Shown here: piece by piece, positions 1 through 64,000 of the stretch
How positions within the stretch are numbered: position 1 is the first letter of the stretch
Layout: each line of letters begins with the position of its first letter
NCBI GenBank assembly: GCA_003666325.1
Contig: QPIL01000121.1
Coordinates: 1-64,000, forward strand
DNA length: 64,000 nucleotides
Origin: Methylococcales symbiont of Iophon sp. n. MRB-2018
GTDB lineage: Bacteria > Pseudomonadota > Gammaproteobacteria > Methylococcales > Methylomonadaceae
Reading direction: 5' to 3'
Notes under the pieces: model-generated
The model's input: only the letters and a program-made list of their open reading frames with translations
Told to the model about the DNA's origin: nothing
The model's database searches: none
Program-made: the position numbers and the translations under genes

Positions 1-124
1 CTATTTCTCGGCTAATGGTCGTGTGGCTGCGTCCCATATCCCTGCCAATTTGTCTCATTGACTCTCCTTTTTTAAGGCTAATTGCGATATAATGCCTCTC
101 TTCAGAGGCTAGTTGTGCGTACAT
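1..124 (-). mobile_element. IS30-family transposase, N-terminal fragment cut by window edge
   Basis: Reading the minus strand from an ATG at 124 gives about 41 codons beginning MYAQLASEERHYIALSL-like sequence and continuing through a helix-turn-helix with RQIGRDMGRSHTTISREI. This is the typical start of IS30-family transposases, in which an N-terminal HTH binds the element ends. The rest of the gene lies outside the window. Upstream, the sequence near 256-280 (GTGCACTTATTATGCGAATC) resembles an IS30-type terminal repeat, so the element end is probably near 280. Whether the transposase is intact cannot be judged here. Confidence 0.8.
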
Positions 125-255
125 AATCCACTCCGTTTTTGTAAGAATCGGAGATTATATACCCGACCAGCCTCTGTTTTAACAAAAGAAGCTGATGGCT
201 TTTTGTATTAGATATAAAATCTAACACAAAAAAACCATCTTGTTTTCAAATGTAA

Positions 256-280
256 GTGGTGCACTTATTATGCGAATCTA
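256..280. repeat. Probable terminal inverted repeat of the IS30-type element
   Basis: The stretch GTGGTGCACTTATTATGCGA followed by ATCTA lies about 130 bp upstream of the transposase start. It resembles IS30-family ends, which often contain a GTGCAC-like core near TAGATT. The partner end is outside the window, so the call rests on resemblance and position only. Confidence 0.4.
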
Positions 281-353
281 GGATTTGGTAATTCTATCAT
301 ATACTTAAAAAAAACAGTCTAAATCGTTGACTAATTATGCCTAGGATAAATTC

Positions 354-1118
354 TTAATTTTTAATACCTATTCCCTTATGTAATAAAAACAGGCTTAACA
401 ACATTAAAAATAAGATACATGCACCAGTCATGGCAAAAGCAATGCGTATATCAATATCCGTAACCCCAATTAATCCATATCGAAAAGCATTAATCAGATA
501 GAGAATAGGATTCGCTAATGAAATTTTCTGCCATATCTCAGGCAACATGGATACCGAATAAAAAATCCCTCCCAAATAACTCAAAGGGGTTAATACAAAG
601 TTAGGAATAATAGAAATATCATCAAAACTATCCGCAAAAATGGCATTGATAAACCCCGCTAAAGCAAATAGGGTCGATGTCAAAATATAAACGGCAATGG
701 AAATACCATAGTGTTTCACTGGAATATCGGTAAAGAGTAAAGAAATCAGAGTGACCACACAACCAACCAATAAGCCACGAGCAATACCACCACAGACATA
801 GCCCCATAGAATTACCCAGTTAGATAAGGGGGCAACCAGTAACTCTTCAATATGACGCTGAAATTTAGTGGAATAAAATGAGGAAACCACATTGGAATAC
901 GAGTGACTAATGACTGACATTAATATAATGCCTGGCACAATATATTGCATGTAACTTACCCCGTCTATACTGCCTACACGGTCACCAATCAAGCGCCCAA
1001 AAATCATAAAATACAGTGAAGTGGTAATCGCTGGGGGTACTAAAGTCTGTGGCCATATTCGGGAAAATCGACGTATTTCTTTGAACACAATGGTCTTAAA
1101 TGCAATGCGATTATTCAT
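354..1118 (-). CDS. yadH: ABC-2 type transporter permease (YadH-like)
   Basis: The 254-residue protein is strongly hydrophobic with about six membrane spans, as in ABC-2 permeases of the YadH/NodJ/DrrB type. It has the family-typical stretch RHIEELLVAPLSNW between spans 2 and 3, which is the expected contact with the ATPase. It would form the inner-membrane pore of an exporter whose substrate is unknown. The ATPase gene lies upstream on the same strand, 139 bp away, matching the yadG-yadH order. Length is normal and nothing looks truncated. The symbol is given by family resemblance. Confidence 0.85.
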   Translation of the reverse strand: MNNRIAFKTIVFKEIRRFSRIWPQTLVPPAITTSLYFMIFGRLIGDRVGSIDGVSYMQYIVPGIILMSVISHSYSNVVSSFYSTKFQRHIEELLVAPLSNWVILWGYVCGGIARGLLVGCVVTLISLLFTDIPVKHYGISIAVYILTSTLFALAGFINAIFADSFDDISIIPNFVLTPLSYLGGIFYSVSMLPEIWQKISLANPILYLINAFRYGLIGVTDIDIRIAFAMTGACILFLMLLSLFLLHKGIGIKN

Positions 1119-1257
1119 TAAGGAGCCTTAAGATTAATTCTAAGCCCAATAGACTCTGTTTGAATATTTAGATTCAAAGCAAAAATTGCAGGCAATAGCG
1201 AACTATTATGAAAATTTTTAACACAGAAGCTGGAAATTTTTAACATAAGGTACGAAA

Positions 1258-2181
1258 TCATGAGTTAATCTGAGGTTCTTTAACCAAGTCCATAAATAGC
1301 TGTTCAAGTCGATTGGTTTTATTTTTAAGACTTAGCACTTCAATATTTTTTTCTGTCAGTTGTTGAAACAAAGGGTTTAAACTCTTATTTTTTGGCACCG
1401 TGACATTTAACGACTTACTGCCTGATAAAGCAAACTCATATCCTTCTATCTTGGGTATTTCTGAAAGGGGTCTATCCAGATCTAGTACCATTTGATCTTT
1501 GTTAACCCGTGCTAATAATTCAGACATTCCTGATTTTTCTATAATGACACCTTCATTAATAATGGCAATATTACGACATAAACTTTCGGCTTCTTGCAAA
1601 TAATGTGTGGTTAATATAATGGTGGTACCTTGTTGATTGATTTGTTTCATCATCTCCCACATGGAACGCCGTATTTCTATATCCACACCTGCTGTCGGCT
1701 CATCCAAAATTAATAACCTTGGTTTATGAACCAAGGCTCTGGCTATCATGACTCGCCGTTTCATACCGCCTGACAAGCGTCTCGATACGGTATCCTTTTT
1801 GTCCCAGAGTGACATTTGCTTTAAGCATTTCTCTGTGCTTATTTTTGCCTGTTTTCTGGGGATGCCATAATAGCCTGCTTGATTTAGTACAATATTTCTA
1901 ACTGTTTCAAACTGATTAAAGTTGATTTCCTGTGGTACCAAACCTATACAATTTTTTGCCTTAGCATTGTCTTTTTGTAAATCATTTCCAAATATTTTGA
2001 CTGAGCCACTTGTTTTATTAATCAGAGAACTAATAATACCAATAGCTGTTGATTTACCCGCGCCATTAGGGCCCAACAAAGCAAAAAAGTCGCCCTTCTC
2101 TACATCCAAATTAATTCCCTTTAGGACTTCAAGACCATTCTTATAGGTCTTTTTAAGATCTCGGATAGATAATGCATTCAT
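1258..2181 (-). CDS. yadG: ABC transporter ATP-binding protein (YadG-like)
   Basis: This 307-residue ATPase has Walker A GPNGAGKST at about 37-45, an LSGGM signature, Walker B LLILDEPTAGVD and the H-switch TTHY. It belongs to the ABC-2 exporter ATPases and should energise the permease encoded just downstream on the same strand. The last roughly 70 residues form the family's poorly conserved C-terminal domain. The ATG start at 2181 gives the usual N-terminus directly before the ABC domain, although no strong ribosome-binding site is visible. Substrate cannot be inferred. Confidence 0.9.
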   Translation of the reverse strand: MNALSIRDLKKTYKNGLEVLKGINLDVEKGDFFALLGPNGAGKSTAIGIISSLINKTSGSVKIFGNDLQKDNAKAKNCIGLVPQEINFNQFETVRNIVLNQAGYYGIPRKQAKISTEKCLKQMSLWDKKDTVSRRLSGGMKRRVMIARALVHKPRLLILDEPTAGVDIEIRRSMWEMMKQINQQGTTIILTTHYLQEAESLCRNIAIINEGVIIEKSGMSELLARVNKDQMVLDLDRPLSEIPKIEGYEFALSGSKSLNVTVPKNKSLNPLFQQLTEKNIEVLSLKNKTNRLEQLFMDLVKEPQINS

Positions 2182-2248
2182 ATCAATATGTATTTAACAA
2201 AATAACAAATTATGTTTTCTAAAGCTTGTGATTTTCGTTGTTGCTTAC

Positions 2249-2445
2249 TTAGTCAACCCTTAAAAACACAACAACCATCTGATTTATAATAATAAATTAA
2301 AAAAAACCATAGACAAAACAAGCAGCATTTGGTGAAATAACGGCTATTTCTTGGTCGTTTTGCTGATAAACCATACTAACAAAATCAATCCCAAACATAG
2401 GGCAACTAAAGCGCTTTCATTCAGAGTTATTTGCTGAATAGGGTA
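2249..2445. repeat. Composite dispersed repeat, copy 1 (about 197 bp)
   Basis: This non-coding block starts TTAGTCAACCCTTAAAAAC and ends GCTGAATAGGGTA. A near-identical copy of the same length lies inverted at 57652-57847. In both loci the same flank follows: a 20-odd bp block GCATGTT(C/T)TAAGCAGGAATCC and then a heptanucleotide array. It carries no ORF and is probably a non-autonomous mobile element. Confidence 0.8.
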
Positions 2446-2485
2446 TACCGTCATCCTGCATGTTCTAAGCAGGAATCCATTAGTC

Positions 2486-2569
2486 TTGAGTCTTGAGTCT
2501 TGAGTCTTGAGTCTTGAGTCTTGAGTCTTGAGTCTTGAGTCTTGAGTCTTGAGTCTTGAGTCTTGAGTC
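2486..2569. repeat. Heptanucleotide tandem array (TTGAGTC)x12
   Basis: Twelve perfect TTGAGTC units in a row occupy 84 bp. The array sits between the composite repeat at 2249-2445 and the family-B MITE that begins at 2576. Variants of the same heptamer form arrays at 9293-9383 and 57457-57526. Unit length and lack of spacers exclude a CRISPR. Copy number is likely to vary by slippage. Confidence 0.97.
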
Positions 2570-2575
2570 CTTTTA

Positions 2576-2738
2576 TACCATATTCAATAAATAAATATAC
2601 TAATATAGTGCTTATATTAGTGCCTTATGTGTTTGCTAAAAATAGGGGTCTACTTATTGATAATACTAATATTTTTAGTGTGCTAATAAGGTGATAATAT
2701 GACTGCTATATTGGTGTGTTTATTTGTTGAATACGGTA
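2576..2738. mobile_element. Family-B MITE, copy 1 (TACC...GGTA ends, TTA target duplication)
   Basis: The 163-bp AT-rich palindromic element begins TACCATATTCAATAAATAA and ends TTATTTGTTGAATACGGTA in inverted orientation. It is flanked by TTA on both sides. A nearly identical copy lies at 44335-44496 and diverged copies at 22756-22916 and 41034-41178. It encodes nothing, so it must depend on a transposase elsewhere. Confidence 0.85.
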
Positions 2739-2856
2739 TTAATCCTAAAACCCACTTGAAATAAGCAATCATACTGGCTTAAACTAACTGTTATTTTATC
2801 AGAATTTGATTTAATACCCTTTGTTTTTAAAAAGGGTATAAAAATAGGAAATAACC

Positions 2857-4356
2857 TTGAAAGAAGAATTACCCACTAACGTAGCAGCTATAGATTTAGG
2901 CTCTAACAGTTTTCATATGATTGTTTGTAAGCTTGAAAAAGGAAAACTGCGCACCATTGACCGTTTACGAGAAATGGTGCGCCTTGCTTCTGGACTGGAT
3001 GACCATAAAAAACTGGATAATAAAACACAGATTAAAGCACTGGAATGTTTAGAACGATTTGGTCAGCGTATTCGTAATTTTCCGCCAGGCAGTGTAAGAA
3101 TTGTGGGTACAAATACTCTGCGTATTGCAAAAAACTCTCAAGAATTCATCCGTAAAGCAGAAAAAGCATTAGGTCATCCCATAGATATTATCGCCGGTAT
3201 TGAAGAAGCCCGTTTAATTTACCAGGGAGTTGCCAACAGCTTAGGCAGTAATGCCAACTCTCGCTTCGTTATGGATATAGGGGGTGGTAGCACTGAATAT
3301 ATTATTGGTATCAATGATATAGCCCACACCAAAGAAAGTTTAAAAATGGGCTGTGTCACGGTCAGCAATAAATTTTTTAAAGATGGGATTATCAGTAAAA
3401 AATCTTTTAAAAAAGCGACTTTGTATGCTCAGCAAAAACTAGAACCTTATCAGCGACAATATGATATTCGTCACTGGGATGAGGCTATCGGAGCCTCTGG
3501 TAGCTTGCGTTGTATTGATAAAGTGTTAGTGGCTAGTAAATGGAGTAAAAATGGTATTACCAAAAAAGGTTTAGAAAAACTGGTTTCACATATTTTAAAA
3601 TGTAAACATCTGGATGATTTAAACCTACCTGCATTAGCTGATGAACGCCTCCCTGTTTTTTTAGGCGGTGTGATTATCATTTATGCGACTTTTCTAAAAC
3701 TCGGCATTGAACAAATGACTGTATCAGATGGTGCATTGCGCGAAGGGCTAGTTCATGATCTATTAGGTCGAATTTATAATGATGACATTCGTTCACAGAC
3801 TGTTAAAACAATAGCTGAACATTATCTGACCGATCAGGAACACTGCAAACGCATACAACAAACAGTCGATTACATGCTTAATCAACTGGACAATAGTTGT
3901 TGTACTGGAAACAGCAAGATCATCACCCAATTTTTATTATGGGCTGTCAGCTTGCACGAGATAGGTCGGAATATTGCACATAGTCAATATCACAAGCATG
4001 GTGCTTATATCATTGAGAATGGCGATTTTGCTGGATTTTCTCGACAAGACCAACAATTATTAGCAACCCTGGTTCTATCTCACCGTAAAAGGTTTTCAAG
4101 CTCAATGTTTAAAAAATTACCTGAACCTTGGAATGTTTACACCCCTTATCTGGCTATTATTTTACGTCTTGCTATTTTATTGCATCGAAATCGACACACA
4201 CTTGAAGCACCCAAGTTTAAAATTTCAATACAAGCTACTTTAACTACACTTACTTTTAATAATGACTGGTTGAACAACGCACCTTTGACAGAAACTGATC
4301 TTAAATCCGAAGCCCGCTATTTAAAAGATGCAGGATATACTTTGATTTTTAGTTAA
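2857..4356 (+). CDS. ppx: Exopolyphosphatase / Ppx-GppA phosphatase
   Basis: This 499-residue cytoplasmic enzyme releases phosphate from polyphosphate or from pppGpp. The N-terminal actin-like ATPase fold is marked by DLGSNSFH at residues 13-20 and the second phosphate motif DIGGGSTEY near 139. The C-terminal third is the HD-like helical domain of long Ppx/GppA proteins, so the length matches E. coli Ppx. The start is a TTG preceded by AGGAA at 2846-2850. The next gene begins two to five bases after the stop, implying co-transcription. Ppx and GppA cannot be separated from sequence alone. Confidence 0.9.
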   Translation: MKEELPTNVAAIDLGSNSFHMIVCKLEKGKLRTIDRLREMVRLASGLDDHKKLDNKTQIKALECLERFGQRIRNFPPGSVRIVGTNTLRIAKNSQEFIRKAEKALGHPIDIIAGIEEARLIYQGVANSLGSNANSRFVMDIGGGSTEYIIGINDIAHTKESLKMGCVTVSNKFFKDGIISKKSFKKATLYAQQKLEPYQRQYDIRHWDEAIGASGSLRCIDKVLVASKWSKNGITKKGLEKLVSHILKCKHLDDLNLPALADERLPVFLGGVIIIYATFLKLGIEQMTVSDGALREGLVHDLLGRIYNDDIRSQTVKTIAEHYLTDQEHCKRIQQTVDYMLNQLDNSCCTGNSKIITQFLLWAVSLHEIGRNIAHSQYHKHGAYIIENGDFAGFSRQDQQLLATLVLSHRKRFSSSMFKKLPEPWNVYTPYLAIILRLAILLHRNRHTLEAPKFKISIQATLTTLTFNNDWLNNAPLTETDLKSEARYLKDAGYTLIFS

Positions 4357-4360
4357 ATTG

Positions 4361-5641
4361 ATGCAAAAGTTAATACTGCTAATCCTTACACCACTACGGA
4401 TGATCTTCTTTGTTATAGCGGCTCCCGTTTTATTTTGTACTATTATCCTGCTATTTACACTGGATAATAAGGCAATAACAAAAAGCATTTGGCCATTAAC
4501 TCAAGCCGAACTCCAACGTGCTAAAGGTATCCTTAGCGATCCTCTCTCTAAAACCAGAAATACCATCCATCTCAGTGAAAATGACCTGAACATCACTTCC
4601 AGCTACTTATTAAATCAATACATTTCCAGTGCATCTAAAATCACTATTGGCGATCAACAACTCGCTTTTACCCTATCAATCCTATTAAAGGACAATAATT
4701 TTGAAAACTATGTAAATATTAGCTTTAAGCTGGCTAAACAGCAGGGCTATCCAGACATCCATACATTGCAAATAGGAAAAATAATCATTGCTGATGAATT
4801 CGCAGGCTTAATCATTGAAAGCATTATTAAATACACACCTTTAAAAGATTATTATATTCTTGCGGTAAAACATATCAAAAATATACAAATTAATAGTGAT
4901 GGTTTAGCCATTACTTATAACCCCTCCCCTGATCTAAATTTAGCGTTAAGACTCAATCTGGAAAAGAACAATTATCAATCTGTTCTTGTTTACCAACAAC
5001 TCATCAGCCAAATTATTGCTAAACATAATCCTAAATGGCGATTATCGCTGAGTGACTTATTACAACCCTTATTTAAATCTGCATATATGCGTTCAACAAC
5101 TAAAACAGCAAAAGCAGAAAATCGTGCTGTTTTAATTGCCGTCAGTACCTATGTTAATAAACATGAAATAGAAAGCTATTTACCTTTTGATATTAGTCCT
5201 GCTACAAATCAACAATATCCGACTTCTTTGTATAAAAGAACGGATATGGCAAAACATTTTATAGCTTCTGCAGTTTTGGCTGCAACGGGCGGTAAAGCAT
5301 TAGTCACTATTCTTGGTCAGGAAAAAGAACTCAATGACGCAAAACAAGGCAGTGGTTTTAGTTTTATTGACATGGCAAGCAATAAGGCTGGACTGTATTT
5401 TGGCAAAACTGCGGCTACAGGATCAAGAAACAAGGCAAGACGATTACAATTGGCAATGAGTAAAATCAAAGACTATAGTGCATTCATGCCCAATGTCGGG
5501 GATTTACCAGAAAACTTGAGTGAAAAGGATTTTAAACGTGATTTTGAATCTATCTATAGTGTTAAATATCAAAATATGTTGAAAACCATTGATAAACGCA
5601 TATCTGCTTTAATTATCTATAGAAAAAAAACTAAAGATTGA
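4361..5641 (+). CDS. Hypothetical membrane-anchored protein downstream of ppx
   Basis: I do not recognise this 426-residue protein. It has one hydrophobic segment at about residues 5-33 and is then polar, which suggests an inner-membrane anchor with a large periplasmic domain. The ORF track begins at a TTG at 4358, but an ATG follows directly at 4361 and is the likelier start. It follows ppx by a few bases and was probably translated from the same mRNA. The C-terminal part, with several Lys/Arg-rich helices, gives no motif I can name. Confidence 0.7.
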   Translation: MQKLILLILTPLRMIFFVIAAPVLFCTIILLFTLDNKAITKSIWPLTQAELQRAKGILSDPLSKTRNTIHLSENDLNITSSYLLNQYISSASKITIGDQQLAFTLSILLKDNNFENYVNISFKLAKQQGYPDIHTLQIGKIIIADEFAGLIIESIIKYTPLKDYYILAVKHIKNIQINSDGLAITYNPSPDLNLALRLNLEKNNYQSVLVYQQLISQIIAKHNPKWRLSLSDLLQPLFKSAYMRSTTKTAKAENRAVLIAVSTYVNKHEIESYLPFDISPATNQQYPTSLYKRTDMAKHFIASAVLAATGGKALVTILGQEKELNDAKQGSGFSFIDMASNKAGLYFGKTAATGSRNKARRLQLAMSKIKDYSAFMPNVGDLPENLSEKDFKRDFESIYSVKYQNMLKTIDKRISALIIYRKKTKD

Positions 5642-5669
5642 GGTCTCATACACAAAGAGTACCTAAAAC

Positions 5670-6311
5670 CTAAGACTCATCAACTGAAACCTGATCAATG
5701 GACGCATCAACTGAAACCTGATCAATTTCAGGCGCATCTGTTGCAGCTTCAGTAAATAGAGTGGCTAAATCTAATGCCAGCATAACCGCATCTTCTCTAA
5801 CACCATCTACCGCTGGATAATAACCTTTACGCACACCAATTTCGTTAAAACCTCTTTTCTTATAAAGCGAAATAGCGGCTTCATTTGACGGTCTGACTTC
5901 GAGGAATATTGTTTCCGCTTTTTTTCTGGCACGGTCAATCATGTTTTCTAATAATTTAGCACCTACACCTTGCTTTTGCACATCAGGATCTACACAAATA
6001 TTCATGATATGTGCTTCACCCACCGCCATAGAGACAATACTGTAACCCACAATGACATCCATCTCTTCGCAAATCCAGCAACTATAATTAGCAGCTTTCA
6101 AACAATCTTTAAATATCTGCTCACTCCAAGGAAAATTGTAATTTTTACTTTCAATTTTATCTATCGCAGACAAATCTTGCAGCCGCATTCTGCGTAACCT
6201 CATTAAATCTTTTCTATCGACTGAATCGGGGAAAATCTTTGCATAAAATTCTTTATCGGCATCATAAACAACAAAATCTTTAACGGTATCCAATATTTTC
6301 CATATACTCAT
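5670..6311 (-). CDS. rimI: Ribosomal protein S18 alanine N-acetyltransferase, with a duplicated C-terminal tail
   Basis: The GNAT domain spans about residues 40-190, with the acetyl-CoA loop VQKQGVGAKLL and the family motif RPSNEAAISLYKKRGF. RimI acetylates the N-terminal alanine of ribosomal protein S18. At 213 residues it is longer than the usual 150. It has about 40 extra N-terminal residues and a tail containing the 9-residue repeat IDQVSVDAS/IDQVSVDES, produced by a 27-bp tandem duplication in the DNA. It overlaps the upstream udg gene by 4 bp (ATGA), so the two are translationally coupled. It converges with the gene ending at 5641. Confidence 0.88.
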   Translation of the reverse strand: MSIWKILDTVKDFVVYDADKEFYAKIFPDSVDRKDLMRLRRMRLQDLSAIDKIESKNYNFPWSEQIFKDCLKAANYSCWICEEMDVIVGYSIVSMAVGEAHIMNICVDPDVQKQGVGAKLLENMIDRARKKAETIFLEVRPSNEAAISLYKKRGFNEIGVRKGYYPAVDGVREDAVMLALDLATLFTEAATDAPEIDQVSVDASIDQVSVDES

Positions 6312-6967
6312 AATGTTTTTACTTTTTGATATACCTCATTCGCCAGCAGTAAATCCTGCCATGCCTTACGCTTTTCCAGCAAAGATCGTAATAAATAAGC
6401 CGGATGATACACTACGACCAGCGGAATATCATTTATTTGATGAGCAATGCCTCTGAGTTTTGACAATGGCTCATTAGTCTTCAGTAAAGCTTGAGTAGCC
6501 ACTCGTCCGACAGCAACAATAATTTTAGGTTTGACCCATTCAATCTGTCGCTGAATATATTGATTACAGCTATTTATCTCTTCGACTTTAGGGTCTCTGT
6601 TATTCGGCGGTCTACATTTAAGGATATTGGTAATATACACAGATTCTCTTGTTAACCCAATTGCCTGAATCATTTCTGTCAATAACTTTCCCACTTGCCC
6701 AACAAAAGGCTGTCCCGCCAAATCTTCTTGTTGCCCTGGTGCTTCACCAATAAACATCCATTCTGCATTAATATTGCCAGTCCCGAAAACGGTTTGAGTT
6801 CTAGTATTACAAAGCTCACATTTTATACAATCTATTACCTGCTTTTCTAAAACAGCCCACTCATTCTCATTAATTGATAATACAACATCGGCTTGCTTAC
6901 TATTTTTAGGAACCCAGACATCAATTCCCATAGTCTGCAAATATTGTAACCGAGTTGCATTATCCAT
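6308..6967 (-). CDS. Type-4 (Fe-S) uracil-DNA glycosylase
   Basis: The 219-residue protein has the family-4 UDG motifs FIGEAPGQQED and GQPFVG, the ILKCRPPNNRDP block and a late VYHPAYLLR motif. Cysteines in CIKCELCN and in KCRPP...SCNQY supply the four ligands of the family's [4Fe-4S] cluster. It would remove uracil from DNA in base-excision repair. It is the first gene of a two-gene unit with rimI, a common pairing in gammaproteobacteria. The start ATG at 6967 gives a typical length with a short N-terminal extension. Confidence 0.88.
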   Translation of the reverse strand: MDNATRLQYLQTMGIDVWVPKNSKQADVVLSINENEWAVLEKQVIDCIKCELCNTRTQTVFGTGNINAEWMFIGEAPGQQEDLAGQPFVGQVGKLLTEMIQAIGLTRESVYITNILKCRPPNNRDPKVEEINSCNQYIQRQIEWVKPKIIVAVGRVATQALLKTNEPLSKLRGIAHQINDIPLVVVYHPAYLLRSLLEKRKAWQDLLLANEVYQKVKTL

Positions 6968-7024
6968 TTTTAATCAATGTTATACTTCGCACGGTCACGC
7001 GAAGTATATGGATCAATAGTTGAT

Positions 7025-8566
7025 TTAAACATTGCCTTTTTGAGGGTGCTTCTTCAATTCCAAGGCTTGCAATTTACTAACGGCATTAATGTAAGCTTTA
7101 GCAGATGCAATTACAATATCGGTATCTGCACCTTGTCCATTGACAATACGTTTGCTTTTTTCTAAACGAACAGTCACATCACCTTGTGCATCAGTACCGC
7201 TAGAAATACTATTCACTGAATATAGTTCTAATGTAGCTTCTGATTTAACCAAACTTTCAATGGCTTTTAAACTAGCATCAACGGCACCACTGCCTATCGA
7301 ACTTCCTGTAACTTCTTTATTATCAATACAAAGCGTTACTGTTGAATTAGGGATTTCTCCTGTTTCAGAACACACTTTTAAAGCAATAAGTTTAATACGT
7401 TCTTCAGCATCAGAATTGACCTCTGAAATCAATGCTTGTAAATCTTCATCAACAATTTCATGCTTCTTATCAACCAATTGTTTAAATCGAAAAAAAGCAT
7501 CATTCAACTCTTGCTCGCTGTTGAACTCATGCCCCAATTTAGTCATTCGGCTTTTAAATGCATTCCTCCCAGAATGTTTACCTAAAACTATTCTATTAGC
7601 AGACCAGCCCACATCCTCTGCCTTCATAATCTCATAGGTTTCAGGATTTTTTAGAACGCCATCTTGATGAATTCCTGCTTCATGGGCAAAGGCATTTGCA
7701 CCCACAATCGCTTTATTCGGCTGAACAGGAAAACCCGTAATAGATGAAACCAGTTTGGAACAGCTTAAAATTTCACTCGTATTGATTTCAGTTTCACAGT
7801 CAAACACGTCATGGCGAGTACGCACAGCCATAACAATTTCTTCTAAAGAGGCATTACCCGCCCGCTCACCTAAACCATTAATGGTACATTCAACTTGTCT
7901 AGCACCATTTATTACCGCAGCCAGTGAATTAGCTACAGCCAGACCCAAATCATTATGACAATGAACTGAAAAAATGGCTTTGTCAGAATTTGGAATACGT
8001 TGCATTAAATTAGCAACGGTAGCTCCAAATTGTTGAGGTACGCTATAACCTACAGTATCTGGTATATTCAGTGTGGTTGCACCAGCATTAATGACAGCTT
8101 CTAAAATTCGACACAAAAAGTCTTCCTTTGAGCGCCCTGCATCTTCCGCTGAAAATTCCACATTATCGGTAAATTGTCTGCTACGTTTTACTGCTCTGAC
8201 TGCATATTCAATCACCTGCTCTGGTTCCATATTGAGTTTCATTTTCATATGGATAGGTGAAGTCGCTATAAAGGTATGAATACGGCAATTATCAGCCCCT
8301 TTTAATGCCTCCCCTGCTCGATCTATATCTTTATCTAAGGCACGAGCCAGTCCACATACTGTGCTGTCTTTTACTGCATTAGCGACAGCTTGGACGGCCT
8401 CAAAATCACCGATACTTGCGTTGGGAAAGCCTGCTTCAATCACGTCTACTTTTAAACGCTCAAGTGCTTTAGCTATTCTGACTTTTTCCTCTCTCGTCAT
8501 TGACGCACCAGGACTTTGTTCGCCATCGCGCAAAGTAGTATCAAATATTATTAGTTTATCTTTCAT
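7025..8566 (-). CDS. leuA: 2-isopropylmalate synthase
   Basis: LeuA condenses acetyl-CoA with 2-oxoisovalerate, the first committed step of leucine synthesis. The [15 protein letters not shown] catalytic loop is at the N-terminus, [13 protein letters not shown] supplies metal ligands, and the C-terminal roughly 120 residues form the leucine-binding regulatory domain. The ORF track starts at 8581, but the internal ATG at 8566 has a GGAGTTGTC ribosome-binding site and gives the standard [11 protein letters not shown] start (513 aa). A leucine-rich leader peptide lies upstream at 8655-8771 and implies attenuation control. Confidence 0.95.
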
Positions 8567-8654
8567 GACAACTCCATTCATGAAATATGTTCAACATCTT
8601 TGTTGAAACGGGAGAAAGGGATTTATTTTTTAAGAAGATCAAAAGTTTATGCCG

Positions 8655-8771
8655 CTAAGGCAATAATCTTAAAACCAAACTCAGAGGGGATAATAAAACG
8701 ACACGCACAGAAGTCTGACCAGGATTTGGTCTAAGAAGTGAATGCTGTGCTGTGTTAGAAAAAATATTCAT
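8655..8771 (-). CDS. leuL: Leucine leader (attenuator) peptide upstream of leuA
   Basis: A 38-codon ORF below the ORF-track size limit reads MNIFSNTAQHSLLRPNPGQT and ends in a Leu/Val-rich stretch. Nine of its 38 residues are Leu and four are Val, with seven Leu in the last 13 residues. Such peptides sense charged leucyl-tRNA by ribosome stalling and control leuA expression. A sigma70-type promoter (TTGAGT, 17 bp, TATAGT) ends 8 bp before the ATG, so the mRNA probably starts at or next to the AUG and the peptide is read leaderless. Between it and leuA is a hairpin TTCAACA-AAGA-TGTTGAA. I cannot fold the full attenuator by eye. Confidence 0.75.
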   Translation of the reverse strand: MNIFSNTAQHSLLRPNPGQTSVRVVLLSPLSLVLRLLP

Positions 8772-8779
8772 AGCCAATA

Positions 8780-8808
8780 ACTATACTGTAATATTTTAAT
8801 CTACTCAA
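8780..8808 (-). promoter_or_regulatory. Sigma70-type promoter for the leu leader and leuA
   Basis: On the minus strand the -35 hexamer TTGAGT (8808-8803) is separated by exactly 17 bp from the -10 hexamer TATAGT (8785-8780). The expected start point falls within a base or two of the leader-peptide ATG at 8771. Confidence 0.7.
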
Positions 8809-8870
8809 GTAATGTTTAGCACAAGAGCAGAGCAATCGGGCTTAAAAGCAGTTGAAATTATAATTTAGAT

Positions 8871-8883
8871 ACGCTGAGGTCTC
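8871..8883. repeat. Isolated family-A MITE end
   Basis: ACGCTGAGGTCTC matches the right terminal repeat of the family-A elements, but no internal element sequence is recognisable beside it. It may be a solo end or a decayed copy. Confidence 0.35.
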
Positions 8884-9030
8884 AAGCTATTAACTCTTAT
8901 TTTTTAATTTTAAATGACCGCTAAAATATAGCTTCTATTATTCACCAATCTTGCTGTCATCAGGCATATTGCTCGAAAGCTGATAAAAAAATAAAAAATC
9001 ATCAAGGCTTGGGATAAAAACCAAACCATT

Positions 9031-9184
9031 AAAAGTAGGCTGGAGTGATGCTTGGCTACTCAAAATCATTGCTCCATTTTGAAACGGTCTTTTTATTTAT
9101 TGCAAAGCGTTTAGATAGCTCTGCATTACTGAGACTGGATTATTGTATAATTTCTCTTGAATGCAAATTTGTTTTTGCATTCGT
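9031..9184 (-). pseudogene. Relic of a transposase N-terminus (IS481-like HTH)
   Basis: On the minus strand, translation gives KQICIQEKLYNN and, after a frameshift, LSNAELSKRFAINKKTVSKW followed by SNDFE, a stop, and PSITPAYF. The second part is a typical helix-turn-helix from IS481-like or related transposases, in which the HTH is followed by a conserved Thr-Pro region. At least one frameshift and one in-frame stop show the copy is dead. The family name is an inference from the HTH style. Confidence 0.5.
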
Positions 9185-9292
9185 GTGATAGCCTTGGGGC
9201 ATATTAATTCCTTTGTAGTGAAAGTTTAATAGGTTATCAGGGCTGTCCTTTATTATTCTTAAATCAGGTATAACGTGGTGAAACTATACACT

Positions 9293-9383
9293 TTTAGTCT
9301 TTAGTCTTTAGTCTTTAGTCTTTAGTCTTTAGTCTTGAGTCTTGAGTCTTGAGTCTTGAGTCTTGAGTCTTGAGTCTTGAGTC
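9293..9383. repeat. Heptanucleotide array, (TTTAGTC)x6 then (TTGAGTC)x7
   Basis: Thirteen head-to-tail 7-bp units fall into two homogeneous blocks differing by one base per unit. The second block is the same unit as the array at 2486-2569. Just downstream, GTTTTTAAGGGCTGACTA and TTTTTTGAATATAGTATAA match the ends of the composite repeat and family-B elements, so this is another copy of the same repeat assemblage in decayed form. Confidence 0.95.
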
Positions 9384-9537
9384 TTTTTTAAATGTTTTTA
9401 AGGGCTGACTATTTATAGTGCTATTATTTTTTGAATATAGTATAATTTTTACTTTGAAAACTATAATTTTAATATTGTTCATATTCTGTTAAGAATTGAT
9501 ATGCTCTAATCAGTCGCGAGTGAATAATACTTATTTA

Positions 9538-9577
9538 GGGATAGGTATTGAACTATAAAGTACCTATCCCCATTTTT
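9538..9577 (+). terminator. Orphan rho-independent terminator
   Basis: The stem GGGATAGGTA / TACCTATCCC is followed by CATTTTTTAT. No gene on the plus strand precedes it for more than 3 kb, so it may end a short non-coding transcript starting somewhere in 9430-9530, or be a relic. Confidence 0.55.
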
Positions 9578-9884
9578 TATCACCCCATCCCTCCTCAAAA
9601 CCTCTCTTTCTCTATCATTAAAAACCACTTCATTATCGCTGGAATACCGTTGAATTTATTTTATTTCTAGCGGTAAAATAGCACGTTTTTAGGCACTTCA
9701 GTAATCCCCTGACTTTTCTTAAAAAACACATATCAGCCTCACTTTCACCCACATCAATAGACTTTATAGCAGGTTCAATAACTGTATTGATTGCTGTTAA
9801 AGAATTTGTGAGAAACACTTTTTGATATTGAAAACGTGTTTATCCAATAAAGGGGATAAAAACTTACAAAAATAACAGGCAAAA

Positions 9885-9917
9885 AAATGCCCCAGCTAAA
9901 CTGAGGCATTTTTAACA
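9885..9917 (-). terminator. Bidirectional rho-independent terminator downstream of fae
   Basis: The hairpin AAATGCCCCAG-CTAAA-CTGAGGCATTT has a T5 run on the plus strand and a T7 run on the minus strand. The minus-strand version should end transcripts of the H4MPT-fae operon. Confidence 0.7.
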
Positions 9918-9926
9918 ACTAAAATA

Positions 9927-10069
9927 GTAACTACTCAGCTACTCCTTTATTTTGTCCAATAGCGACGTTGAAAGTGCTTATTTACACCTTGTAAGCTCCG
10001 CACTTTCGGCCTTACTCTTGAATAAAATAGAGGGCAATTAAGCGGTTACGGAGTACGCTGAGTAGTTGC
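9927..10069. repeat. 143-bp inverted-repeat element in the fae 3' region
   Basis: The left end GTAACTACTCAGCTACTCC and the right end GGAGTACGCTGAGTAGTTGC are imperfect inverted repeats. A second palindrome, GAAAGTGC...GCACTTTC, lies inside. The block sits between the fae stop and its terminator and would be transcribed as a long hairpin. It resembles a small non-autonomous element, but I found no second copy in the window. Confidence 0.5.
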
Positions 10070-10088
10070 TTAAAATATATAATTAAAA

Positions 10089-10604
10089 TTATACTTTGTT
10101 GGCAGCAAATGGATGCTCTGAAGTTGCTTTAGCAGCAACAACTTCAGCCGCTGTTGGTGTTCCAGCTACCGCATTTTTGATAGATGCTTTAACAGCGTCA
10201 TAGTTGTTTTTCTCAATAGCAACGTCATCTTCTGCTAGCCAGTGAATGAATACACCAACAGAAATAAACAAATCATCTGCTTCGTTAGCAGGGATTGTTC
10301 CGTCTTCAACACAATCAGCAACAGCCATTGCGACACCACGTTGTGCAGGGCCAAACATTTGAACTGCTTGCTTAGAACCTTTGATTGTTACTTTGTTGAA
10401 CATAACAGTTGCAGGCTTAACCATAAGGTTAGGTGCAACAACAGCTAGAAGACTAGAAAAACCATCTTTGTTGTTTGTTAAGCAGTTTGCGAAAGCAGAT
10501 TCTGCAGCTGAACCACGAGGTCCAATCATTAAGTCAATGTGAGCAACTTCGTTTCCGTCACCGTTTAAAGATTCGCCTACGCGTAGGTTGTTAATTGTAG
10601 CCAT
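10089..10604 (-). CDS. fae: Formaldehyde-activating enzyme
   Basis: Fae catalyses condensation of formaldehyde with tetrahydromethanopterin to methylene-H4MPT in the cytoplasm. The 171-residue product shows the family signature [18 protein letters not shown] with the catalytic His at residue 22, plus NLMVKP...MFNKVTIKG and the C-terminal HPFAANKV. The ORF track starts 17 codons upstream; the ATG at 10604 gives the standard N-terminus ([12 protein letters not shown]) and follows an AGGAAT sequence, so it is preferred. It is the last gene of the minus-strand H4MPT cluster. This gene is a strong marker of H4MPT-linked methylotrophy. Confidence 0.97.
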
Positions 10605-10691
10605 GAATATAATTCCTATTATTATGTGAATGAAAGAGTGAATAAAAAAATCCACTTTTATTTTTTTAAATCCTTTACTGTATTATCTAGT

Positions 10692-11546
10692 TCACCTAAC
10701 AGATAATGCTTCCACAAAATGAATAAATACCGTCGCCACCGTTAGGTCGGCCGTAGTACCTGGATTTATACCTTTATCCTTAAACTTCCTATCTACATCA
10801 TGCAAAAGAGGAATACATTGTTCAGGTTTATCAGTATTAGCCAAGGCATCGTCGACTATAATCATCTGCTCAAGTACCCATCCTGAATACTTATTGCCGT
10901 ACTTTCGTTCTATATGACTATCGGGGAATTGTGTTAACAGCCCTGTATACACAGAAACTGCAGCCCAAACTACATCGTCATATTTCACGCGAGCAGTATT
11001 ATACCTTAAAATGGAAAAATCAAAAATATCTTTGTAGTTTGATACATATTGAAAAGCAATTCTGTCTTTTTTACTGGCAATTGCCATGGCTTCAATTAAG
11101 GTGACAGCAGGTGCTTCATTAACATCTTCTTGTTTTGAGTCACCTAGACCTCCCGGTGCAGCCAATGTGATTGCTTTAAATACCCACTCTGCATCTGCTT
11201 GAGTAGTATTGCTCAATACTTGAGCTAACGCTTGAGCCAAACTTTGAGCTGATTGTTGTTGAAAAATCGCCTGGCATATAGGCGCAGATAACAATAAAAT
11301 CCCAAGATTAGTATTACACCCTACCCTTTCTCTGGTTGCTTTAACGGCATAATATACTTTTTCTCCCAAAGAAAAATCAGGGTTTGTTATTGGAAAAGCA
11401 CTAACTTCTGCACTTAGTATAAAGTCCTCAGCCGTCATATCATGACCCTCAGCATAAATACTGACATTACCTGGCTTAAAAGCCTCAACATCTATCGCGC
11501 AAGCGCGCTTGTATGCTGTGACCAGTTGTGTTTGATCTATCATCAC
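10692..11546 (-). CDS. Triphosphoribosyl-dephospho-CoA synthase-like protein (methylotrophy orf7)
   Basis: The 284-residue protein belongs to the CitG/MdcB-like family, seen in FKPGNVS, the GxGLGD-type stretch APGGLGDSKQEDV and a conserved C-terminal PGTTADLT. In methylotrophs this homolog is called orf7 and is needed for H4MPT-linked C1 metabolism, probably cofactor synthesis, rather than citrate lyase. Its first codons overlap the end of orf5 by 4 bp. Fae follows 87 bp after its stop. The gene order orf17-mch-orf5-orf7-fae is the same as described for Methylobacterium extorquens. The exact reaction is not evident from sequence. Confidence 0.85.
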   Translation of the reverse strand: MMIDQTQLVTAYKRACAIDVEAFKPGNVSIYAEGHDMTAEDFILSAEVSAFPITNPDFSLGEKVYYAVKATRERVGCNTNLGILLLSAPICQAIFQQQSAQSLAQALAQVLSNTTQADAEWVFKAITLAAPGGLGDSKQEDVNEAPAVTLIEAMAIASKKDRIAFQYVSNYKDIFDFSILRYNTARVKYDDVVWAAVSVYTGLLTQFPDSHIERKYGNKYSGWVLEQMIIVDDALANTDKPEQCIPLLHDVDRKFKDKGINPGTTADLTVATVFIHFVEALSVR

Positions 11547-12463
11547 AGCAAGCCTAGCGTTTTATCAAAGGAATCACTCTGTATATACCTGTCCAGTAAG
11601 TCATTCGCCAATATCTCAGCTATATTAATAGTATAAACACTTTCAAGACCTTTCCATGCTGGAATACTATTGACTTCTATAACACTCAATTGACCATTAG
11701 CTGCCGCAATGATATCCACACCTGCATAATCCATTTTCAATGTTTTAGTGGCTTGAATTGCCAATTTTGCCAAGCTTTCTTCCATTTCAATAGCTTCGCA
11801 CTTTGCACCACATGCTACGTTATTTAACCACGATGTTCCACATCTACGCATAGCAAGCACTGCTTGATTATTAACCACAAAAACACGAATATCTGAATAG
11901 CCCTGACCTTCGCATTCTATAAAGCGTTGTAAATAATAAATGCCATGGCTACTGGTTAGCCAAAATAGATCGGTTGTTTTTTCCAGCCGTCTAACGCCTT
12001 CTCCTTGTGAGCCAAACAAAGGTTTACTAATTAATTGCTGTCCTTGCTGTAATTCTTTTTCCGCTATAGCTAATGCCTCAGACCTTTCTCTGAGAACCCA
12101 AGATGGCGGTGTGTTAATACCCGCATTATGCAACAAAAAACTGGTCATACCCTTGTCTACACTCCGCTCTATAGCGTGACCATCATTATAAACAGGAATG
12201 CCCAGTTTTTTTAATATATGCAAAATATCTAGGTAAAAAATAACTTCCTGTAAAGACCCACCAGGGACTCCTCTGACAAAAACAGCAGCAGGTAAAGATG
12301 ATTGAAAGCCTGGTATTCTGATTGGCAATCCTTGGGATTCCAAGTTTATCGCACATGCTGTAAGAGAAACATATTCACTTTGGAATCCTCTTTTAGCAAA
12401 AGCCTGACATAGCTGTTTACCATGCCAACCTGGATCATCGGTAAAAATGACTATTCGAGCCAA
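11543..12463 (-). CDS. RimK-like ATP-grasp protein (methylotrophy orf5)
   Basis: This 306-residue ATP-grasp ligase has the glycine-rich KPLFGSQGEGVRRL loop and late metal-binding residues in DYAGVDIIA...VIEVNSIPAWKG. RimK-like enzymes join amino acids, usually glutamate, to an acceptor. In this cluster it is the orf5 protein, thought to act in H4MPT assembly. It overlaps orf7 by 4 bp at its 3' end. Upstream, 221 bp containing a family-A MITE separate it from mch, so the ancestral operon has been interrupted. No strong ribosome-binding site is visible before the ATG at 12463. Confidence 0.85.
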   Translation of the reverse strand: MARIVIFTDDPGWHGKQLCQAFAKRGFQSEYVSLTACAINLESQGLPIRIPGFQSSLPAAVFVRGVPGGSLQEVIFYLDILHILKKLGIPVYNDGHAIERSVDKGMTSFLLHNAGINTPPSWVLRERSEALAIAEKELQQGQQLISKPLFGSQGEGVRRLEKTTDLFWLTSSHGIYYLQRFIECEGQGYSDIRVFVVNNQAVLAMRRCGTSWLNNVACGAKCEAIEMEESLAKLAIQATKTLKMDYAGVDIIAAANGQLSVIEVNSIPAWKGLESVYTINIAEILANDLLDRYIQSDSFDKTLGLL

Positions 12464-12522
12464 CAGTTATCCTTATAAAGTATAGGAAAAATAGTATTGA
12501 GAAATAGTATTCATCTCATTTT

Positions 12523-12672
12523 GAGGCCTCAGCATAACTCTGGACTGGATAAAAAAGTGATAGCATTTTTCAGGTTTTAGTCAAAAATACCAGTGTAATA
12601 GTGCGTTATTTTGGCTGAAAGATGGAAAACTTCTAGCCTTTTTTATCCGTTCATGAGTTATGCTGAGGCCTC
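12523..12672. mobile_element. Family-A MITE between mch and orf5
   Basis: The 150-bp element has ends GAGGCCTCAGCATAACTC and GAGTTATGCTGAGGCCTC and is flanked by a perfect 5-bp duplication ATTTT at 12518-12522 and 12673-12677. It has the same internal sequence as the copies at 31914-32072 and 36773-36934. It has no ORF. It lies inside the H4MPT operon and would be transcribed as a long stem. Confidence 0.9.
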
Positions 12673-12684
12673 ATTTTACTTGAT

Positions 12685-13668
12685 TCAAAACCCAAAAGAT
12701 TGATCTAACAAAGCATTATCCAACTTTCCATATCTAAAGCTATTACCCGAGTCCATCGCAGTCACAATCACACTGGCAGGGCTAAACAACATGCTATCAA
12801 TTTTGAAGAAATCATAGTTACAAGCTTTAAAAATATCCGCAAATGGTTTTCCATAATCTTTTGATGTTGAGCTGGGCAGTTCTTTCGCCAATTTTTCAGC
12901 CGCTTTATCACTTCCGCTAACAAAAATATGGACTTGCCCAGCAAATAAGATGGCATCGTTAGTACGCCCCATGGCTTGAACAAAATCTGGGTGTGGAGGG
13001 CAAACGGGGGCACTACCACAGCCATCAACAATATTTTCAAGTGGGAAATGTAATTCATGGGCTTTATGCATTGCCACTTCTAGCACTCTACCTACCACTT
13101 GTACGCTACCAGCAAGACTACTAGTCGGTGTCATAATCAAGGTTAATTTATCAGCAGTTATGCCACAAGCAGCGGCTACTTTATCAATAATTTCAATGGG
13201 TGGCATTTTATCGTTCTCTATCACTAATGCTGTAGAACCCGCATTATCGCTATACTCTAATTCTTGATAAAGTGCTTCAACAGGGACTTTAACACCGTCT
13301 TTTTCTTTATTTGCCATGGCTCTTGCAGGGCCAGAACCTAGTGCATAATATTTTCCATGTGCTAAACTCCATCCAGCATATTGACTGCCTAAACAGGCTA
13401 AAACTGGATTGCTTGAATGCACGTTAATTGATAATGGCCAATGATCCGTATAAGCACTTTGAGAGAGTGAAACTGTTCCCAGTCCTCCCATGCAAATTTC
13501 GGTAATAATACGCCCTGCCTCTAAGCCACCAGACACATTAATACCAGCATCAATAATCGTGCATCCATTTTCTAGCTTTTCTATACCCAGTCTTAAACTA
13601 TCGGCATGATTAATGAGTTGTTGTACTAATGGTTGAATGAGCTTATTGACACTGGCTGTGTATTGCAT
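12685..13668 (-). CDS. mch: Methenyl-tetrahydromethanopterin cyclohydrolase
   Basis: Mch converts methenyl-H4MPT to formyl-H4MPT, the step after methylene-H4MPT dehydrogenase. The 327-residue protein is full length and carries family landmarks such as [34 protein letters not shown] and [14 protein letters not shown]. The start lies 4 bp after the orf17 stop, so the two are coupled. The stop is 12 bp from the MITE at 12523-12672. The assignment is secure because bacterial and archaeal Mch are closely related in sequence. Confidence 0.95.
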
Positions 13669-13672
13669 TTTT

Positions 13673-14770
13673 TTACCTGACTAATAATTTATTTATAATT
13701 TGCTGTTTAGAGGACAAATCATCCTCAATATCCCGTTCATTTTCTACGCTGGCAATGATACTGCAAATCGGCATTCCTGTGTTAATTAATGTACCTGGTT
13801 CGGGTATATCGACCACCCATTCAGGCCATTTAATGTGCGTTCCAATTTCATAATTAGATTCAGCAAAAATCACCCTATAACTGCGATAATCATTCAAATA
13901 TTCAGCGGGCTGTAATACTGAATCTGCTAAACAGGCTTTAATATGTTCTATTAATAAATTACTTGTATATAGTTGCATACTTGCAGAAGGTCTTGCATTA
14001 ATCTCTAGTGCATAACAATGATCATCTTTAACTATAAAATCGAATGAATTAAGACCTTTTAAAGCAAACTCAGGGACTAATTTTTCGATCCATGTTGATA
14101 GGGTTGTTATTATCTTGTCTGCAACAGTGGGCTGACTGACAAGCCCTGAAAAAATATATTCATTATCGCCTATAACGATAGTTTGTTGCTGATGGAAGCC
14201 ATAGATAACAATTTGCTTTCCATTCGTTACAAACAACACAGACATAGCTAAACCATCAATTTTCTGTTGCCAATAATTTGAACCCGATATTACAGTGTTT
14301 TTATGGTAGTTTTTTATGCCGATACCACCTTCACCTGTTCTAGGCTTAATTAACCACGCTATATCTTGTTGTTGTGGTGGTGGTTTAAATGAGGTTTGGG
14401 GATAAATAATATTTAATTTTTTTAATGTTGAAAAGAAATTAACTTTTTCTTGGATCAAGCTAAAAACAGAAAGTGAATTACCTAATACGGTAAATTTTTG
14501 AAAAAGATGTTGCAGGCTTTCAGGATAGGCTTCAAAACCACTGCCATAAATAGCATAATTTATTACATGGGTTTTGTCTAAAACAGCTAAGGCAGCGGTC
14601 AGATGGTAAGGGGATAAACAGTCAATCTTGATAGACGCTAAGGTTATTTTCTGCGTATCAACGTCATTAAAACAATCAATAACAATAGGATTGAGTCCTG
14701 CATTTTTTGCTGATTGTGCCAACATTCGAGCAGAATTAGCAACGATCAATATTTTTTTAAAATTAAACAC
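13673..14770 (-). CDS. ATP-grasp protein of the H4MPT cluster (methylotrophy orf17)
   Basis: The 365-residue protein has an N-terminal Rossmann-like domain ([16 protein letters not shown]) and an ATP-grasp core with [11 protein letters not shown] and the late [12 protein letters not shown] metal-binding motif. In methylotrophic proteobacteria orf17 precedes mch and is required for H4MPT-dependent formaldehyde oxidation, probably as a ligase in cofactor synthesis. Here it is the first gene of the cluster, with only 4 bp before mch. The upstream region contains a TGCTGAGATCTC remnant near 14840. The ligase substrate cannot be told from sequence. Confidence 0.85.
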
Positions 14771-14916
14771 AAAATGGCTAAGATGCTAAAATCAACGGTT
14801 GCAATTCTCTCGTAATAAGTACTCAAATTGTTCTTTATATGCTGAGATCTCTTATTATCAAAAAAGTTACAGCCGTTTAAAAAAATAATTGGTGTAAGTA
14901 TAAAATAAAGCACTAA

Positions 14917-17247
14917 TTATAGGGCTATTTTAATACCAATCCAACCAGCACGAGGTGGGCCAGCACCCACAAAACGTGGATCATCAAGTGTATCTAAACC
15001 AGGAGCTTCATCTGGCTCACCATAAAGACCAAATGTTTCATACTCATTATCAAACAAGTTATCGACTTTGGCAAAAAACTCAATATGCTTGTTTAATTTA
15101 TATCTAGCGTGAAGATTTACTACCTGATAGTCAGAAATTCGGGAATTATTGTTGGCTTCATCACCACGATAATATTGTGATGAATGATACGAGGCATCAA
15201 AACCCAATGACAGTGCAGGTGTAAAAGCATAATCCGCACCTAACTTAACATTATGTTTTGGAATTCCAGGAATACTGTCGCCTTTTCCCACAGCGGTATC
15301 TTCGCCTGCTGGGTTATTTTCATTAAATACGGAAAATCTATCTTCAAACGTTGCGTCAACATAAGAGTAATTAGCAAACCAACTTAATTTATTCTCAACT
15401 AATATACCATTAAGACCAAGTTCAACCCCTTGTCGTTTTGTTTCGCCCACATTATCAAAAAAACCATTACTGATATTGCCCGGCACACCTTCGTCTACTG
15501 GTATAAAAATAATATCATCTTTATTCACTGTACGGAACATACCCGCTGTCCAGATAATTGCATTAAATTGACCTCTCAATCCAGCTTCCCACGTTTTTGC
15601 AACCACTTGATCTAGTGGCGGATCACTCAAGAAAGAATTTGGTAATGCACAAGGTTTTTCTTTATTTGAGCAGGTTAATTCTGAAGCAGTTGGCGCTCGT
15701 GATGATTCACTATAGCTGCCATAAACACCCAAATCATCATTCACCGCATAAGCAAGCCCAACTGCTGGATTAATTCGTTGATAGGTATGGGTGTCACCCG
15801 ATTCATTCAAATTAGTGTCACCACCTTCGCTAGTACCTGCAATATCAATATGCGTTAAGTTATAACGTGCAGAAACTGTTAGCGCTAATTGATCAGTTAT
15901 GCTTAATGTGTCGGTGAAAAAGATACCTAAAGAATCACTATCAATTTTGCCATCAACGACTGATTCATTAATGACAACACCGGTACCTATTGTACCTCGG
16001 TCATCTTTAAATACTGCCACTTCACTTCTGGCGTTGTAATTCATGTCCGCTTTATCGTAACTCACGCCAATAATTAATTGGTTTTCTTGATCCAACAAAT
16101 CGTTTGTTAGCGTTACCTGAAAGCTGACTCCGTAACCATCTTGCTCAGTGGTACTTGTATTGTTTAGCGCAAGATTATTGTCAGGATTTCCTAGTGCCGC
16201 TTCAGTAATATCATTACCATTAATATCCTCGATACGATCCTCTGGATCTATGCCATCACCCTCTTCTTCGACCAAGAATCCATTATCAATTTCCAATTCA
16301 GCACCATCACCATTAAAGGTTTCACGGTCATTGTTTCGATAATAGCTATTGGCTGACAGTAAAACCGTATTCGTCAACCAATGTGAGCCATTTAATGACA
16401 ACATCCATAATTCATTTTGGGTGTTATCTGGATAAGTAAATACTGCCTCACGATCACTTTTTGATAACTCAATAGGTGCTGCGCCATTACCATTCAAATC
16501 ACTATCCACTGCTGTCAGTGCTAAATCTAAGGTGCTAAAATCATTTTTATAGCTTAACTTGGCAAATAATTGTTCTACTTGCGAAGGTGATTCATCACGC
16601 CACCCTTCTTCTTCGGTATATGCCCCTGTTACGAAATATGCAAAATTACCCCTCTTATCCCCACTTTCTAAAGTGACAGAATGGCGACCAAAAGAGCCTG
16701 TATAAGCTTCAATACTATGCCCTTTATCAGTAAAGCCATTTTTAGTCAAAATAGAAATTGCACCACCCAATGTGTTTAAACCAAATAAAGGATTAGAACC
16801 GGGGATTAAGTTTATGCTAGCAATTGCTGATTCTGGAATTAATTCAAAGTTAACGGTATCTCCAAAAGGTTCATTTACCCGCACACCATCTTGATAAACA
16901 GATAAGCCCTGAGCAACACCCACTAATGGTGAAGCCGTAAAACCCCGAAATTGTAAGTCTGGTTGAAAAGGATTGTTTTGTGCGGCATTGATACTCACAC
17001 TACCCAATGTTTTATTCATAAAGTCCGTTATATCAAGACTTTGGCTATTTTCAATTTCTTCAGCAGTGGCAGATTGAATGTTAGCAGCAATTTTATCGGC
17101 TGCTAGACCAATACCATGCAACGGTGTGGCACCAACAATTTCAATGTCACTCAACTCTAAAGTACTTTCATCTTCAGCATAAACTGATGTCAGCATTGTC
17201 GTCATAAGTATTAAATACAATGCTTTCTTTTGCTGCTGATACTGCAT
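14917..17247 (-). CDS. TonB-dependent outer-membrane receptor
   Basis: The 776-residue protein has a signal peptide (cleavage near ...TSVYA-ED), a TonB-box-like LSDIEIVGAT, a plug domain at about 50-170 with FRGF and YQDGVRVNEPFGD, and a 22-strand barrel ending in WIGIKIAL. It imports a scarce ligand across the outer membrane; the substrate is unknown. No N-terminal signalling domain is present, so it does not itself signal to an anti-sigma factor. It is divergent from a MoxY/MoxX-like two-component system, and the 273-bp gap contains a short family-A MITE. Lanthanide, copper or iron complexes are possible ligands, but nothing decides this. Confidence 0.9.
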   Translation of the reverse strand: MQYQQQKKALYLILMTTMLTSVYAEDESTLELSDIEIVGATPLHGIGLAADKIAANIQSATAEEIENSQSLDITDFMNKTLGSVSINAAQNNPFQPDLQFRGFTASPLVGVAQGLSVYQDGVRVNEPFGDTVNFELIPESAIASINLIPGSNPLFGLNTLGGAISILTKNGFTDKGHSIEAYTGSFGRHSVTLESGDKRGNFAYFVTGAYTEEEGWRDESPSQVEQLFAKLSYKNDFSTLDLALTAVDSDLNGNGAAPIELSKSDREAVFTYPDNTQNELWMLSLNGSHWLTNTVLLSANSYYRNNDRETFNGDGAELEIDNGFLVEEEGDGIDPEDRIEDINGNDITEAALGNPDNNLALNNTSTTEQDGYGVSFQVTLTNDLLDQENQLIIGVSYDKADMNYNARSEVAVFKDDRGTIGTGVVINESVVDGKIDSDSLGIFFTDTLSITDQLALTVSARYNLTHIDIAGTSEGGDTNLNESGDTHTYQRINPAVGLAYAVNDDLGVYGSYSESSRAPTASELTCSNKEKPCALPNSFLSDPPLDQVVAKTWEAGLRGQFNAIIWTAGMFRTVNKDDIIFIPVDEGVPGNISNGFFDNVGETKRQGVELGLNGILVENKLSWFANYSYVDATFEDRFSVFNENNPAGEDTAVGKGDSIPGIPKHNVKLGADYAFTPALSLGFDASYHSSQYYRGDEANNNSRISDYQVVNLHARYKLNKHIEFFAKVDNLFDNEYETFGLYGEPDEAPGLDTLDDPRFVGAGPPRAGWIGIKIAL

Positions 17248-17394
17248 ATTTTCTCCTAAGTTCTTACATGAACGCTACATTCTAAAATTTTGCAGATTAT
17301 GAAAGGTTTGAAAAATATTATCTATAGGAAAAACTCCCAATTATTGAACGATACACTTTAAATATAAGCCCGATAGTGCATAATGAGACCTCAA

Positions 17395-17459
17395 CATAAC
17401 GCATGAACGGATAAAAAAGGCTAGAATTTTTCTCTCGTCCAGAGTTATGCTGAGGTCTC
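17395..17459. mobile_element. Short (65 bp) family-A MITE between receptor and sensor-kinase genes
   Basis: The ends GAGACCTCAACATAACGC and AGTTATGCTGAGGTCTC match the family. The target duplication ATAAT is perfect at 17390-17394 and 17460-17464. About 85-95 bp of the internal sequence present in longer copies is missing. It lies in the divergent promoter region of the TonB receptor and the two-component system. Confidence 0.9.
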
Positions 17460-17520
17460 ATAATATCTTTCCATAGCAACTGACAAGCCAACCGATATTG
17501 ATAGACACTAGACTGCATCT

Positions 17521-18864
17521 ATGAATTTAAAACTACGATTAAACATAATAATCACTCTTATATTGCTATTAATAATCCTTATCGGTGCTGTGGTTACCAT
17601 TAAAAATGTGGCTAACAACATACAGGCTGAAATTGCTTCAACTGCGATTCTTGCCTTGCATACGTTTGATGCTGAAATTTTAGGACTTAGACTAAACAAT
17701 CCCTCTCTTATTAAAGACAGATTTGTCTTTCACTTGAGAGACCTTAAAAATGTTCGCCATCTTAAAATAGATTTTTTTGATAACGCAGGCAAACTCCAAG
17801 ATAGCAACCATGTCAAAATAGACTCACAACAAAACCAAGCTCCAGCATGGTTTGTTAATACCATGGATTCAGTGACAGGTAAGCTCCCTAGTACCAGACA
17901 ATCTGTTTTTATAAGCGATAGACTGGTCGGTGAATTAGTTATTACTCCCGATGTTTCTTATGAAATTAACGAAGAATGGCAAGCAACAAAAAGTATCTTG
18001 GTACTACTCAGTATCTTCTTTTTAGTGGTTAATATTGTCGTTTATATTGCAGTAAACATTGCTCTTCGCCCTATTGATAACATTCTTACAGCATTAACCG
18101 AACTAGAGTCTGGCAATCTTAACTCTCGACTACCAAAATTTACTTTGCCAGAGTTATCGAACATCAGTGATAAATTTAATATTATGGCAGCAACCTTACA
18201 GTCCAGTATTGACAACAACCATCACCTATCACAGCAATTGATACGTTTACAAGAAGATGAGCGAAAGAATTTAGCACAAGAACTGCACGATGAAATCGGC
18301 CAACATCTTACTGCTATCTATATGGATGCTTCCGTTATCAAAGATGCTAAAACTATTGCCACTGCTCAAGAAAGTGCAACAGCTATTGATACTGTAGTTA
18401 GGCAAATGATGGAAATTGTCCACACAATGTTGCAACGTCTTCGCCCTAGTGATCTTGATGAATTAGGCTTAGAGGTTGCATTAAAAGAACTTATTTCAGC
18501 ATGGCTTACTCGTAACCCGAATATCCAGTTAAATTTCCATATTTCAGGGAGCTTTATCGATCTTGATGACACTCTGTTAGTTTCCATCTATCGCTTAGTC
18601 CAAGAATGTCTAACCAATATTGCACGCCATGCAAATGCAAATAACATCACTATCTGCATCAAAAAAGACAATAATCAAATTAATATGATGATCGCTGATA
18701 ATGGCAATGGCTTTGATCACACAATAAAACCCAAAGGTTTTGGTTTGCTAGGAATGAGAGAGCGAGTGGAAGGTTTAGCGGGGAAATTTGAGATAACTAC
18801 CGCTATTAATAAAGGCGTAATAATCAACATTGAATTGCCATCTGATATTAAAGAAAAACAATGA
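17521..18864 (+). CDS. Sensor histidine kinase, MoxY/LapD-type sensor domain
   Basis: This 447-residue kinase has a membrane span at about 8-28, a periplasmic domain to about 155, a second span to about 180, HAMP, a HisKA_3 dimerisation helix with ELHDEIGQHL (phosphoacceptor His near 256) and a HATPase domain ending around 440. The periplasmic part (IASTAILALHTFDAEI, LRDLKNVRHLKI, APAWF) looks like the LapD/MoxY N-terminal domain of kinases regulating methanol oxidation. It overlaps the response regulator by 4 bp. In this organism it may sense a methanol-oxidation or metal cue, which is inference. Confidence 0.88.
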   Translation: MNLKLRLNIIITLILLLIILIGAVVTIKNVANNIQAEIASTAILALHTFDAEILGLRLNNPSLIKDRFVFHLRDLKNVRHLKIDFFDNAGKLQDSNHVKIDSQQNQAPAWFVNTMDSVTGKLPSTRQSVFISDRLVGELVITPDVSYEINEEWQATKSILVLLSIFFLVVNIVVYIAVNIALRPIDNILTALTELESGNLNSRLPKFTLPELSNISDKFNIMAATLQSSIDNNHHLSQQLIRLQEDERKNLAQELHDEIGQHLTAIYMDASVIKDAKTIATAQESATAIDTVVRQMMEIVHTMLQRLRPSDLDELGLEVALKELISAWLTRNPNIQLNFHISGSFIDLDDTLLVSIYRLVQECLTNIARHANANNITICIKKDNNQINMMIADNGNGFDHTIKPKGFGLLGMRERVEGLAGKFEITTAINKGVIINIELPSDIKEKQ

Positions 18865-19499
18865 AAACACCCATTTCAGTTATGCTGGCAGATGACCACG
18901 CAGTTGTTCGTTCTGGCTTGCGTAGACTATTAGAACAAAATGATAATATTAAAGTTATTGCTGAAGCCGAAAGTGGCAAACAGGCTTATCATCTATTTGG
19001 AGATATAGCACCCGATGTATTAGTGATGGATATTTCCATGCCAGGTATCGGTGGCTTAGAAGCTCTACGACGCATTCTGCATCGATACAATTCCGCTAAA
19101 ATAGTCATGTTTTCAATGTATGAAAATACAACTTTTGCCGTGCAAGCCATAGCCGCTGGTGCAATGAGCTATGTTGCCAAATCCAGTGAAACACAAGACT
19201 TAATTAAGGCAATCGTTAATGCGGCAGAAGGAATAAGTTATTTAAACCCTATCTTATCTGAAAAAATAGACTTGCAAACCCTCCTTGAGAAAAATCCAAT
19301 GCAGAAGCTCACTTCTAGGGAATTTGGGATTTTTAGATTGCTTGCAGAAGGAAAAACTGTCGACAATATTTCCACCCTATTAAATATTGGACAAAAAACT
19401 GTTGCTAATCATCAGACTATATTAAAACAAAAACTAGGGATCACTAGCCCTGTTGAGTTAGTACGATTAGCTATTAAACATGGTGTAATCGAAAGTTAA
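18861..19499 (+). CDS. NarL/LuxR-type response regulator
   Basis: The receiver domain (residues 1-120) has the acidic pair DD at 11-12, phosphoacceptor Asp in VLVMDISMPG near 57 and the conserved Lys in YVAKSSE. The C-terminal LuxR-type HTH is KLTSREFGIFRLLAEGKTVD onward. The gene overlaps the kinase by 4 bp, so the two form a cognate pair of the NarL family, like MoxX/MxaB with MoxY. Likely targets include the divergent TonB receptor or the DoxX-like gene just downstream, but no binding site was identified. Confidence 0.9.
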   Translation: MKTPISVMLADDHAVVRSGLRRLLEQNDNIKVIAEAESGKQAYHLFGDIAPDVLVMDISMPGIGGLEALRRILHRYNSAKIVMFSMYENTTFAVQAIAAGAMSYVAKSSETQDLIKAIVNAAEGISYLNPILSEKIDLQTLLEKNPMQKLTSREFGIFRLLAEGKTVDNISTLLNIGQKTVANHQTILKQKLGITSPVELVRLAIKHGVIES

Positions 19500-19564
19500 T
19501 AAATTAGTGTTTTTTTTAAACCAAGATAAAGAATTACTTGAGTAAAGTAGCGTAAACGCACCGC

Positions 19565-19602
19565 CTAGTTTAAATTGTTCGGGTTTTATGTTTTTAAACT
19601 AG
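19565..19602. other. Perfect 10-bp inverted repeat upstream of the DoxX-like gene
   Basis: CTAGTTTAAA and TTTAAACTAG are separated by 18 bp in the gap between the response regulator and the DoxX-like gene. It has no T run, so it is more likely an operator-like dyad or a transcript hairpin than a terminator. Confidence 0.4.
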
Positions 19603-19698
19603 CGCACCCTGAAAATAAAAATTATTATTGTGCAATTATTTGCTTTTATTAGTGTCCCAGTCCGTTCTATGTTCCTCAATCTAAAACAAGGTATTACA

Positions 19699-20307
19699 AT
19701 GAAAAATAAGTGTTTTTTACAAATATGTTGCGCTAAAACAAAATGTCTGGATTTTTTGGCACCATTAGCTTTACGCTTATACTTAGTGCCAATTATGTGG
19801 ATGGCTGGCAGTAAAAAGTTTTCAAATTTTGACAGTACGGTGGAATGGTTTGGTAATGATGAATGGGGACTAGGTTTACCATTACCTTATTTATTGGTTT
19901 TTCTCGTTGCTTTGGTAGAAATGCTGGGTGCATTATTCTTACTCTTGGGTTTTGGAGTCAGGTTGATTTCAATACCTTTAATGCTCACTATGGCTGTTGC
20001 AGCAGTGACTGTACACCTACAAAATGGTTGGTTGGCGATTGCAGAAGGCAGTGGTTTTTTTGCTAACGAAAGAACCATGGGAGCCATACAAAGACTGGAT
20101 AAAGCTAAAGAGCTTTTGCAAGATGTCGGCAATTATGGCTGGTTGACAGAAAATGGAAGTTTTGTTGTGCTTAATAATGGTATTGAATTTGCCACTACTT
20201 ATTTTATTATGTTACTGGTTTTGTTTTTTATCGGAGCTGGTAACTATGTAAGTGCCGATTATTGGCTAAAAATTAAATTCAAAAGATTATGTAAGGATGA
20301 TGATTAA
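19699..20307 (+). CDS. DoxX/HvfX-family inner-membrane protein
   Basis: The protein has four to five membrane spans and the DoxX/HvfX pattern: ALRLYLVPIMWMAGSKKF, FDSTVEWFGN, an acidic residue in LVEMLGALFLL, and NNGIEFATTYF near the end. HvfX-type members accompany copper-binding modified peptides, while other DoxX proteins have redox roles. No HvfA/B/C partner was found nearby. The ORF track starts at a GTG at 19630, but the ATG at 19699 has AAGG seven bases upstream and gives the usual N-terminus, so I chose it (202 aa). It follows the two-component genes on the same strand. Confidence 0.8.
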   Translation: MKNKCFLQICCAKTKCLDFLAPLALRLYLVPIMWMAGSKKFSNFDSTVEWFGNDEWGLGLPLPYLLVFLVALVEMLGALFLLLGFGVRLISIPLMLTMAVAAVTVHLQNGWLAIAEGSGFFANERTMGAIQRLDKAKELLQDVGNYGWLTENGSFVVLNNGIEFATTYFIMLLVLFFIGAGNYVSADYWLKIKFKRLCKDDD

Positions 20308-20339
20308 AAATAAGGGCGCTTGAATTCACATCATAAGTG

Positions 20340-20420
20340 CAACACTCGTTAGTCGGTCAGAGGAATGTCAAAACCGCCGCTTCGCTCTGGTTTTTCCACC
20401 CCTGCTGGCGGCGTTATATT
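20340..20420. other. GC-rich palindromic segment resembling an integron attC site
   Basis: Between ACTCGTTAGTCGG and GGCGGCGTTAT lies a strikingly GC-rich stretch with CCGCCGC...GCGGCG complementarity inside an AT-rich region. The layout, a GTTA end followed about 15 bp later by a ribosome-binding site and a small cassette-type ORF, resembles a gene-cassette attC. The core sites do not match the consensus exactly, so this is tentative. Confidence 0.35.
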
Positions 20421-20437
20421 TCAAAGAGAGGGATGAG

Positions 20438-20846
20438 ATGGATACCACGTTACAGGCAGTATTAATAGGAGCCGTATCTGGCTCGATCGGATATTGGTTC
20501 TCGACATTCTCTGTACAACCAATTTTGAGATACAAAAATATTCGTAACCAAGTGCTTATTGATTTTGTTTATTTTGCTCAGGTTGTCAACGCCGAAGGGT
20601 TGAACGATGAAATGCAGAAACTGCATCACGAGAGAATTCTTGCGAATCGAAAAGCATCGGCAGAGTTAAATGCGGCTATAGCGAAGTTATCTTTTTGGTA
20701 TAGTAGATTTCTGAAAGCAAAAAAACTAAATCCTATTTGAAGCAGCAACATATCTTATAGGCTACTCAAATACCACAGATGGTGTACAGTCTCATAAATC
20801 AGAGACTTTTATAAGAAAAAACCTTGGGTTGCCGCTAGAAACATAA
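20438..20846 (+). pseudogene. Small hypothetical membrane-associated protein, frameshifted near its end
   Basis: The ORF track shows 100 codons ending at 20740. In the +1 frame the sequence continues LFEAATYLIGYSNTTDGVQS up to a stop at 20846, which reads like the natural C-terminus of the same protein (roughly 135 residues). The shift lies between 20730 and 20738, just after a run of seven A. The N-terminus (MDTTLQAVLIGAVSGSIGYW) has a probable membrane segment and the rest is soluble. A good GAGAGGGAT ribosome-binding site precedes the ATG. Similar short proteins occur in mobile cassettes; function is unknown. A sequencing error could also explain the break. Confidence 0.65.
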
Positions 20847-20896
20847 CAATCATGCACTCAGACCCCAGTAAGCGTCATTTTTTTGCTGTCGCAAAA

Positions 20897-20985
20897 AATA
20901 ATGGGGACAGGCTGAAGTTCCCCCAATAAATGACACCCTGACCCCAATTATCGCATTATAAAAAGCAGCCTGTCCCCGTTTTTTC
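20897..20985. repeat. REP-like repeat, copy 1, left of the BrnTA module
   Basis: The 89-bp segment runs from AATAATGGGGACAGGCTGAA to AGCCTGTCCCCGTTTTTT. Its ends are inverted repeats of GGGGACAGGCT. A 90% or more similar direct copy lies at 21598-21687, so the toxin-antitoxin pair sits between two copies. Such repeats are typical of those mobilised by RAYT (REP-associated tyrosine) transposases. Confidence 0.85.
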
Positions 20986-21050
20986 GTTTTTTCTCAAAAG
21001 CCCTAACAAAGCAAATCAACATGGAGCGTTAGCAGCCAATAATCAAAAAA

Positions 21051-21079
21051 TTGCAATATGAGTAATTTAGGTATATATT
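21051..21079 (+). promoter_or_regulatory. Promoter of brnT-brnA
   Basis: TTGCAA (21051-21056), a 17-bp spacer and TATATT (21074-21079) form a sigma70-like promoter. The predicted start point coincides with the brnT ATG at 21086, so the message may be leaderless or nearly so. Confidence 0.6.
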
Positions 21080-21085
21080 TTACTC

Positions 21086-21349
21086 ATGCAAGATTTTGAA
21101 TATGACAACAATAAAAGCACTTCAAATCTTAGAAAGCATGGTATTGATTTTGTTGCAGCTCAAGAACTATGGGTTGACCCTGAAGTTATTCAACTACAAG
21201 TAAAATCAAAAGGTGAGCCACGCTTTTTAGTAATTGGCCTCATTGCTAACAAGCACTGGTCAGCTGTAATAACTTATCGTGGTAGCACCATTAGAATAAT
21301 TTCAGTCAGGCGCTCCCGTAAAAAAGAGGTGGAACTTTATGAAAACTAA
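21086..21349 (+). CDS. brnT: BrnT-family type II toxin (ribonuclease)
   Basis: The 87-residue protein shows the BrnT pattern FEYDNNKSTSNLRKHGIDF near the start, AQELWVDP in the middle and RIISVRRSRKKEVELY at the end. BrnT toxins are RelE-like mRNA endonucleases held inactive by BrnA. The gene overlaps brnA by 11 bp, the usual arrangement. A promoter lies immediately upstream. Because the toxin is unfused and full length it is probably functional. Confidence 0.85.
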   Translation: MQDFEYDNNKSTSNLRKHGIDFVAAQELWVDPEVIQLQVKSKGEPRFLVIGLIANKHWSAVITYRGSTIRIISVRRSRKKEVELYEN

Positions 21350-21575
21350 AGACTTTGATAAAAAATTTGATGACAACAAACAAGACATTGTGGATGATCT
21401 TGATCTATCTACTATCAAACGCCCAAATCAAAAACAAAAACGAATCAACGTTGACTTTCCTTCCTGGGTAATCGATTCTCTAGATAGAGAAGCTGGTCGT
21501 ATTGGCGTAACTCGTCAATCGATAATTAAACTTTGGCTTGTTGAGCGGCTTGAACAAAAAGCTGCTAACAAGTAG
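21339..21575 (+). CDS. brnA: BrnA/CopG-type antitoxin
   Basis: This 78-residue partner of BrnT has an unstructured, acidic N-terminal half (KFDDNKQDIVDDLDLS) that should wrap the toxin and a C-terminal ribbon-helix-helix (KRINVDFPSWVIDSLDREA...RQSIIKLWLVERL) for DNA binding and autoregulation of the operon. It overlaps the toxin gene by 11 bp. The end of the coding sequence, GCTGCTAACAAGTAG, contains a TAACAA motif like those after other small genes in this island. Confidence 0.85.
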   Translation: MKTKDFDKKFDDNKQDIVDDLDLSTIKRPNQKQKRINVDFPSWVIDSLDREAGRIGVTRQSIIKLWLVERLEQKAANK

Positions 21576-21597
21576 ATCAACCCGACCATTTATACGA

Positions 21598-21687
21598 AAA
21601 TAATGGGGAAAGGCTGAAGTTTCCCCAATAAATGACACCCTGCCCCCAATTATTGCATTATAAAAAGTAGCCTGTCCCCGTTTTTTC
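21598..21687. repeat. REP-like repeat, copy 2, right of the BrnTA module
   Basis: This is a direct copy of the 20897-20985 repeat, with inverted ends GGGGAAAGGCT and AGCCTGTCCCC followed by GTTTTTT. Together the two copies bracket the brnT-brnA pair. Confidence 0.85.
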
Positions 21688-21817
21688 TAAAAGAGTGTGG
21701 ATTAAAAATTTCAGATGTTAATTTGTCGCCTTTAGAAAAAGATAATATGATTAAACCATCAGGAGTATGCCTTGTTTGGTAAAAAACAAAGGATAGAAAG
21801 CGTGCTAAAATTACCTT

Positions 21818-22009
21818 ATGAAAAATAGAAATGATAATCAAAGTAAGCATATTGCTAATAGTCTACGCATTATTGGCATGGCTCAATTTGCTGCCTTTGG
21901 TTATCCATCTTTAATTAAGGGTAACTTTTATGAAGTGCTATTTTTTATGACTATGTATACTATTGCTGAAATAGCTGCTTACAAAGTTTTGAAAACTACA
22001 AAGGAGTAA
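21818..22009 (+). CDS. Small membrane protein (63 aa), unrecognised
   Basis: The product has a polar N-terminus and one or two membrane-spanning stretches (IIGMAQFAAFGYPSLIKG and FYEVLFFMTMYTIAEIAAY). I do not recognise it. It has no clear ribosome-binding site. The next small ORF starts 4 bp after its stop with a good site, so the two probably form a unit. The island context, between REP-like repeats, suggests acquired DNA. Confidence 0.45.
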   Translation: MKNRNDNQSKHIANSLRIIGMAQFAAFGYPSLIKGNFYEVLFFMTMYTIAEIAAYKVLKTTKE

Positions 22010-22012
22010 ATA

Positions 22013-22135
22013 ATGGATACACAAATAATTATGCAAGGTATCTTTGTATTGGGATTGATTTTTGTAATTTATAATATTCCATATATTGTTGAAAAAATAG
22101 ATTCTCTTAAAAACAAAAGACATTCGCATTCATAA
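22013..22135 (+). CDS. Tiny membrane protein (40 aa), below the ORF-track limit
   Basis: An AAGGAG ribosome-binding site at 22001-22006 precedes the ATG at 22013 by 6 bp. The product begins MDTQIIMQGIFVLGLIFVIY, a single membrane helix, followed by a short basic, His-rich tail ending HSHS. It follows the 63-residue membrane protein and may act with it. No homology is recognised. A TAACAA motif follows shortly after the stop. Confidence 0.5.
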   Translation: MDTQIIMQGIFVLGLIFVIYNIPYIVEKIDSLKNKRHSHS

Positions 22136-22195
22136 AGCAGCTAACAAATCATTGTTATTTTTGAAGCACTAATGGAAATAAGTAAATAAGAGAAA

Positions 22196-22591
22196 TAAGG
22201 GGACGCTACCCTTTTATCTGAAATATTGCAAAGAAACACACACGGGAAAATAAGGGAAAATAAGGGGACGCTACCCTTTTATCTGAAATATTGCAAGGGA
22301 AAATAAGGGGACGCTACCCTTTAAAATAAGGGGACGCTACCCTTTTATCTGAAATATTGCAAAGAAACACACACAAAGGTTTGCCGTGCGGAAGTGATGG
22401 GAAATAAGGGGACGCTACCCTTTTATCTGAAATCTTGCAAAGAAACACACACAAAGGTTTGCCGTGCGGAAGTGATAATTTTATTAAAAATCTGGGCGAT
22501 AAGATTGGTAGAGATTTGAGTTTTAAAGGAGTAGGCAGACCTAATAAAGGGTAACGTCCCCTTTTAGAGATCAATAAAGGGTAACGTCCCC
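22196..22591. repeat. Cluster of REP-like repeats with duplicated transposase tails
   Basis: Five direct copies of AATAAGGGGACGCTACCCTT and two inverted copies (AATAAAGGGTAACGTCCCC) occur within 400 bp. Between them are two to four partial duplications of TTTATCTGAAATATTGCAAA plus GAAACACACAC, which encode the C-terminal part of a REP-associated transposase. The arrangement looks like repeated partial copying of a REP-flanked gene end. Confidence 0.9.
22408..22554 (+). pseudogene. C-terminal remnant of a REP-associated tyrosine transposase (RAYT)
   Basis: An open stretch of 48 codons reads ...LLSEILQRNTHKGLPCGSDN, then FIKNLGDKIGRDLSFKGVGRPNKG and a stop. RAYT proteins (Y1/TnpA-REP, IS200-related) commonly end with a T-GxPxG-xxFI-LE-LGR-L-GRPxK pattern, which this follows closely. 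The catalytic N-terminal domain with the HUH motif and Tyr is absent. The remnant is embedded in the REP cluster, whose repeats it probably once mobilised. Confidence 0.7.
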
Positions 22592-22697
22592 TTTTAGAGA
22601 TCCTGTAGGCATCCTTCCGCAGAGAGCTTTTAAGCCATCCCTTGCTGGGGAGAGTTTGCGTGGGGAGGTTCTAAATAAACCACTCTTTTATCTTTTA

Positions 22698-22931
22698 GAG
22701 ACCTCAGCATAACTCTGGAACGGACAAAAAAAGTGATAGAATTTTTCAGGTTTTATACCATTTTCAAGAATAAATGGTGTGATATAGTGCCTATTTTTAT
22801 GCCTTGTGTTTTATAAAAAAATCTAAGCTTACTTATTGATAATCTTCCTATTTTTTATAAATGCAGAATGTGCAAAAATGAGTGCTAGATTGTATCATTT
22901 ATTTTTGAAAATGGGTTTAGTCAAAATACAA
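22698..22931. mobile_element. Family-A MITE fragment interrupted by a family-B MITE
   Basis: The left part, 22698-22755, starts GAGACCTCAGCATAACTCTG and continues to TTTTTCAGGTTTTA. Family-A sequence resumes at 22917 as TTAGTCAAAATACAAG, exactly where other copies continue. Between them is a 161-bp family-B element with TTA duplicated on both sides. The right half of the family-A element beyond about 22931 is lost or replaced. Confidence 0.85.
22756..22916. mobile_element. Family-B MITE, copy 3 (nested)
   Basis: It begins TACCATTTTCAAGAATAAAT and ends TTTATTTTTGAAAATGGGT, with TTA at 22753-22755 and 22917-22919. The internal sequence shares the pattern of copies 1 and 2 (ACTTATTGATAAT, GAGTGCTAGAT) but is diverged. 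Confidence 0.85.
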
Positions 22932-22965
22932 GGGTTATTGTTAGCTACCATTACTAGAGAATTAT

Positions 22966-23676
22966 ATGTATTTTAGAAATCTAATTTTTTCTGCATTTGC
23001 CTTGGCCATTATTGCAGGGACTATTTTAAGTGTTTATCAGGCTTTTTTTATTACCCCTATTATTGTAGCTGCCGAAGTCTATGAGGTAGTTGAGTCTGTA
23101 ACTCATACAGGACATGCTTTGGCTGAAACAACTGAAGCCTGGTCACCTGATGACGGCAAGGAAAGACATGGCTGGAATTTTGTCAGCAATTTTCTGCTAA
23201 GTTTTGCTTTTGCTTTGATTTTATTAAGTGCCATAAGTTTAAAGGCATCATTTGGTCTGTTAAAAGGAGGATTCTGGGGCGTAGCCGCGTATTTATCGGT
23301 TTTTGCTTTACCAGCATTAGGCTTACCGCCAGAATTGCCGGGTATGGAAGCCGCTTACTTGGAAGGCAGGCAGGTCTGGTGGTTGTTTACCGTTTTTGTG
23401 ACTACATTGTCATTATGGTTAATGGCTTATCAAGCAATCGTGCATAAAGTGATAGCTTTATTACTGATTATCAGTCCACATCTCATTGGAGCGCCTCAAC
23501 CTGAGATACATGGCTTTATTAATTCAAGCCCTCAGGCAATTGAAGCACTGACTTTGCTTTGGCATCAGTTTATTATCCAAACCAGTATTGCTAATCTTTT
23601 ATTGTGGCTAATGATAGGTTTGGGGGCAGGCTTTATAGCGGATAAGTATATTCAGCCACTGCAAGAAAAGAAATAA
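22966..23676 (+). CDS. cbtA: CbtA-family cobalt transporter subunit
   Basis: This 236-residue inner-membrane protein has five to six spans and the CbtA pattern: an N-terminal span with AGTILSVYQAFFITPII, an acidic/His loop (HTGHALAETTEAWSPDDG), and ALGLPPELPGMEAAYLEGRQ, which contains conserved acidic residues. CbtA is proposed to import cobalt with the small partner CbtB, usually encoded directly upstream. No cbtB is present here; instead a MITE pair lies immediately upstream. No cobalamin riboswitch was recognised. The family assignment is good, the substrate is inferred. Confidence 0.85.
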   Translation: MYFRNLIFSAFALAIIAGTILSVYQAFFITPIIVAAEVYEVVESVTHTGHALAETTEAWSPDDGKERHGWNFVSNFLLSFAFALILLSAISLKASFGLLKGGFWGVAAYLSVFALPALGLPPELPGMEAAYLEGRQVWWLFTVFVTTLSLWLMAYQAIVHKVIALLLIISPHLIGAPQPEIHGFINSSPQAIEALTLLWHQFIIQTSIANLLLWLMIGLGAGFIADKYIQPLQEKK

Positions 23677-23713
23677 TCGTCTTTACAATGAAGATCACAG
23701 AGAACATGAACGA

Positions 23714-24277
23714 TTAGTGCCAGCCGCCATATTGTTTGCTAATGTCGCCTTTAAAGCCAGCTGATGTTCTATTAGAGTCAGGAACACTTACTGTCTGTTC
23801 AGCGGCTCTCATCATATTATAGTGCGTGTATCCACCCAGTGATTTTGCTCTTTTGGCAATAGCAGAAGTGAGCTCATTAATATCATATTTTTTGATATTG
23901 GGATAAATAACAGCAACTGTCATTTTTTTATCATAACTGTTTACTGCTTTAGGATAAAAATGTAGCTCAATGGGTAATTCTGTACCTGCAGGGACAGTGA
24001 CTGAGTAGTGATAATCATGGAGCAACTCAGAACTGACAATGAGTGTACCCTTGGTGTCAGTTACTTTAATGGTGCCCGATAATATAGTCCCTTTCTTGTT
24101 GCTGACTTTACCTTTAATAGTCGTGTCTTTTGGGTATTTTTGAATTTTCTGTTTAACTGAAAGCGTGTTTTTTGCACTTTTTTCTTTGTTATCACAGCCG
24201 CTTAGAAATAAGCTGCTTAATAATAAACTCAAAATAAGAATAATTGAAGTTTGAGATTTTGAAATTAATTTTGTCAT
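23714..24277 (-). CDS. Hypothetical lipoprotein ending in YGGWH
   Basis: The 187-residue protein has a signal peptide with lipobox LSGC at about 25-28 and then a beta-rich domain (TIKGKVSNKKGTILSGTIKV) similar to carboxypeptidase-regulatory-like folds. The C-terminus carries a helix and ends KQYGGWH. I do not recognise a function. It converges with cbtA, whose stop is 37 bp away. Secretion to the periplasm and lipid anchoring are supported by the N-terminus. Confidence 0.7.
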   Translation of the reverse strand: MTKLISKSQTSIILILSLLLSSLFLSGCDNKEKSAKNTLSVKQKIQKYPKDTTIKGKVSNKKGTILSGTIKVTDTKGTLIVSSELLHDYHYSVTVPAGTELPIELHFYPKAVNSYDKKMTVAVIYPNIKKYDINELTSAIAKRAKSLGGYTHYNMMRAAEQTVSVPDSNRTSAGFKGDISKQYGGWH

Positions 24278-24396
24278 ATTTTTGCCCCTTTATATTTTTA
24301 AATTGTAACATGGGGGTATGTTTGGTATTCTTAAATTCACCGCAAAAAAAGGGTTAGCATTTCGAGAACCAATTGGTTCACAATTTAAAAAAAAAT

Positions 24397-24507
24397 ATGT
24401 TTGCTTCGGCTCTACATGGAAAAAGTATTGAAGAAGCGATTGAATTGACTAGGGAAGCCGATAGCATCAAAAATGATAATGAAGATAAAGAAATAGAACT
24501 TTTTTAA
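24397..24507 (+). pseudogene. Short ORF fragment (36 aa), probable relic
   Basis: The reading MFASALHGKSIEEAIELTRE is continued upstream, in another frame, by AFREPIGSQFKKK, as if a frameshift occurred in the poly-A run at 24387-24395. The two parts together look like the C-terminus of a decayed gene that I cannot name. It ends just before the lipoprotein gene at 24515. Confidence 0.3.
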
Positions 24508-24514
24508 TATTGCT

Positions 24515-25099
24515 ATGAAAATTAAATCGTTTATTATTGCATCCACATTACTTATACAAGGGTGTGGTACGTTTTATAAGCAACAATCACCTGCTCCTGT
24601 CTATAGCGATCCGCAAGCAAGCAAGCCTTATCTTATTCCGTCAGAAAAAAATGATTCAACTAAAAATAGCTCTAAAGCCGTTGAAAATATAAGACATCCT
24701 GAAAACAAAAAACAACCCTATCAATATAAACCTACAGTTTCTCATATTCCTGCTGATACACAACCGGTAGTAAAACCGTTATCGTTGGCTATAAAATCTT
24801 TAGTATTAGAAGCAGAGAGAAATAGTCAGAAAGGTGATTATGAATCAGCAGTTTCTACCATTGAACGTGCTTTAAGAATAGAATCAAGAAACCCAACATT
24901 AACCTATAAATTAGCAAAACTCCGTTTACAACAATCCAAACCACGACTAGCTGAAAATTTAGCAAAAAAAGCAGCCTTATTATCTGCACAGGATAGAATT
25001 TTAAAAAAGCAAAGTTGGTTGTTGATCAGTGAAGCAAGGAGACAGCAAAATAATCTTTATGGGGCAAAAGAAGCTAAGTTAAAAGCGGATAATCTTTAG
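24515..25099 (+). CDS. Lipoprotein with TPR-like repeats
   Basis: The 194-residue product has a lipobox IQGC at about 14-17, a low-complexity linker rich in Pro, Lys and Ser to about residue 95, and then tetratricopeptide-like helices (EAERNSQKGDYESAVSTIER, LTYKLAKLRLQQSKPRLAEN). TPR domains mediate protein contacts; a role in cell-envelope assembly is possible but not shown. The neighbours do not clarify its role. A terminator-like hairpin follows at 25137-25190. Confidence 0.75.
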   Translation: MKIKSFIIASTLLIQGCGTFYKQQSPAPVYSDPQASKPYLIPSEKNDSTKNSSKAVENIRHPENKKQPYQYKPTVSHIPADTQPVVKPLSLAIKSLVLEAERNSQKGDYESAVSTIERALRIESRNPTLTYKLAKLRLQQSKPRLAENLAKKAALLSAQDRILKKQSWLLISEARRQQNNLYGAKEAKLKADNL

Positions 25100-25136
25100 C
25101 TTAAATTCCTTTTTAACGGTTAATGCCAAATTAAAT

Positions 25137-25190
25137 AAAAATCATGCCTATTAATCGTTGCCAAAATTCTTGCGGCATGATTTTCTTATT
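25137..25190 (+). terminator. Possible rho-independent terminator after the TPR lipoprotein gene
   Basis: AAAATCATGCC and GGCATGATTTT form an 11-bp perfect stem with a 25-base loop, followed by CTTATT. The loop is long and the T run short, so it is a moderate candidate. Confidence 0.45.
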
Positions 25191-25315
25191 AAATGCCTTC
25201 TGAGGCATGTTTACACTACAACAAGCAATGGGATTTTATTTAGAAAGCATGTCAATGGAAAAATAGGAAAATTCACGTTCATATACTTGGCTTAAACAAA
25301 AAGGGGGATTCATAA

Positions 25316-26023
25316 ATGAAATTAGTAATTATTTGTATTTTATCTATCTTACTTTACGCCTGCAAATCTCAATTTAAAGGAGTGCAGAATATAACCAACA
25401 TTGCTGGTATTTATATTGCTAAAAATAATGATAAAGACTATCACCTTATAATCACTGTAGTATCTGATAGTGATAATCAGGAGTTTTTAATTTTTGGATT
25501 TAATGAAGATAAAGAAGCATTATTTATGCAACAATTTAATACAATAATCACCTCAAATATGGATAGTGCTAAGGCAAATGTATGCAGCATTATGCAAAAT
25601 AAATTTTGCGATAAGGAGATTAGAAAATCTCAGGGTATTTGTTCTGCACAAACAATCTATTTGCCGCTTAATATATACTTAGAAAGCCCTGGAAAATATG
25701 GTATTTTTATGTTTTCTAATCTTAAAAATAAGTATTTATTTGGCGATAAATATGATGTGATTAAAGGCAATTTTTTACTACCAGCAAAAGAATATGTCGT
25801 TAGTGGTTTGACACTTAATAATAAAGGTGAGCTCTCTAGCCTTGACTTTAAAGAAACTGGGTTTATACAGGCATTTACCTCAGAAACCTTAACCTTTAAA
25901 AAAATAAAAAATATTCACCAAGCGTGGCAAAATAAAGTTAATTCTTATGCCAAAATTAAACAAGACTTGCAGAGTCTTGTTAAAAATAATGCTCAAGATT
26001 TTTTCAATAGTTGTGGTCTATGA
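25316..26023 (+). CDS. Hypothetical lipoprotein
   Basis: The 235-residue protein starts with a short signal sequence and lipobox LYAC (Cys at about 16). The remainder looks like a soluble beta-rich domain with several cysteines (ANVCSIMQNKFCDKE, QGICSAQ, NSCGL). I recognise no family. It stands alone, with more than 200 bp upstream and a small repeat element downstream. Export and lipidation are the only supported statements. Confidence 0.65.
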   Translation: MKLVIICILSILLYACKSQFKGVQNITNIAGIYIAKNNDKDYHLIITVVSDSDNQEFLIFGFNEDKEALFMQQFNTIITSNMDSAKANVCSIMQNKFCDKEIRKSQGICSAQTIYLPLNIYLESPGKYGIFMFSNLKNKYLFGDKYDVIKGNFLLPAKEYVVSGLTLNNKGELSSLDFKETGFIQAFTSETLTFKKIKNIHQAWQNKVNSYAKIKQDLQSLVKNNAQDFFNSCGL

Positions 26024-26093
26024 CGTTTTTTAGATTATCTAGAAACCTGCTTAAAGGACAAATAGGCGATGAGAGCAATGTATTAATGGCTAC

Positions 26094-26169
26094 TTAGTCA
26101 ACCCTTAAAAACCTAAAAAGGACTCAGTCCTGAGTCCTGATAAATCAGTTTTTAAGGGTTGGCTAATTA
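26094..26169. repeat. Small inverted-repeat element with TTAGTCAACCCTTAAAAA ends
   Basis: TTAGTCAACCCTTAAAAACC and TTTTTAAGGGTTGGCTAA are inverted repeats about 76 bp apart end to end. Between them is a perfect hairpin GGACTCAG-TC-CTGAGTCC built from the same heptamer (GACTCAG) as the tandem arrays elsewhere. The left end equals that of the composite repeats at 2249 and 57847. Confidence 0.75.
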
Positions 26170-26170
26170 T

Positions 26171-27841
26171 TCATTGCTCTGTTATACCCAGCATTTCCTC
26201 AGCATGTGCCAAAGTATTTTGAGTTATATTCACCCCGCCTAACATACGTGCAATTTCTTCTATTCTATTTTGTTTATTGAGGACTGTAACGGTTGATGAG
26301 GTCGTTTCAGATTGGTCTTTTTTTACATATAAATGTTGATGTGCTTGTGATGCCACCTGCGGTAAATGGGTCACACAGAGTATTTGTCGGTTATCACTTA
26401 GCTTGCGTAATTTTTGCCCCACTATTTCTGCAATGCCACCGCCTATTCCCGAATCTATTTCATCAAAAACCATGGTTGCTGTAGTTTTATCTGTACTGGT
26501 ACTGACTTGAATGGCTAGACTGATACGAGATAATTCACCACCTGATGCGATTTTAGCTAAGGGTTTGGGGGGCAGGCCTGGGTTAGCACTGACTAAAAAC
26601 TCAATTTTATCGTTACCTACCGCTTTAGGCATTTGATCGCTTTGAAAATTTACCTTCACTAAAAAATCACCTTGTGGCATACCTAATTCTTTGATCATGG
26701 TTGAAATCTTTTCTTCCAATTTTTTAGCGTTTTGAGTGCGATTAGCGGAAAGACGTTTGCTTAGCGTTTGGTACTGGGTGAGTTTTTGTTCAACCTGAGT
26801 GGTTAATTCTTCAATACGTTCACTACTATGCGCTATGTCGCTTAATTCTGTTTCCAGTTCTATTGCTAACTGAGGAAGTTTCTCAGCAGAGGTTTGATGT
26901 TTGCGACTAATATCCTGAATAATACCAATTTGTTCTTCTAAAAATAGTAGCTGTTGAGGATCTGCTTCTTGTGTTTCCAAGTATCGGCGTAATTGTTGTG
27001 CGCCTTCTTCAATATGAATCTGTGCTGCTGTTAATATTTCACAGATTTCAGCTAATTCGGGAGAGTATTGTGCTAATTCAGTCAATGCGCTTAAGCTATA
27101 GCCGAGCATTTTATTGACCGATTGTTGATCATTTTCTGACAAAACTTGCAGTTGTTCCTGACCTTGTTTAAGAATAAGATCTAGGTTGGACAGTTTGCCA
27201 TGTTCTTCAGATAGTGCCTGATAGTCAAAATGTTCTAGATCCAGTTGTTGTAATTCTTCTAGTTGATAGCGTAGTAGCTCTTCACGTTCAAATTTATCAG
27301 CACTGACTTTTATTAAATTATTTAACTCGGTATTGCTTTGTTTCCAGGATTGATATATCTGATTGATTTCGGCAAGTAGATCAGAGCTTTTAGAAAAATT
27401 ATCCAATAGATGGCGTTGTTGTTCAGAATCTAATAAAGTGAGATGGGCATGTTGTCCATGGATCTCTACCAATAAAGTACTGAGTTGTTTTAACGATTGT
27501 AAAGTGACGAGGCGATTATTAATATAGGCTTTTGAACCACCATCTTGATTGACAATGCGGCGAATAAAACAATTGTCATCATCATTCAAATCATTGTTTT
27601 CTAACCATTGTTTGGCTAAGGGGGCATCCATTAAATCAAAGTCCAGATTAATTTCTGCACGAGTCGCATCAGGTCGAACATATCCTGAGTCGGCTCTATT
27701 GCCTAGTGCCAGCCCTAGTGCAGTTAATAAAATAGATTTTCCTGCACCGGTTTCGCCTGTTAATACCGACATGCCTTTTGCAAGGTTAAGGTTTAATGAC
27801 TTGACCACAGCCAAGTCAACTATGTTTAGAGTGAGTAACAT
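26171..27841 (-). CDS. recN: DNA repair protein RecN
   Basis: RecN is an SMC-like ATPase acting early in double-strand-break repair. The 556-residue protein has Walker A GETGAGKSI near the N-terminus, a long coiled-coil middle (about 150-370), the ABC signature ASGGELSRISLA and Walker B MVFDEIDSGIGG near the C-terminus. The length matches E. coli RecN. It follows nadK on the same strand with 26 bp between, the usual gammaproteobacterial pairing. No LexA box was identified, since nadK lies directly upstream. Confidence 0.95.
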   Translation of the reverse strand: MLLTLNIVDLAVVKSLNLNLAKGMSVLTGETGAGKSILLTALGLALGNRADSGYVRPDATRAEINLDFDLMDAPLAKQWLENNDLNDDDNCFIRRIVNQDGGSKAYINNRLVTLQSLKQLSTLLVEIHGQHAHLTLLDSEQQRHLLDNFSKSSDLLAEINQIYQSWKQSNTELNNLIKVSADKFEREELLRYQLEELQQLDLEHFDYQALSEEHGKLSNLDLILKQGQEQLQVLSENDQQSVNKMLGYSLSALTELAQYSPELAEICEILTAAQIHIEEGAQQLRRYLETQEADPQQLLFLEEQIGIIQDISRKHQTSAEKLPQLAIELETELSDIAHSSERIEELTTQVEQKLTQYQTLSKRLSANRTQNAKKLEEKISTMIKELGMPQGDFLVKVNFQSDQMPKAVGNDKIEFLVSANPGLPPKPLAKIASGGELSRISLAIQVSTSTDKTTATMVFDEIDSGIGGGIAEIVGQKLRKLSDNRQILCVTHLPQVASQAHQHLYVKKDQSETTSSTVTVLNKQNRIEEIARMLGGVNITQNTLAHAEEMLGITEQ

Positions 27842-27867
27842 ATTTTTAGCTAAAATTTATTGGACTT

Positions 27868-28776
27868 TTAACGGTTAACAGATTGTTGCGATTGAATATG
27901 ATAACCACTGCTCCAACCCAGTTTTTCTCTAAGAATATGAAAATAATCCAGGTCTTCAGGATGCAGGATTTTAATTGGAGTAGGGTGTTTGCTAATGACA
28001 ATTTTGTCACTGATTAATACTTCTGGTATTTCTAAATGATCACAACTGACCAGTGCATTAATTTGTTTGTTTTGGCAGAAACTGATTTCAATTTTAGAAG
28101 AGTCATCTATGACGATGGGTCTATTAGAAAGTGTATGTGGGCTGATAGGCACCAAAACCAGTGCATTTAATGATGGATGTATAATGGGGCCACCTGCCGA
28201 TAGTGAATATGCGGTAGAACCTGTGGGGGTAGATATTATCAAACCATCTGAGCGTTGAGAGTTTAAATAGACTCCATCAATATGCGTGACAATTTCTATC
28301 ATGCTGGGCGTTACCCAACGATGAATAGCGACTTCGTTCACCGCATATTCCTGTTGAATAACTTCGTCTTCACGCACAATTTTAGTATGCAATAAAAATC
28401 TATTTTCTGCTACAAACATACCGTTCAAAATATTACTTAACTTTGATTGCATTTCATCGGGCGAAATATCAACTAAAAAACCAAGTCTTCCAAGGTTAAT
28501 ACCGAATAAAGGGGTGTTTGTATCAACTATAGAGCGCATGGCAGACAAAAAAGTACCGTCACCGCCGACAGCAATGATTAAATCGCAGGATTGAGCTAAT
28601 TGTTTTATATTACAAGGCTTGACGAAATCAATATTGAGTAAATGGGCACATTTTAAATCGACATGAATAGAATAATTATCTTGAGCAAGAAAATAAACTA
28701 ATTTAGAAAGAGTGTCTATGATACGCGAGTCACTGTGTTTGCCTATGATTCCAATAGTTTTAAATTGACTGTTCAT
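27868..28776 (-). CDS. nadK: NAD kinase
   Basis: NadK phosphorylates NAD to NADP. The protein has the GGDGTFL motif, NLGRLGFL, and the family-typical TPTGSTAYSLSAGGPI and catalytic-site residues in NEVAIHR. At 302 residues it has normal length. It is 26 bp upstream of recN on the same strand. The ATG start at 28776 gives the typical N-terminus (FKTIGIIGKHSD). Confidence 0.95.
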   Translation of the reverse strand: MNSQFKTIGIIGKHSDSRIIDTLSKLVYFLAQDNYSIHVDLKCAHLLNIDFVKPCNIKQLAQSCDLIIAVGGDGTFLSAMRSIVDTNTPLFGINLGRLGFLVDISPDEMQSKLSNILNGMFVAENRFLLHTKIVREDEVIQQEYAVNEVAIHRWVTPSMIEIVTHIDGVYLNSQRSDGLIISTPTGSTAYSLSAGGPIIHPSLNALVLVPISPHTLSNRPIVIDDSSKIEISFCQNKQINALVSCDHLEIPEVLISDKIVISKHPTPIKILHPEDLDYFHILREKLGWSSGYHIQSQQSVNR

Positions 28777-28860
28777 GACTATTTTTGAAAATAAGTTGAT
28801 TTACAATTGAGTATTTAAACTGAAATACATTGTGCTGTCATAATTATTCTGAAAATGCCC

Positions 28861-29277
28861 TTAAAAATGCAAAAAATTGCCTTCAAATTTTGTAAGATCA
28901 GGGTTCATATAGTCCCATGGTTGAGCCTCAGAGACCCAAAAGTCCATATTAGGTTGATAAATACTAGGATCGTCCAAAGTGGCTGCACAAACAGGGCGAA
29001 TTTTGTTATTAGCTGAGTTTCTGCCAAAAAGTGCGCTTCCACATTTAGCACAAAATCCTCTGTGTATGGTGTTAGCACTGGCAGAAAGAGTTGCAAATTC
29101 TTTATATTCTCCTGTGATTTTAAGTGCCTCATAAGGGACAAATAATACAGCGAGGTAGGCCGCGCCCAGTGCTTTCTGGCAAGTGCGACAATGGCAATTT
29201 CCTGCACCTACAGGATCTCTCGTTATTTGGTATTTTACCTTGCCACATAAACACCCGCCCGTTATTGGAAGTTTCAT
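28861..29277 (-). CDS. GFA-family zinc protein (glutathione-dependent formaldehyde-activating-like)
   Basis: The 138-residue protein has the cysteine pattern of the GFA/CENP-V fold: GGCLCGKVKY, CHCRTCQ and FCAKCGSALF, binding structural and catalytic zinc. The family was named for glutathione-formaldehyde adduct formation, though most members are of unknown activity. The ORF track begins 28 codons upstream; the ATG at 29277 gives the standard N-terminus MKLPITGGCLCG. It stands alone, divergent from the gene at 29389. A role in formaldehyde handling is tempting in a methylotroph but unproven. Confidence 0.8.
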   Translation of the reverse strand: MKLPITGGCLCGKVKYQITRDPVGAGNCHCRTCQKALGAAYLAVLFVPYEALKITGEYKEFATLSASANTIHRGFCAKCGSALFGRNSANNKIRPVCAATLDDPSIYQPNMDFWVSEAQPWDYMNPDLTKFEGNFLHF

Positions 29278-29388
29278 TTTTATGTTTTCTTTATTTTTGA
29301 AAATGGTATAACAATGTTTGTTTATAGCAACAGACCTTAATACAATAATTTTGAAAGTCAAGAATGATTACTTTTATAGGCAAATGGA

Positions 29389-31677
29389 ATGAATGAAACC
29401 GTTGATTATGATGATTTTAAAGATATAGATATTAAAATGTATGATTGGTCGGTCAAATTTATTCGATCACTCACAAAAAAATTGAAAGTGAATATGCAAC
29501 TACATGCAGATCAACACGGTTTGCAAGGTGACATATTTTTATTTAATCATTTCTCTCGTTTTGAAACATTTATTCCTCAATTTTTAATACATGAAAAAAC
29601 AGGGGATTACTGTTGTTCAATTGCTTCGGGTGAATTTTTTACTCATGGTGGTTTATTAGCTACTTATCTGAATAATGTGGGTGTGATTCCTCATGATCAT
29701 CAACGACTTTTTGCCAATCTTGCCCGACAGATATTTTTAGGGAAAAAAGTGATTATCTTTCCAGAAGGAGGCATGGTTAAAGACCATCAAGTATTGGATA
29801 AGCATGGAAATTACAGTATTTACTCGCGTATTACAGGTGAGAGGCGTAAGCAGCATACGGGGGCAGCTGTTTTAGCGCAAGGTATTGAAGTTTTTAAAAC
29901 GATTATTCGAACTGCCTATATTAAAAAAGATCGTGCTCAATTAATACACTGGAAAGAAGAGTTAAAATTAGATTCTTTAGATCGATTACTTACAGTCGCT
30001 CTCAAGCCTACTCTGATAGTACCTTCAAATATTACTTTTTATCCCATACGTGCGTCTGACAATTTATTACTGAAAGGGGTTGAGTTATTTACTGATGGTT
30101 TAACTGTGAGACAAACAGAAGAACTATTAATTGAGGGAAATATTTTATTAAAAGATACCGATATGGATTTACGCATGGGTAAGCCCATAGATTCATACGA
30201 TAGCTGGAGTTGGATGAGTCGGTATTTGTTAAGCAAAGCGACAACAGAAATAAAATCGCTAGATGATATTTTTTCTTTAAATACAAAGCCTAAAAGTATA
30301 AAACATAAACTGCTGGGTTACTGTTTTAAAAAAAATGTCAAAATTAACCGTAATCAATATATGAAAGAAATTTATGCCAATGTCACTATCAATCTTAGTC
30401 ATTTGGCTTCGGTATTGATTATATATTGTCTCAATAGAGGCCAGCAAAAAATTAGTAAAAAGCAGTTTAATACCACACTTTATATTGCTATTAAGACATT
30501 ACAAAAACATTTTGCCATTAATCTACATAATAGCTTATTAAACCCCGATGAATATAGAGGATTGATAAGTGGGGATTGTAAACGTTTTGCACAGTTTATT
30601 CAGATGGCAGAAAAATCGGAGTTGATTATCTCTACCGATGAAGAATATCAGTTTCAGGCTAAACTAGGTGATGAATTTGACTTTGATGAGATCAGAATGG
30701 AAAATCTGATTATTGTATATGTTAATGAAGTAGAGCCGATTAAAGAAGTAAAACATGCTGTTATTAAGGCTGTTAAATCTTATGATGAGGTGAATCATAA
30801 GAGCTTATCAGTATGGGCTATGGATGATGAATCAGTTTCTCTAAGATGGGATAAACAACAGTATTCAGATGTTTCGTATGATGATATTAATCAACAGGAA
30901 ACGGCATCTGCCAACCCAGAATCTTTTCTTTTACAACCCACCACAAGCAATGGCATAGGTGCATTATTAATTCATGGTTTATTATCCTCTCCTGCTGAAC
31001 TCAGAGATTATGCCGAAGAGTTATTGAGCCATGGATACACAGTACTGGTTATTCGCTTAAAAGGGCATGGAACATCACCTTACGATCTAAGGGATCAAGC
31101 TGCCCAAGACTGGTATGATTCTATACCAAGAGGGCTGGATATTCTTTCTGCCTATTGTAATTCTATCGTTATTATCGGGTTTTCGACAGGAGGTGGGCTG
31201 GCTCTTAAATTGGCAGCAACAAACGATACCAGGGTATGTGCTGTTGTAGCAGTAGCAGTCCCAATTGAATTTGTTGCTAAATCGTTTTTATTTATACCTT
31301 TTTTGCATGGTACCAACCGCTTAGTCAAATGGGTTTCTTCCGTAGAAGGTGTTAAACCCTTCATAGAAAACTCTCCTGAGCATCCGACAGTTAACTATAG
31401 GCATGTACCGGTTAAAAGTTTGTATGAATTAAGACGTTTGATGGATGATATTGAAAGTCTGTTACATAAAGTGCAAATTCCTGTGCTTATTGTTTATGCG
31501 GATGAAGATCCAGTTGTTCATCCTGATAGTGCTCGGCTGATTGAGTCTAAGTTAGGCTCAAAAGATAAAAAGTGTATTTTTGTTCATTCTGACCGACATG
31601 GAATATTAATGGATAATATTGGAGGAACGTGGGATGTGATTAATACATTTTTAGAAAAAAAAGTACTTTTGGCTTAG
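29389..31677 (+). CDS. Acyltransferase fused to an alpha/beta hydrolase
   Basis: The first 320 or so residues are a glycerolipid acyltransferase domain with NHFSRFET (in place of HxxxxD) and FPEGGMVKD. The middle has no recognised domain. The last 230 residues form an alpha/beta hydrolase of the monoacylglycerol lipase/carboxylesterase type: oxyanion region LIHGLLSSPAE, nucleophile GFSTGG, acid DEDPVVHP, and His in SDRHGILMD. At 762 residues the two activities could act in one lipid-remodelling or storage-lipid pathway. No signal peptide is seen. It is a single transcription unit convergent with rne. Confidence 0.8.
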   Translation: MNETVDYDDFKDIDIKMYDWSVKFIRSLTKKLKVNMQLHADQHGLQGDIFLFNHFSRFETFIPQFLIHEKTGDYCCSIASGEFFTHGGLLATYLNNVGVIPHDHQRLFANLARQIFLGKKVIIFPEGGMVKDHQVLDKHGNYSIYSRITGERRKQHTGAAVLAQGIEVFKTIIRTAYIKKDRAQLIHWKEELKLDSLDRLLTVALKPTLIVPSNITFYPIRASDNLLLKGVELFTDGLTVRQTEELLIEGNILLKDTDMDLRMGKPIDSYDSWSWMSRYLLSKATTEIKSLDDIFSLNTKPKSIKHKLLGYCFKKNVKINRNQYMKEIYANVTINLSHLASVLIIYCLNRGQQKISKKQFNTTLYIAIKTLQKHFAINLHNSLLNPDEYRGLISGDCKRFAQFIQMAEKSELIISTDEEYQFQAKLGDEFDFDEIRMENLIIVYVNEVEPIKEVKHAVIKAVKSYDEVNHKSLSVWAMDDESVSLRWDKQQYSDVSYDDINQQETASANPESFLLQPTTSNGIGALLIHGLLSSPAELRDYAEELLSHGYTVLVIRLKGHGTSPYDLRDQAAQDWYDSIPRGLDILSAYCNSIVIIGFSTGGGLALKLAATNDTRVCAVVAVAVPIEFVAKSFLFIPFLHGTNRLVKWVSSVEGVKPFIENSPEHPTVNYRHVPVKSLYELRRLMDDIESLLHKVQIPVLIVYADEDPVVHPDSARLIESKLGSKDKKCIFVHSDRHGILMDNIGGTWDVINTFLEKKVLLA

Positions 31678-31817
31678 TAAAGGTATTTGCTAGTTGCCTT
31701 AACAGTGATACGGTGAATGATTAAGATATTTCGGTTTTTTAATTTAATTGCAAACCAATCTACTCTCGGGTTGAGTTAAGAAAAGCTGTATAAAAAACCT
31801 GCTTGTCTTCAAACCAA

Positions 31818-31903
31818 GAGGCTATCCGAGAATAGAAAACCTACTATAGGAAAAACCATTTTAGTCGTTTTTCCCGCTACGGTTCCTATTGTCGGGTAGC
31901 CTC
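31818..31903. repeat. Long imperfect palindrome between the acyltransferase fusion and rne
   Basis: GAGGCTATCCGAGAATAG and CTATTGTCGGGTAGCCTC are 18-bp inverted repeats with 16 matches, enclosing a second arm pair (AGGAAAAACC and its partner). It could form an 86-base stem-loop. No second copy was noticed in the window. Confidence 0.6.
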
Positions 31904-31913
31904 CCCTCCTAGA

Positions 31914-32072
31914 GAGACCCCAGCATAACTCATGAACGGATAAAAAAGGCTAGAAGTTTTCCATCTTTCAGCCAAAATAACGCGCAATAGCCCACTATTA
32001 CACTTATATTTTGACTAAAACCTGAAAAATTCTATCGTTTTTTTCTCATCACCAGAGTTATGCTGAGGTCTC
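31914..32072. mobile_element. Family-A MITE between convergent genes
   Basis: A 159-bp element with ends GAGACCCCAGCATAACTC and AGTTATGCTGAGGTCTC, flanked by a perfect 5-bp duplication CTAGA (31909-31913 and 32073-32077). It is a full-length, probably recent copy. Confidence 0.92.
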
Positions 32073-32085
32073 CTAGAGAGAAAAA

Positions 32086-34218
32086 TTAATCCTCAGATGA
32101 TGTGTTTTCTACAGTCGCTTTTACCTCGGAAGTTTGTTTTTTCTTTGGCTCAAAGTCGCTGGAATATGTTTGTGATACCGTTTGTACAGTGTTTTCTGAT
32201 TGTTTTGTAGTCGATATTTCAGAATTATTTGCTGTATTCTGCGACCTATTTCCATTGTTTGGATTGTAATTACGTCTTCGGTTATTACCTCTTCTAGCAT
32301 TGTTTTTAGCTTGAGGAGAAGAAGGTTGTTTTTGTGCCGAACCAGTATTAGTACTGTTCTCTGTCTGAGAATTAGGCTTCGCATCAGTTGTTGTGTTTTT
32401 TGCGATATTTCTATTGTTATTATTTTTACGAGAGCTTCCGTTTTGATTGTTATTTCGTTTTAGTCGCTCGTTATTTTTATTACGGTTATTGCGAGGGTTT
32501 CTTGCCCTAGAACTGCTTTTTTTGCTTTTGCTATCTGTTGTTTGTTTTTCTTCAGAATCACCTACTAATTTTTGCCAGCAGCGTTGGATTAGGCTGGAAG
32601 ATGACTTTTTATCATGAACAGATGCAGGTGTAGGTGCAGGTGCATCAGGAAGAAACTCCTTAATGATGGGTTTTTCAGTAGTATGTGTCGATTTTTGAGC
32701 ATATTCAGGAACTGAAACAGCTTCTGCTTTAATTTGTAAATGACTGGATTTATCGTCATTGTCTTCAAGTTTTATTCGCTCAATATCGTAAGCGGGTGTT
32801 TCAAGGTGTTTGCTGGGTAAAATTACAATGTCAATTTTATGTTGTGTTTCCAGTTCTTGTATAGTGGATCGTTTTTCATTTAATAGAAAAGTGGCACATT
32901 CAATAGGTAAATGAGCAACCACTTTACTGGTGCCCTTTTTCATAGCATCTTCTTCTAAGATGCGTAATACAGAAAGTGCAACAGATTCAATGTTACGAAT
33001 AGAACCCTGTCCTTTACAACGCGGACAAGTCAATTGAGTGGCATCACCTAAGGAAGGACGTAAACGTTGTCTGGACATTTCCAGTAAGCCAAAACGAGAG
33101 ATTCGGCTGGTTTGAATTCGGGCGCGGTCAATTTTTAAGGCATCGCGTAATTGGTTTTCAACTGCTTTTTGGTTTCTATTGGCCATCATGTCAATGAAAT
33201 CAATTACAAATAAACCACCCAAGTCACGGAGACGCAGTTGTCGTGCAATTTCATCGGCTGCTTCTAGGTTTGTATTTAAAGCGGTTTCTTCAATATCACT
33301 GCCTTTTGTAGCGCGTGCAGAGTTTATATCAATAGATGTTAAAGCTTCGGTGTAATCAATAACGATTGAGCCACCAGAAGAAAGGGTAACTTCACGATTG
33401 TAAGCGGTTTCAATTTGTGATTCAATTTGATAGCGACTGAATAGAGGCACACTGTCTTGATACAATTTTGCCTTTTGTAAAAAATGAGGCATTACTTGTT
33501 TCAAGAAGTTTTGTACCAGTTTAAAGGATGATTCTTTATCTATTAAGATTTCATCAATTTCATTTCTTAAATGGTCTCGTAATGCTCTGATGATGACGTT
33601 GCTTTCCTGAAAAATAAGAAAAGGGGCTTCTTGGTCAGAGCTGGAACGGTCAATCGCATCCCAAAGTTGCAATAAATAATTTAGATCCCACTGTAATTCT
33701 TCAGTACTTTTACCACAACCTGCGGTACGGACAATTAATCCCATCTGTTCTGGAATTTTTAGTGCATTCATGGCTTCACGTAATTCATTGCGAGTGTCAC
33801 CTTCAATGCGTCTGGAAATACCTCCTGCTTTAGGGTTATCTGGCATTAGAACCAGATAAGTGCCTGCCAAGCTAATATAAGTCGTTAATGCTGCACCTTT
33901 GTTACCTCGTTCTTCTTTTTCAATTTGAACGACAACTTGCTGACCTTCTTTAAACGGGTTTTTTGCATTTGAATCTGTATTGGTTCTGTATGCAGCTGAA
34001 ATTTCTTTGAAGGGAAGGAAACCGTGTTTTTCAGCACCATAGTTAACAAAGGTGGCTTCAAGGCTGGGTTCTACACGAGTAATGATACCTTTGTAGATGT
34101 TTGATTTTTTTTGTTCATTAGCTGGAAGTTCTATGTCAAAATCATAAAGTTTTTGACCGTCTACCAAAGCAACACGCAACTCTTCGGGTTGGGTGGCGTT
34201 GATAAGCATTCTTTTCAT
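32086..34218 (-). CDS. rne: Ribonuclease E (short form)
   Basis: RNase E is the main mRNA-decay and rRNA/tRNA-processing endonuclease. The protein has an S1 RNA-binding domain at about 38-120, the catalytic DNase I-like core with VIDFIDM, and the zinc-link CPRCKGQG near 405. Beyond residue 510 the tail is low-complexity, rich in Asn, Arg and Ser, and much shorter than in E. coli (710 versus 1061 residues). The tail may still bind RNA and partners. A 566-bp gap upstream is consistent with a long 5' untranslated region, as in other rne genes. Confidence 0.92.
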
Positions 34219-34784
34219 TATTATATCCTTGTATGTTTTTGCTCCATCTATAGATTTACTTGGGAATTTGATAATTCCTGAACAGACTTGCGGTAATAGT
34301 GAATAATTAAAAATTCACAAATTTAAAATATTTTTTAAATTATTACCCGTTTAAAATTTTCCATATCTAAGTTTTGTTGGATTCTAAAATCGAATCGGAG
34401 GTAGTAAATTTTAAGGGATTTTCTATAATCCATTTACAAACGTAACTAAGTGAAATTAAGTTCTGTTGCTATTGCAAGGTGAATTTTTACACCTGCCATA
34501 AGTATTTTTGTTCTATGAAGGAACGGTATCGCTCATGATGGGTCGAGCGATAAAACCCAAAATTCTGTTTTAATCGTATTCAAATGATTAATTTTGACAA
34601 AGTTAAATGTAGTCAATTTGAATAGATTCATAGGGAAGCACTCTGCTTTCCCTTAAATTAATTTGGTCTTAATTGCTCTTTAGCTTAGACCGCAGTTTTT
34701 AAATAAACCTGATTAATATAACAATCTTTATCGTTAGTATCAATTAAATAGTGAATTAATCATCTATGCTGTTATTATTACAAA
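34219..34784. other. 566-bp gap between divergent rne and rluC
   Basis: No ORF is supported here. It should hold both promoters and the rne 5' leader, which autoregulates rne in E. coli. A hairpin CGCTCATGATGGGTCGAGCG lies at about 34532-34551. I see no further repeat or gene. Confidence 0.5.
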
Positions 34785-35741
34785 ATGAAATTGGAAGAAA
34801 ACAGTGGCAGGGCAAAAGTTCAGTGGCTTGAAATTACTGAAGAAAATAGCGGTCAACGTATAGATAATTTCTTGATTACATTATTAAAAGGTGTGCCTAA
34901 AACAAGAATTTATAGACTTATTCGTAAAGGCGAAGTCAGAGTTAATAAAGGTCGTATTAATAATAGGTATCGGCTTGAAATAGGCGATTGTGTTAGGGTT
35001 CCACCCGTTAGGGTTGCTGTTCGCAACCATGAAGTGGATCTAAAACCCACTTTAAAATACAGCCTTGAAAACGGCATTTTGTATGAAGATGAAGTGTTGA
35101 TGGTGCTGAATAAAGCGGCAGGTTTTGCTGTTCACGGAGGCAGTGGTATTAGCTCAGGAATAATTGAAGCATTGAGAGTATTAAGACCTGATGCCAGGTT
35201 TCTGGAATTAGCACATCGGCTAGATAAAGATACTTCAGGCTGTCTATTAATCGCAAAAAAAAGATCGGCATTAAAAGCCTTGCATGACCTTTTTAGAGGT
35301 GATGCTGTTAAAAAAACCTATTTAGCTTTATTGGCTGGCGAATGGGAAAGAAAAAAACTGATAGTAACAGAGCCTTTACTAAGAAATACAGGTAAAGGAG
35401 GGGAGCGAATTGTTAAAGTCAGTAAGCTCGGTAAATTTTCGGAAACCCATTTTCGGCGTATTCAAAAATACCCATCGCTTACTTTGGTAGAAGCTTCGCC
35501 TAAAACAGGGCGTACACATCAAATACGAGTTCATGCTGCCTGGTTAGGGCATCCGATTGTAGGGGATAGTCGTTACGGGGATGAAGAGATCAATAAAAAA
35601 TTAAGAAAAAAAGGTTTTAAACGATTATTTCTTCATGCTCAACAACTACAATTTGTGCATCCAGTAACGGGTGAGAAAATATGTTTTAAAGCACCTTTAG
35701 CCGTAGAATTGCAAAAACAGCTTGAGAGTAACAGTGATTAA
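34785..35741 (+). CDS. rluC: 23S rRNA pseudouridine synthase
   Basis: RluC converts three uridines of 23S rRNA to pseudouridine. An S4 RNA-binding domain covers about residues 20-80, followed by the synthase domain with catalytic Asp in AHRLDKDTSG and the late GRTHQIRVH motif. Length (318) and the position divergent to rne match other gammaproteobacteria, where rluC adjoins rne. The SppA-like gene follows 24 bp later on the same strand. Confidence 0.93.
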   Translation: MKLEENSGRAKVQWLEITEENSGQRIDNFLITLLKGVPKTRIYRLIRKGEVRVNKGRINNRYRLEIGDCVRVPPVRVAVRNHEVDLKPTLKYSLENGILYEDEVLMVLNKAAGFAVHGGSGISSGIIEALRVLRPDARFLELAHRLDKDTSGCLLIAKKRSALKALHDLFRGDAVKKTYLALLAGEWERKKLIVTEPLLRNTGKGGERIVKVSKLGKFSETHFRRIQKYPSLTLVEASPKTGRTHQIRVHAAWLGHPIVGDSRYGDEEINKKLRKKGFKRLFLHAQQLQFVHPVTGEKICFKAPLAVELQKQLESNSD

Positions 35742-35765
35742 AATTAATAGATATAGAGCATCATC

Positions 35766-36728
35766 ATGAACGAAACAGAAATGAATAATGAAAAAAAGTC
35801 TAGCTGGGAAAGGGAAGTGATAGAAAAATTAGCTATGGCAGCTATAACAGAACAGCGTCGAGCTAGGCGATGGAACGTGTTTTTTAAAACATTAATGTTT
35901 GTTTATCTGATTGCCGTAGGTGCAATGGCGTTTTATCCGAAATTTGAAAAAGAATTAAGTGGAAGTGACAAGGATCATACTGCAATCATAGATGTGGTGG
36001 GTATGATAGCGGTAGGAGAAGCAGTGAATGCTGACAGCGTTATCGAAGGTTTAAGAGATGCCTTAAAAGATAAAAAAACCAAAGGTGTTATTTTAAATAT
36101 TAATTCACCTGGAGGAAGTCCTGTTGAATCAGCTTATATTTTTGCTGAAATTAAAAGGCTGAAAAAGAAACATCCTGATATACCTATCCATGCTGTTGTT
36201 AGTGATATTTGTGCTTCTGGTGGCTATTATATTGCTGCTGCTGCAGATAATATTTATGTCAGTCAGGCCAGTATGATTGGCTCTATCGGTGTCATTATGA
36301 ATGGCTTTGGTTTTGTGAGTACAATGGAAAAGCTGGGTGTTGATAGGCGACTTATTATTGCGGGTAAGCACAAAGCTTTAATGGATCCTTTCTCAGACGT
36401 TAATGAAGCAGAAAATAAACACATGCAAACATTAGTCAATGATGTGCATCAGCAATTTATTGATGCTATCCGTTTAGGTCGAGGTGATCGTTTAAAAGAA
36501 TCAGAAGATACTTTTTCTGGTTTGATTTGGACAGGTACTCAAGGTATTAAAATGGGATTGGCAGATGGTTTTGGTAGCGTTGATTCAGTGGCAAGGGATA
36601 TCATAGGTACTGAAAATAAATTAAACTTTACACCACAAGAAAAATTATTGGAAAAGCTGGTGGGTAAATTAGGAGCTTCATTTGGACAGGCTTTAGGGCT
36701 TACTGTAAATGGTTTTTCCATGCGTTAA
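35766..36728 (+). CDS. sppA: Signal peptide peptidase SppA-type, S49 family
   Basis: The 320-residue protein has a cytoplasmic N-terminus, one membrane anchor at about 40-60, and a single S49 protease domain with the serine nucleophile in ICASGGYYIAAAAD and the probable general-base lysine in IIAGKHKALMDPF. It is the short single-domain form and would degrade signal peptides at the periplasmic face. It shares a transcript with rluC by spacing. After it lies a family-A MITE. Confidence 0.88.
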   Translation: MNETEMNNEKKSSWEREVIEKLAMAAITEQRRARRWNVFFKTLMFVYLIAVGAMAFYPKFEKELSGSDKDHTAIIDVVGMIAVGEAVNADSVIEGLRDALKDKKTKGVILNINSPGGSPVESAYIFAEIKRLKKKHPDIPIHAVVSDICASGGYYIAAAADNIYVSQASMIGSIGVIMNGFGFVSTMEKLGVDRRLIIAGKHKALMDPFSDVNEAENKHMQTLVNDVHQQFIDAIRLGRGDRLKESEDTFSGLIWTGTQGIKMGLADGFGSVDSVARDIIGTENKLNFTPQEKLLEKLVGKLGASFGQALGLTVNGFSMR

Positions 36729-36772
36729 AATTCAGTTTGGATTCAGACTGGACTGTTAATACTATACTTAAC

Positions 36773-36934
36773 GAGATCTCAGCATAACGCATGAACGGAT
36801 AAAAAAGACTAGAAGTTTTCTATCTTTCAGCCAAAATAACGGGCAATAGCTCACTATTATGCTTGTATTTTGACTAAAGAGATCTGAAAAATGCTATCCC
36901 TTTTTTATCCGTTCCAGAGTTATACTGAGGTCTC
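36773..36934. mobile_element. Family-A MITE between sppA and the PepSY gene
   Basis: A 162-bp element with ends GAGATCTCAGCATAACGC and AGTTATACTGAGGTCTC. TAAC is present on both sides, but the 5-bp duplication is not perfect, so it is older. The internal sequence includes a local GAGATCTG insertion relative to other copies. Confidence 0.88.
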
Positions 36935-36971
36935 TAACATAATAAATTAATCGACTAATTACAGGTTTACC

Positions 36972-37229
36972 ATGCAGGTTTTTGCTAATGTTTTAATGTT
37001 ATCTCTTTTTTTAATGCAGCCAGTTTATGCCGACAAAGCCTTTATTTTGCCTGATTTAAGTCTGGACGAGGCAACAAAAAAAATAATTGAAGAGAGCAGC
37101 AGTAAGGTGCTTGATGCGACTACAGAAGAAATAAATGGAGTCAATACTCATATTATCAAAGTCTTGACGGAAGATGGTCGGGTTCAATATATTAGAGTTG
37201 ATGTCGATTCAGGTAAAATTATCAGGTAG
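36972..37229 (+). CDS. PepSY-like small periplasmic protein
   Basis: The 85-residue protein has a signal peptide (cleavage near PVYA-DK) and then one PepSY-like domain (SLDEATKKIIEESSSKVLDAT, then VQYIRVDVDSGKIIR). Such small proteins are often encoded beside PhoPQ-like two-component systems and may tune the sensor. The response regulator starts 4 bp after its stop. Its upstream promoter region ends within the family-A MITE. Confidence 0.8.
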   Translation: MQVFANVLMLSLFLMQPVYADKAFILPDLSLDEATKKIIEESSSKVLDATTEEINGVNTHIIKVLTEDGRVQYIRVDVDSGKIIR

Positions 37230-37233
37230 GGCT

Positions 37234-37911
37234 ATGCGCATTTTGATTGTTGAGGATGAAGTAACTCTATGCCAGCAAATACAGGGTTTTTTTTCAAGCA
37301 AAGGCTTTGCTGTAGATACCGCTCATACAGGAAATGATGGTTATTATCTAGCCACTGAATATCCAATAGATACTGCTATTATTGATATTGGATTACCCGA
37401 TTTTTCTGGTGTTGAGCTAATATCAAAATTAAGAAAAGAAGATATTACGGTTCCAATTTTGATTTTAACGGCAAGGAACCGTTGGCAAGAAAAAGTTGAA
37501 GGCTTAGAAGCTGGTGCTGATGATTATTTAGTCAAACCTTTTCATTATGAAGAGTTGTTAGCCAGAATCAATGCCTTACTCAGACGTTCACAAGGTAAAG
37601 CACATCCGGTTTTAAGCTATGCCAACATAAAATTAGATACTTTGTCTCAAGAAGTCAATGTCGATGACGAAAAAATTGAAGTAACAGCTTTTGAATATAA
37701 AGTGCTGGAATATCTATTGTTTCGTAAAGGTGAAGTGGTTTCAAAATCGGTTTTGACCGAGCATATTTATGACGAAGATTTTGATCGAGATAGTAATGTG
37801 ATTGAAGTTTTTATCGGCCGCTTACGCAAGAAACTCGACCCACAAGGCATAACAAAACCTATTGAAACCCTGAGAGGCCGTGGCTATAGGATTTCAGAAC
37901 AGAATGGATAA
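37234..37911 (+). CDS. OmpR/PhoP-type response regulator
   Basis: The receiver domain contains EDE at 7-9, phosphoacceptor Asp in TAIIDIGLPD (near 51) and KPFHYEELLAR with the conserved Lys. The C-terminal winged helix is the OmpR type (LEYLLFRKGEVVSKS...IETLRGRGYRIS). The ORF track starts at 37174, but the ATG at 37234 gives the standard MRILIVEDE start and avoids overlapping the PepSY gene. With the PepSY gene and kinase it forms a three-gene set resembling PhoPQ. Confidence 0.9.
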   Translation: MRILIVEDEVTLCQQIQGFFSSKGFAVDTAHTGNDGYYLATEYPIDTAIIDIGLPDFSGVELISKLRKEDITVPILILTARNRWQEKVEGLEAGADDYLVKPFHYEELLARINALLRRSQGKAHPVLSYANIKLDTLSQEVNVDDEKIEVTAFEYKVLEYLLFRKGEVVSKSVLTEHIYDEDFDRDSNVIEVFIGRLRKKLDPQGITKPIETLRGRGYRISEQNG

Positions 37912-37944
37912 AACACTGTGCTGCGCTTATTAAATAAGTAAAAA

Positions 37945-39288
37945 GTGAAAGTTCAATCCCTCAGTTTCCGCTTATTTATTTCTTCAGGCTTTGTATTAAC
38001 CGCTTTTTTTGCTCTGGTTGCTTTTGTTATGGAGCAAGGCTTTAGAGAAAGCACAGAACAAGCACTGAAAGAAACATTACAAGTACATCTTTATTCACTA
38101 TTAGCTGTGGCAGAAATGACCGATTCAGGCATAATGAAAATACCTAGGTCATTACGAGAACCGCGTTTTTCCAACCCGAGTTCTGGTTTGTATGCAGCGA
38201 TTAATCAAACAGATAATACCTTAGTCTGGCGATCAGCCTCAGCTATCGGCATAGATTTATCCCCCTCTTTATTATTAAAACCTGGCGAATTAATATTTGT
38301 AAAAGATAGCAATAGTCGTTTTGTACTGCATTATTCGATCATCTGGGAAAATAAAAAAGGAATAGAAAATTCTTATGTTTTTACCGTAGCAGAAGATGAG
38401 TCTTTTGTTATTCATCAAGTCGATGGTTTTCGATTAACCCTCCGAACATGGCTTTTTTTTATTGGCATACTTTTGGTTTTTATTCAATATTTTGTTTTAC
38501 GCTGGAGCTTAAAACCATTAAGAATTATTGTTAATGATCTGGAAGAAATAGAAGCGGGAAAGAAAACTCGACTGAATGGTTATTATCCGTTTGAATTAAA
38601 AGGACTCGCTGATAACCTAAATGCATTAATTAGTAGTGAGCGAGCACATCTTGAGCGTTATCGAAATACCTTGTCAGATCTGGCACACAGTTTAAAAACA
38701 CCGTTGGCAATTTTGAGAGGGTGTATAGATCTCCCCACGGCTAACAAGGAAACGGTTAATGAACAGATTGCCCGAATGGATGATATTGTTGAATATCAAT
38801 TACAAAAAGCAGCAGCAAAAGGTCAAAAAAAACTAACAGGTAAAGTGGATATTGTTTTGATTGTAAACAAAATAATTTTGTCCTTAAAAAAAGTCTATTC
38901 AGACAAACAAATAGTTTTTTATTTTTCCCATGATGAGCGTTGTTTTATCTATGCAGAACAAGGCGATGTCTATGAGATTGTGGGGAATTTATTAGATAAT
39001 GCATCAAAATGGTGTGACCATCAGGTGAAAATAAGTTTAATTCAGCTTGAAAGGGATAAAAATAAAAAGTATTCATTACTCTTGAAAATTGAAGATGATG
39101 GAAAGGGAATTCCAAAACATAAATTAGACGAGATATTACAACGCGGCGTTAGAGCGGATGAGAATACTAAAGGATATGGCATTGGTATGGCTGTCGTTAA
39201 TGAATTAACTGTTTTATTGGATGGTCAATTAATAGCAGGAACCAGTAAAACGCTAGGTGGAATGAAATGGCAGGTATATTTTCCATGA
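37945..39288 (+). CDS. PhoQ-like sensor histidine kinase
   Basis: The 447-residue kinase has membrane spans at about 12-32 and 165-185 with a periplasmic sensor of about 130 residues between. A HAMP-like linker follows, then the phosphoacceptor region SDLAHSLKTPLAIL (His near 249) and a HATPase domain with GNLLDNASKW and DDGKGIP. The sequence around the His resembles PhoQ. An in-frame stop just upstream forces the GTG at 37945 as the start. The signal sensed is unknown; divalent cations are a reasonable guess by family. Confidence 0.88.
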   Translation: MKVQSLSFRLFISSGFVLTAFFALVAFVMEQGFRESTEQALKETLQVHLYSLLAVAEMTDSGIMKIPRSLREPRFSNPSSGLYAAINQTDNTLVWRSASAIGIDLSPSLLLKPGELIFVKDSNSRFVLHYSIIWENKKGIENSYVFTVAEDESFVIHQVDGFRLTLRTWLFFIGILLVFIQYFVLRWSLKPLRIIVNDLEEIEAGKKTRLNGYYPFELKGLADNLNALISSERAHLERYRNTLSDLAHSLKTPLAILRGCIDLPTANKETVNEQIARMDDIVEYQLQKAAAKGQKKLTGKVDIVLIVNKIILSLKKVYSDKQIVFYFSHDERCFIYAEQGDVYEIVGNLLDNASKWCDHQVKISLIQLERDKNKKYSLLLKIEDDGKGIPKHKLDEILQRGVRADENTKGYGIGMAVVNELTVLLDGQLIAGTSKTLGGMKWQVYFP

Positions 39289-39300
39289 TATGAAAAAGGT

Positions 39301-39771
39301 TTAACCGCGAGTGTTTTTTATTGGATCTGTGTTGAATAAAACATGTTTTGCTTCCACACGCTTAAAATCAGCTAAGCAACATTGCCCCGAAGGATTTCTA
39401 ATTTCACATGCACAGTCATTAAGTTTTGTACGTTGAATAACAAATTCTTTAATGTAATAGGCACGTTCAGTACCTAATGCAGAATAATATATGTCGGTGT
39501 CAATATCAAAACAAAAACACAGTTTGTTTTTTTTTATTTCTTCAGATGTTTTTAGCTGTGTAGTGGCAATAGTTTGACCTGTTATCGAAAAATACGCGAC
39601 TGGACACGATGGTAAAGAACAGAAATAAGGACTGTTTAAAAGGGTTTTTTCATTTTCAGGAAAGTGTAATTGATGATAAAGCGTGCGCATTTTGACGCTG
39701 TTACTGCTTGAACCACATTGAGGACAAGTTTGGCTCGGTTTTGATGAGGTTTTGGGGCAGCAATCAGGCAT
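39301..39771 (-). CDS. Cysteine-rich CopZ-N-like metal/Fe-S protein in the mer locus
   Basis: The 156-residue protein has a Zn-type start (DCCPKTSSKPSQTCPQCG), an extended middle with PYFCSLPSCPVAYF, then CFCFDID and NDCACEIRNPSGQCC. This is the pattern of the CopZ N-terminal domain, which in Archaeoglobus binds zinc and a [2Fe-2S] cluster. It is the third gene after merT and merP on the same strand. It could receive or reduce the imported metal, an inference from context. Some homologs are fused to a copper-chaperone HMA domain, which is absent here. Confidence 0.75.
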   Translation of the reverse strand: MPDCCPKTSSKPSQTCPQCGSSSNSVKMRTLYHQLHFPENEKTLLNSPYFCSLPSCPVAYFSITGQTIATTQLKTSEEIKKNKLCFCFDIDTDIYYSALGTERAYYIKEFVIQRTKLNDCACEIRNPSGQCCLADFKRVEAKHVLFNTDPIKNTRG

Positions 39772-39789
39772 AATAATTTGTCGTTTATG

Positions 39790-40104
39790 TTATTGATTTT
39801 TTTCCTGTAGTTTTGCTGGATAGCCGATATTAATAATTATTTTTGCGATTCTATCAGGACTCGTTTTTGTTGGATCGAAATTAATAGTTGCAGTTTTAGC
39901 ATCATAATTAATAGTGACTTGCTGGAGGCCATTTTCGACTTCAAGTGCCTTTTTAATAGTATATTTGCACACTGGGCAGGTCATATTTTGTATATCGAAT
40001 ATGGCAGTGGCATTTTTTAATGGTTTTTTAATAACTGTTTCTGCCTGACCTATTGAGATTGGACTCTGTGTAATTAATAGAAGAAAGATAAGTATATTTT
40101 TCAT
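39790..40104 (-). CDS. merP: Periplasmic heavy-metal-binding protein MerP
   Basis: The 104-residue protein has a signal peptide (about 1-21) and one HMA domain with the metal-binding motif NMTCPVCKYT and the family fold (ITINYDAKTATINFDP). MerP collects Hg(II) in the periplasm and passes it to MerT. It is encoded between merT and the cysteine-rich protein with short gaps, so all are in one operon from the MerR-controlled promoter at 40525-40556. Confidence 0.88.
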   Translation of the reverse strand: MKNILIFLLLITQSPISIGQAETVIKKPLKNATAIFDIQNMTCPVCKYTIKKALEVENGLQQVTINYDAKTATINFDPTKTSPDRIAKIIINIGYPAKLQEKNQ

Positions 40105-40125
40105 AGTCGATTGTATTATTTGTAA

Positions 40126-40491
40126 TTACATAAAAAAGGGGGCATATATAGGAAATGTCAATAGCAGTAGAATCAATAGTAAAACTATCCAAAATAAGCT
40201 GCGTTGTCTATGTTGTATTGAAGTTGATATACAGACCTGTTGCTTTTGACACTGGTTCTTTTTGAAATAAAGACGATGAAAGGCTAAAACCATAAAAAAG
40301 ACGGTTAAGATGATAAAAAAAGGACGCATAAAGGTCATGGAGGTCAATGTTGCCATCCATGCTCCACTGATTCCCAGAGAAAGTAGTAATAAAGGACCAA
40401 AGCAACAAGCCGATGCGGCTATAGCAGAAAAGATAGCAAGTAAGGCTGGACAAAAAGAGTGTCGGGTGAAAGTTGCTTGTTCTGATTTCAT
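40126..40491 (-). CDS. merT: Mercuric transport protein MerT
   Basis: The 121-residue protein has three membrane spans, the paired cysteines ASACCFGPLLL in the first span and a second cysteine pair (CQKQQVC) in the cytoplasmic loop. MerT carries Hg(II) across the inner membrane from MerP. It is the first gene of the operon, with its start 34 bp downstream of the promoter. No MerA reductase is encoded in the window, so imported mercury would need another sink. Confidence 0.88.
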   Translation of the reverse strand: MKSEQATFTRHSFCPALLAIFSAIAASACCFGPLLLLSLGISGAWMATLTSMTFMRPFFIILTVFFMVLAFHRLYFKKNQCQKQQVCISTSIQHRQRSLFWIVLLLILLLLTFPIYAPFFM

Positions 40492-40524
40492 TACAACAGT
40501 TTGCTCAAAGATGGATTGAGCTTG

Positions 40525-40556
40525 ATTGTAAACCCTGCTGTTAAGGTCAGGGTCAA
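40525..40556 (-). promoter_or_regulatory. MerR-type operator-promoter for merT-merP
   Basis: On the minus strand TTGACC (-35) and TACAAT (-10) are separated by 20 bp, longer than a normal 17-bp spacer and typical of MerR-controlled promoters. The spacer contains the dyad ACCCTGACCTTAACAGCAGGGT, with perfect arms ACCCTG and CAGGGT (40532-40553). MerR binding should twist the DNA to realign the elements. Confidence 0.8.
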
Positions 40557-40593
40557 GTTGTAAAAGCTATTTTTAAAGAATTTAACGGGTGAA

Positions 40594-40986
40594 CTATGTG
40601 TTTTTGGACAATGCATCAAGAATGGCGCAGTACTCTGAAGATTTTGTCTGTTGGCAATGTGTGGCAAGTTGAGTCAAAAATTGACGAATAGCCATTAATT
40701 TATTAATTTGATCATCGATATTTTGACATTTTTGCTCTGCTATTTTTCTGATTTCATCACAATGAGTTGCATCAAGAGAGAGTAATTCGGCAATTTCTTT
40801 TAAAGTAAACCCCGCCTTTTGGGCGCGTTTAATAAACTGGATGGTAGTAATTGCCTCAGTAGAGTAGTGTCGAAACCCATGATTAGGCTTTTCAGGTTCT
40901 GCCAATAAACCAATGCGTTGATAATGGCGAACTGTTGCAATAGTCACTTCAGCTTGTTGGGCAAGTTTGCCAATAGTCAGTTTCAT
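40594..40986 (-). CDS. merR: Hg(II)-responsive MerR regulator
   Basis: The 130-residue regulator has a winged HTH (TIGKLAQQAEVTIATVRHYQ), a dimerisation helix and cysteines 76, 111 and 120. These correspond, by a constant offset of 6, to Cys82, Cys117 and Cys126 that bind Hg(II) in Tn501 MerR. It lies upstream of merT on the same strand, with the operator between. The dedicated merT promoter implies merR has its own promoter upstream. The conserved triad supports mercury rather than other metals as the effector. Confidence 0.92.
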   Translation of the reverse strand: MKLTIGKLAQQAEVTIATVRHYQRIGLLAEPEKPNHGFRHYSTEAITTIQFIKRAQKAGFTLKEIAELLSLDATHCDEIRKIAEQKCQNIDDQINKLMAIRQFLTQLATHCQQTKSSEYCAILDALSKNT

Positions 40987-41033
40987 TTGTAATAAAATTG
41001 TTTAGTTTCTATCTGTATAGTTTCATCACCTTA

Positions 41034-41178
41034 TATAATATTCAATAAATAAATATACTATAAACAGATAAATAATAGGGACAGGCTTGGAATGAAATAC
41101 TAAATTAGCATGGTTTTGTGAGAAGTTTGTGCAGTAGAGAGTGGGATTGTTTGGTTTAGTTATTTTTTGAATATGGTA
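41034..41178. mobile_element. Family-B MITE, diverged copy 4
   Basis: The ends TATAATATTCAATAAATAAA and TTTTTTGAATATGGTA match the family, and TTA precedes the left end (TTG follows the right). The internal sequence is unlike the other copies. It lies between merR and the isocitrate dehydrogenase gene. Confidence 0.7.
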
Positions 41179-41244
41179 TTGATAAAAAAATCCCACAAGA
41201 CGGATAGGTTGTTTGTTGCCAGTTGCCTTAATAGGCATGAAAAA

Positions 41245-42252
41245 TTATAGTGCAGCTATAATGGCATCACCCATTTCGACTGTACCTGCTTTAGAGGCTG
41301 GGTTTAGATCAGGAGTAACAAACTCTGCCTCTTCAACCACCTTTTCTACCGCTGCTTTGATTCTACTGGCCGCCTCTGTTTCACCCAAGTGATTTAACAT
41401 CATCACAGCTGCCATAATAACAGCGGTTGGGTTGGCAATATTTTTACCTGCAATATCAGGGGCACTACCATGAACCGCTTCAAACAATGCTGCATCTTCA
41501 CCGATATTAGCACCGGGAATCAAACCTAAACCGCCCACCAGACCTGCGGTTAAATCAGATAAAATATCACCAAACATATTGGTGGTGACAATAACATCAA
41601 ATTGACTATGATCCATAATTAAATGCATACAGGCCGCATCAACAATTTTTTCATCAAATTCAATTTCAGGATATTTTTTAGCCACTTCCCTGGCAGTATC
41701 TAAAAACAAGCCCGATGTATATTTTAAAATATTCGCTTTATGACAAGCCGTTACTTTTTTTCGACCGTTTTCAATAGCATATTTAAAGGCATACTCCACA
41801 ATGCGCTCAGAGCCTTCTTTAGTAATCACTGCCAAACTTTCTGCCACATCTTTTTGTCGGGTTAAATAATGCTCAAGCCCTAAATACAAGCCTTCTGTAT
41901 TTTCCCTCACCACCACAATATCAACACCTTCAAAACGGCTTTGTGCGCCTTTCCAGGTTTTTGCAGGTCTGATATTGGCATATAAATCATATTTTTGACG
42001 CAAAGCCACATTAATACTTCTGAATCCACCACCGATAGGTGTTGTTAACGGCCCTTTAAATGCGATTCTGTTTTTATCAATAGATTTTAACGTTACATCA
42101 GGAATCGGTGTTCCATGTTTATCAAAAGCTGCCATACCTGCATCAGCTTCCTCCCAATTAATTTTCACCCCAGCCGCATCAATAATTTTGACAGCCACTT
42201 CCATAATAGAAGGCCCAATACCATCACCCTTTATTAATGTAACATTATGCAT
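41245..42252 (-). CDS. NAD-type isocitrate dehydrogenase
   Basis: The 335-residue protein belongs to the isocitrate/isopropylmalate dehydrogenase family, with KGDGIGPSI at the start, LTTPIGGGFRSINVALRQ in the substrate region, VVRENTEGLYLG, and the cofactor part HGSAPDIAGKNIANPTA. Lack of the extra loops of NADP enzymes and the GGGFRSxN motif fit the NAD-dependent isocitrate dehydrogenase related to eukaryotic subunits. It would feed the oxidative TCA branch. It is divergent from the mtd genes. Homoisocitrate or isopropylmalate activity is less likely. Confidence 0.85.
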   Translation of the reverse strand: MHNVTLIKGDGIGPSIMEVAVKIIDAAGVKINWEEADAGMAAFDKHGTPIPDVTLKSIDKNRIAFKGPLTTPIGGGFRSINVALRQKYDLYANIRPAKTWKGAQSRFEGVDIVVVRENTEGLYLGLEHYLTRQKDVAESLAVITKEGSERIVEYAFKYAIENGRKKVTACHKANILKYTSGLFLDTAREVAKKYPEIEFDEKIVDAACMHLIMDHSQFDVIVTTNMFGDILSDLTAGLVGGLGLIPGANIGEDAALFEAVHGSAPDIAGKNIANPTAVIMAAVMMLNHLGETEAASRIKAAVEKVVEEAEFVTPDLNPASKAGTVEMGDAIIAAL

Positions 42253-42379
42253 TTTTAGTTCTCCAAATTAATTAGGCTACAAATAATACACATTTTAACT
42301 ATTTTTTGCTGGATACAGTGTAATCATAGGAATAAATATTCTATAATTGCAAACTGGTACTTTAAAAATAGAGAAGATC

Positions 42380-43288
42380 ATGGAAAAACCTTACATTCTA
42401 CACTTGCTAACCACCGCAAAAAACCTGAGTCCATTTGATGTCAATATGGCTGTTGATGCTGGCTGGGTTTCAGCCATACCCTATATCAATGTTGAACCGA
42501 GTGAAACCAAAGGTTTAGTTCAAGATGTTATCTTTTCTCGTAGCCCAAAAGGCTTGCAAAAAACAGGCATATTTATTGGTGGTAGAGATACCAAACAGGC
42601 TATGGATATGCTTAAAACAGCAAAAAACACCATGCTTCCTCCCTTTGAAGTTTCTGTTTTTGCAGACCCTAGTGGTGCCTTTACTACCGCAGCGGGCATG
42701 GTAACCACCGTAGAAAAAGAACTAAAAGATAAATTCAATACAACGCTCAAAGGTAAAAACCTGCTAACATTGGGAGGTACAGGCCCAGTAGGTCAAGTAG
42801 CCAGTGTTCTAGCTGCGCAAGTGGGTGCTAATGTAAAAATTATTGGCAGACAATTAGATAAAGCAGAACGAGTTTCTGAACTGTGTAACGATGAATTTGC
42901 TGATGGACAAATTGCCATCGAAACAGCCACAAATAATGATATAGCGGAATTAATTAAAACAACCGATGTGGTTTTTTCAACAGGTGCTGCTGGTATTGAA
43001 TTACTCAACAGTGAGCACATAGCCTCCGCCTTACAACTTAAAGTGGTGGCTGATGTTAATGCTATTCCACCTTCAGGTGTCGCAGGTCTTGACCCTTTTG
43101 ATAATGGCAAGAAATTTGCCAATAGTCCAAGTGGTGCTGTAGGTATCGGTGCATTGGCTATCGGTAAGATTAAATATCAAACACAAAATCGTTTATTGAA
43201 AAATATGATCGATAGTGACAAACCGCTTTACTTACATTTTGAACATGCCTTCGAAGTCGCTCGTGAAATAGTAAAATCAGCTAAATAA
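42380..43288 (+). CDS. Methylene-tetrahydromethanopterin dehydrogenase paralog (MtdC/MtdA-like cofactor site)
   Basis: The 302-residue enzyme has the family N-terminus (SPFDVNMAVDAGW), FIGGRDTKQAMDML, FADPSGAFTTAAGMV and a GGTGPVGQVAS dinucleotide loop. The ensuing IIGRQLDKAERV resembles the GRKLDKA of NADP-dependent MtdA, suggesting NADP as cofactor. It oxidises methylene-H4MPT (possibly also methylene-H4F). The ORF track starts at 42347; the ATG at 42380 with AGAGAAG upstream is the better start. It is followed 10 bp later by a second paralog. Both serve the step between Fae and Mch. Confidence 0.85.
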   Translation: MEKPYILHLLTTAKNLSPFDVNMAVDAGWVSAIPYINVEPSETKGLVQDVIFSRSPKGLQKTGIFIGGRDTKQAMDMLKTAKNTMLPPFEVSVFADPSGAFTTAAGMVTTVEKELKDKFNTTLKGKNLLTLGGTGPVGQVASVLAAQVGANVKIIGRQLDKAERVSELCNDEFADGQIAIETATNNDIAELIKTTDVVFSTGAAGIELLNSEHIASALQLKVVADVNAIPPSGVAGLDPFDNGKKFANSPSGAVGIGALAIGKIKYQTQNRLLKNMIDSDKPLYLHFEHAFEVAREIVKSAK

Positions 43289-43298
43289 GGAATATACA

Positions 43299-44195
43299 AT
43301 GGCCAAGCGCAGTATTCTTCACATGTTTGACCCCATGCCAAACAATAGTCCGTTTGATATTAACATGGCATTGGATCAAAACTTTGATCTATTAATGCCT
43401 TATAGCAACGTAAAGTTAGACAGTGTCCATGCCCTCACCCAAGATATTATTTTCTCGCGTAGCCCTGCTGGCATTAAACGCACGGGTATTTTTATCGGTG
43501 GTAGAGATATTGGCTTGGCAATGGATATGATGAATAGTGCTAAACAAGCCATGGTTCCACCTTTTGAGGTATCAGTCCTAGTTGATCCAAGCGGTGCCTT
43601 TACAACGGCAGCAGCATTAGTTGCCAGCGTAGAAAAAGAACTAAAAGAAAAGCATAATAAAGAACTAAAAGATTGTAAGGCAGCCGTATTTGGTGGTACC
43701 GGTCCTGTTGGTATTGCTACAGGTGTTATTGCTTCACTGGCAGGCACAGATACACAGTTAGTCGATCATATATCGTATGATGCGGCTAATGATGCCGCTA
43801 AAGAATATAATCGTCGCTGTAAATGTACCTTATCAGGTGCTTTAGCAGGTTCTGATGAAGAAAAAATAGCTTTATTAGAAGATGTGGATATCATTTTCTG
43901 TGCGGCTAAAGCAGGTATTCAAGTGATCAGTACAGAAGTGCTTGGTCAAGCTAAACAACTTAAAGTAGCAGGTGATGTTAACGCTGTCCCCCCATCAGGT
44001 ATTGAAGGGGTCGCTGCAAAAGATTCAGGAACGCCATTAAACGGTTCAAAAGGTGCATTAGGAATAGGCGCACTAGCCGTTGGCAATATTAAATACAAAG
44101 TACAGCACAAATTATTAAAGCGTATTTTGGAGACAGACAAACCTGTATATCTTGACTTTAGAGAAGCTTTTATTGAAGCTCAGCAACTCGTATAA
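43299..44195 (+). CDS. mtdB: Methylene-tetrahydromethanopterin dehydrogenase MtdB
   Basis: The 298-residue protein begins MAKRSILHMFDPMPNNSPFD, close to known MtdB starts, and has RTGIFIGGRD, VDPSGAFTTAAA and FGGTGPVGIATGV. After the dinucleotide loop it has LVDHISYD with an Asp where the preceding paralog has Arg, pointing to NAD preference. MtdB oxidises methylene-H4MPT to methenyl-H4MPT. An AAGGAA ribosome-binding site precedes the ATG, 10 bp after the paralog's stop. The pair look like an old tandem duplication with divergence of the cofactor site. Confidence 0.9.
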   Translation: MAKRSILHMFDPMPNNSPFDINMALDQNFDLLMPYSNVKLDSVHALTQDIIFSRSPAGIKRTGIFIGGRDIGLAMDMMNSAKQAMVPPFEVSVLVDPSGAFTTAAALVASVEKELKEKHNKELKDCKAAVFGGTGPVGIATGVIASLAGTDTQLVDHISYDAANDAAKEYNRRCKCTLSGALAGSDEEKIALLEDVDIIFCAAKAGIQVISTEVLGQAKQLKVAGDVNAVPPSGIEGVAAKDSGTPLNGSKGALGIGALAVGNIKYKVQHKLLKRILETDKPVYLDFREAFIEAQQLV

Positions 44196-44334
44196 TTCTT
44201 TTACTCAATCTTTTGATGCTTAGCTGGATTCTGAGCTTATGCACTTAGTATACGAACTCAGGCTACCCAGCTTGCACAGGGTTTTTATTCAATAGGGAAT
44301 TAGCCATAGACTCCATATTGTCTACCCCCTTTTA

Positions 44335-44496
44335 TACCATATTCAATAAATAAATATACTAATATAGTGCTTATATTAGCGCCTTATGTGTTTGCTAAAA
44401 ATAGGGGGCTACTTATTGATAACCCCCTATTTTTAGTGTGCTCATAAGGTGATAATATGAGTGCTAGATCGGTGTATTTATTTGTTGAACATGGTA
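44335..44496. mobile_element. Family-B MITE, copy 2, with its TTA duplication on the metZ stop codon
   Basis: The 162-bp element starts TACCATATTCAATAAATAAA and ends TTGTTGAACATGGTA. TTA flanks it at 44332-44334 and 44497-44499. The latter triplet is, on the minus strand, the TAA stop of metZ. It is nearly identical to copy 1. Confidence 0.9.
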
Positions 44497-45678
44497 TTAT
44501 AAGCCATTCAATAAATCCTTTTTGATATCATCACCATTTTCCAATCCTACTGAGATTCTAACTAAACTCTCTTTTATGCCTACTTCAGCCCTAACTTCTG
44601 GAGGCAGTCGCCCATGTGTTGTTGTAGACGGATGAGTAATAGTCGATTTAACATCGCCTAAATTTGCAGTAATTGAAAGCATTTTAGTCGCATCTATTAA
44701 TTTCCATGCTGCTTCTTTACCTCCTTTTAACTCAAAACTCACTACACCACCATAGTGGCTTTGTTGTTGCTTTGCCAACTTATGCTGAGCATGGGATTCT
44801 AAGCCAGGATAATACACCTTTGCGATAGCAGGCTGTAACTCCAACCATTTAGCTAATTCAAAAGCACTGTCGCAATGCGCTTTCATCCTGACAGCTAATG
44901 TCTCTAAACCTGATAAAAACACCCAGGCATTAAAAGGACTCATGGTTGCACCCCCTGTTCGCAAATAAGGGTATATATTATTTTCTATGATTTCATCACT
45001 AGCAATAACGGCTCCCCCTACACAGCGACCTTGACCATCAATATATTTGGTTGCTGAATGAACAATAATATCTGCACCTAACTCCAGCGGTTTTTGTAAA
45101 ACTGGAGTACAAAACACATTATCGACTACTAACAAACAACCGTGTTTATGCGCTATATCTGCAATAACCTGAATATCTGCTATTTCAACCAACGGATTAG
45201 ACGGAGTTTCTAAAAATAAAAACCGCGTATTTGGTTTTATTGCCGCTTCCCACTCTGATGGCTCTGTGAGCTTAACAAAATCAGCTTCAACACCAAATTT
45301 GGCAAAATAATTCTGAAACAATAATATGATATTTCCAAATACACTGCGAGACGAAACCACATGATCACCTGACTTAAGCAAGCCCATCCCTACTGCCATA
45401 ATGGCAGCCATTCCCGATGAAAAAGCCAGACAACGTTCTCCTTTTTCCATCAAAGCTAATCGTTTCTCAAATACATCCACCGTGGGGTTGGTAAAACGCG
45501 AATAAATATTACCCGCTTGTTTTCCAGTAAACCTTAAAGCTGCCTCTTCTGCACTTTTAAAAACATAGCTGGATGTTGCAAAAATAGGCATGCTATGTTC
45601 ATCTTCATGCGTACGATTATGCCCTGCTCGTATTGCTTGTGTTTCTAGTGAATAGTCTTTCCAATTAAGATCTGCCAT
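44497..45678 (-). CDS. metZ: O-succinylhomoserine sulfhydrylase
   Basis: MetZ makes homocysteine from O-succinylhomoserine and sulfide using pyridoxal phosphate. The 393-residue protein has the PLP lysine in HSATKYIDGQG, the FSSGMAAI and DNVFCTP motifs and the Cys/Met-enzyme fold throughout. It follows purF by 14 bp, the standard gammaproteobacterial order. The stop codon coincides with a MITE target site, but the coding sequence is intact. Cystathionine gamma-synthase is less likely given the close MetZ resemblance and position. Confidence 0.92.
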   Translation of the reverse strand: MADLNWKDYSLETQAIRAGHNRTHEDEHSMPIFATSSYVFKSAEEAALRFTGKQAGNIYSRFTNPTVDVFEKRLALMEKGERCLAFSSGMAAIMAVGMGLLKSGDHVVSSRSVFGNIILLFQNYFAKFGVEADFVKLTEPSEWEAAIKPNTRFLFLETPSNPLVEIADIQVIADIAHKHGCLLVVDNVFCTPVLQKPLELGADIIVHSATKYIDGQGRCVGGAVIASDEIIENNIYPYLRTGGATMSPFNAWVFLSGLETLAVRMKAHCDSAFELAKWLELQPAIAKVYYPGLESHAQHKLAKQQQSHYGGVVSFELKGGKEAAWKLIDATKMLSITANLGDVKSTITHPSTTTHGRLPPEVRAEVGIKESLVRISVGLENGDDIKKDLLNGL

Positions 45679-45692
45679 ATTCTTACAAAAAA

Positions 45693-47201
45693 TTAATCCG
45701 CGTTTTGTATATCAATAATAAAATTATCCGCATTACACTCGGTTTGTGCGTCATCATTTCTTAACTTATTAATGCGTTCCAGATAAGCATCATCTATATC
45801 TCCTGTAATGTAATCTCGGCTAAAACAGGAGGTATCAAAATGTTTGATTTTAGGGTTTCCTTTTTGTACTGCATTAATCAAGTCTTCCAAGTCTTGATAA
45901 AACATTTTGTCGGCACCAATGGCAATCCCCACTTCTTCATCTGTCCGGTTATGTGCAATTAATTCTTTAACTGCCGGCATATCAATGCCATAGACATTGG
46001 GGTATCTAACCGGTGGTGCTGCGGATGCAAAATAGACTTTCTTAGCACCCGCATCTCTTGCCATTTGAATTATTTGCTCAGAAGTTGTGCCTCTCACAAT
46101 TGAATCATCAACCAATAATACATTTTTTCCATCAAACTCTAGGTCAATTGCATTGAGTTTTTGTTTGACTGATTTTTTACGCATTTTCTGACCCGGCATA
46201 ATAAAAGTTCGACCGATATACCGGTTTTTCATAAAACCTTCTCTAAACTTTACTTTCAGCCTAAAGGCCATCTGTAATGCAGAGATTCGACTGGTATCAG
46301 GAATAGGAATCACTACATCAATATCATTATCAGGCCATTCACGCAAAATTTTATCGGCTAATTTCTCGCCCATTCTTAAGCGTGCTTTATAAACAGAAAT
46401 ATCATCAATAGTTGAATCAGGTCTGGCAAAATAGACGTATTCAAAAATACAGGGACAATGATTCACAAACTCAGCACACTGCTTAGTATGCAAAACACCT
46501 TTAACCTCAATAAATACCGCTTCTCCAGGATCTATATCTCTAATTAAATCAAAGTCTAATCCATTCAGTGCTACATTTTCAGAAGCCACCATGTAATCAG
46601 AGCCTTGTGCTGTTTTTCTCTCACCAAAAACCAGAGGTCTAATGCCATTTGGATCACGAAATGCCAGTACGCCAAAACCAGCAATCATAACAACGACAGC
46701 ATAAGCACCTCGACAGCGCTTATGTACTGCAGATACCGCACGAAACACATCATCAACATCTAGTCGTCGCTTACCTAATTGCTGTAATTCATGCGCAAAA
46801 ATATTCAATAAAATTTCAGAATCAGAATCGGTATTAAGATGTCTCTGATCTTCTACAAAGAGCTGCTTTTTTAAGGCTTCCATATTGGTTAAATTACCAT
46901 TATGGGCTAAAGTCAATCCAAAGGGAGAGTTCACATAAAAGGGTTGTGCCTCTGCTGAACTTGAACAGCCAGCAGTGGGGTATCTGACATGCGCTATTCC
47001 CATATTCCCTCTCAGTTTCACCATTTGAGCAGCTGAGAATACATCGCGTGTTAAGCCATTATCCTTACGCAGATAAAAACGACCTTTCTCACAGGTTACA
47101 ATACCTGCTGCATCTTGTCCGCGATGTTGCAACACCGTCAGTGCATCATAAAGCTCTTGGTTAACATTTTGATGAGATACAATGCCAGCAATACCACACA
47201 T
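45693..47201 (-). CDS. purF: Amidophosphoribosyltransferase
   Basis: PurF catalyses the first step of purine synthesis. The nucleophilic Cys is residue 2 after Met ([10 protein letters not shown]), followed by the glutaminase domain (about 1-240, with HVRYPTAG and NGNLTN) and the PRPP-binding domain with [13 protein letters not shown]. The ORF track starts 26 codons upstream, but only the ATG at 47201 places the catalytic Cys at the N-terminus. This gives 502 residues, the usual size. It is 26 bp from cvpA. Confidence 0.95.
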
Positions 47202-47227
47202 ATTTATAAACCTGTCTCTAAATAAAA

Positions 47228-47716
47228 CTAATACTTTATATATCTCGCCAAACCTGACGGAATATGTTCGCGTAGCCAAACGGCTAATGATTGAAACGGG
47301 GGGATTAAATTAGATTCTTTCCACCAAGAATCTCTTGGTAAAGGCGTAAGCCCTGCCAGCATAACAATAACAGAGACAACAACTAATCCGCGTACTATAC
47401 CAAAAATCATGCCTGCAAATCGGTCAGATCCTGTTAACCCTGTTTTTTTGACCAGCTCTCCTAATAAATAACTAATCATTGCACCTATAATCAGAGTCAG
47501 AATAAATAATATAGCAAATGCAGTAGCAATTCTGGCGGAGGGATAAGTAATAAACTGTTCAAGAAAAACTGAAAATTCTCTGCTAAATGTTAATCCTACC
47601 CATATTGCTATCATCCATATAATGAGTGAAAAAGCTTCTTTAACAAAACCACGTAATAACCCGATTATCGAAGAAATCAGCACTAAACCTATAATAGTAT
47701 AATCAATCCAGATCAT
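47228..47716 (-). CDS. cvpA: CvpA family membrane protein
   Basis: The 162-residue protein has four membrane spans and the start [23 protein letters not shown], typical for CvpA. In E. coli CvpA is needed for colicin V production and for envelope stress tolerance. The gene lies between the SPOR protein and purF as in many gammaproteobacteria. Function beyond membrane location is uncertain. Confidence 0.9.
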
Positions 47717-47771
47717 TTTAATTTAACCTTTACTACCAATATTTTTGCAAAAAATTACCAGAAAAATCTAC

Positions 47772-48272
47772 TCAATCCTCTGAAAGAGCTAAGATACCTT
47801 TGATTCCATTGATCTTATCCACTTTTTCTTTGATCAATTCCGCTCTTTTTTTATCCAGTTCCGGTCCTACTCTGACTCTATATAAAAGCCCTTTGTCAGT
47901 CGATACTGGAGTTACAATAACTGGAAAACCTTGTTTTATAATCGTATTTTTTAGTGTCTGGGCATTACTTTCTTGCTCAAAAATACCTACTTGAATAAAC
48001 CAACTCTGCTTTTTTGAAGCACGTTGCTGAACTACTGGGGCAGGTTCTCTTGTTTTAATGGTCAATGGATCTGGTAATGCAATAACATCTTTAATACTGT
48101 CAGGCAGAGAAGTTGAAGCATAAGTTTGAACAGGTGCATCTGGAATTTTTAATGCCCTTATATTTTTACCGTCATCATTGATGGGCTCGTCAAAAAGCAT
48201 AGGTACAAATATTGCCGCTAATGCGGTGATGACCACAGTACCTACTAAGCGTTGTTTTAAATATTGATCCAT
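47772..48272 (-). CDS. dedD: DedD-like SPOR domain protein
   Basis: The 166-residue protein has one N-terminal membrane span (about 10-27), a Pro-rich linker and a SPOR domain at about 90-166 (SWFIQVGIFEQESNAQTL, then GLLYRVRVGPELDKKRAE). SPOR domains bind glycan strands lacking stem peptides and guide the protein to the division septum. Position between folC and cvpA matches dedD. It is shorter than E. coli DedD (220) because of a short linker. Confidence 0.88.
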   Translation of the reverse strand: MDQYLKQRLVGTVVITALAAIFVPMLFDEPINDDGKNIRALKIPDAPVQTYASTSLPDSIKDVIALPDPLTIKTREPAPVVQQRASKKQSWFIQVGIFEQESNAQTLKNTIIKQGFPVIVTPVSTDKGLLYRVRVGPELDKKRAELIKEKVDKINGIKGILALSED

Positions 48273-48318
48273 CTGTTACCTCACTATTTTCCAAATTCAG
48301 TCAAACTCAGTCAATATC

Positions 48319-49599
48319 CTATTGACGAAGTTCTAAAAATTCTGAAACCAAAAAGAAAGAACCAAAAACGAGTATTAAGTCGCCGAGGTTAGCATTAGTC
48401 TTTGCTGCATTATAAGCAGCTACCGTATCATTACCATCTAAAGTAACATTTTTAACACCACATTGGGTGAAACACTGCTGAATAACTGATTCACTGACGG
48501 CTCTTGAAATACTAAGAGAGGCAAAATACCAATGACTGATAACAGGCTTAATTATATCTATAACAGTGGCAATATCCTTATCTTTCATCATAGAAAATAC
48601 CGCATGAATCTTTTTTCCTGAAAAAGCATCGTTGATATAATTGAATAAAGCCGTGACTGCTTGAGGATTATGAGCAACATCTAATAAAATAGGTACATCA
48701 TCTTCAATCAATTGAAACCGCCCTTTTAACTGGACAGTTTTAAGGCCTTTTCTAATAGAATCCTCACTGACAGGCATTAGACTTTGCATTTGTGTAATAG
48801 CCATAATCACCGTTGCCGCATTACCATACTGATGTTTTCCTTTTAAGGCAGGTGCAGGAAGGAAATGGTATTGCAAAGACTTATTTTTTAAACGACCACT
48901 CCAATCCCAGCAGCCATTTTTATTCACTTGATAACTAAATTCTTGATTGATACAAAATAAGGGGGTGTTTATTTCATTTGCACAATTGAGCAAAGAACAA
49001 GGTGGATCTGTGTCGCCGATAATTGCAGATACATCTGCTCGAAAAATACCTGCTTTTTCATAAGCAATCGCTTCACGGGTCTCCCCTAACCAATCAATAT
49101 GATCTATACATACAGTGGTAATCAAAGAAACATCAGAATCAATAATGTTGACGGCATCAAGCCGCCCGCCCAAACCCACTTCAAGTATTTGCAAATCCAG
49201 ATTTGAATGAGAGAAAACATCAAGTGCGGCTAATGTTCCAAATTCAAAATAACTCAGTGATACTTCATCACGAACAGCATCAATTCTTTCAAAAGCATCA
49301 CAAATTTCCGTGTCAGAAACAGACTGCCCATCAACTCTAATTCTTTCGTTGTATTTTAGAATATGAGGTGAAGTATAGCTGCCTACTCTATAGCCTTGGG
49401 TGCGATAAATTTCTTCTAAGAAAGCAATACATGAGCCTTTCCCATTTGTCCCTGCAACAATAATAGTAGGCGGTTTTAAAGCGTCACCCTGAAGTGCGTT
49501 AAAAACATGGGTTGCTCTTTCCAAACCTAAATCAATGGAACGGGGGTGAAAGCATTCCTGCCAACTTAACCAATCTTTAAGAAAATCAAAACGCGCCAT
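48319..49599 (-). CDS. folC: Dihydrofolate/folylpolyglutamate synthase
   Basis: FolC adds glutamate to dihydropteroate and to folates. It has the P-loop VAGTNGKGSC at about 47-56, the Mur-ligase signature GLGGRLDAVN and the later DVAHNPQAV. Length (426) is normal. The gene sits 20 bp after accD and before dedD, the usual order. No fusion or truncation. Confidence 0.94.
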   Translation of the reverse strand: MARFDFLKDWLSWQECFHPRSIDLGLERATHVFNALQGDALKPPTIIVAGTNGKGSCIAFLEEIYRTQGYRVGSYTSPHILKYNERIRVDGQSVSDTEICDAFERIDAVRDEVSLSYFEFGTLAALDVFSHSNLDLQILEVGLGGRLDAVNIIDSDVSLITTVCIDHIDWLGETREAIAYEKAGIFRADVSAIIGDTDPPCSLLNCANEINTPLFCINQEFSYQVNKNGCWDWSGRLKNKSLQYHFLPAPALKGKHQYGNAATVIMAITQMQSLMPVSEDSIRKGLKTVQLKGRFQLIEDDVPILLDVAHNPQAVTALFNYINDAFSGKKIHAVFSMMKDKDIATVIDIIKPVISHWYFASLSISRAVSESVIQQCFTQCGVKNVTLDGNDTVAAYNAAKTNANLGDLILVFGSFFLVSEFLELRQ

Positions 49600-49619
49600 T
49601 TTACTGATTTATTACTCGC

Positions 49620-50552
49620 TTATTGACCGTCTATATTCTCAGTTTCTATATCTGATTGAATCATCTCAACAGTCTCTGGTTCGGCTTCTTTTTTTTTATA
49701 ATTTGCAGCCATCAACATAGATAAAATACTGCTTATTTTCTCTCTCATTTCACGGCGATCAATAATCATATCAATAGCACCATGCTCTTGCAGAAATTCA
49801 CTTCTTTGAAAACCTTCAGGTAATTTCTCTCTTACTGTTTGCTCTATAACGCGAGGCCCTGCAAAACCAATTAATGCTTTCGGCTCAGCGACATTAATAT
49901 CACCTAACATGGCTAAACTTGCAGAGACACCACCCATCGTTGGATCAGTCATATATGAGATATAAGGGATACATGCTTCTGATAGTTGAGTTAAAGCTGC
50001 GCTGGTTTTAACCATTTGAAACAAAGAGAATAAAGACTCTTGCATTCTAGCACCGCCACTGGCAGTAAATACAATAAACGGCACACCCAATTCCAGACTT
50101 TTATTAACACCACGGACAAAACGCTCACCTACCACTGAGCCCATTGATCCACCCATAAAACCAAAATCAAAAGCTGTAGCCACAATACCTTGTCCATTTA
50201 AAGTACCTTGCATAACCACTAATGCATCATTCTCCTTGCTGGATTTTTGCGCTTGCGTCAATCTATCTTTATATTTTTTGCTGTCTTTAAACTTCAAAGG
50301 GTCATTGGCTTTTAAACCCAAACCTAACTCAATACGGCCATCAGCATCTAAAAACATATTCAAACGATTTCTTGCTGAAATCCGCATATGGTGATCACAT
50401 TTTGGGCAAACACTAAAGTTTTTTTCTAATTCTGCGTTATACAGAATTGCATCACAACTGGGACATTTGTTCCATAAGCCTTCTGGAACAGAACCTTTAT
50501 TAGATACATCTGTTCTAATCGTTGCTGGGATTAATTTTTTAAACCAATTCAT
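49620..50552 (-). CDS. accD: Acetyl-CoA carboxylase, carboxyltransferase subunit beta
   Basis: AccD with AccA transfers the carboxyl group to acetyl-CoA for fatty-acid synthesis. The N-terminal zinc ribbon CPSC...CPKC (about 32-54) and carboxyltransferase motifs such as [14 protein letters not shown] and SGGARMQES are present. It is 310 residues with an acidic C-terminal tail. It lies 17 bp after trpA and before folC as in other gammaproteobacteria. Confidence 0.95.
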
Positions 50553-50569
50553 CGCTATATACTCCGAAC

Positions 50570-51373
50570 TTAACTATCCATTGCCTGACGCATGGATTTT
50601 GTTAATGCAATAATTTCTGCTTTTACTTTTTCTACGTTATCCAAATTTTCTTCAATTTTTTTAATAAATGCACTTCCTACCACAACACCATCAGCTAGTA
50701 CTGAAATAGTTTTTGCTGTTTTAGCATCTTTAATACCAAAACCAACAGCTATCGGTAAATCTGTATTTTCTCTAATTTCAGCCAGTTTACGTTTAACATT
50801 TTCCGTATCCAAATGACTCGCTCCAGTAACGCCTTTTAAAGAAACATAGTATAAATAGCCACTACCGAGTGCATCCATTTTCCTTATTCTTTCGGGCGGA
50901 CTGTTTGGTGCTGATAAAAAAATCGTATCAATATTTCTAGCCTTTAGTAAAGCAACGCATTCTTCGGCTTCTTCTGGCGGTAAATCAACGGTTAATACCC
51001 CATCCACTTCAGCACGTTGTGCTACATTGGCGAAAGCCTCATAGCCCATAATTTCAATAGGATTCAAATAGCCCATTAAGACAATCGGCGTTAATTGATC
51101 TTTTTTTCTAAATTCTGTTACCAGTGTCAATACACTAGACAATCCTATATGATGCTCTAAAGCACGCTCACTTGCTCGCTGAATCACAGGGCCATCAGCC
51201 ATGGGGTCTGAAAATGGTACTCCAACTTCAATAACATCTGCCCCTGCTGCAACCAACGCATGTAGCATAGGTACAGTAAAATCAGGATTTGGATCACCTG
51301 CGGTGATAAAAGGGATGAGTGCTTTGCGACCAGATTTAGCCAGTGCTTCAAAACGCATTTTTAAACGACTCAT
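50570..51373 (-). CDS. trpA: Tryptophan synthase alpha subunit
   Basis: TrpA cleaves indole-3-glycerol phosphate. Catalytic Glu is in [18 protein letters not shown] and Asp in [15 protein letters not shown]. The 267-residue TIM barrel is complete. It overlaps trpB by 4 bp (ATGA), coupling translation of the two subunits. Confidence 0.95.
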
Positions 51374-52572
51374 ATCTGAATCCCCTCACGTTCTGCCATG
51401 GTATGCATGTCTTTATCACCACGTCCAGATAAGCTAACAATGATAGTTTCATCATGCCTCATAGTTGGTGCCAATTTCATGGTGTAAGCTAAAGCATGGC
51501 TCGATTCTAGTGCAGGAATAATGCCTTCCAATTTAGTCAAGGCATGAAAACCCTCTAATGCTTCATTATCATTAATATTAACGTAATCTACTCGCCCAAT
51601 ATCTTTTAACCAAGAATGCTCAGGCCCTACGCCAGGATAATCAAGACCCGCTGAAATTGAATGAGTTTCAATGATTTCACCATCATCATCCGCCATCAGA
51701 TAAGTTCGGTTACCATGTAATACACCCGGTCTACCTGCACATAAAGGTGCCGAATGTCTTCCTGTTTCAACACCATCTCCAGCTGCTTCAACACCATATA
51801 TTTTGACAGAACTATCATCAATAAAGGGATGAAACAAACCAATAGCATTTGAACCACCACCCACGCAAGCTACTAATGCATCAGGCAGTTTCCCTGTCAT
51901 CTCCTGGCATTGCTGTTTAGCTTCACGCCCAATAATAGTTTGAAAATCTCTGACCATAGCTGGATAGGGGTGGGGCCCTGCAACGGTACCAATAATATAG
52001 AAGGTGTCATCAATATTAGTAACCCAATCCCTCATCGCTTCGTTTAATGCATCTTTCAAAGTACGAGAACCCGATTCAACAGGAATCACTGTAGCGCCCA
52101 ATAATTTCATCCGATACACATTGAGCTTTTGCCGTTTCACATCAACAGCGCCCATATAAACCACACATTCCAAACCCAGTCTTGCCGCAACTGTCGCCGT
52201 TGCCACACCATGTTGCCCTGCCCCCGTCTCGGCAATAATACGTGTTTTACCCATACGCTTTGCCAGCAAAGCCTGTCCTACCGTATTATTAACTTTATGG
52301 GCGCCGGTATGATTCAAATCTTCACGTTTTAAATAGATCTGGGCACCACCTAGCACCTTGCTCCATCGTTGCGCATGATAAAGCGGTGAAGGACGACCTA
52401 CATAATGGTTTAAATCATCATCCAGCTCTGCCATAAAACTAGGATCTTTCATGTAACGCTGGTACGCTTCATTTAATTCTGTAATAGCAGGCATTAATGT
52501 TTCTGCGACAAAAACCCCACCATAAGGTCCAAAATGACCTCTTTCATCCGGCATGTTATACCTGTCAGCCAT
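51370..52572 (-). CDS. trpB: Tryptophan synthase beta subunit
   Basis: TrpB condenses indole with serine using PLP. The PLP lysine lies in [15 protein letters not shown], and the phosphate loop is [10 protein letters not shown]. With 400 residues it is full length. It starts 14 bp after trpF and overlaps trpA by 4 bp. Confidence 0.95.
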
Positions 52573-52586
52573 GTTAATTGTTCACC

Positions 52587-53210
52587 TTAATTATCGCCTT
52601 CTTTTACCTGTTGAATAAATGCAGCCATTTTTGCTACATCTTTAATACCTTTCTCAGTCTCAACTCCGCTACTAACATCTAATGCGTAAGGCCTAACTGA
52701 TTGTACTGCCAGTCTTGCATTATCCACATGCAAACCACCCGCCAAAACAATCGGCAAAGCACACTGCTTTGGAATTAAATCCCAGTCAAATTGATGCCCA
52801 CTTCCACCTTTAATTCCTAGCTGATATGCATCTAATAATAACGCAGAAGCATCATTATATTGTTCTGCTATTTGCAATACATCCCGCTGTTTTGTCATTC
52901 TAATCGCTTTCAGATAAGGCTTGTTATAAATGTTACATCGGTTTGCTGGCTCGTTGCCATGAAATTGAATAACATCTATTGCCAGCTCATTTAATACTTG
53001 CTTTATTTGAGATTCTTGCTCATCAACAAATAATGCAACGACAGAGACAAATGCAGGCAATGCATTAACAATATTTCTCGCTTGTTCAATGCTGATAGAA
53101 CGAGGGCTAGGTGGGTAAAAAACCAAACCAATCGCATCTACACCCAGTTTTGCAGCCGCCACTGCATCTTCTACCCGAGTAAAACCACAAATTTTAATGC
53201 GAGTACGCAT
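52587..53210 (-). CDS. trpF: Phosphoribosylanthranilate isomerase
   Basis: TrpF isomerises phosphoribosylanthranilate in tryptophan synthesis. The start RIKICGFTRVEDA contains the catalytic Cys, and the ALDVSSGVETEKGIKD region binds the phosphate. It is the first gene of the minus-strand run to metZ. The 200-bp gap upstream has no Trp-rich leader peptide, so no attenuation of this kind is evident. Confidence 0.94.
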   Translation of the reverse strand: MRTRIKICGFTRVEDAVAAAKLGVDAIGLVFYPPSPRSISIEQARNIVNALPAFVSVVALFVDEQESQIKQVLNELAIDVIQFHGNEPANRCNIYNKPYLKAIRMTKQRDVLQIAEQYNDASALLLDAYQLGIKGGSGHQFDWDLIPKQCALPIVLAGGLHVDNARLAVQSVRPYALDVSSGVETEKGIKDVAKMAAFIQQVKEGDN

Positions 53211-53413
53211 AAGTCCTCTCTAAAAACAGGCTTGCTAGAATAACATAGAATAAGACTTAGCTATTAGTTGAAATATTCTGCTTTACTTAGAACTCCCCCA
53301 ACATAGCTATGAGTACCTGAGTCAATTATAACGGGAGGTCATACCCTCCATTGCGATATAAAAAATCGTGACACCTCTTTATTTTTATTGTAAATACCCT
53401 GCAAAAATAGCTT

Positions 53414-53848
53414 TCATCTGCTTGGTACCCCTTTATTAGCCAGTTCGTCCGCTTTTTCATTTCCGACATTACCAGAATGACCTTTTACAAAAATCCAGTC
53501 AATTTTATGGCGAGTAATTGCTGAATCCAGTCGGCGCCATAAATCATCGTTTTTAACAGGCTTTTTAGCGACTGTTTTCCATCCTCTTTTTTTCCAATTA
53601 TCTATCCATTCAGTGATGCCTTTTAACACATACTTAGAATCTGTATGTAACAACACAGTGCTTGGTTTTTTTAAAGTTTCCAGCGCCATAATAGTAGCCA
53701 TCAATTCCATACGATTATTTGTTGTATCTTGCTCTCCACCGTATAGCTCCTTTTCAGTCGATTTGTATTGCAGTAAAACGCCCCACCCTCCCGGACCGGG
53801 ATTTCCTTTGCATGCTCCATCTGTATATATAATGATCTGCTCAGTCAT
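53414..53848 (-). CDS. rnhA: Ribonuclease HI
   Basis: RNase HI cuts RNA in RNA-DNA hybrids. The active site [14 protein letters not shown], the ELMA helix with Glu, the HTDSKY motif with Asp and the late NEKADELAN with Asp are all present in 144 residues. It overlaps the upstream methyltransferase gene by 8 bp, forming a two-gene unit. Confidence 0.95.
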
Positions 53849-54563
53849 ATTTATTTTTCTTGTGTGTGTTTGATTTTAATCCGTTAGAGGCTGTTGCAAA
53901 GCTAACAGTTTTAAATTTTATCGGTGTTAATGGAATTAATTGATATTGTCTTTTAGTGGCGCGTACTGCATAAGCCATAGAAAAGAAGGTTCTTTTACTT
54001 AATTTAAACTGTCCTGATGTGGTTTTAATTGAATCTAAATTGATTTCAGAAGTGGTTGTGATTTCAAAATTAAGCAATTTCAACCAATCAGAAATTCTTC
54101 TGCGCATAATAAAATGTCCTAGCCATGAATCTGACATTTTAATATCCCACAAAAACTGCAAACGAATCCAAAAACTCAAAGGATTAAAATTTAAAAAAAT
54201 AACCTCGCCTTCTGCTTTTAATACCCGCTCTATTTCTCTCATAGTTTGAAATCGGTTTGCATCAAATTCTAATAAATGCGGCACGATAACCAAATCTACT
54301 GTTTCACTCTGAATGGGAAGCCCACATGATTTGGCTCTTATTTTTACAGCATTGGCACAGCCCTTACTTTCAATATCAAGAATGCTGTATTTTTGAAAAA
54401 AAGAACAGTCTATAAACTCATATTCCCAGCCTAAATAACCCAACTGCATAATGGTTTGTTTACAACTTACTGTGATTGAACGCCTTAAATAATCGCGTTC
54501 AAGCTTTTGTAATAATTTACCGTGTGGTGTTTCATAAAATGAAAACAAAAATTTTCTTTTCAT
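53841..54563 (-). CDS. Class I SAM-dependent methyltransferase-like protein
   Basis: The 240-residue protein resembles the YafS-type methyltransferases encoded between rnhA and mltD/gloB in gammaproteobacteria. Visible elements are [36 protein letters not shown], the typical post-IV/V region of Methyltransf_11 proteins. The N-terminal glycine-rich SAM motif is weak, so activity is uncertain. The substrate is unknown. It overlaps rnhA by 8 bp and is divergent from mltD. Confidence 0.75.
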
Positions 54564-54637
54564 ATCTCAGTTGAAAAATAGGTCGTTTTGTATATAATCA
54601 GACAATTGCAACAACTTTGTAAACCAAATTAATAACC

Positions 54638-55999
54638 ATGTTATCAATAATTCCTAAAAAATTATTCATTTTTTCCCTTTATCCTATTTTATTAATTGCC
54701 GCAGGATGTGCAGAAAAGCCCATTAAACATGTCTATATTAATGAAAATCCTGCTCCAATACAGCAAGTTTCAAATACTCCCGTTATAAACCCTGAGCCCT
54801 TAGCACAAGATACCAGTGTTGAAGAAATAAAACCAATAGACATTGTGCCCCACAAAACGGTTTGGGAGCGTTTATTTTCCTTATATGCTCTAGCTGATAT
54901 TGATAATGAACGAATAGATAAAGAAGTAAAAAGATTTCTTAAAAATCCTGAATATTTAACTAAAATCCAACACCGTGCAGAACCTTATCTGTATTTTATT
55001 CTTGACCAGATTGAGGCAAAACAAATTCCAGGGGAATTCGCTTTACTTCCCGTTATAGAAAGTGCATTTTTACCCAATGCCGTATCAAAAAGCAAAGCTT
55101 CAGGACTTTGGCAGTTTATGCCAGCTACAGGACGTTTTTTTGGTCTAAAACAAAACCAGTGGTATGACGGTCGCAATGATATATATGCTTCCACACAAGC
55201 TGCTACCACTTATCTACAACAATTAGGAAAACTATTTGATAATGACTGGATGCTGGCTTTAGCTTCCTATAATGCAGGGAAAGGAACCATAAAAAAAGCA
55301 CAAAAATTAAACAGCGAAAATAATTTAGCGACCGATTATTGGTCAATTTCGTTACCTACAGAAACTATGAATTATGTGCCACGGCTACTGGCTATTGCTA
55401 AAATATTTACCCATTCAGAAAAATATAATATTCCTTTATATCCCATAGCCAATAAACCTTATTTTGAAGTGGTTACTATCGACTCTCAAATTAATTTAAG
55501 TCTGGCAGCAAAAATGGCACAAACTCCCATTAATAGCTTTTTTATCTTAAACCCTGCCTTTAAACGATGGAGTACTGACCCAGATGGCCCTTACCATCTT
55601 CTCATTCATGCTGAAAAAGTCGATACCTTTAACAAACAGTTAATGGCTACTCAGATTAAAGATAGAATGCACTGGATACGTCACAAAATAAATGAAGGAG
55701 AGAATTTGGGTGTCATTGCAAAAAAATATAACACCACAGTTAATGCGCTAAAACAAAGTAATCATTTAGACAACGCCAATATTCGTGCTGGAAAATATTT
55801 ACTGATTCCTGACTCGTCTGCTCAGTTAGTTTCAGATACAAACACCATCCCGCAACAACTTTACATTGTAAAAAGTGGCGACACCTTCTGGGGTATAGCC
55901 CGTCAATTTGCAGTAAAAAGCAAAGATATTGCAAAATGGAACAACGTGCCCTTATCTAAAACCTTACAACCTGGGCAAAAACTGATCATAAAAGGGTAA
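54638..55999 (+). CDS. mltD: Membrane-bound lytic murein transglycosylase D
   Basis: The protein is a lipoprotein (lipobox IAAGC near 22-25) with an SLT domain at about 110-245 (catalytic Glu in LPVIESAFLPNAVSKSKA, then GLWQFMPATGR) and two LysM domains near 345-390 and 408-452 for peptidoglycan binding. It cleaves glycan strands to 1,6-anhydro products. Length (453) equals E. coli MltD. Its placement opposite the methyltransferase-rnhA pair is typical. Confidence 0.93.
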   Translation: MLSIIPKKLFIFSLYPILLIAAGCAEKPIKHVYINENPAPIQQVSNTPVINPEPLAQDTSVEEIKPIDIVPHKTVWERLFSLYALADIDNERIDKEVKRFLKNPEYLTKIQHRAEPYLYFILDQIEAKQIPGEFALLPVIESAFLPNAVSKSKASGLWQFMPATGRFFGLKQNQWYDGRNDIYASTQAATTYLQQLGKLFDNDWMLALASYNAGKGTIKKAQKLNSENNLATDYWSISLPTETMNYVPRLLAIAKIFTHSEKYNIPLYPIANKPYFEVVTIDSQINLSLAAKMAQTPINSFFILNPAFKRWSTDPDGPYHLLIHAEKVDTFNKQLMATQIKDRMHWIRHKINEGENLGVIAKKYNTTVNALKQSNHLDNANIRAGKYLLIPDSSAQLVSDTNTIPQQLYIVKSGDTFWGIARQFAVKSKDIAKWNNVPLSKTLQPGQKLIIKG

Positions 56000-56358
56000 C
56001 TTGACAACTAGCCACTCCCCTTAGAGTGATTCCTCGGTCAAGGCCGTTTGAATAGCAACAAGAGAATTAGTGCCTTTGCTTGCCATCGTTTGCAGCTAAC
56101 TTGATATGGCGAGACCTCAGCATAGCACAATAAACATGGGCATAAACCTCAGAACAAAAGCACCCTCGATACTTTTTGTCGCCCCATAAATGATATGATG
56201 AGCTCAACTGAAAATGTTTCTGCATCAAAAAAACTATAGAACCATGGTCATCGTGACTTACCCTATTCAATCAAAAGCACACAAAAAAAAGAAACTAACA
56301 CTTTTTCAGCTCCTTTTGTCCCCTAAATTAATAATTGAATAAACAGGATCAACTAGAA
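56000..56358. other. Gap between mltD and the desaturase gene
   Basis: It holds a solo family-A MITE end (GAGACCTCAGCATAG at 56111-56125) and otherwise nothing recognised. The minus-strand ORF at 56067-56270 overlaps it and is not supported. A promoter for the desaturase is expected here but was not clearly seen. Confidence 0.45.
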
Positions 56359-57456
56359 ATGCAAACTAAAACGGATGGTGATTTTCAACAAGAAAGTAGT
56401 ACGGATAAACCTTATTTGGCTGACTTTAAATCACTGACTGCTGAAATAAAACGTCGAGGACTCTATCAAAGAGATACTAAACGAGCCTATATTGAGCTCA
56501 TTGCTCATATTGTTATTTCTATTGTCGGCATCGCTCTATTTATTGTCTTTGACAACATCTTTAGCCGAATACTTTCTGCTTTAATTATGGCATCTGGTTT
56601 ATTAGGGATTGGCACACATACACATAACTCCTCACATAATGCCAGTTCTGAAAAAAACTCGATTGATGATTTTTTAACTTATCTTGGCTATTCGACCCTA
56701 TTAGGTTTCTCTGCTCTTTTTTGGAAATACAAACACTGCATTGTTCATCATAGCAATCCAAATATTCTGGGAATTGATGAAGATATCGACTTAATGCCCT
56801 TTTTTGCTATCACTGAAGATGATTTAAAAAAGGTAGGTAATTTAGGACATTTTTATCACAAGTTTATCCAGCCTGTTATTTTTCCTTTCATGATCAGTCT
56901 GACCGCTTTTAATATTCAACGCCAAGCATGGACCTTCTTGATTAAAGCCTTATTAGACAATAAAAAACGTAAAACCATACATTGGATTGATTTAGCTTAT
57001 AATCTGCTACACATATTAGCTTGGCTAATTATTCCTATGCTGTTTTTTCCCCCCATTGCGGTCATAGAATTTTATATATTAAGAAACGTACTGCTAGGCT
57101 ACGCCTTATTTTTTATGCTGGGTTCTTCACATTTACCAAGTGAAGCCGTTTGTAGCGTAGCAGATCAGCAACGTGCTGATTTCGCACTTAAGCAGACCGC
57201 TGCCACCATTAATATTAGAACCAACCGTTATGGTCGTTTTCTGATGTCGGGACTTGATTATCAAATAGAACATCATTTGTTTCGTGGAGTCAGCTATACC
57301 CGCCTACCAGAGCTTAACGAACTGGTAAAAGAATACTGTAGATATCAAAATTACCCACATAATACACTGGGTTTTTTTGAAGCTTCGTGGAAAACAATTA
57401 CGGTTTTTTACACACCAAAACCTGTACACACTGACCTGCAAAAGCTGATTAGCTAA
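56359..57456 (+). CDS. Membrane fatty-acid desaturase
   Basis: The 365-residue protein has four or so membrane spans and three His clusters: HTHNSSH, HCIVHHSN and the late QIEHHLF, which bind the di-iron centre of membrane desaturases and hydroxylases. The EHHLF-type third box and overall layout fit acyl-lipid or acyl-CoA desaturases. The ORF track starts at a TTG at 56335; an ATG at 56359 preceded by AGGATC is a better start. Substrate and double-bond position are unknown. A heptamer array begins directly after the stop codon. Confidence 0.85.
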   Translation: MQTKTDGDFQQESSTDKPYLADFKSLTAEIKRRGLYQRDTKRAYIELIAHIVISIVGIALFIVFDNIFSRILSALIMASGLLGIGTHTHNSSHNASSEKNSIDDFLTYLGYSTLLGFSALFWKYKHCIVHHSNPNILGIDEDIDLMPFFAITEDDLKKVGNLGHFYHKFIQPVIFPFMISLTAFNIQRQAWTFLIKALLDNKKRKTIHWIDLAYNLLHILAWLIIPMLFFPPIAVIEFYILRNVLLGYALFFMLGSSHLPSEAVCSVADQQRADFALKQTAATINIRTNRYGRFLMSGLDYQIEHHLFRGVSYTRLPELNELVKEYCRYQNYPHNTLGFFEASWKTITVFYTPKPVHTDLQKLIS

Positions 57457-57526
57457 GACTCAAGACTCAGGATTCAGGATTCAGGATTCAGGATTCAGGA
57501 TTCAGGATTCAGGATTCAGGATTCAG
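57457..57526. repeat. Heptanucleotide array, GACTCAA-GACTCAG-(GATTCAG)x8
   Basis: Ten 7-bp units begin at the desaturase stop codon. On the minus strand they read CTGAATC, CTGAGTC and TTGAGTC, so they are variants of the TTGAGTC array at 2486-2569. Orientation relative to the neighbouring composite repeat (57652-57847) is the same as at that locus. Confidence 0.95.
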
Positions 57527-57651
57527 AACTAAAGTAACTGGAACCTCTGTTACACGTCATTCCCGAAGTCTGTTATCGGAAATCTAGTTTTAAGTATCTG
57601 GATTCCTGCTTAAAACATGCAGAAATTACGGAGGGAGTGACGCGGATCTTA

Positions 57652-57847
57652 TACCCTATTCAACAAATAACTGTGAATGAAAGAGGTTTAGTTGCTCTGT
57701 GTTTAGGTTGGTTTTGTTAGTATGGTTTATCAGCAAAACGACCAATAAATAGCTGTTATTTTACCAAATACTGCTTGTTTTGTCTATGATTTTTGTTTAA
57801 TTTATTGTTACAAATCAGATGGTTGTTGTGTTTTTAAGGGTTGATTA
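57652..57847. repeat. Composite dispersed repeat, copy 2 (inverted)
   Basis: It starts TACCCTATTCAACAAATAAC and ends TTTTTAAGGGTTGATTAA. Its reverse complement matches 2249-2445 over its whole length. Between it and the heptamer array lies the conserved block GGATTCCTGCTTAAAACATG. The remaining part of the gap up to glmU (57848-58045) holds no gene. Confidence 0.8.
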
Positions 57848-58045
57848 AATAAAGTGTTCAGTATTAATCAGCTTGGGGCTTTAACGAAGGGAACATAGCA
57901 GGCTATGTGAGCTAAGTTGCAACGCCTAAGATGGATAAAAAGAGCCACAAGACGACATGGTTATTTATTGCCAGTTGCCTAACTGGCAGTAAGGAAATAG
58001 ATAGACTCACACGGACACGACTGTGCCAAGTATAGGCAATGGATG

Positions 58046-59410
58046 TTATTTCTTTTTAGGTCTTATCCAGCCAATGACAGACATTTGTTTAGACCTTGAC
58101 AAGCTTAATTTCTGCTCGGGTGCATCCTTGGTTATGGTTGAGCCTGCACCTATTGTTGCACCTTTTCCCACAGTGACAGGTGCAATTAACTGTGTATCAG
58201 AACCAATAAAAACATCATCTTCTATGACTGTTTTAAATTTATTCACACCATCATAATTACAGGTTATAGTCCCTGCCCCAATATTCACTTTACTACCTAT
58301 GCTTGCATCGCCAATATAACTTAGGTGATTAATTTTACTGCCTGTGTCAATTGTTGATTTCTTGATTTCCACAAAATTACCAATATGTACTTCACTAGCC
58401 AATTCTGCTTGCGGTCTTAATCTGGCAAAAGGCCCTATCCGGCAACCTGCACCAATTACAGCATCTTCAATAATACAATGCGCCAATATTTCTACATCAT
58501 CAGCAATCACTGCATTCTTCACTATACTATTAGCACCAATCTTGACATTGTTACCAATAGAATTACATCCCTCAAATAACACATTGATATCCACCTCAAC
58601 ATCTTGCCCTAGATGCTGAAAAGTGCCTCGCACATCAACTCTTGTTGGGTCGCGCAAGCTGACACCTTGTTCCATCATTTTCTCAGCTTGCTCTAATTGA
58701 TAGACTCTTTCTAAATATGCCAGTTGTTTTCGATCATTAACGCCTAATACTTCATCCTGACTTTGAGGCTGATTAGTTTTAACTTCAATTCCTTCATTAA
58801 CTGCCATTTCGATAATATCGGTTAAATAAAATTCATTTTGGGCATTACTGTTTTGCAAGCTGGACAACCAGTTTTTTAGCAAATAACCTGGTGTAGCAAT
58901 AATCCCTGTATTGCCTTCATCAATTAATTTTTCTGCAACACTGGCATCTTTTTCTTCAACAATTTTTTGTACCTCACCACCATCTGACCGAACTATTCGT
59001 CCATAGCCTGTTGGGTTATCAAGATTTACAGTTAATAAACCAATCGATTGACTGGATACATTTTTTAATAATTTATCAATAGAACTTTTCTTTAACAACG
59101 GTACGTCGCCATATAAAATCAAAACTTTATCGTCATCATCAATAAAATTTACTGCTTGTTGCACGGCATGTCCTGTGCCTAGTTGTTGCTTTTGTTCCAC
59201 CCAATTTGCATCCAACTGATTTAACGCTTGCTTGACCGACTCACCGCCATGTCCATAAATAATTACAATGTCATTATTGTCCAGTTGCCGACTGGTATCA
59301 TAAACATGTTGCAATAATGCACGCCCAGCAATTTTGTGTAAAACTTTGGGTTTTGACGAACGCATACGCATCCCTTGTCCAGCTGCTAAGATGATTGTTT
59401 TAATACTCAT
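58046..59410 (-). CDS. glmU: Bifunctional GlcNAc-1-P uridyltransferase / GlcN-1-P acetyltransferase
   Basis: GlmU makes UDP-GlcNAc, precursor of peptidoglycan and LPS. The N-terminal nucleotidyltransferase has LAAGQGMRMRSSKPKVLHK and the C-terminal half is a left-handed beta helix with hexapeptide repeats (IGNNVKIGANS, AGTITCNYDG). The 454-residue length is typical. It is often next to atp genes or glmS; here it stands alone, divergent from metG. Confidence 0.95.
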   Translation of the reverse strand: MSIKTIILAAGQGMRMRSSKPKVLHKIAGRALLQHVYDTSRQLDNNDIVIIYGHGGESVKQALNQLDANWVEQKQQLGTGHAVQQAVNFIDDDDKVLILYGDVPLLKKSSIDKLLKNVSSQSIGLLTVNLDNPTGYGRIVRSDGGEVQKIVEEKDASVAEKLIDEGNTGIIATPGYLLKNWLSSLQNSNAQNEFYLTDIIEMAVNEGIEVKTNQPQSQDEVLGVNDRKQLAYLERVYQLEQAEKMMEQGVSLRDPTRVDVRGTFQHLGQDVEVDINVLFEGCNSIGNNVKIGANSIVKNAVIADDVEILAHCIIEDAVIGAGCRIGPFARLRPQAELASEVHIGNFVEIKKSTIDTGSKINHLSYIGDASIGSKVNIGAGTITCNYDGVNKFKTVIEDDVFIGSDTQLIAPVTVGKGATIGAGSTITKDAPEQKLSLSRSKQMSVIGWIRPKKK

Positions 59411-59647
59411 TTTTTCAAACTATGCCTTTGGCTTTCCTGTAAAAATACATGCTAAGGAGGTGAAGGTTTAATAAATTACGGAAATTATTAGGCCCATTCT
59501 ATCGACTCTATTTCCTCCTAGCAATCAAATATATTCCTCACATCAATATAGGAATTAGCCCTGTTAGCACTAGATAAGACCATGAAAACGATAGAAATTT
59601 ATGCCATAATACATGGCTCGTCTTTGTTGTACTAACCATTACATTCC

Positions 59648-61666
59648 ATGTCGATAAGAAAAATTCTTGTTACCAGTGCCTTACCCTATGCTAATGGACC
59701 CATTCATTTAGGACATTTAGTTGAGTATATTCAAACAGATATATGGGTGCGCTTTCAAAAACAACGGGGAAATAACTGTATATACGTTTGTGCGGATGAT
59801 ACTCACGGCACCCCCATTATGCTTCGTGCTGATGACGAAGGCATTAGCCCTGATCAGTTGATTGCCCAAATAGAACAAGAACATCGCGCTGATTTTAATG
59901 ATTTTGATGTATTATTCGATAATTATCACAGCACTCATTCCGAAGAAAACAAAGGCTTATCCGAATTAATATACACGCGCCTACGCGATGCAGGTCATAT
60001 TAGCAAACGCACCATTACCCAGTCCTTTGATCCAGTAAAAAACATGTTTTTACCTGATCGTTTTATCAAAGGCGACTGTCCAAAATGTGCTGCCAAAGAC
60101 CAATACGGCGATAATTGTGAAGCCTGTGGTGCTACCTATTCCCCGACTGATCTAAAAAATGCAGTCTCAGTCGTGTCTGGTGAAAAACCTATAGAAAAAG
60201 ACTCTGAGCATTACTTTTTTAACCTGGCTGATTTTACTGACATGCTGAAAGACTGGACAACAGCAGAAGGCCATCTACAGCCTGAAGTCAAAAACAAAAT
60301 GGCAGAATGGTTAGAAAATGGCTTGCAACAATGGGACATTTCCCGTGATGCACCCTATTTTGGCTTTGAAATTCCCGATGCACCAGGCAAATATTTTTAT
60401 GTTTGGATGGATGCCCCTGTGGGTTATATGGCCAGCTTTAAAAACTTCTGCAAAAAACAAAACCTCGATTTTGATGCGTTTTGGGGGAAAGACAGCGATG
60501 TCGAACTTTACCATTTTATAGGTAAAGATATTATCTACTTTCACGCCTTATTCTGGCCTGCCATGTTAAGTGGTGCGGGCTTTAGGACACCTAGCGCAGT
60601 ATTTGCTCATGGTTTTTTAACCGTCAATGGTGAAAAGATGTCTAAATCGCGTGGCACATTTATCAAAGCACGTACTTATTTAGAACATCTAAACCCTGAG
60701 TATTTACGCTATTATTTTGCCGCAAAATTAACCAATAGCATTGATGATTTAGACTTGAATTTTGATGATTTCAGCCAACGGGTTAATTCTGACCTAGTCG
60801 GAAAAGTCGTTAATATTGCCAGTCGTTGCAGTGGTTTTATTAAAAAACGCTTTGATGGAAAATTATCAGCAAGCTGTGCCGAACCCGACTTATTTCAACG
60901 ATTTATTGATGCCAACGAACCCATAGCGGAACTCTATGAAAATCGTGAATTTGGCAAAGCCATGCGGGAAATTATGGCATTAGCCGATAAAGCCAATCAA
61001 TATATTGAAAATAAAAAGCCCTGGCTTGTCGCCAAAGAAGAAGGCAAAGATGCTGAACTGCATGCCATTTGTTCGATGGGCATTAATTGTTTCCGTCTAT
61101 TAGTTGCCTATTTAAAACCTGTTATTCCTGTTCTGGCTAAAAATACAGAAAGCTTTTTAAATATTGAGCCTCAGGTATGGCCAGCAGATGCCCAGCCTTT
61201 ATTAGATCATGCTATTAACCCATTCAAACCATTAATGACTAGGGTTGAAGCTGACAAAATTGATGCCATAGTTGAAGCATCCAAAGATAATCTGCAAAAA
61301 ACCAAAGCACCCAAAGCCAAGCAATTCGATCCTATTGCTGACACCATTGAGTTTGATGACTTTGCCAAGATTGATTTGCGTATCGCCAAAATTATCAAAG
61401 CAGAACAAATAGAAGGTGCTGAAAAATTACTGCAATTAACGCTGGATATTGGTGATGAAACACGCAATATCCTAGCTGGAATCAAGTCTGCTTACGCAGC
61501 CGAAGAGTTAAAGGGAAAATTAACCGTAGTAGTCGCTAATTTAAAACCCCGAAAAATGCGTTTTGGTTTATCCGAAGGCATGGTTTTAGCAGCGGGCCCA
61601 GGCGGTAAAGATTTATGGATACTATCCCCAGACCAAGGCGCACAAGCTGGAATGCGTGTTAAATAA
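59648..61666 (+). CDS. metG: Methionyl-tRNA synthetase
   Basis: MetG charges tRNA-Met. The HIGH-like motif [14 protein letters not shown] is at 14-27, the zinc knuckle [18 protein letters not shown] is near 146, the KMSKS loop is [11 protein letters not shown] near 335, and a C-terminal tRNA-binding OB domain covers about 570-672. Full-length dimeric form (672 residues). The Hcp-like gene begins 14 bp after its stop. Confidence 0.96.
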
Positions 61667-61680
61667 TTTAAAGGCGAAAA

Positions 61681-63354
61681 ATGTTTTGTTATCACTGTCA
61701 AGAGGCTAAAAAAAACATTGTTTGTGATGTTACTGGCATCTGTGGCAAAAAAGAAGATGTCTCCTGCTTACAAGACTTATTAATGTATAGCATTAAAGGA
61801 CTGGCTTTTTATGCCCACAAGTCATTAGAATTCGACATTACTAAAACTAAAACAGATCAATTTATTGCCAAAGCTTTATTTTCAATGGTCACTAATGTCA
61901 ATTTTGATGAGGCAGACTTTGTGGCATTAATCGCTGAGGCAAATCAACGTAGAAACTCCCTACGCACACTTTTTTTGGCTGCTTATTTAGAAAAATATAA
62001 ACTCGCTTTTTCTGCAAGCATTCCCAAAGAGGCGCAATGGCAGTTTGACACTATCGACCAAGAAGCCTTTGTTGAAAAAGGGGCTGCTGTCGTTATTAAC
62101 AAAGACACTATTGACGATGAAGATTTACATGGTATACAGGAATGTCTGCTATACGCCACAAAAGGCTTGGCGTCACTAGCCGTCCATGCCCGTGAGCTTA
62201 ATGCAGAAAATCAAAATCTCTATCATTTTATTTATGAGGCTTTAAACTTTACCCTGCAAACTGGCAATAGTGTTGGCTCTGCATTAGCTATGAACATTAA
62301 ATGTGGGGAAATGGGCATTGCTGCCATGCTCATGCTGGATAAAGCCAACACCGCTCATTTTGGTCATCAACAACCGACGACTGTGCATAAAGATGTCTGG
62401 GACAAACCAGGCATTCTTGTTACCGGTCATGACATGCAAGATATTAAAGAGTTACTGCAACAAACAGCAGGAACTGGTATTGATATATACACACATGGAG
62501 AAGCCATTACTGCTCACGCTTATCCTGCCTTTAGAAAATTCTTTAATCTCGCTGGTAATTATGGCAATGCCTGGCAGGATCAACGCATCCAATTCAGTAA
62601 ATTCAAAGGCCCTATTCTAGTCAGCACCAATAGTATCCAACAACAAAAAAAGGATTATAAAGATAAAATATATACCACCGGCATGGTTGGCTGGCCAGGA
62701 GTACAACATATTGCAGATAGAAAGCCAGGACAAAGTAAAGACTTCAGTCAGCTTATAGAACAAGCCAAAACATCTGAAGCACCTACCTTATTGGTAGCAG
62801 GAAAAGTCAGTGTTGGCTATGCACATCATGCCTTAGCTGAATTACTGCCAGCCATTACCAAAGCCATTAATAACGGAGATATAAAGCATATTATTGTTTT
62901 GGCAGGATGTGATGGGCGTCACAAAGAACGTCGTTATTACACCCAGCTTGCCGAAGCCTTACCCAAAAAGACCCTTGTTTTAACAGCAGGTGACAACAAA
63001 TACCGTTTTCATGATCAGGACTTTGGTTTTATCAATGCTATTCCCCGTTTACTGGATGCAGGACAAAGCAATGACTTTATCTCTATTATTCTATTTTTAC
63101 AGTCCCTGCAAAAATCATTAAACTTACTGCATTTTAATGAACTACCCGTCTCCTATAACATTGCCTGGTATGAACAAAAGTCTCTCATCATTGTCTTGGG
63201 CTTGTTGTCAATGAACGTTAAAAACTTGCGACTTGGTCCAACTTTACCCCCATTTTTCAATGCAAATATACTCACATTATTAGCTGAAAGATTTTCCTTA
63301 AAAGGCATAGATACTGTAGAAAATGATATTGTTGCAATGATGGACGGCTTGTAA
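61681..63354 (+). CDS. Hybrid-cluster-protein-like (Hcp) protein lacking three cluster cysteines
   Basis: The 557-residue protein follows Hcp over its whole length. The N-terminal motif C3-x2-C6-x8-C15-x5-C21 for a [4Fe-4S] cluster is intact. Of the hybrid-cluster ligands known from Desulfovibrio vulgaris, His (H250), two Glu (E274, E498) and the persulfide Cys (C410, in AGCDGR) remain. Three are changed: S318 (STNSI for TTNC), D438 (TAGDNKYR for TAGCAKYR) and S463 (AGQSND for GQCND). The positions align with constant offsets, so the loss is real. Hydroxylamine or NO reduction by a normal hybrid cluster is unlikely. The RnfB-like gene follows 13 bp later. I leave out the symbol hcp for this reason. 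Confidence 0.85.
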
Positions 63355-63367
63355 GCACGCTTTATCA

Positions 63368-63937
63368 ATGAACAGCGTGAGCGTCGAGCAAATAGAAGCC
63401 TTATTACCTCAGACACAATGCCAAAAATGTGGCTACCAAGGCTGTAAGCCTTATGCTCAAGCGATTAGCCAACAACAAGCCAATATCAACCAATGTCCTC
63501 CTGGAGGACAGCAAGGTATCCTTAATCTAGGCAAATTATTAGCTGTGGCTGCAACCCCGCTTAATACACAATTTGGCATAGAAAAACCTCGACAAGTTGC
63601 CGTTATCATTGAACAAGACTGTATTGGCTGTACTAAATGCCTTCCACCCTGTCCTGTGGATGCCATCATCGGTGCCTCCAAACAAATGCATACGGTGATC
63701 ACTTCTGCCTGTACTGGTTGCGAACTTTGTGTCTCACCTTGCCCTGTTGATTGCATTGTCATGCAAACTATCGAAAACAATGACAAACTGGCTGAATGGA
63801 ATAAAGAAAAAGCGGATTTGGCAAAAAATAGCTATGCTAAAAAAACAATTAGAATAGAACGATTAAAGACCGAGAAAATGCAGCGTATTAAAAAACAAAA
63901 ACTGGCATTGAAAAAAATAAAATCAGACAATCAATAG
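63368..63937 (+). CDS. RnfB-like ferredoxin without membrane anchor
   Basis: The 189-residue protein has the RnfB Fe-S domain ([17 protein letters not shown]...NQCPPGG) and two ferredoxin-type [4Fe-4S] motifs ([16 protein letters not shown] and [16 protein letters not shown]). The hydrophobic N-terminal helix of normal RnfB is missing; the protein begins [15 protein letters not shown]. The C-terminus is a Lys-rich helical tail of about 55 residues. No rnfA, C, D, G or E is in the window. It probably passes electrons in the cytoplasm, perhaps to the Hcp-like protein encoded 13 bp upstream. It could also belong to a distant Rnf operon. Confidence 0.85.
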
Positions 63938-63983
63938 ATTTTTAGGTCTATGAATTGCTTTTACCTTCCGCTCCAAAGCAATC

Positions 63984-64000
63984 AGTTTATGCTGAGGTCT
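63984..64000. repeat. Family-A MITE end at the window edge
   Basis: AGTTTATGCTGAGGTCT matches the right terminal repeat of the family-A elements and is cut by the end of the window. The preceding bases do not match the internal element sequence, so it may be a partial copy. Confidence 0.4.

Follow-up and report, generated by a model that had tools for sequence, protein, structure and literature searches.

The repeats described here belong, with a probability that we put at about 0.93, to a MITE family in which 16-bp terminal inverted repeats (TIRs), those of a 1.2-kb IS5-family IS, enclose a non-coding foldback core (consensus 159 bp; derivatives of 141 to 162, 75 and 57 bp). The DNA analysed (64,000 nucleotides, hereafter the window) is part of contig C59 in the 2.09-Mb draft genome (G000; 98.6% complete) of the Methylococcales symbiont of Iophon sp. 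n. MRB-2018. GC content of the window is 37.1%, and its genome agrees in size and GC content with those reported for methane-oxidising sponge symbionts from Campeche (2.0 to 2.2 Mb, 37.7% GC; PMC6474228). The 16-bp end GAGACCTCAGCATAAC was found 12 times in the window at up to three mismatches (0.23 expected), and genome-wide, at up to two mismatches, 170 times, against none for a reversed control pattern; the genome counts come from pattern searches and fetched stretches rather than a full annotation. The elements are short (57 to 162 bp), non-coding, dispersed and present in many copies (170 ends per 2.09 Mb). Bacterial MITEs in general, of which one in the Cardinium endosymbiont of Oedothorax gibbosus (PMC9769881) is an example, are likewise short, non-coding, TIR-bounded and multi-copy.

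To characterise the family across the genome, 39 distinct complete elements were collected from loci fetched from the window's genome. Most were 149 to 162 bp long; three measured only 75 bp and one 57 bp. Identity of the full-size copies to the 159-bp consensus was 89 to 97.5% in 34 of 35 cases (73.5% in the other). Exact 5-bp target duplications flanked 24 of the 39 elements, and the flanks matched at four or more of five positions in 31, whereas shuffled right flanks gave 1.0 on average and never more than 5. The duplicated 5-mers consisted nearly entirely of A and T, and exact duplications of 6 to 8 bp were absent from all 39. Terminal inverted repeats (here of 16 bp) and a target duplication of fixed length are features of MITEs. 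The 75-bp form occurred at three sites, each with a different duplication (two exact, one near-exact). High copy number, palindromic structure and intergenic position might also recall a REP/BIME family moved by RAYT (Y1 HUH) transposases. To our knowledge, REPs have neither long TIRs nor target duplications; here both are present, and the matching transposase described below is a DDE rather than an HUH enzyme. We rejected this explanation as having practically no chance of being correct.

In the window itself, the sequence-only reading had counted four elements, one interrupted copy and several solo ends. This inventory stood, except that the second element starts at 17385 and not at 17395, 10 bases away; the three perfect duplications that it had listed (ATTTT, ATAAT and CTAGA) were all seen. 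The first element (12523-12672, 150 bp, complete) has the TIR GAGGCCTCAGCATAAC and the duplication ATTTT (12518-12522 and 12673-12677), and lies on the minus strand (87.5% match to the 159-bp consensus in reverse orientation, 71% forward). The second (17385-17459, plus strand) is an internally deleted 75-bp form with the duplication ATAAT, located between a divergent gene for a TonB-dependent receptor and one for a sensor kinase. A complete 159-bp element at 31914-32072 (plus strand, 96% identity to the consensus) is flanked by CTAGA, and one of 162 bp at 36773-36934 (plus strand) by a 4-bp duplication, TAAC. The interrupted copy comprises a left part (22698-22755) and a resumed part (22913-22947) that has lost its right TIR. 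Between them lies another repeat of ∼160 bp (c.22756-22914) with inverted CCATTTTCAAGAATAAA-like ends; one end of this repeat is matched exactly, over short lengths, at several positions of the related genome G001, and a similar end is found at 29287. Solo ends were located at 8868-8883 (minus strand, two mismatches), at 56111-56126 (plus strand, one mismatch) and, more weakly, at 14836-14851 (minus strand, three mismatches). Alignment to G001 stops at ∼8875 at the first of these and just before the second (∼56107), and the intergenic region of G001 that corresponds to the third holds a 141-bp MITE.

Other repeats occur in the window. Positions 9924-10067 hold a palindromic repeat of ∼140 bp with inverted ends (AACTACTCAGC...GCTGAGTAGTT) and many copies in G001, which is probably a second small mobile family. 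A segment of ∼220 bp at 9073-9294 has multiple copies in G001 at 94 to 97% identity, some of them at contig ends, and is followed at c.9296-9385 by 7-base units (TTTAGTC / TTGAGTC) in tandem.

Mobility of the family was evaluated by comparison with G001, a sister species and most probably the Methylococcales symbiont of a Hymedesmia sponge. Eight other genomes of the genus were searched, and G001 alone carried the ends in numbers (178); much of the window aligns collinearly with it, at ∼91 to 96% identity. At 12523 and 17385, and at 81785 outside the window, the corresponding site in G001 is empty and contains a single copy of the target (ATTCT and ATAAT at the first two); two of these three single copies carry one substitution. 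At 31914, G001 is without the element and the flanks are also slightly changed. At 36773, it has a separate 141-bp MITE ∼7 bp upstream with its own duplication, ACTAT. None of the five compared sites was therefore shared, an insertion polymorphism typical of MITEs. An element at 64762 found no placement in the G001 stretches fetched. Empty sites in G001 alone leave the older state undecided; the single target copies fit gain better than precise loss, and the separate insertions at 36773 show gains on both sides. This comparison shows that insertions were made after the window's genome and the sister species split.

Stable folding and position near gene ends suggest another possible role, in which they would serve mainly as functional hairpins, in RNA or DNA (mRNA 3′-end stabilizers, attenuators or terminators), kept for regulation, with mobility as their origin only. 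The elements fold strongly on either strand (z = −5.3 to −12.4; −74.4 kcal/mol and z = −11.7 for the RNA of 12523-12672), the elements at 12523 and 31914 lie 13 and 14 bp past the stop codons of an mch-type and an RNase E/G-type gene, respectively, and 38 of the 39 complete elements are intergenic, in a contig (C59) that is ∼82% coding by a simple count of open reading frames. However, foldback structure is usual for MITEs too, and selection against gene disruption would also be expected to leave the elements between genes. There was no match to an intrinsic terminator or promoter around 12523 and no Rfam match in the window, and the sister species shares no compared site. We consider regulation as the main role to be very unlikely. 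Copies at orthologous sites in distant species, without duplications, had been named beforehand as the mark of a regulatory repeat and were not seen, the closest of the eight other genomes searched in the genus being the only one with the family in numbers; the comparison of insertion sites proposed at the same time, made here against the sister species, found them lineage-specific. With 24 of 39 exact duplications over a null of 1.0 and with empty orthologous sites, the reading of the repeats as MITEs with 5-bp target duplications is borne out: they are mobile elements and not a conserved regulatory repeat.

A parent for the family was found in other bacteria. The Cycloclasticus symbiont of Bathymodiolus heckerae (G083; LWTL01000122.1, L063/L147) carries an intact 1205-bp IS whose 16-bp ends are identical to those of the MITEs and which, unlike them, encodes an intact 340-amino-acid DDE transposase (228.7 bits against NF033581, the IS5-family model, with a cutoff of 140; Pfam DDE_Tnp_1 and DUF772 also above cutoff). 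This copy is without an intact target duplication. G001 holds several incomplete copies of this IS, for the most part at contig ends, the pattern that collapsed repeats leave. Sharing of ends with an autonomous element is a feature of MITEs. Relatives at 52 to 86% identity were found in a Cycloclasticus sponge symbiont, “Ca. Endonucleobacter” (Gigantidas childressi), Marinomonas, Marinicella and further gammaproteobacteria, and a plasmid of Marinomonas algicola carries one at 77.6%. Seven loci of relatives have 5-bp duplications (L149, L152, L153, L160, L162, L168 and L174), in some cases with an end that is mismatched at one to three positions. Of 369 genomes drawn from the class, three gave transposase matches at an E value of 1e-60 or better (42 to 44% identity), with GAGACCTTTGC-type ends, and viral contigs yielded no relative of it. 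The nearest named IS that we met is ISAba23 of Acinetobacter, a 1249-bp member of the IS5 family whose inverted repeats are 16 bp and whose target duplication is 5 bp long (PMC4110982), features found again among the parent IS and its relatives. Its DDE transposase is 38.6% identical to that of the parent over 91% of the query. ISAba23 is similar in length to the 1205-bp parent, but the single GAGACC-type end seen in it is of the GAGACCTTTGCACGAAACAG type rather than the GAGACCTCAGCATAAC of the parent IS and the MITEs; it is also autonomous, whereas the elements in the window are non-coding.

From the absence of a transposase in the window, the sequence-only reading had argued that a parent with the same ends must exist elsewhere. 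No relative of the parent transposase was found in the window, and the parent does exist in other genomes; in the window's own assembly, however, it is represented by a relic only. Searches that used the IS and transposase of Cycloclasticus, together with the right and left IS ends of G001, recovered 71 bp of the right end (G000:C83:18458-18528), 92% identical to that of G001. Past the shared terminal bases they recovered nothing of the left end, nor did they recover an intact parent IS, whose presence in the same genome is common for MITEs and not required of them. Weak fragments of other IS5 elements are present in the assembly, and a cousin of the parent IS lies at G000:C58:9674-10271 (L136:675-1272), a degraded IS5-like element of 598 bp whose ends are of the GAGACCTTTGCATAAA type. 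Multi-copy elements can drop out of a draft assembly. Many IS copies of G001 left tails of >100 bp at contig ends, while none was found in the window's genome; with the 71-bp relic as the only trace, the parent is either gone or unassembled.

The MITE core bears no similarity to the parent IS beyond the first 16 to 19 bp and had no match at an E value of 1e-3 among the IS and MITE loci of other genomes. Rather than internal deletion of this IS, its source could be a sibling IS that has the same ends. The mismatch of the core, and the existence of diverged copies of the IS family in several bacteria, might indicate that a different IS with the same ends, and not that of Cycloclasticus and G001, moves the elements. 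We regard this as unlikely, given that the 16-bp ends are identical and 5-bp duplications occur with both IS and MITEs, that G001 carries the same MITEs alongside the parent IS, that the window's genome retains the 92% identical right-end relic, and that in the more distantly related IS5 elements examined the ends are instead of the GAGACCTTTGCA type. On the evidence of shared ends, we infer that the transposase of the IS with GAGACCTCAGCATAAC ends is the mover of the MITEs. It would presumably bind the ends that both have in common and move the non-coding elements in trans, each insertion duplicating a 5-bp A+T-rich target; the parent would then have been lost from the window's genome, or left unassembled in it, after the family spread.

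The family now has an assigned parent type, a duplication length fixed at 5 bp and sites known to be empty in a sister species, and its insertions are usable as lineage markers. A limited search of the open-licence literature returned nothing on MITEs of these bacteria. That the parent IS turns up in several families of marine bacteria, some of them living with deep-sea mussels and sponges, suggests that it has spread horizontally. It is conceivable, though rather improbable, that the IS circulates among bacteria of deep-sea hosts (the methanotroph, Cycloclasticus and Endonucleobacter) and that, in the window's genome, the MITEs spread recently and outlived their parent; any further movement would then need reinfection by the IS from co-resident bacteria. 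The finding is of modest interest, chiefly for the way in which the parent IS is spread among the bacteria of deep-sea hosts.

Follow-up and report, generated by a model that had tools for sequence, protein, structure and literature searches.

HcpX, a conserved class I Hcp homologue of Methylomonadaceae with replaced hybrid-cluster cysteines

One gene in the 64,000-nucleotide stretch of DNA analysed here (the window) raises the question of what an Hcp-like protein does once the cysteines of its hybrid cluster have been replaced. Annotation pipelines label the product of this gene, for which we coined the name hcpX, hydroxylamine reductase, and it passes the NCBIfam 'equivalog' cut-offs; judged by its sequence, it is a conserved paralogue of Hcp that lacks the ligand set by which the annotated enzyme is defined. 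The relevant features of the window are as follows (Dv, D. vulgaris Hcp).

59648..61666, + strand: metG, methionyl-tRNA synthetase, ending 14 bp 5' of hcpX
61681..63354, + strand: hcpX, 557-aa Hcp-like protein, a class I Hcp homologue without three of the four hybrid-cluster cysteines
61687..61743, + strand: codons of C3, C6, C15 and C21, the N-terminal [4Fe-4S] cysteine motif with class I spacing
62428..62430, + strand: H250, equivalent to the hybrid-cluster ligand Dv H244, present in 35/39 clade members
62500..62502, + strand: E274, equivalent to the hybrid-cluster ligand Dv E268, retained in 39/39
62632..62634, + strand: S318 in place of Dv C312 (clade: S 38/39, N 1/39)
62908..62910, + strand: C410, equivalent to the persulphide cysteine Dv C406, retained in the window protein (clade: C/T/Y/A/G)
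62992..62994, + strand: D438 in place of Dv C434 (clade: D 33/39, E 6/39)
63067..63069, + strand: S463 in place of Dv C459 (clade: S/T/N/A/G/I/V)
63172..63180, + strand: E498 (Dv E494, 39/39), Q499 and K500 (Dv K496; K in 19, Q in 18)
63368..63937, + strand: RnfB-like two-[4Fe-4S] ferredoxin of 189 aa, starting 13 bp 3' of hcpX, a possible electron donor

The hcpX gene and its product

The translated frame is open over 557 codons with no internal stops, as the preliminary description had stated. HcpX is homologous to Hcp along its entire length according to profile matches with NCBIfam NF003658 (632 bits, cut-off 367), TIGR01703 (568 bits) and Pfam Prismane (PF03063; 418 bits). Residues were mapped by a phmmer alignment of HcpX with D. 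vulgaris Hcp (1e2u), which is gap-free around the ligand motifs and reproduced both the ligand offsets proposed earlier (+6, then +4) and the intact C3/C6/C15/C21. The GC and GC3 values of hcpX (0.391 and 0.337) match those of metG (0.402 and 0.333), which led us to reject a recent foreign origin of the gene.

The AF2 model of HcpX, built from the clade alignment, has a pLDDT of 88.5 and a pTM of 0.90; residues 1-22, the cubane loop, lie below a pLDDT of 50, and AF2 places no cofactors. The best PDB match in Foldseek was Dv Hcp (1e1d; TM 0.93, rmsd 1.6 Å), followed by 8cnr, 1gn9 and E. coli Hcp. Besides this fold, HcpX has in common with the class I Hcps (D. vulgaris, 1e2u/1w9m; M. thermolithotrophicus, 8cnr) the 3/6/15/21 spacing, H244, E268, E494, T71, W292 and N311, and it lies on the same side of the tree. 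It differs from them in that C312, C434 and C459 are replaced, C406 and K496 are not conserved in the clade, and T9 is changed to A, H283 to N, A497 to T or S, Y161 to L and A469 to L. The class II Hcps, which occur with Hcr in E. coli and many Methylomonadaceae, belong to the same Prismane family and have the same overall fold, but they are ~40% identical to HcpX and have another N-terminal spacing, full ligands, an adjacent hcr and a NorR or CRP/FNR-type regulator. HcpX has neither the cubane-motif insertion nor the adjacent hcr of class II. Nor does it resemble a Ni,Fe-CODH, for which PDB matches have a TM of ~0.55 and the equivalent cysteines are missing in HcpX.

Distribution, phylogeny and selection

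Prismane matches were present in 68 of the 201 Methylomonadaceae genomes sampled and fell into two groups plus one further class I copy. The HcpX group (41 genomes) is ~53-94% identical to the window protein, the class II group ~38-41% and the single canonical class I copy 48%. Among the samples searched, HcpX was restricted to Methylococcales genomes from six genera of one family, and samples of the order, class and phylum yielded it nowhere outside this family. Scanning GTDB r220 gave 32 loci whose record titles name Methylococcales, except for one labelled Gammaproteobacteria only; the titles include Methylobacter luteus and M. marinus, Methyloprofundus, and symbionts of Bathymodiolus, of Gigantopelta and of a Hymedesmia sponge, and most of them would suggest marine habitats. 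Loss of the cysteines comparable to that in HcpX was found in none of 54 other Hcps from the class and phylum samples, in which other phyla are represented by three solved structures alone, and among the open-access papers searched, none describes a clade of cysteine-less Hcps. As a separate observation, a genome of another Methylococcales family contains, adjoining a full-length Hcp, a second, partial Prismane match (G245:C1:2169562-2170752, L193; profile positions 140-554, 249 bits), possibly class III.

HcpX might be a regulatory or structural partner of canonical Hcp in an obligate heteromer, since 19 of the 41 carriers also encode a class II Hcp and one a class I Hcp. We consider this very improbable: about half of the carriers, some of them near-complete or single-contig genomes (G049, G023, G123, G115), are without a canonical Hcp, and the characterised class I and II Hcps are monomeric (PMC10210160). 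HcpX is the sole Hcp match in the B. platifrons gill-symbiont assembly (G115) and the single Prismane protein of the window genome (2.09 Mb, 98.6% complete).

In a midpoint-rooted tree built without the four cysteine columns, HcpX formed one side of a branch with an SH-aLRT support of 100 and a stem of 0.43 changes per site. All 39 distinct sequences with the cysteine replacements fell within it, so the pattern marks a clade. HcpX grouped with the Dv, Mt and Dd Hcps on the class I side (SH-aLRT 100), and the class I cysteine spacing 3/6/15/21 was found in 38/38 HcpX sequences with the N-terminus present. HcpX would have arisen once, in the lineage of Methylomonadaceae-type methanotrophs.

The nearest canonical relative, with a weak support of 92, is a class I Hcp (L067:7267-8934, G041:C13) that retains all ligands and is 57.5% identical to D. 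vulgaris Hcp. Its host genome is a Methylococcales genome that also carries HcpX, and it is the only such class I Hcp in the family sample. The two proteins share H5, N at Dv 283 and H31, L067 keeping the four cysteines, and from these residues L067 looks like a relative of the HcpX ancestor. The gyrA on the L067 contig is 74-83% identical to other Methylococcales gyrA. Elsewhere, the gyrA at L191:2-4096 (G015:C2:1466600-1470800), and likewise that of G095:C120, carries an in-frame insert of ~450 residues that begins '...GDCFVKGALVHTEQGLKAIETIKVGEKVL' and ends 'HEFLVQGCAVHNC' ahead of 'IGKYHPHGD'; by inspection this is a GyrA intein, and it is missing from G041, G063, G049 and the window genome.

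The preliminary description had held that the gene is not decaying. One could imagine that hcpX is a pseudogene, or is decaying, in a symbiont with a reduced genome, given the small size of the window genome and the nearest HcpX pair, which has the highest dN/dS (0.21). However, metG is likewise raised in that pair (0.12), and this parallel shift points to a genome-wide effect; the HcpX/metG ratio of dN/dS is not raised in the window lineage. Moreover, genomes of 4-5 Mb from free-living organisms have identical replacements, and no stop codons were found among the HcpX matches listed. Across HcpX pairs dN/dS was 0.07-0.21, ~1.3-2 times the values for metG in these pairs, with no sign of the relaxed selection that would have spoken for decay. 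Taken with the six-genus monophyletic clade, the open frames, the invariant cubane cysteines and a fixed acid at position 434, these values leave decay a negligible probability.

Ligand positions and the former cluster cavity

We aligned 93 distinct full-length sequences, 39 of HcpX and 54 of other Hcps. C312, C406, C434 and C459 were all present in 54/54 other Hcps, and the complete set of seven ligands (H244, E268, C312, C406, C434, C459, E494) was likewise found in every one of these and in none of the 39 HcpX sequences. The cysteines at 312, 434 and 459 were missing in 39/39 HcpX as compared with 0/54 other Hcps, and the gap-free motif alignments excluded a shift to nearby positions in every clade member. 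The count of three replaced cysteines out of four given previously holds for the window sequence; clade-wide, the fourth (C410) is dispensable too, position 406 being C in 22, T in 9, Y in 4, A in 3 and G in 1. The N-terminal [4Fe-4S] motif is identical across the aligned clade members, E268 and E494 are invariant, and 434 is always D or E.

Parsimony on the HcpX tree separated these positions as follows: First, 434 and 312 required one change each (zero for 434 if D and E are taken as equal), and E268 and E494 required none. Second, 406 and 459 required 7 and 8 changes, against a median of 4 per site. By this measure, two of the ex-cysteine positions (434, 312) are constrained to new residues and the other two (406, 459) are released, which speaks against the rebuilding of a cluster at these four sites. 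The pocket is also not fully fixed, since H250 is missing in 4/39 and K500 is replaced by Q in 18/39. Meanwhile, 50 of the 83 positions that are invariant in canonical Hcps are retained in HcpX, including C3/C6/C15/C21, T71, E268, W292, N311 and E494, so that keeping E268 and E494 says little by itself.

Fe-S clusters can be ligated by Ser and Asp. HcpX could in this way hold an atypical Fe-S or Fe-S-O cluster on Ser, Asp and Thr ligands and remain an Hcp-like NO or hydroxylamine reductase, particularly as a His, two Glu and one Cys persist in the window sequence. The CODH/Hcp superfamily tolerates exchange of active-cluster ligands, as in CooS-V (PMC10502027, PMC13056359). However, several members have Ala, Gly, Ile, Val or Tyr at 406 and 459, residues unable to ligate Fe-S, and we regard this explanation as unlikely. 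The nearest precedent for HcpX is the CODH variants with changed ligands (PMC6344411, PMC13056359): CODH-V (CooS-V) and other ligand-exchanged CODHs of the same superfamily have repeatedly changed the active cluster (PMC6344411, PMC13056359, PMC10502027), although CODH-V swaps the cluster type and keeps its cysteine ligands, whereas HcpX is without the cysteine set.

All three Hcp classes conserve the seven ligands of the hybrid cluster (PMC10502027), and E268, E494 and residue 434 should therefore line one cavity, where three buried carboxylates would favour a cation. The arrangement of E274, E498 and D438 with H250 and S318 would suit an O/N-ligated metal, and an empty pocket fits it just as well. 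In the latter case HcpX would be a metal-free pseudoenzyme that keeps the cubane or the fold alone for an electron-relay, binding or sensor role, with a solvent-filled former active site. In the HcpX clade the catalytic residues are gone and purifying selection, which is strong, persists, the usual signature of a pseudoenzyme, although the remodelled site may have a new activity; two of the four ex-cysteine positions and the equivalent of the catalytic lysine vary freely. On the other hand, 434 is without exception acidic and the glutamates at 268 and 494 are invariant, and an empty pocket would offer no reason to hold three carboxylates around one cavity. We take the pseudoenzyme as quite possible, though short of probable.

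The simplest reading is that the hybrid cluster has gone and that its cavity now serves another purpose, most probably the binding of an O/N-ligated metal connected to the cubane, the empty pocket being nearly as likely. We give about an even chance to HcpX being a neofunctionalised class I Hcp paralogue that has kept the cubane, lost the hybrid cluster and taken up another metal in the cavity. In such a protein, the N-terminal [4Fe-4S] cubane would still carry electrons, and the former cluster cavity (E274, E498, D/E438, mostly H250, and S318) would bind an O/N-ligated ion or pair of ions (Fe, Mn or Zn) that may be oxidised or reduced by the cubane. With the hybrid cluster absent, HcpX would not act as an Hcp-type NO or hydroxylamine reductase. 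The more specific proposal, that a non-Fe-S metal centre with carboxylate and His ligands, wired to the [4Fe-4S] cubane, has taken the place of the Fe-S-O hybrid cluster, is put forward tentatively. From the residue patterns, the loss of the hybrid cluster and a maintained function of HcpX are strong inferences; the nature of the replacement metal, the partnership with the ferredoxin and the reaction are conjectural.

Gene neighbourhood and biological context

The order metG-hcpX-rnfB recurs in four genera (g1, g16, g19 and g29). Where hcpX is missing from a genus, metG and rnfB adjoin or lie nearby, and the adjacency of hcpX and rnfB is absent in Methyloprofundus (g20) and in parts of genus g8. 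In Methyloprofundus, hcpX is followed by a gene for a 163-residue UPF0114-like membrane protein and often by fumC (named by inspection). We rejected a reading of function from the operon, because metG and rnfB also adjoin where hcpX is missing and because Methyloprofundus has hcpX at another locus, which makes the neighbours a weak clue. The electron donor would be a general ferredoxin, plausibly the adjoining RnfB-like protein. In the nearest relative, a sponge symbiont, a transposase-like ORF (L033:4273-4650, G001:C21) lies directly 3' of hcpX and rnfB is on another contig. The window also holds, at 56335-57456 (+ strand), a fatty-acid-desaturase-like ORF with a TTG start and the histidine boxes HTHNSSH, HHSNPN and QIEHHLF.

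The class II hcp genes have hcr downstream and NorR- or CRP/FNR-type regulators upstream. No hcr was found adjoining hcpX, and no Hcr was found in the HcpX-only genomes checked, where the matches were weak (~23-41% identity) and mostly partial. The 38 hcpX upstream regions contained no FNR/DNR sites, the best having 2 mismatches, unlike several class II hcp loci that served as the positive control and carry TTGATnnnnxTCAA-like sites with 1 mismatch, three of them near -80. Membership of HcpX in the NO-stress regulon was rejected on this basis, and its role appears to be housekeeping rather than NO-induced. The missing Hcr partner and the missing NO-type regulator site further weigh against an atypical cluster with retained reductase activity. 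Because the hybrid-cluster ligand set is gone clade-wide and Hcr is missing from the HcpX-only genomes checked, a new function is likely. The initial interpretation is thus well supported where it denied decay and likely where it proposed a new function; its different metal centre is possible, as a hypothesis.

In freshwater Methylobacter, the canonical hcp-hcr pair is an NO reductase of the NO and hypoxia response (PMC6977074). High transcription of 'one of two hcp homologs' in Methyloprofundus INp10 was interpreted as hydroxylamine detoxification, and Methyloprofundus members and mussel symbionts were scored hcp-positive in a genome comparison (PMC8788690). In HcpX-only genomes, the hydroxylamine-detoxification reading depends on a protein from which the catalytic ligands are missing. 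The HcpX clade is a natural experiment in which an Hcp/CODH scaffold has changed or lost its active-site metal cluster, with both versions within the same genomes. If the exchanged metal centre is true, it would represent an active-site type new to the Hcp/CODH superfamily, and HcpX would be a new metalloenzyme of aerobic methanotrophs.
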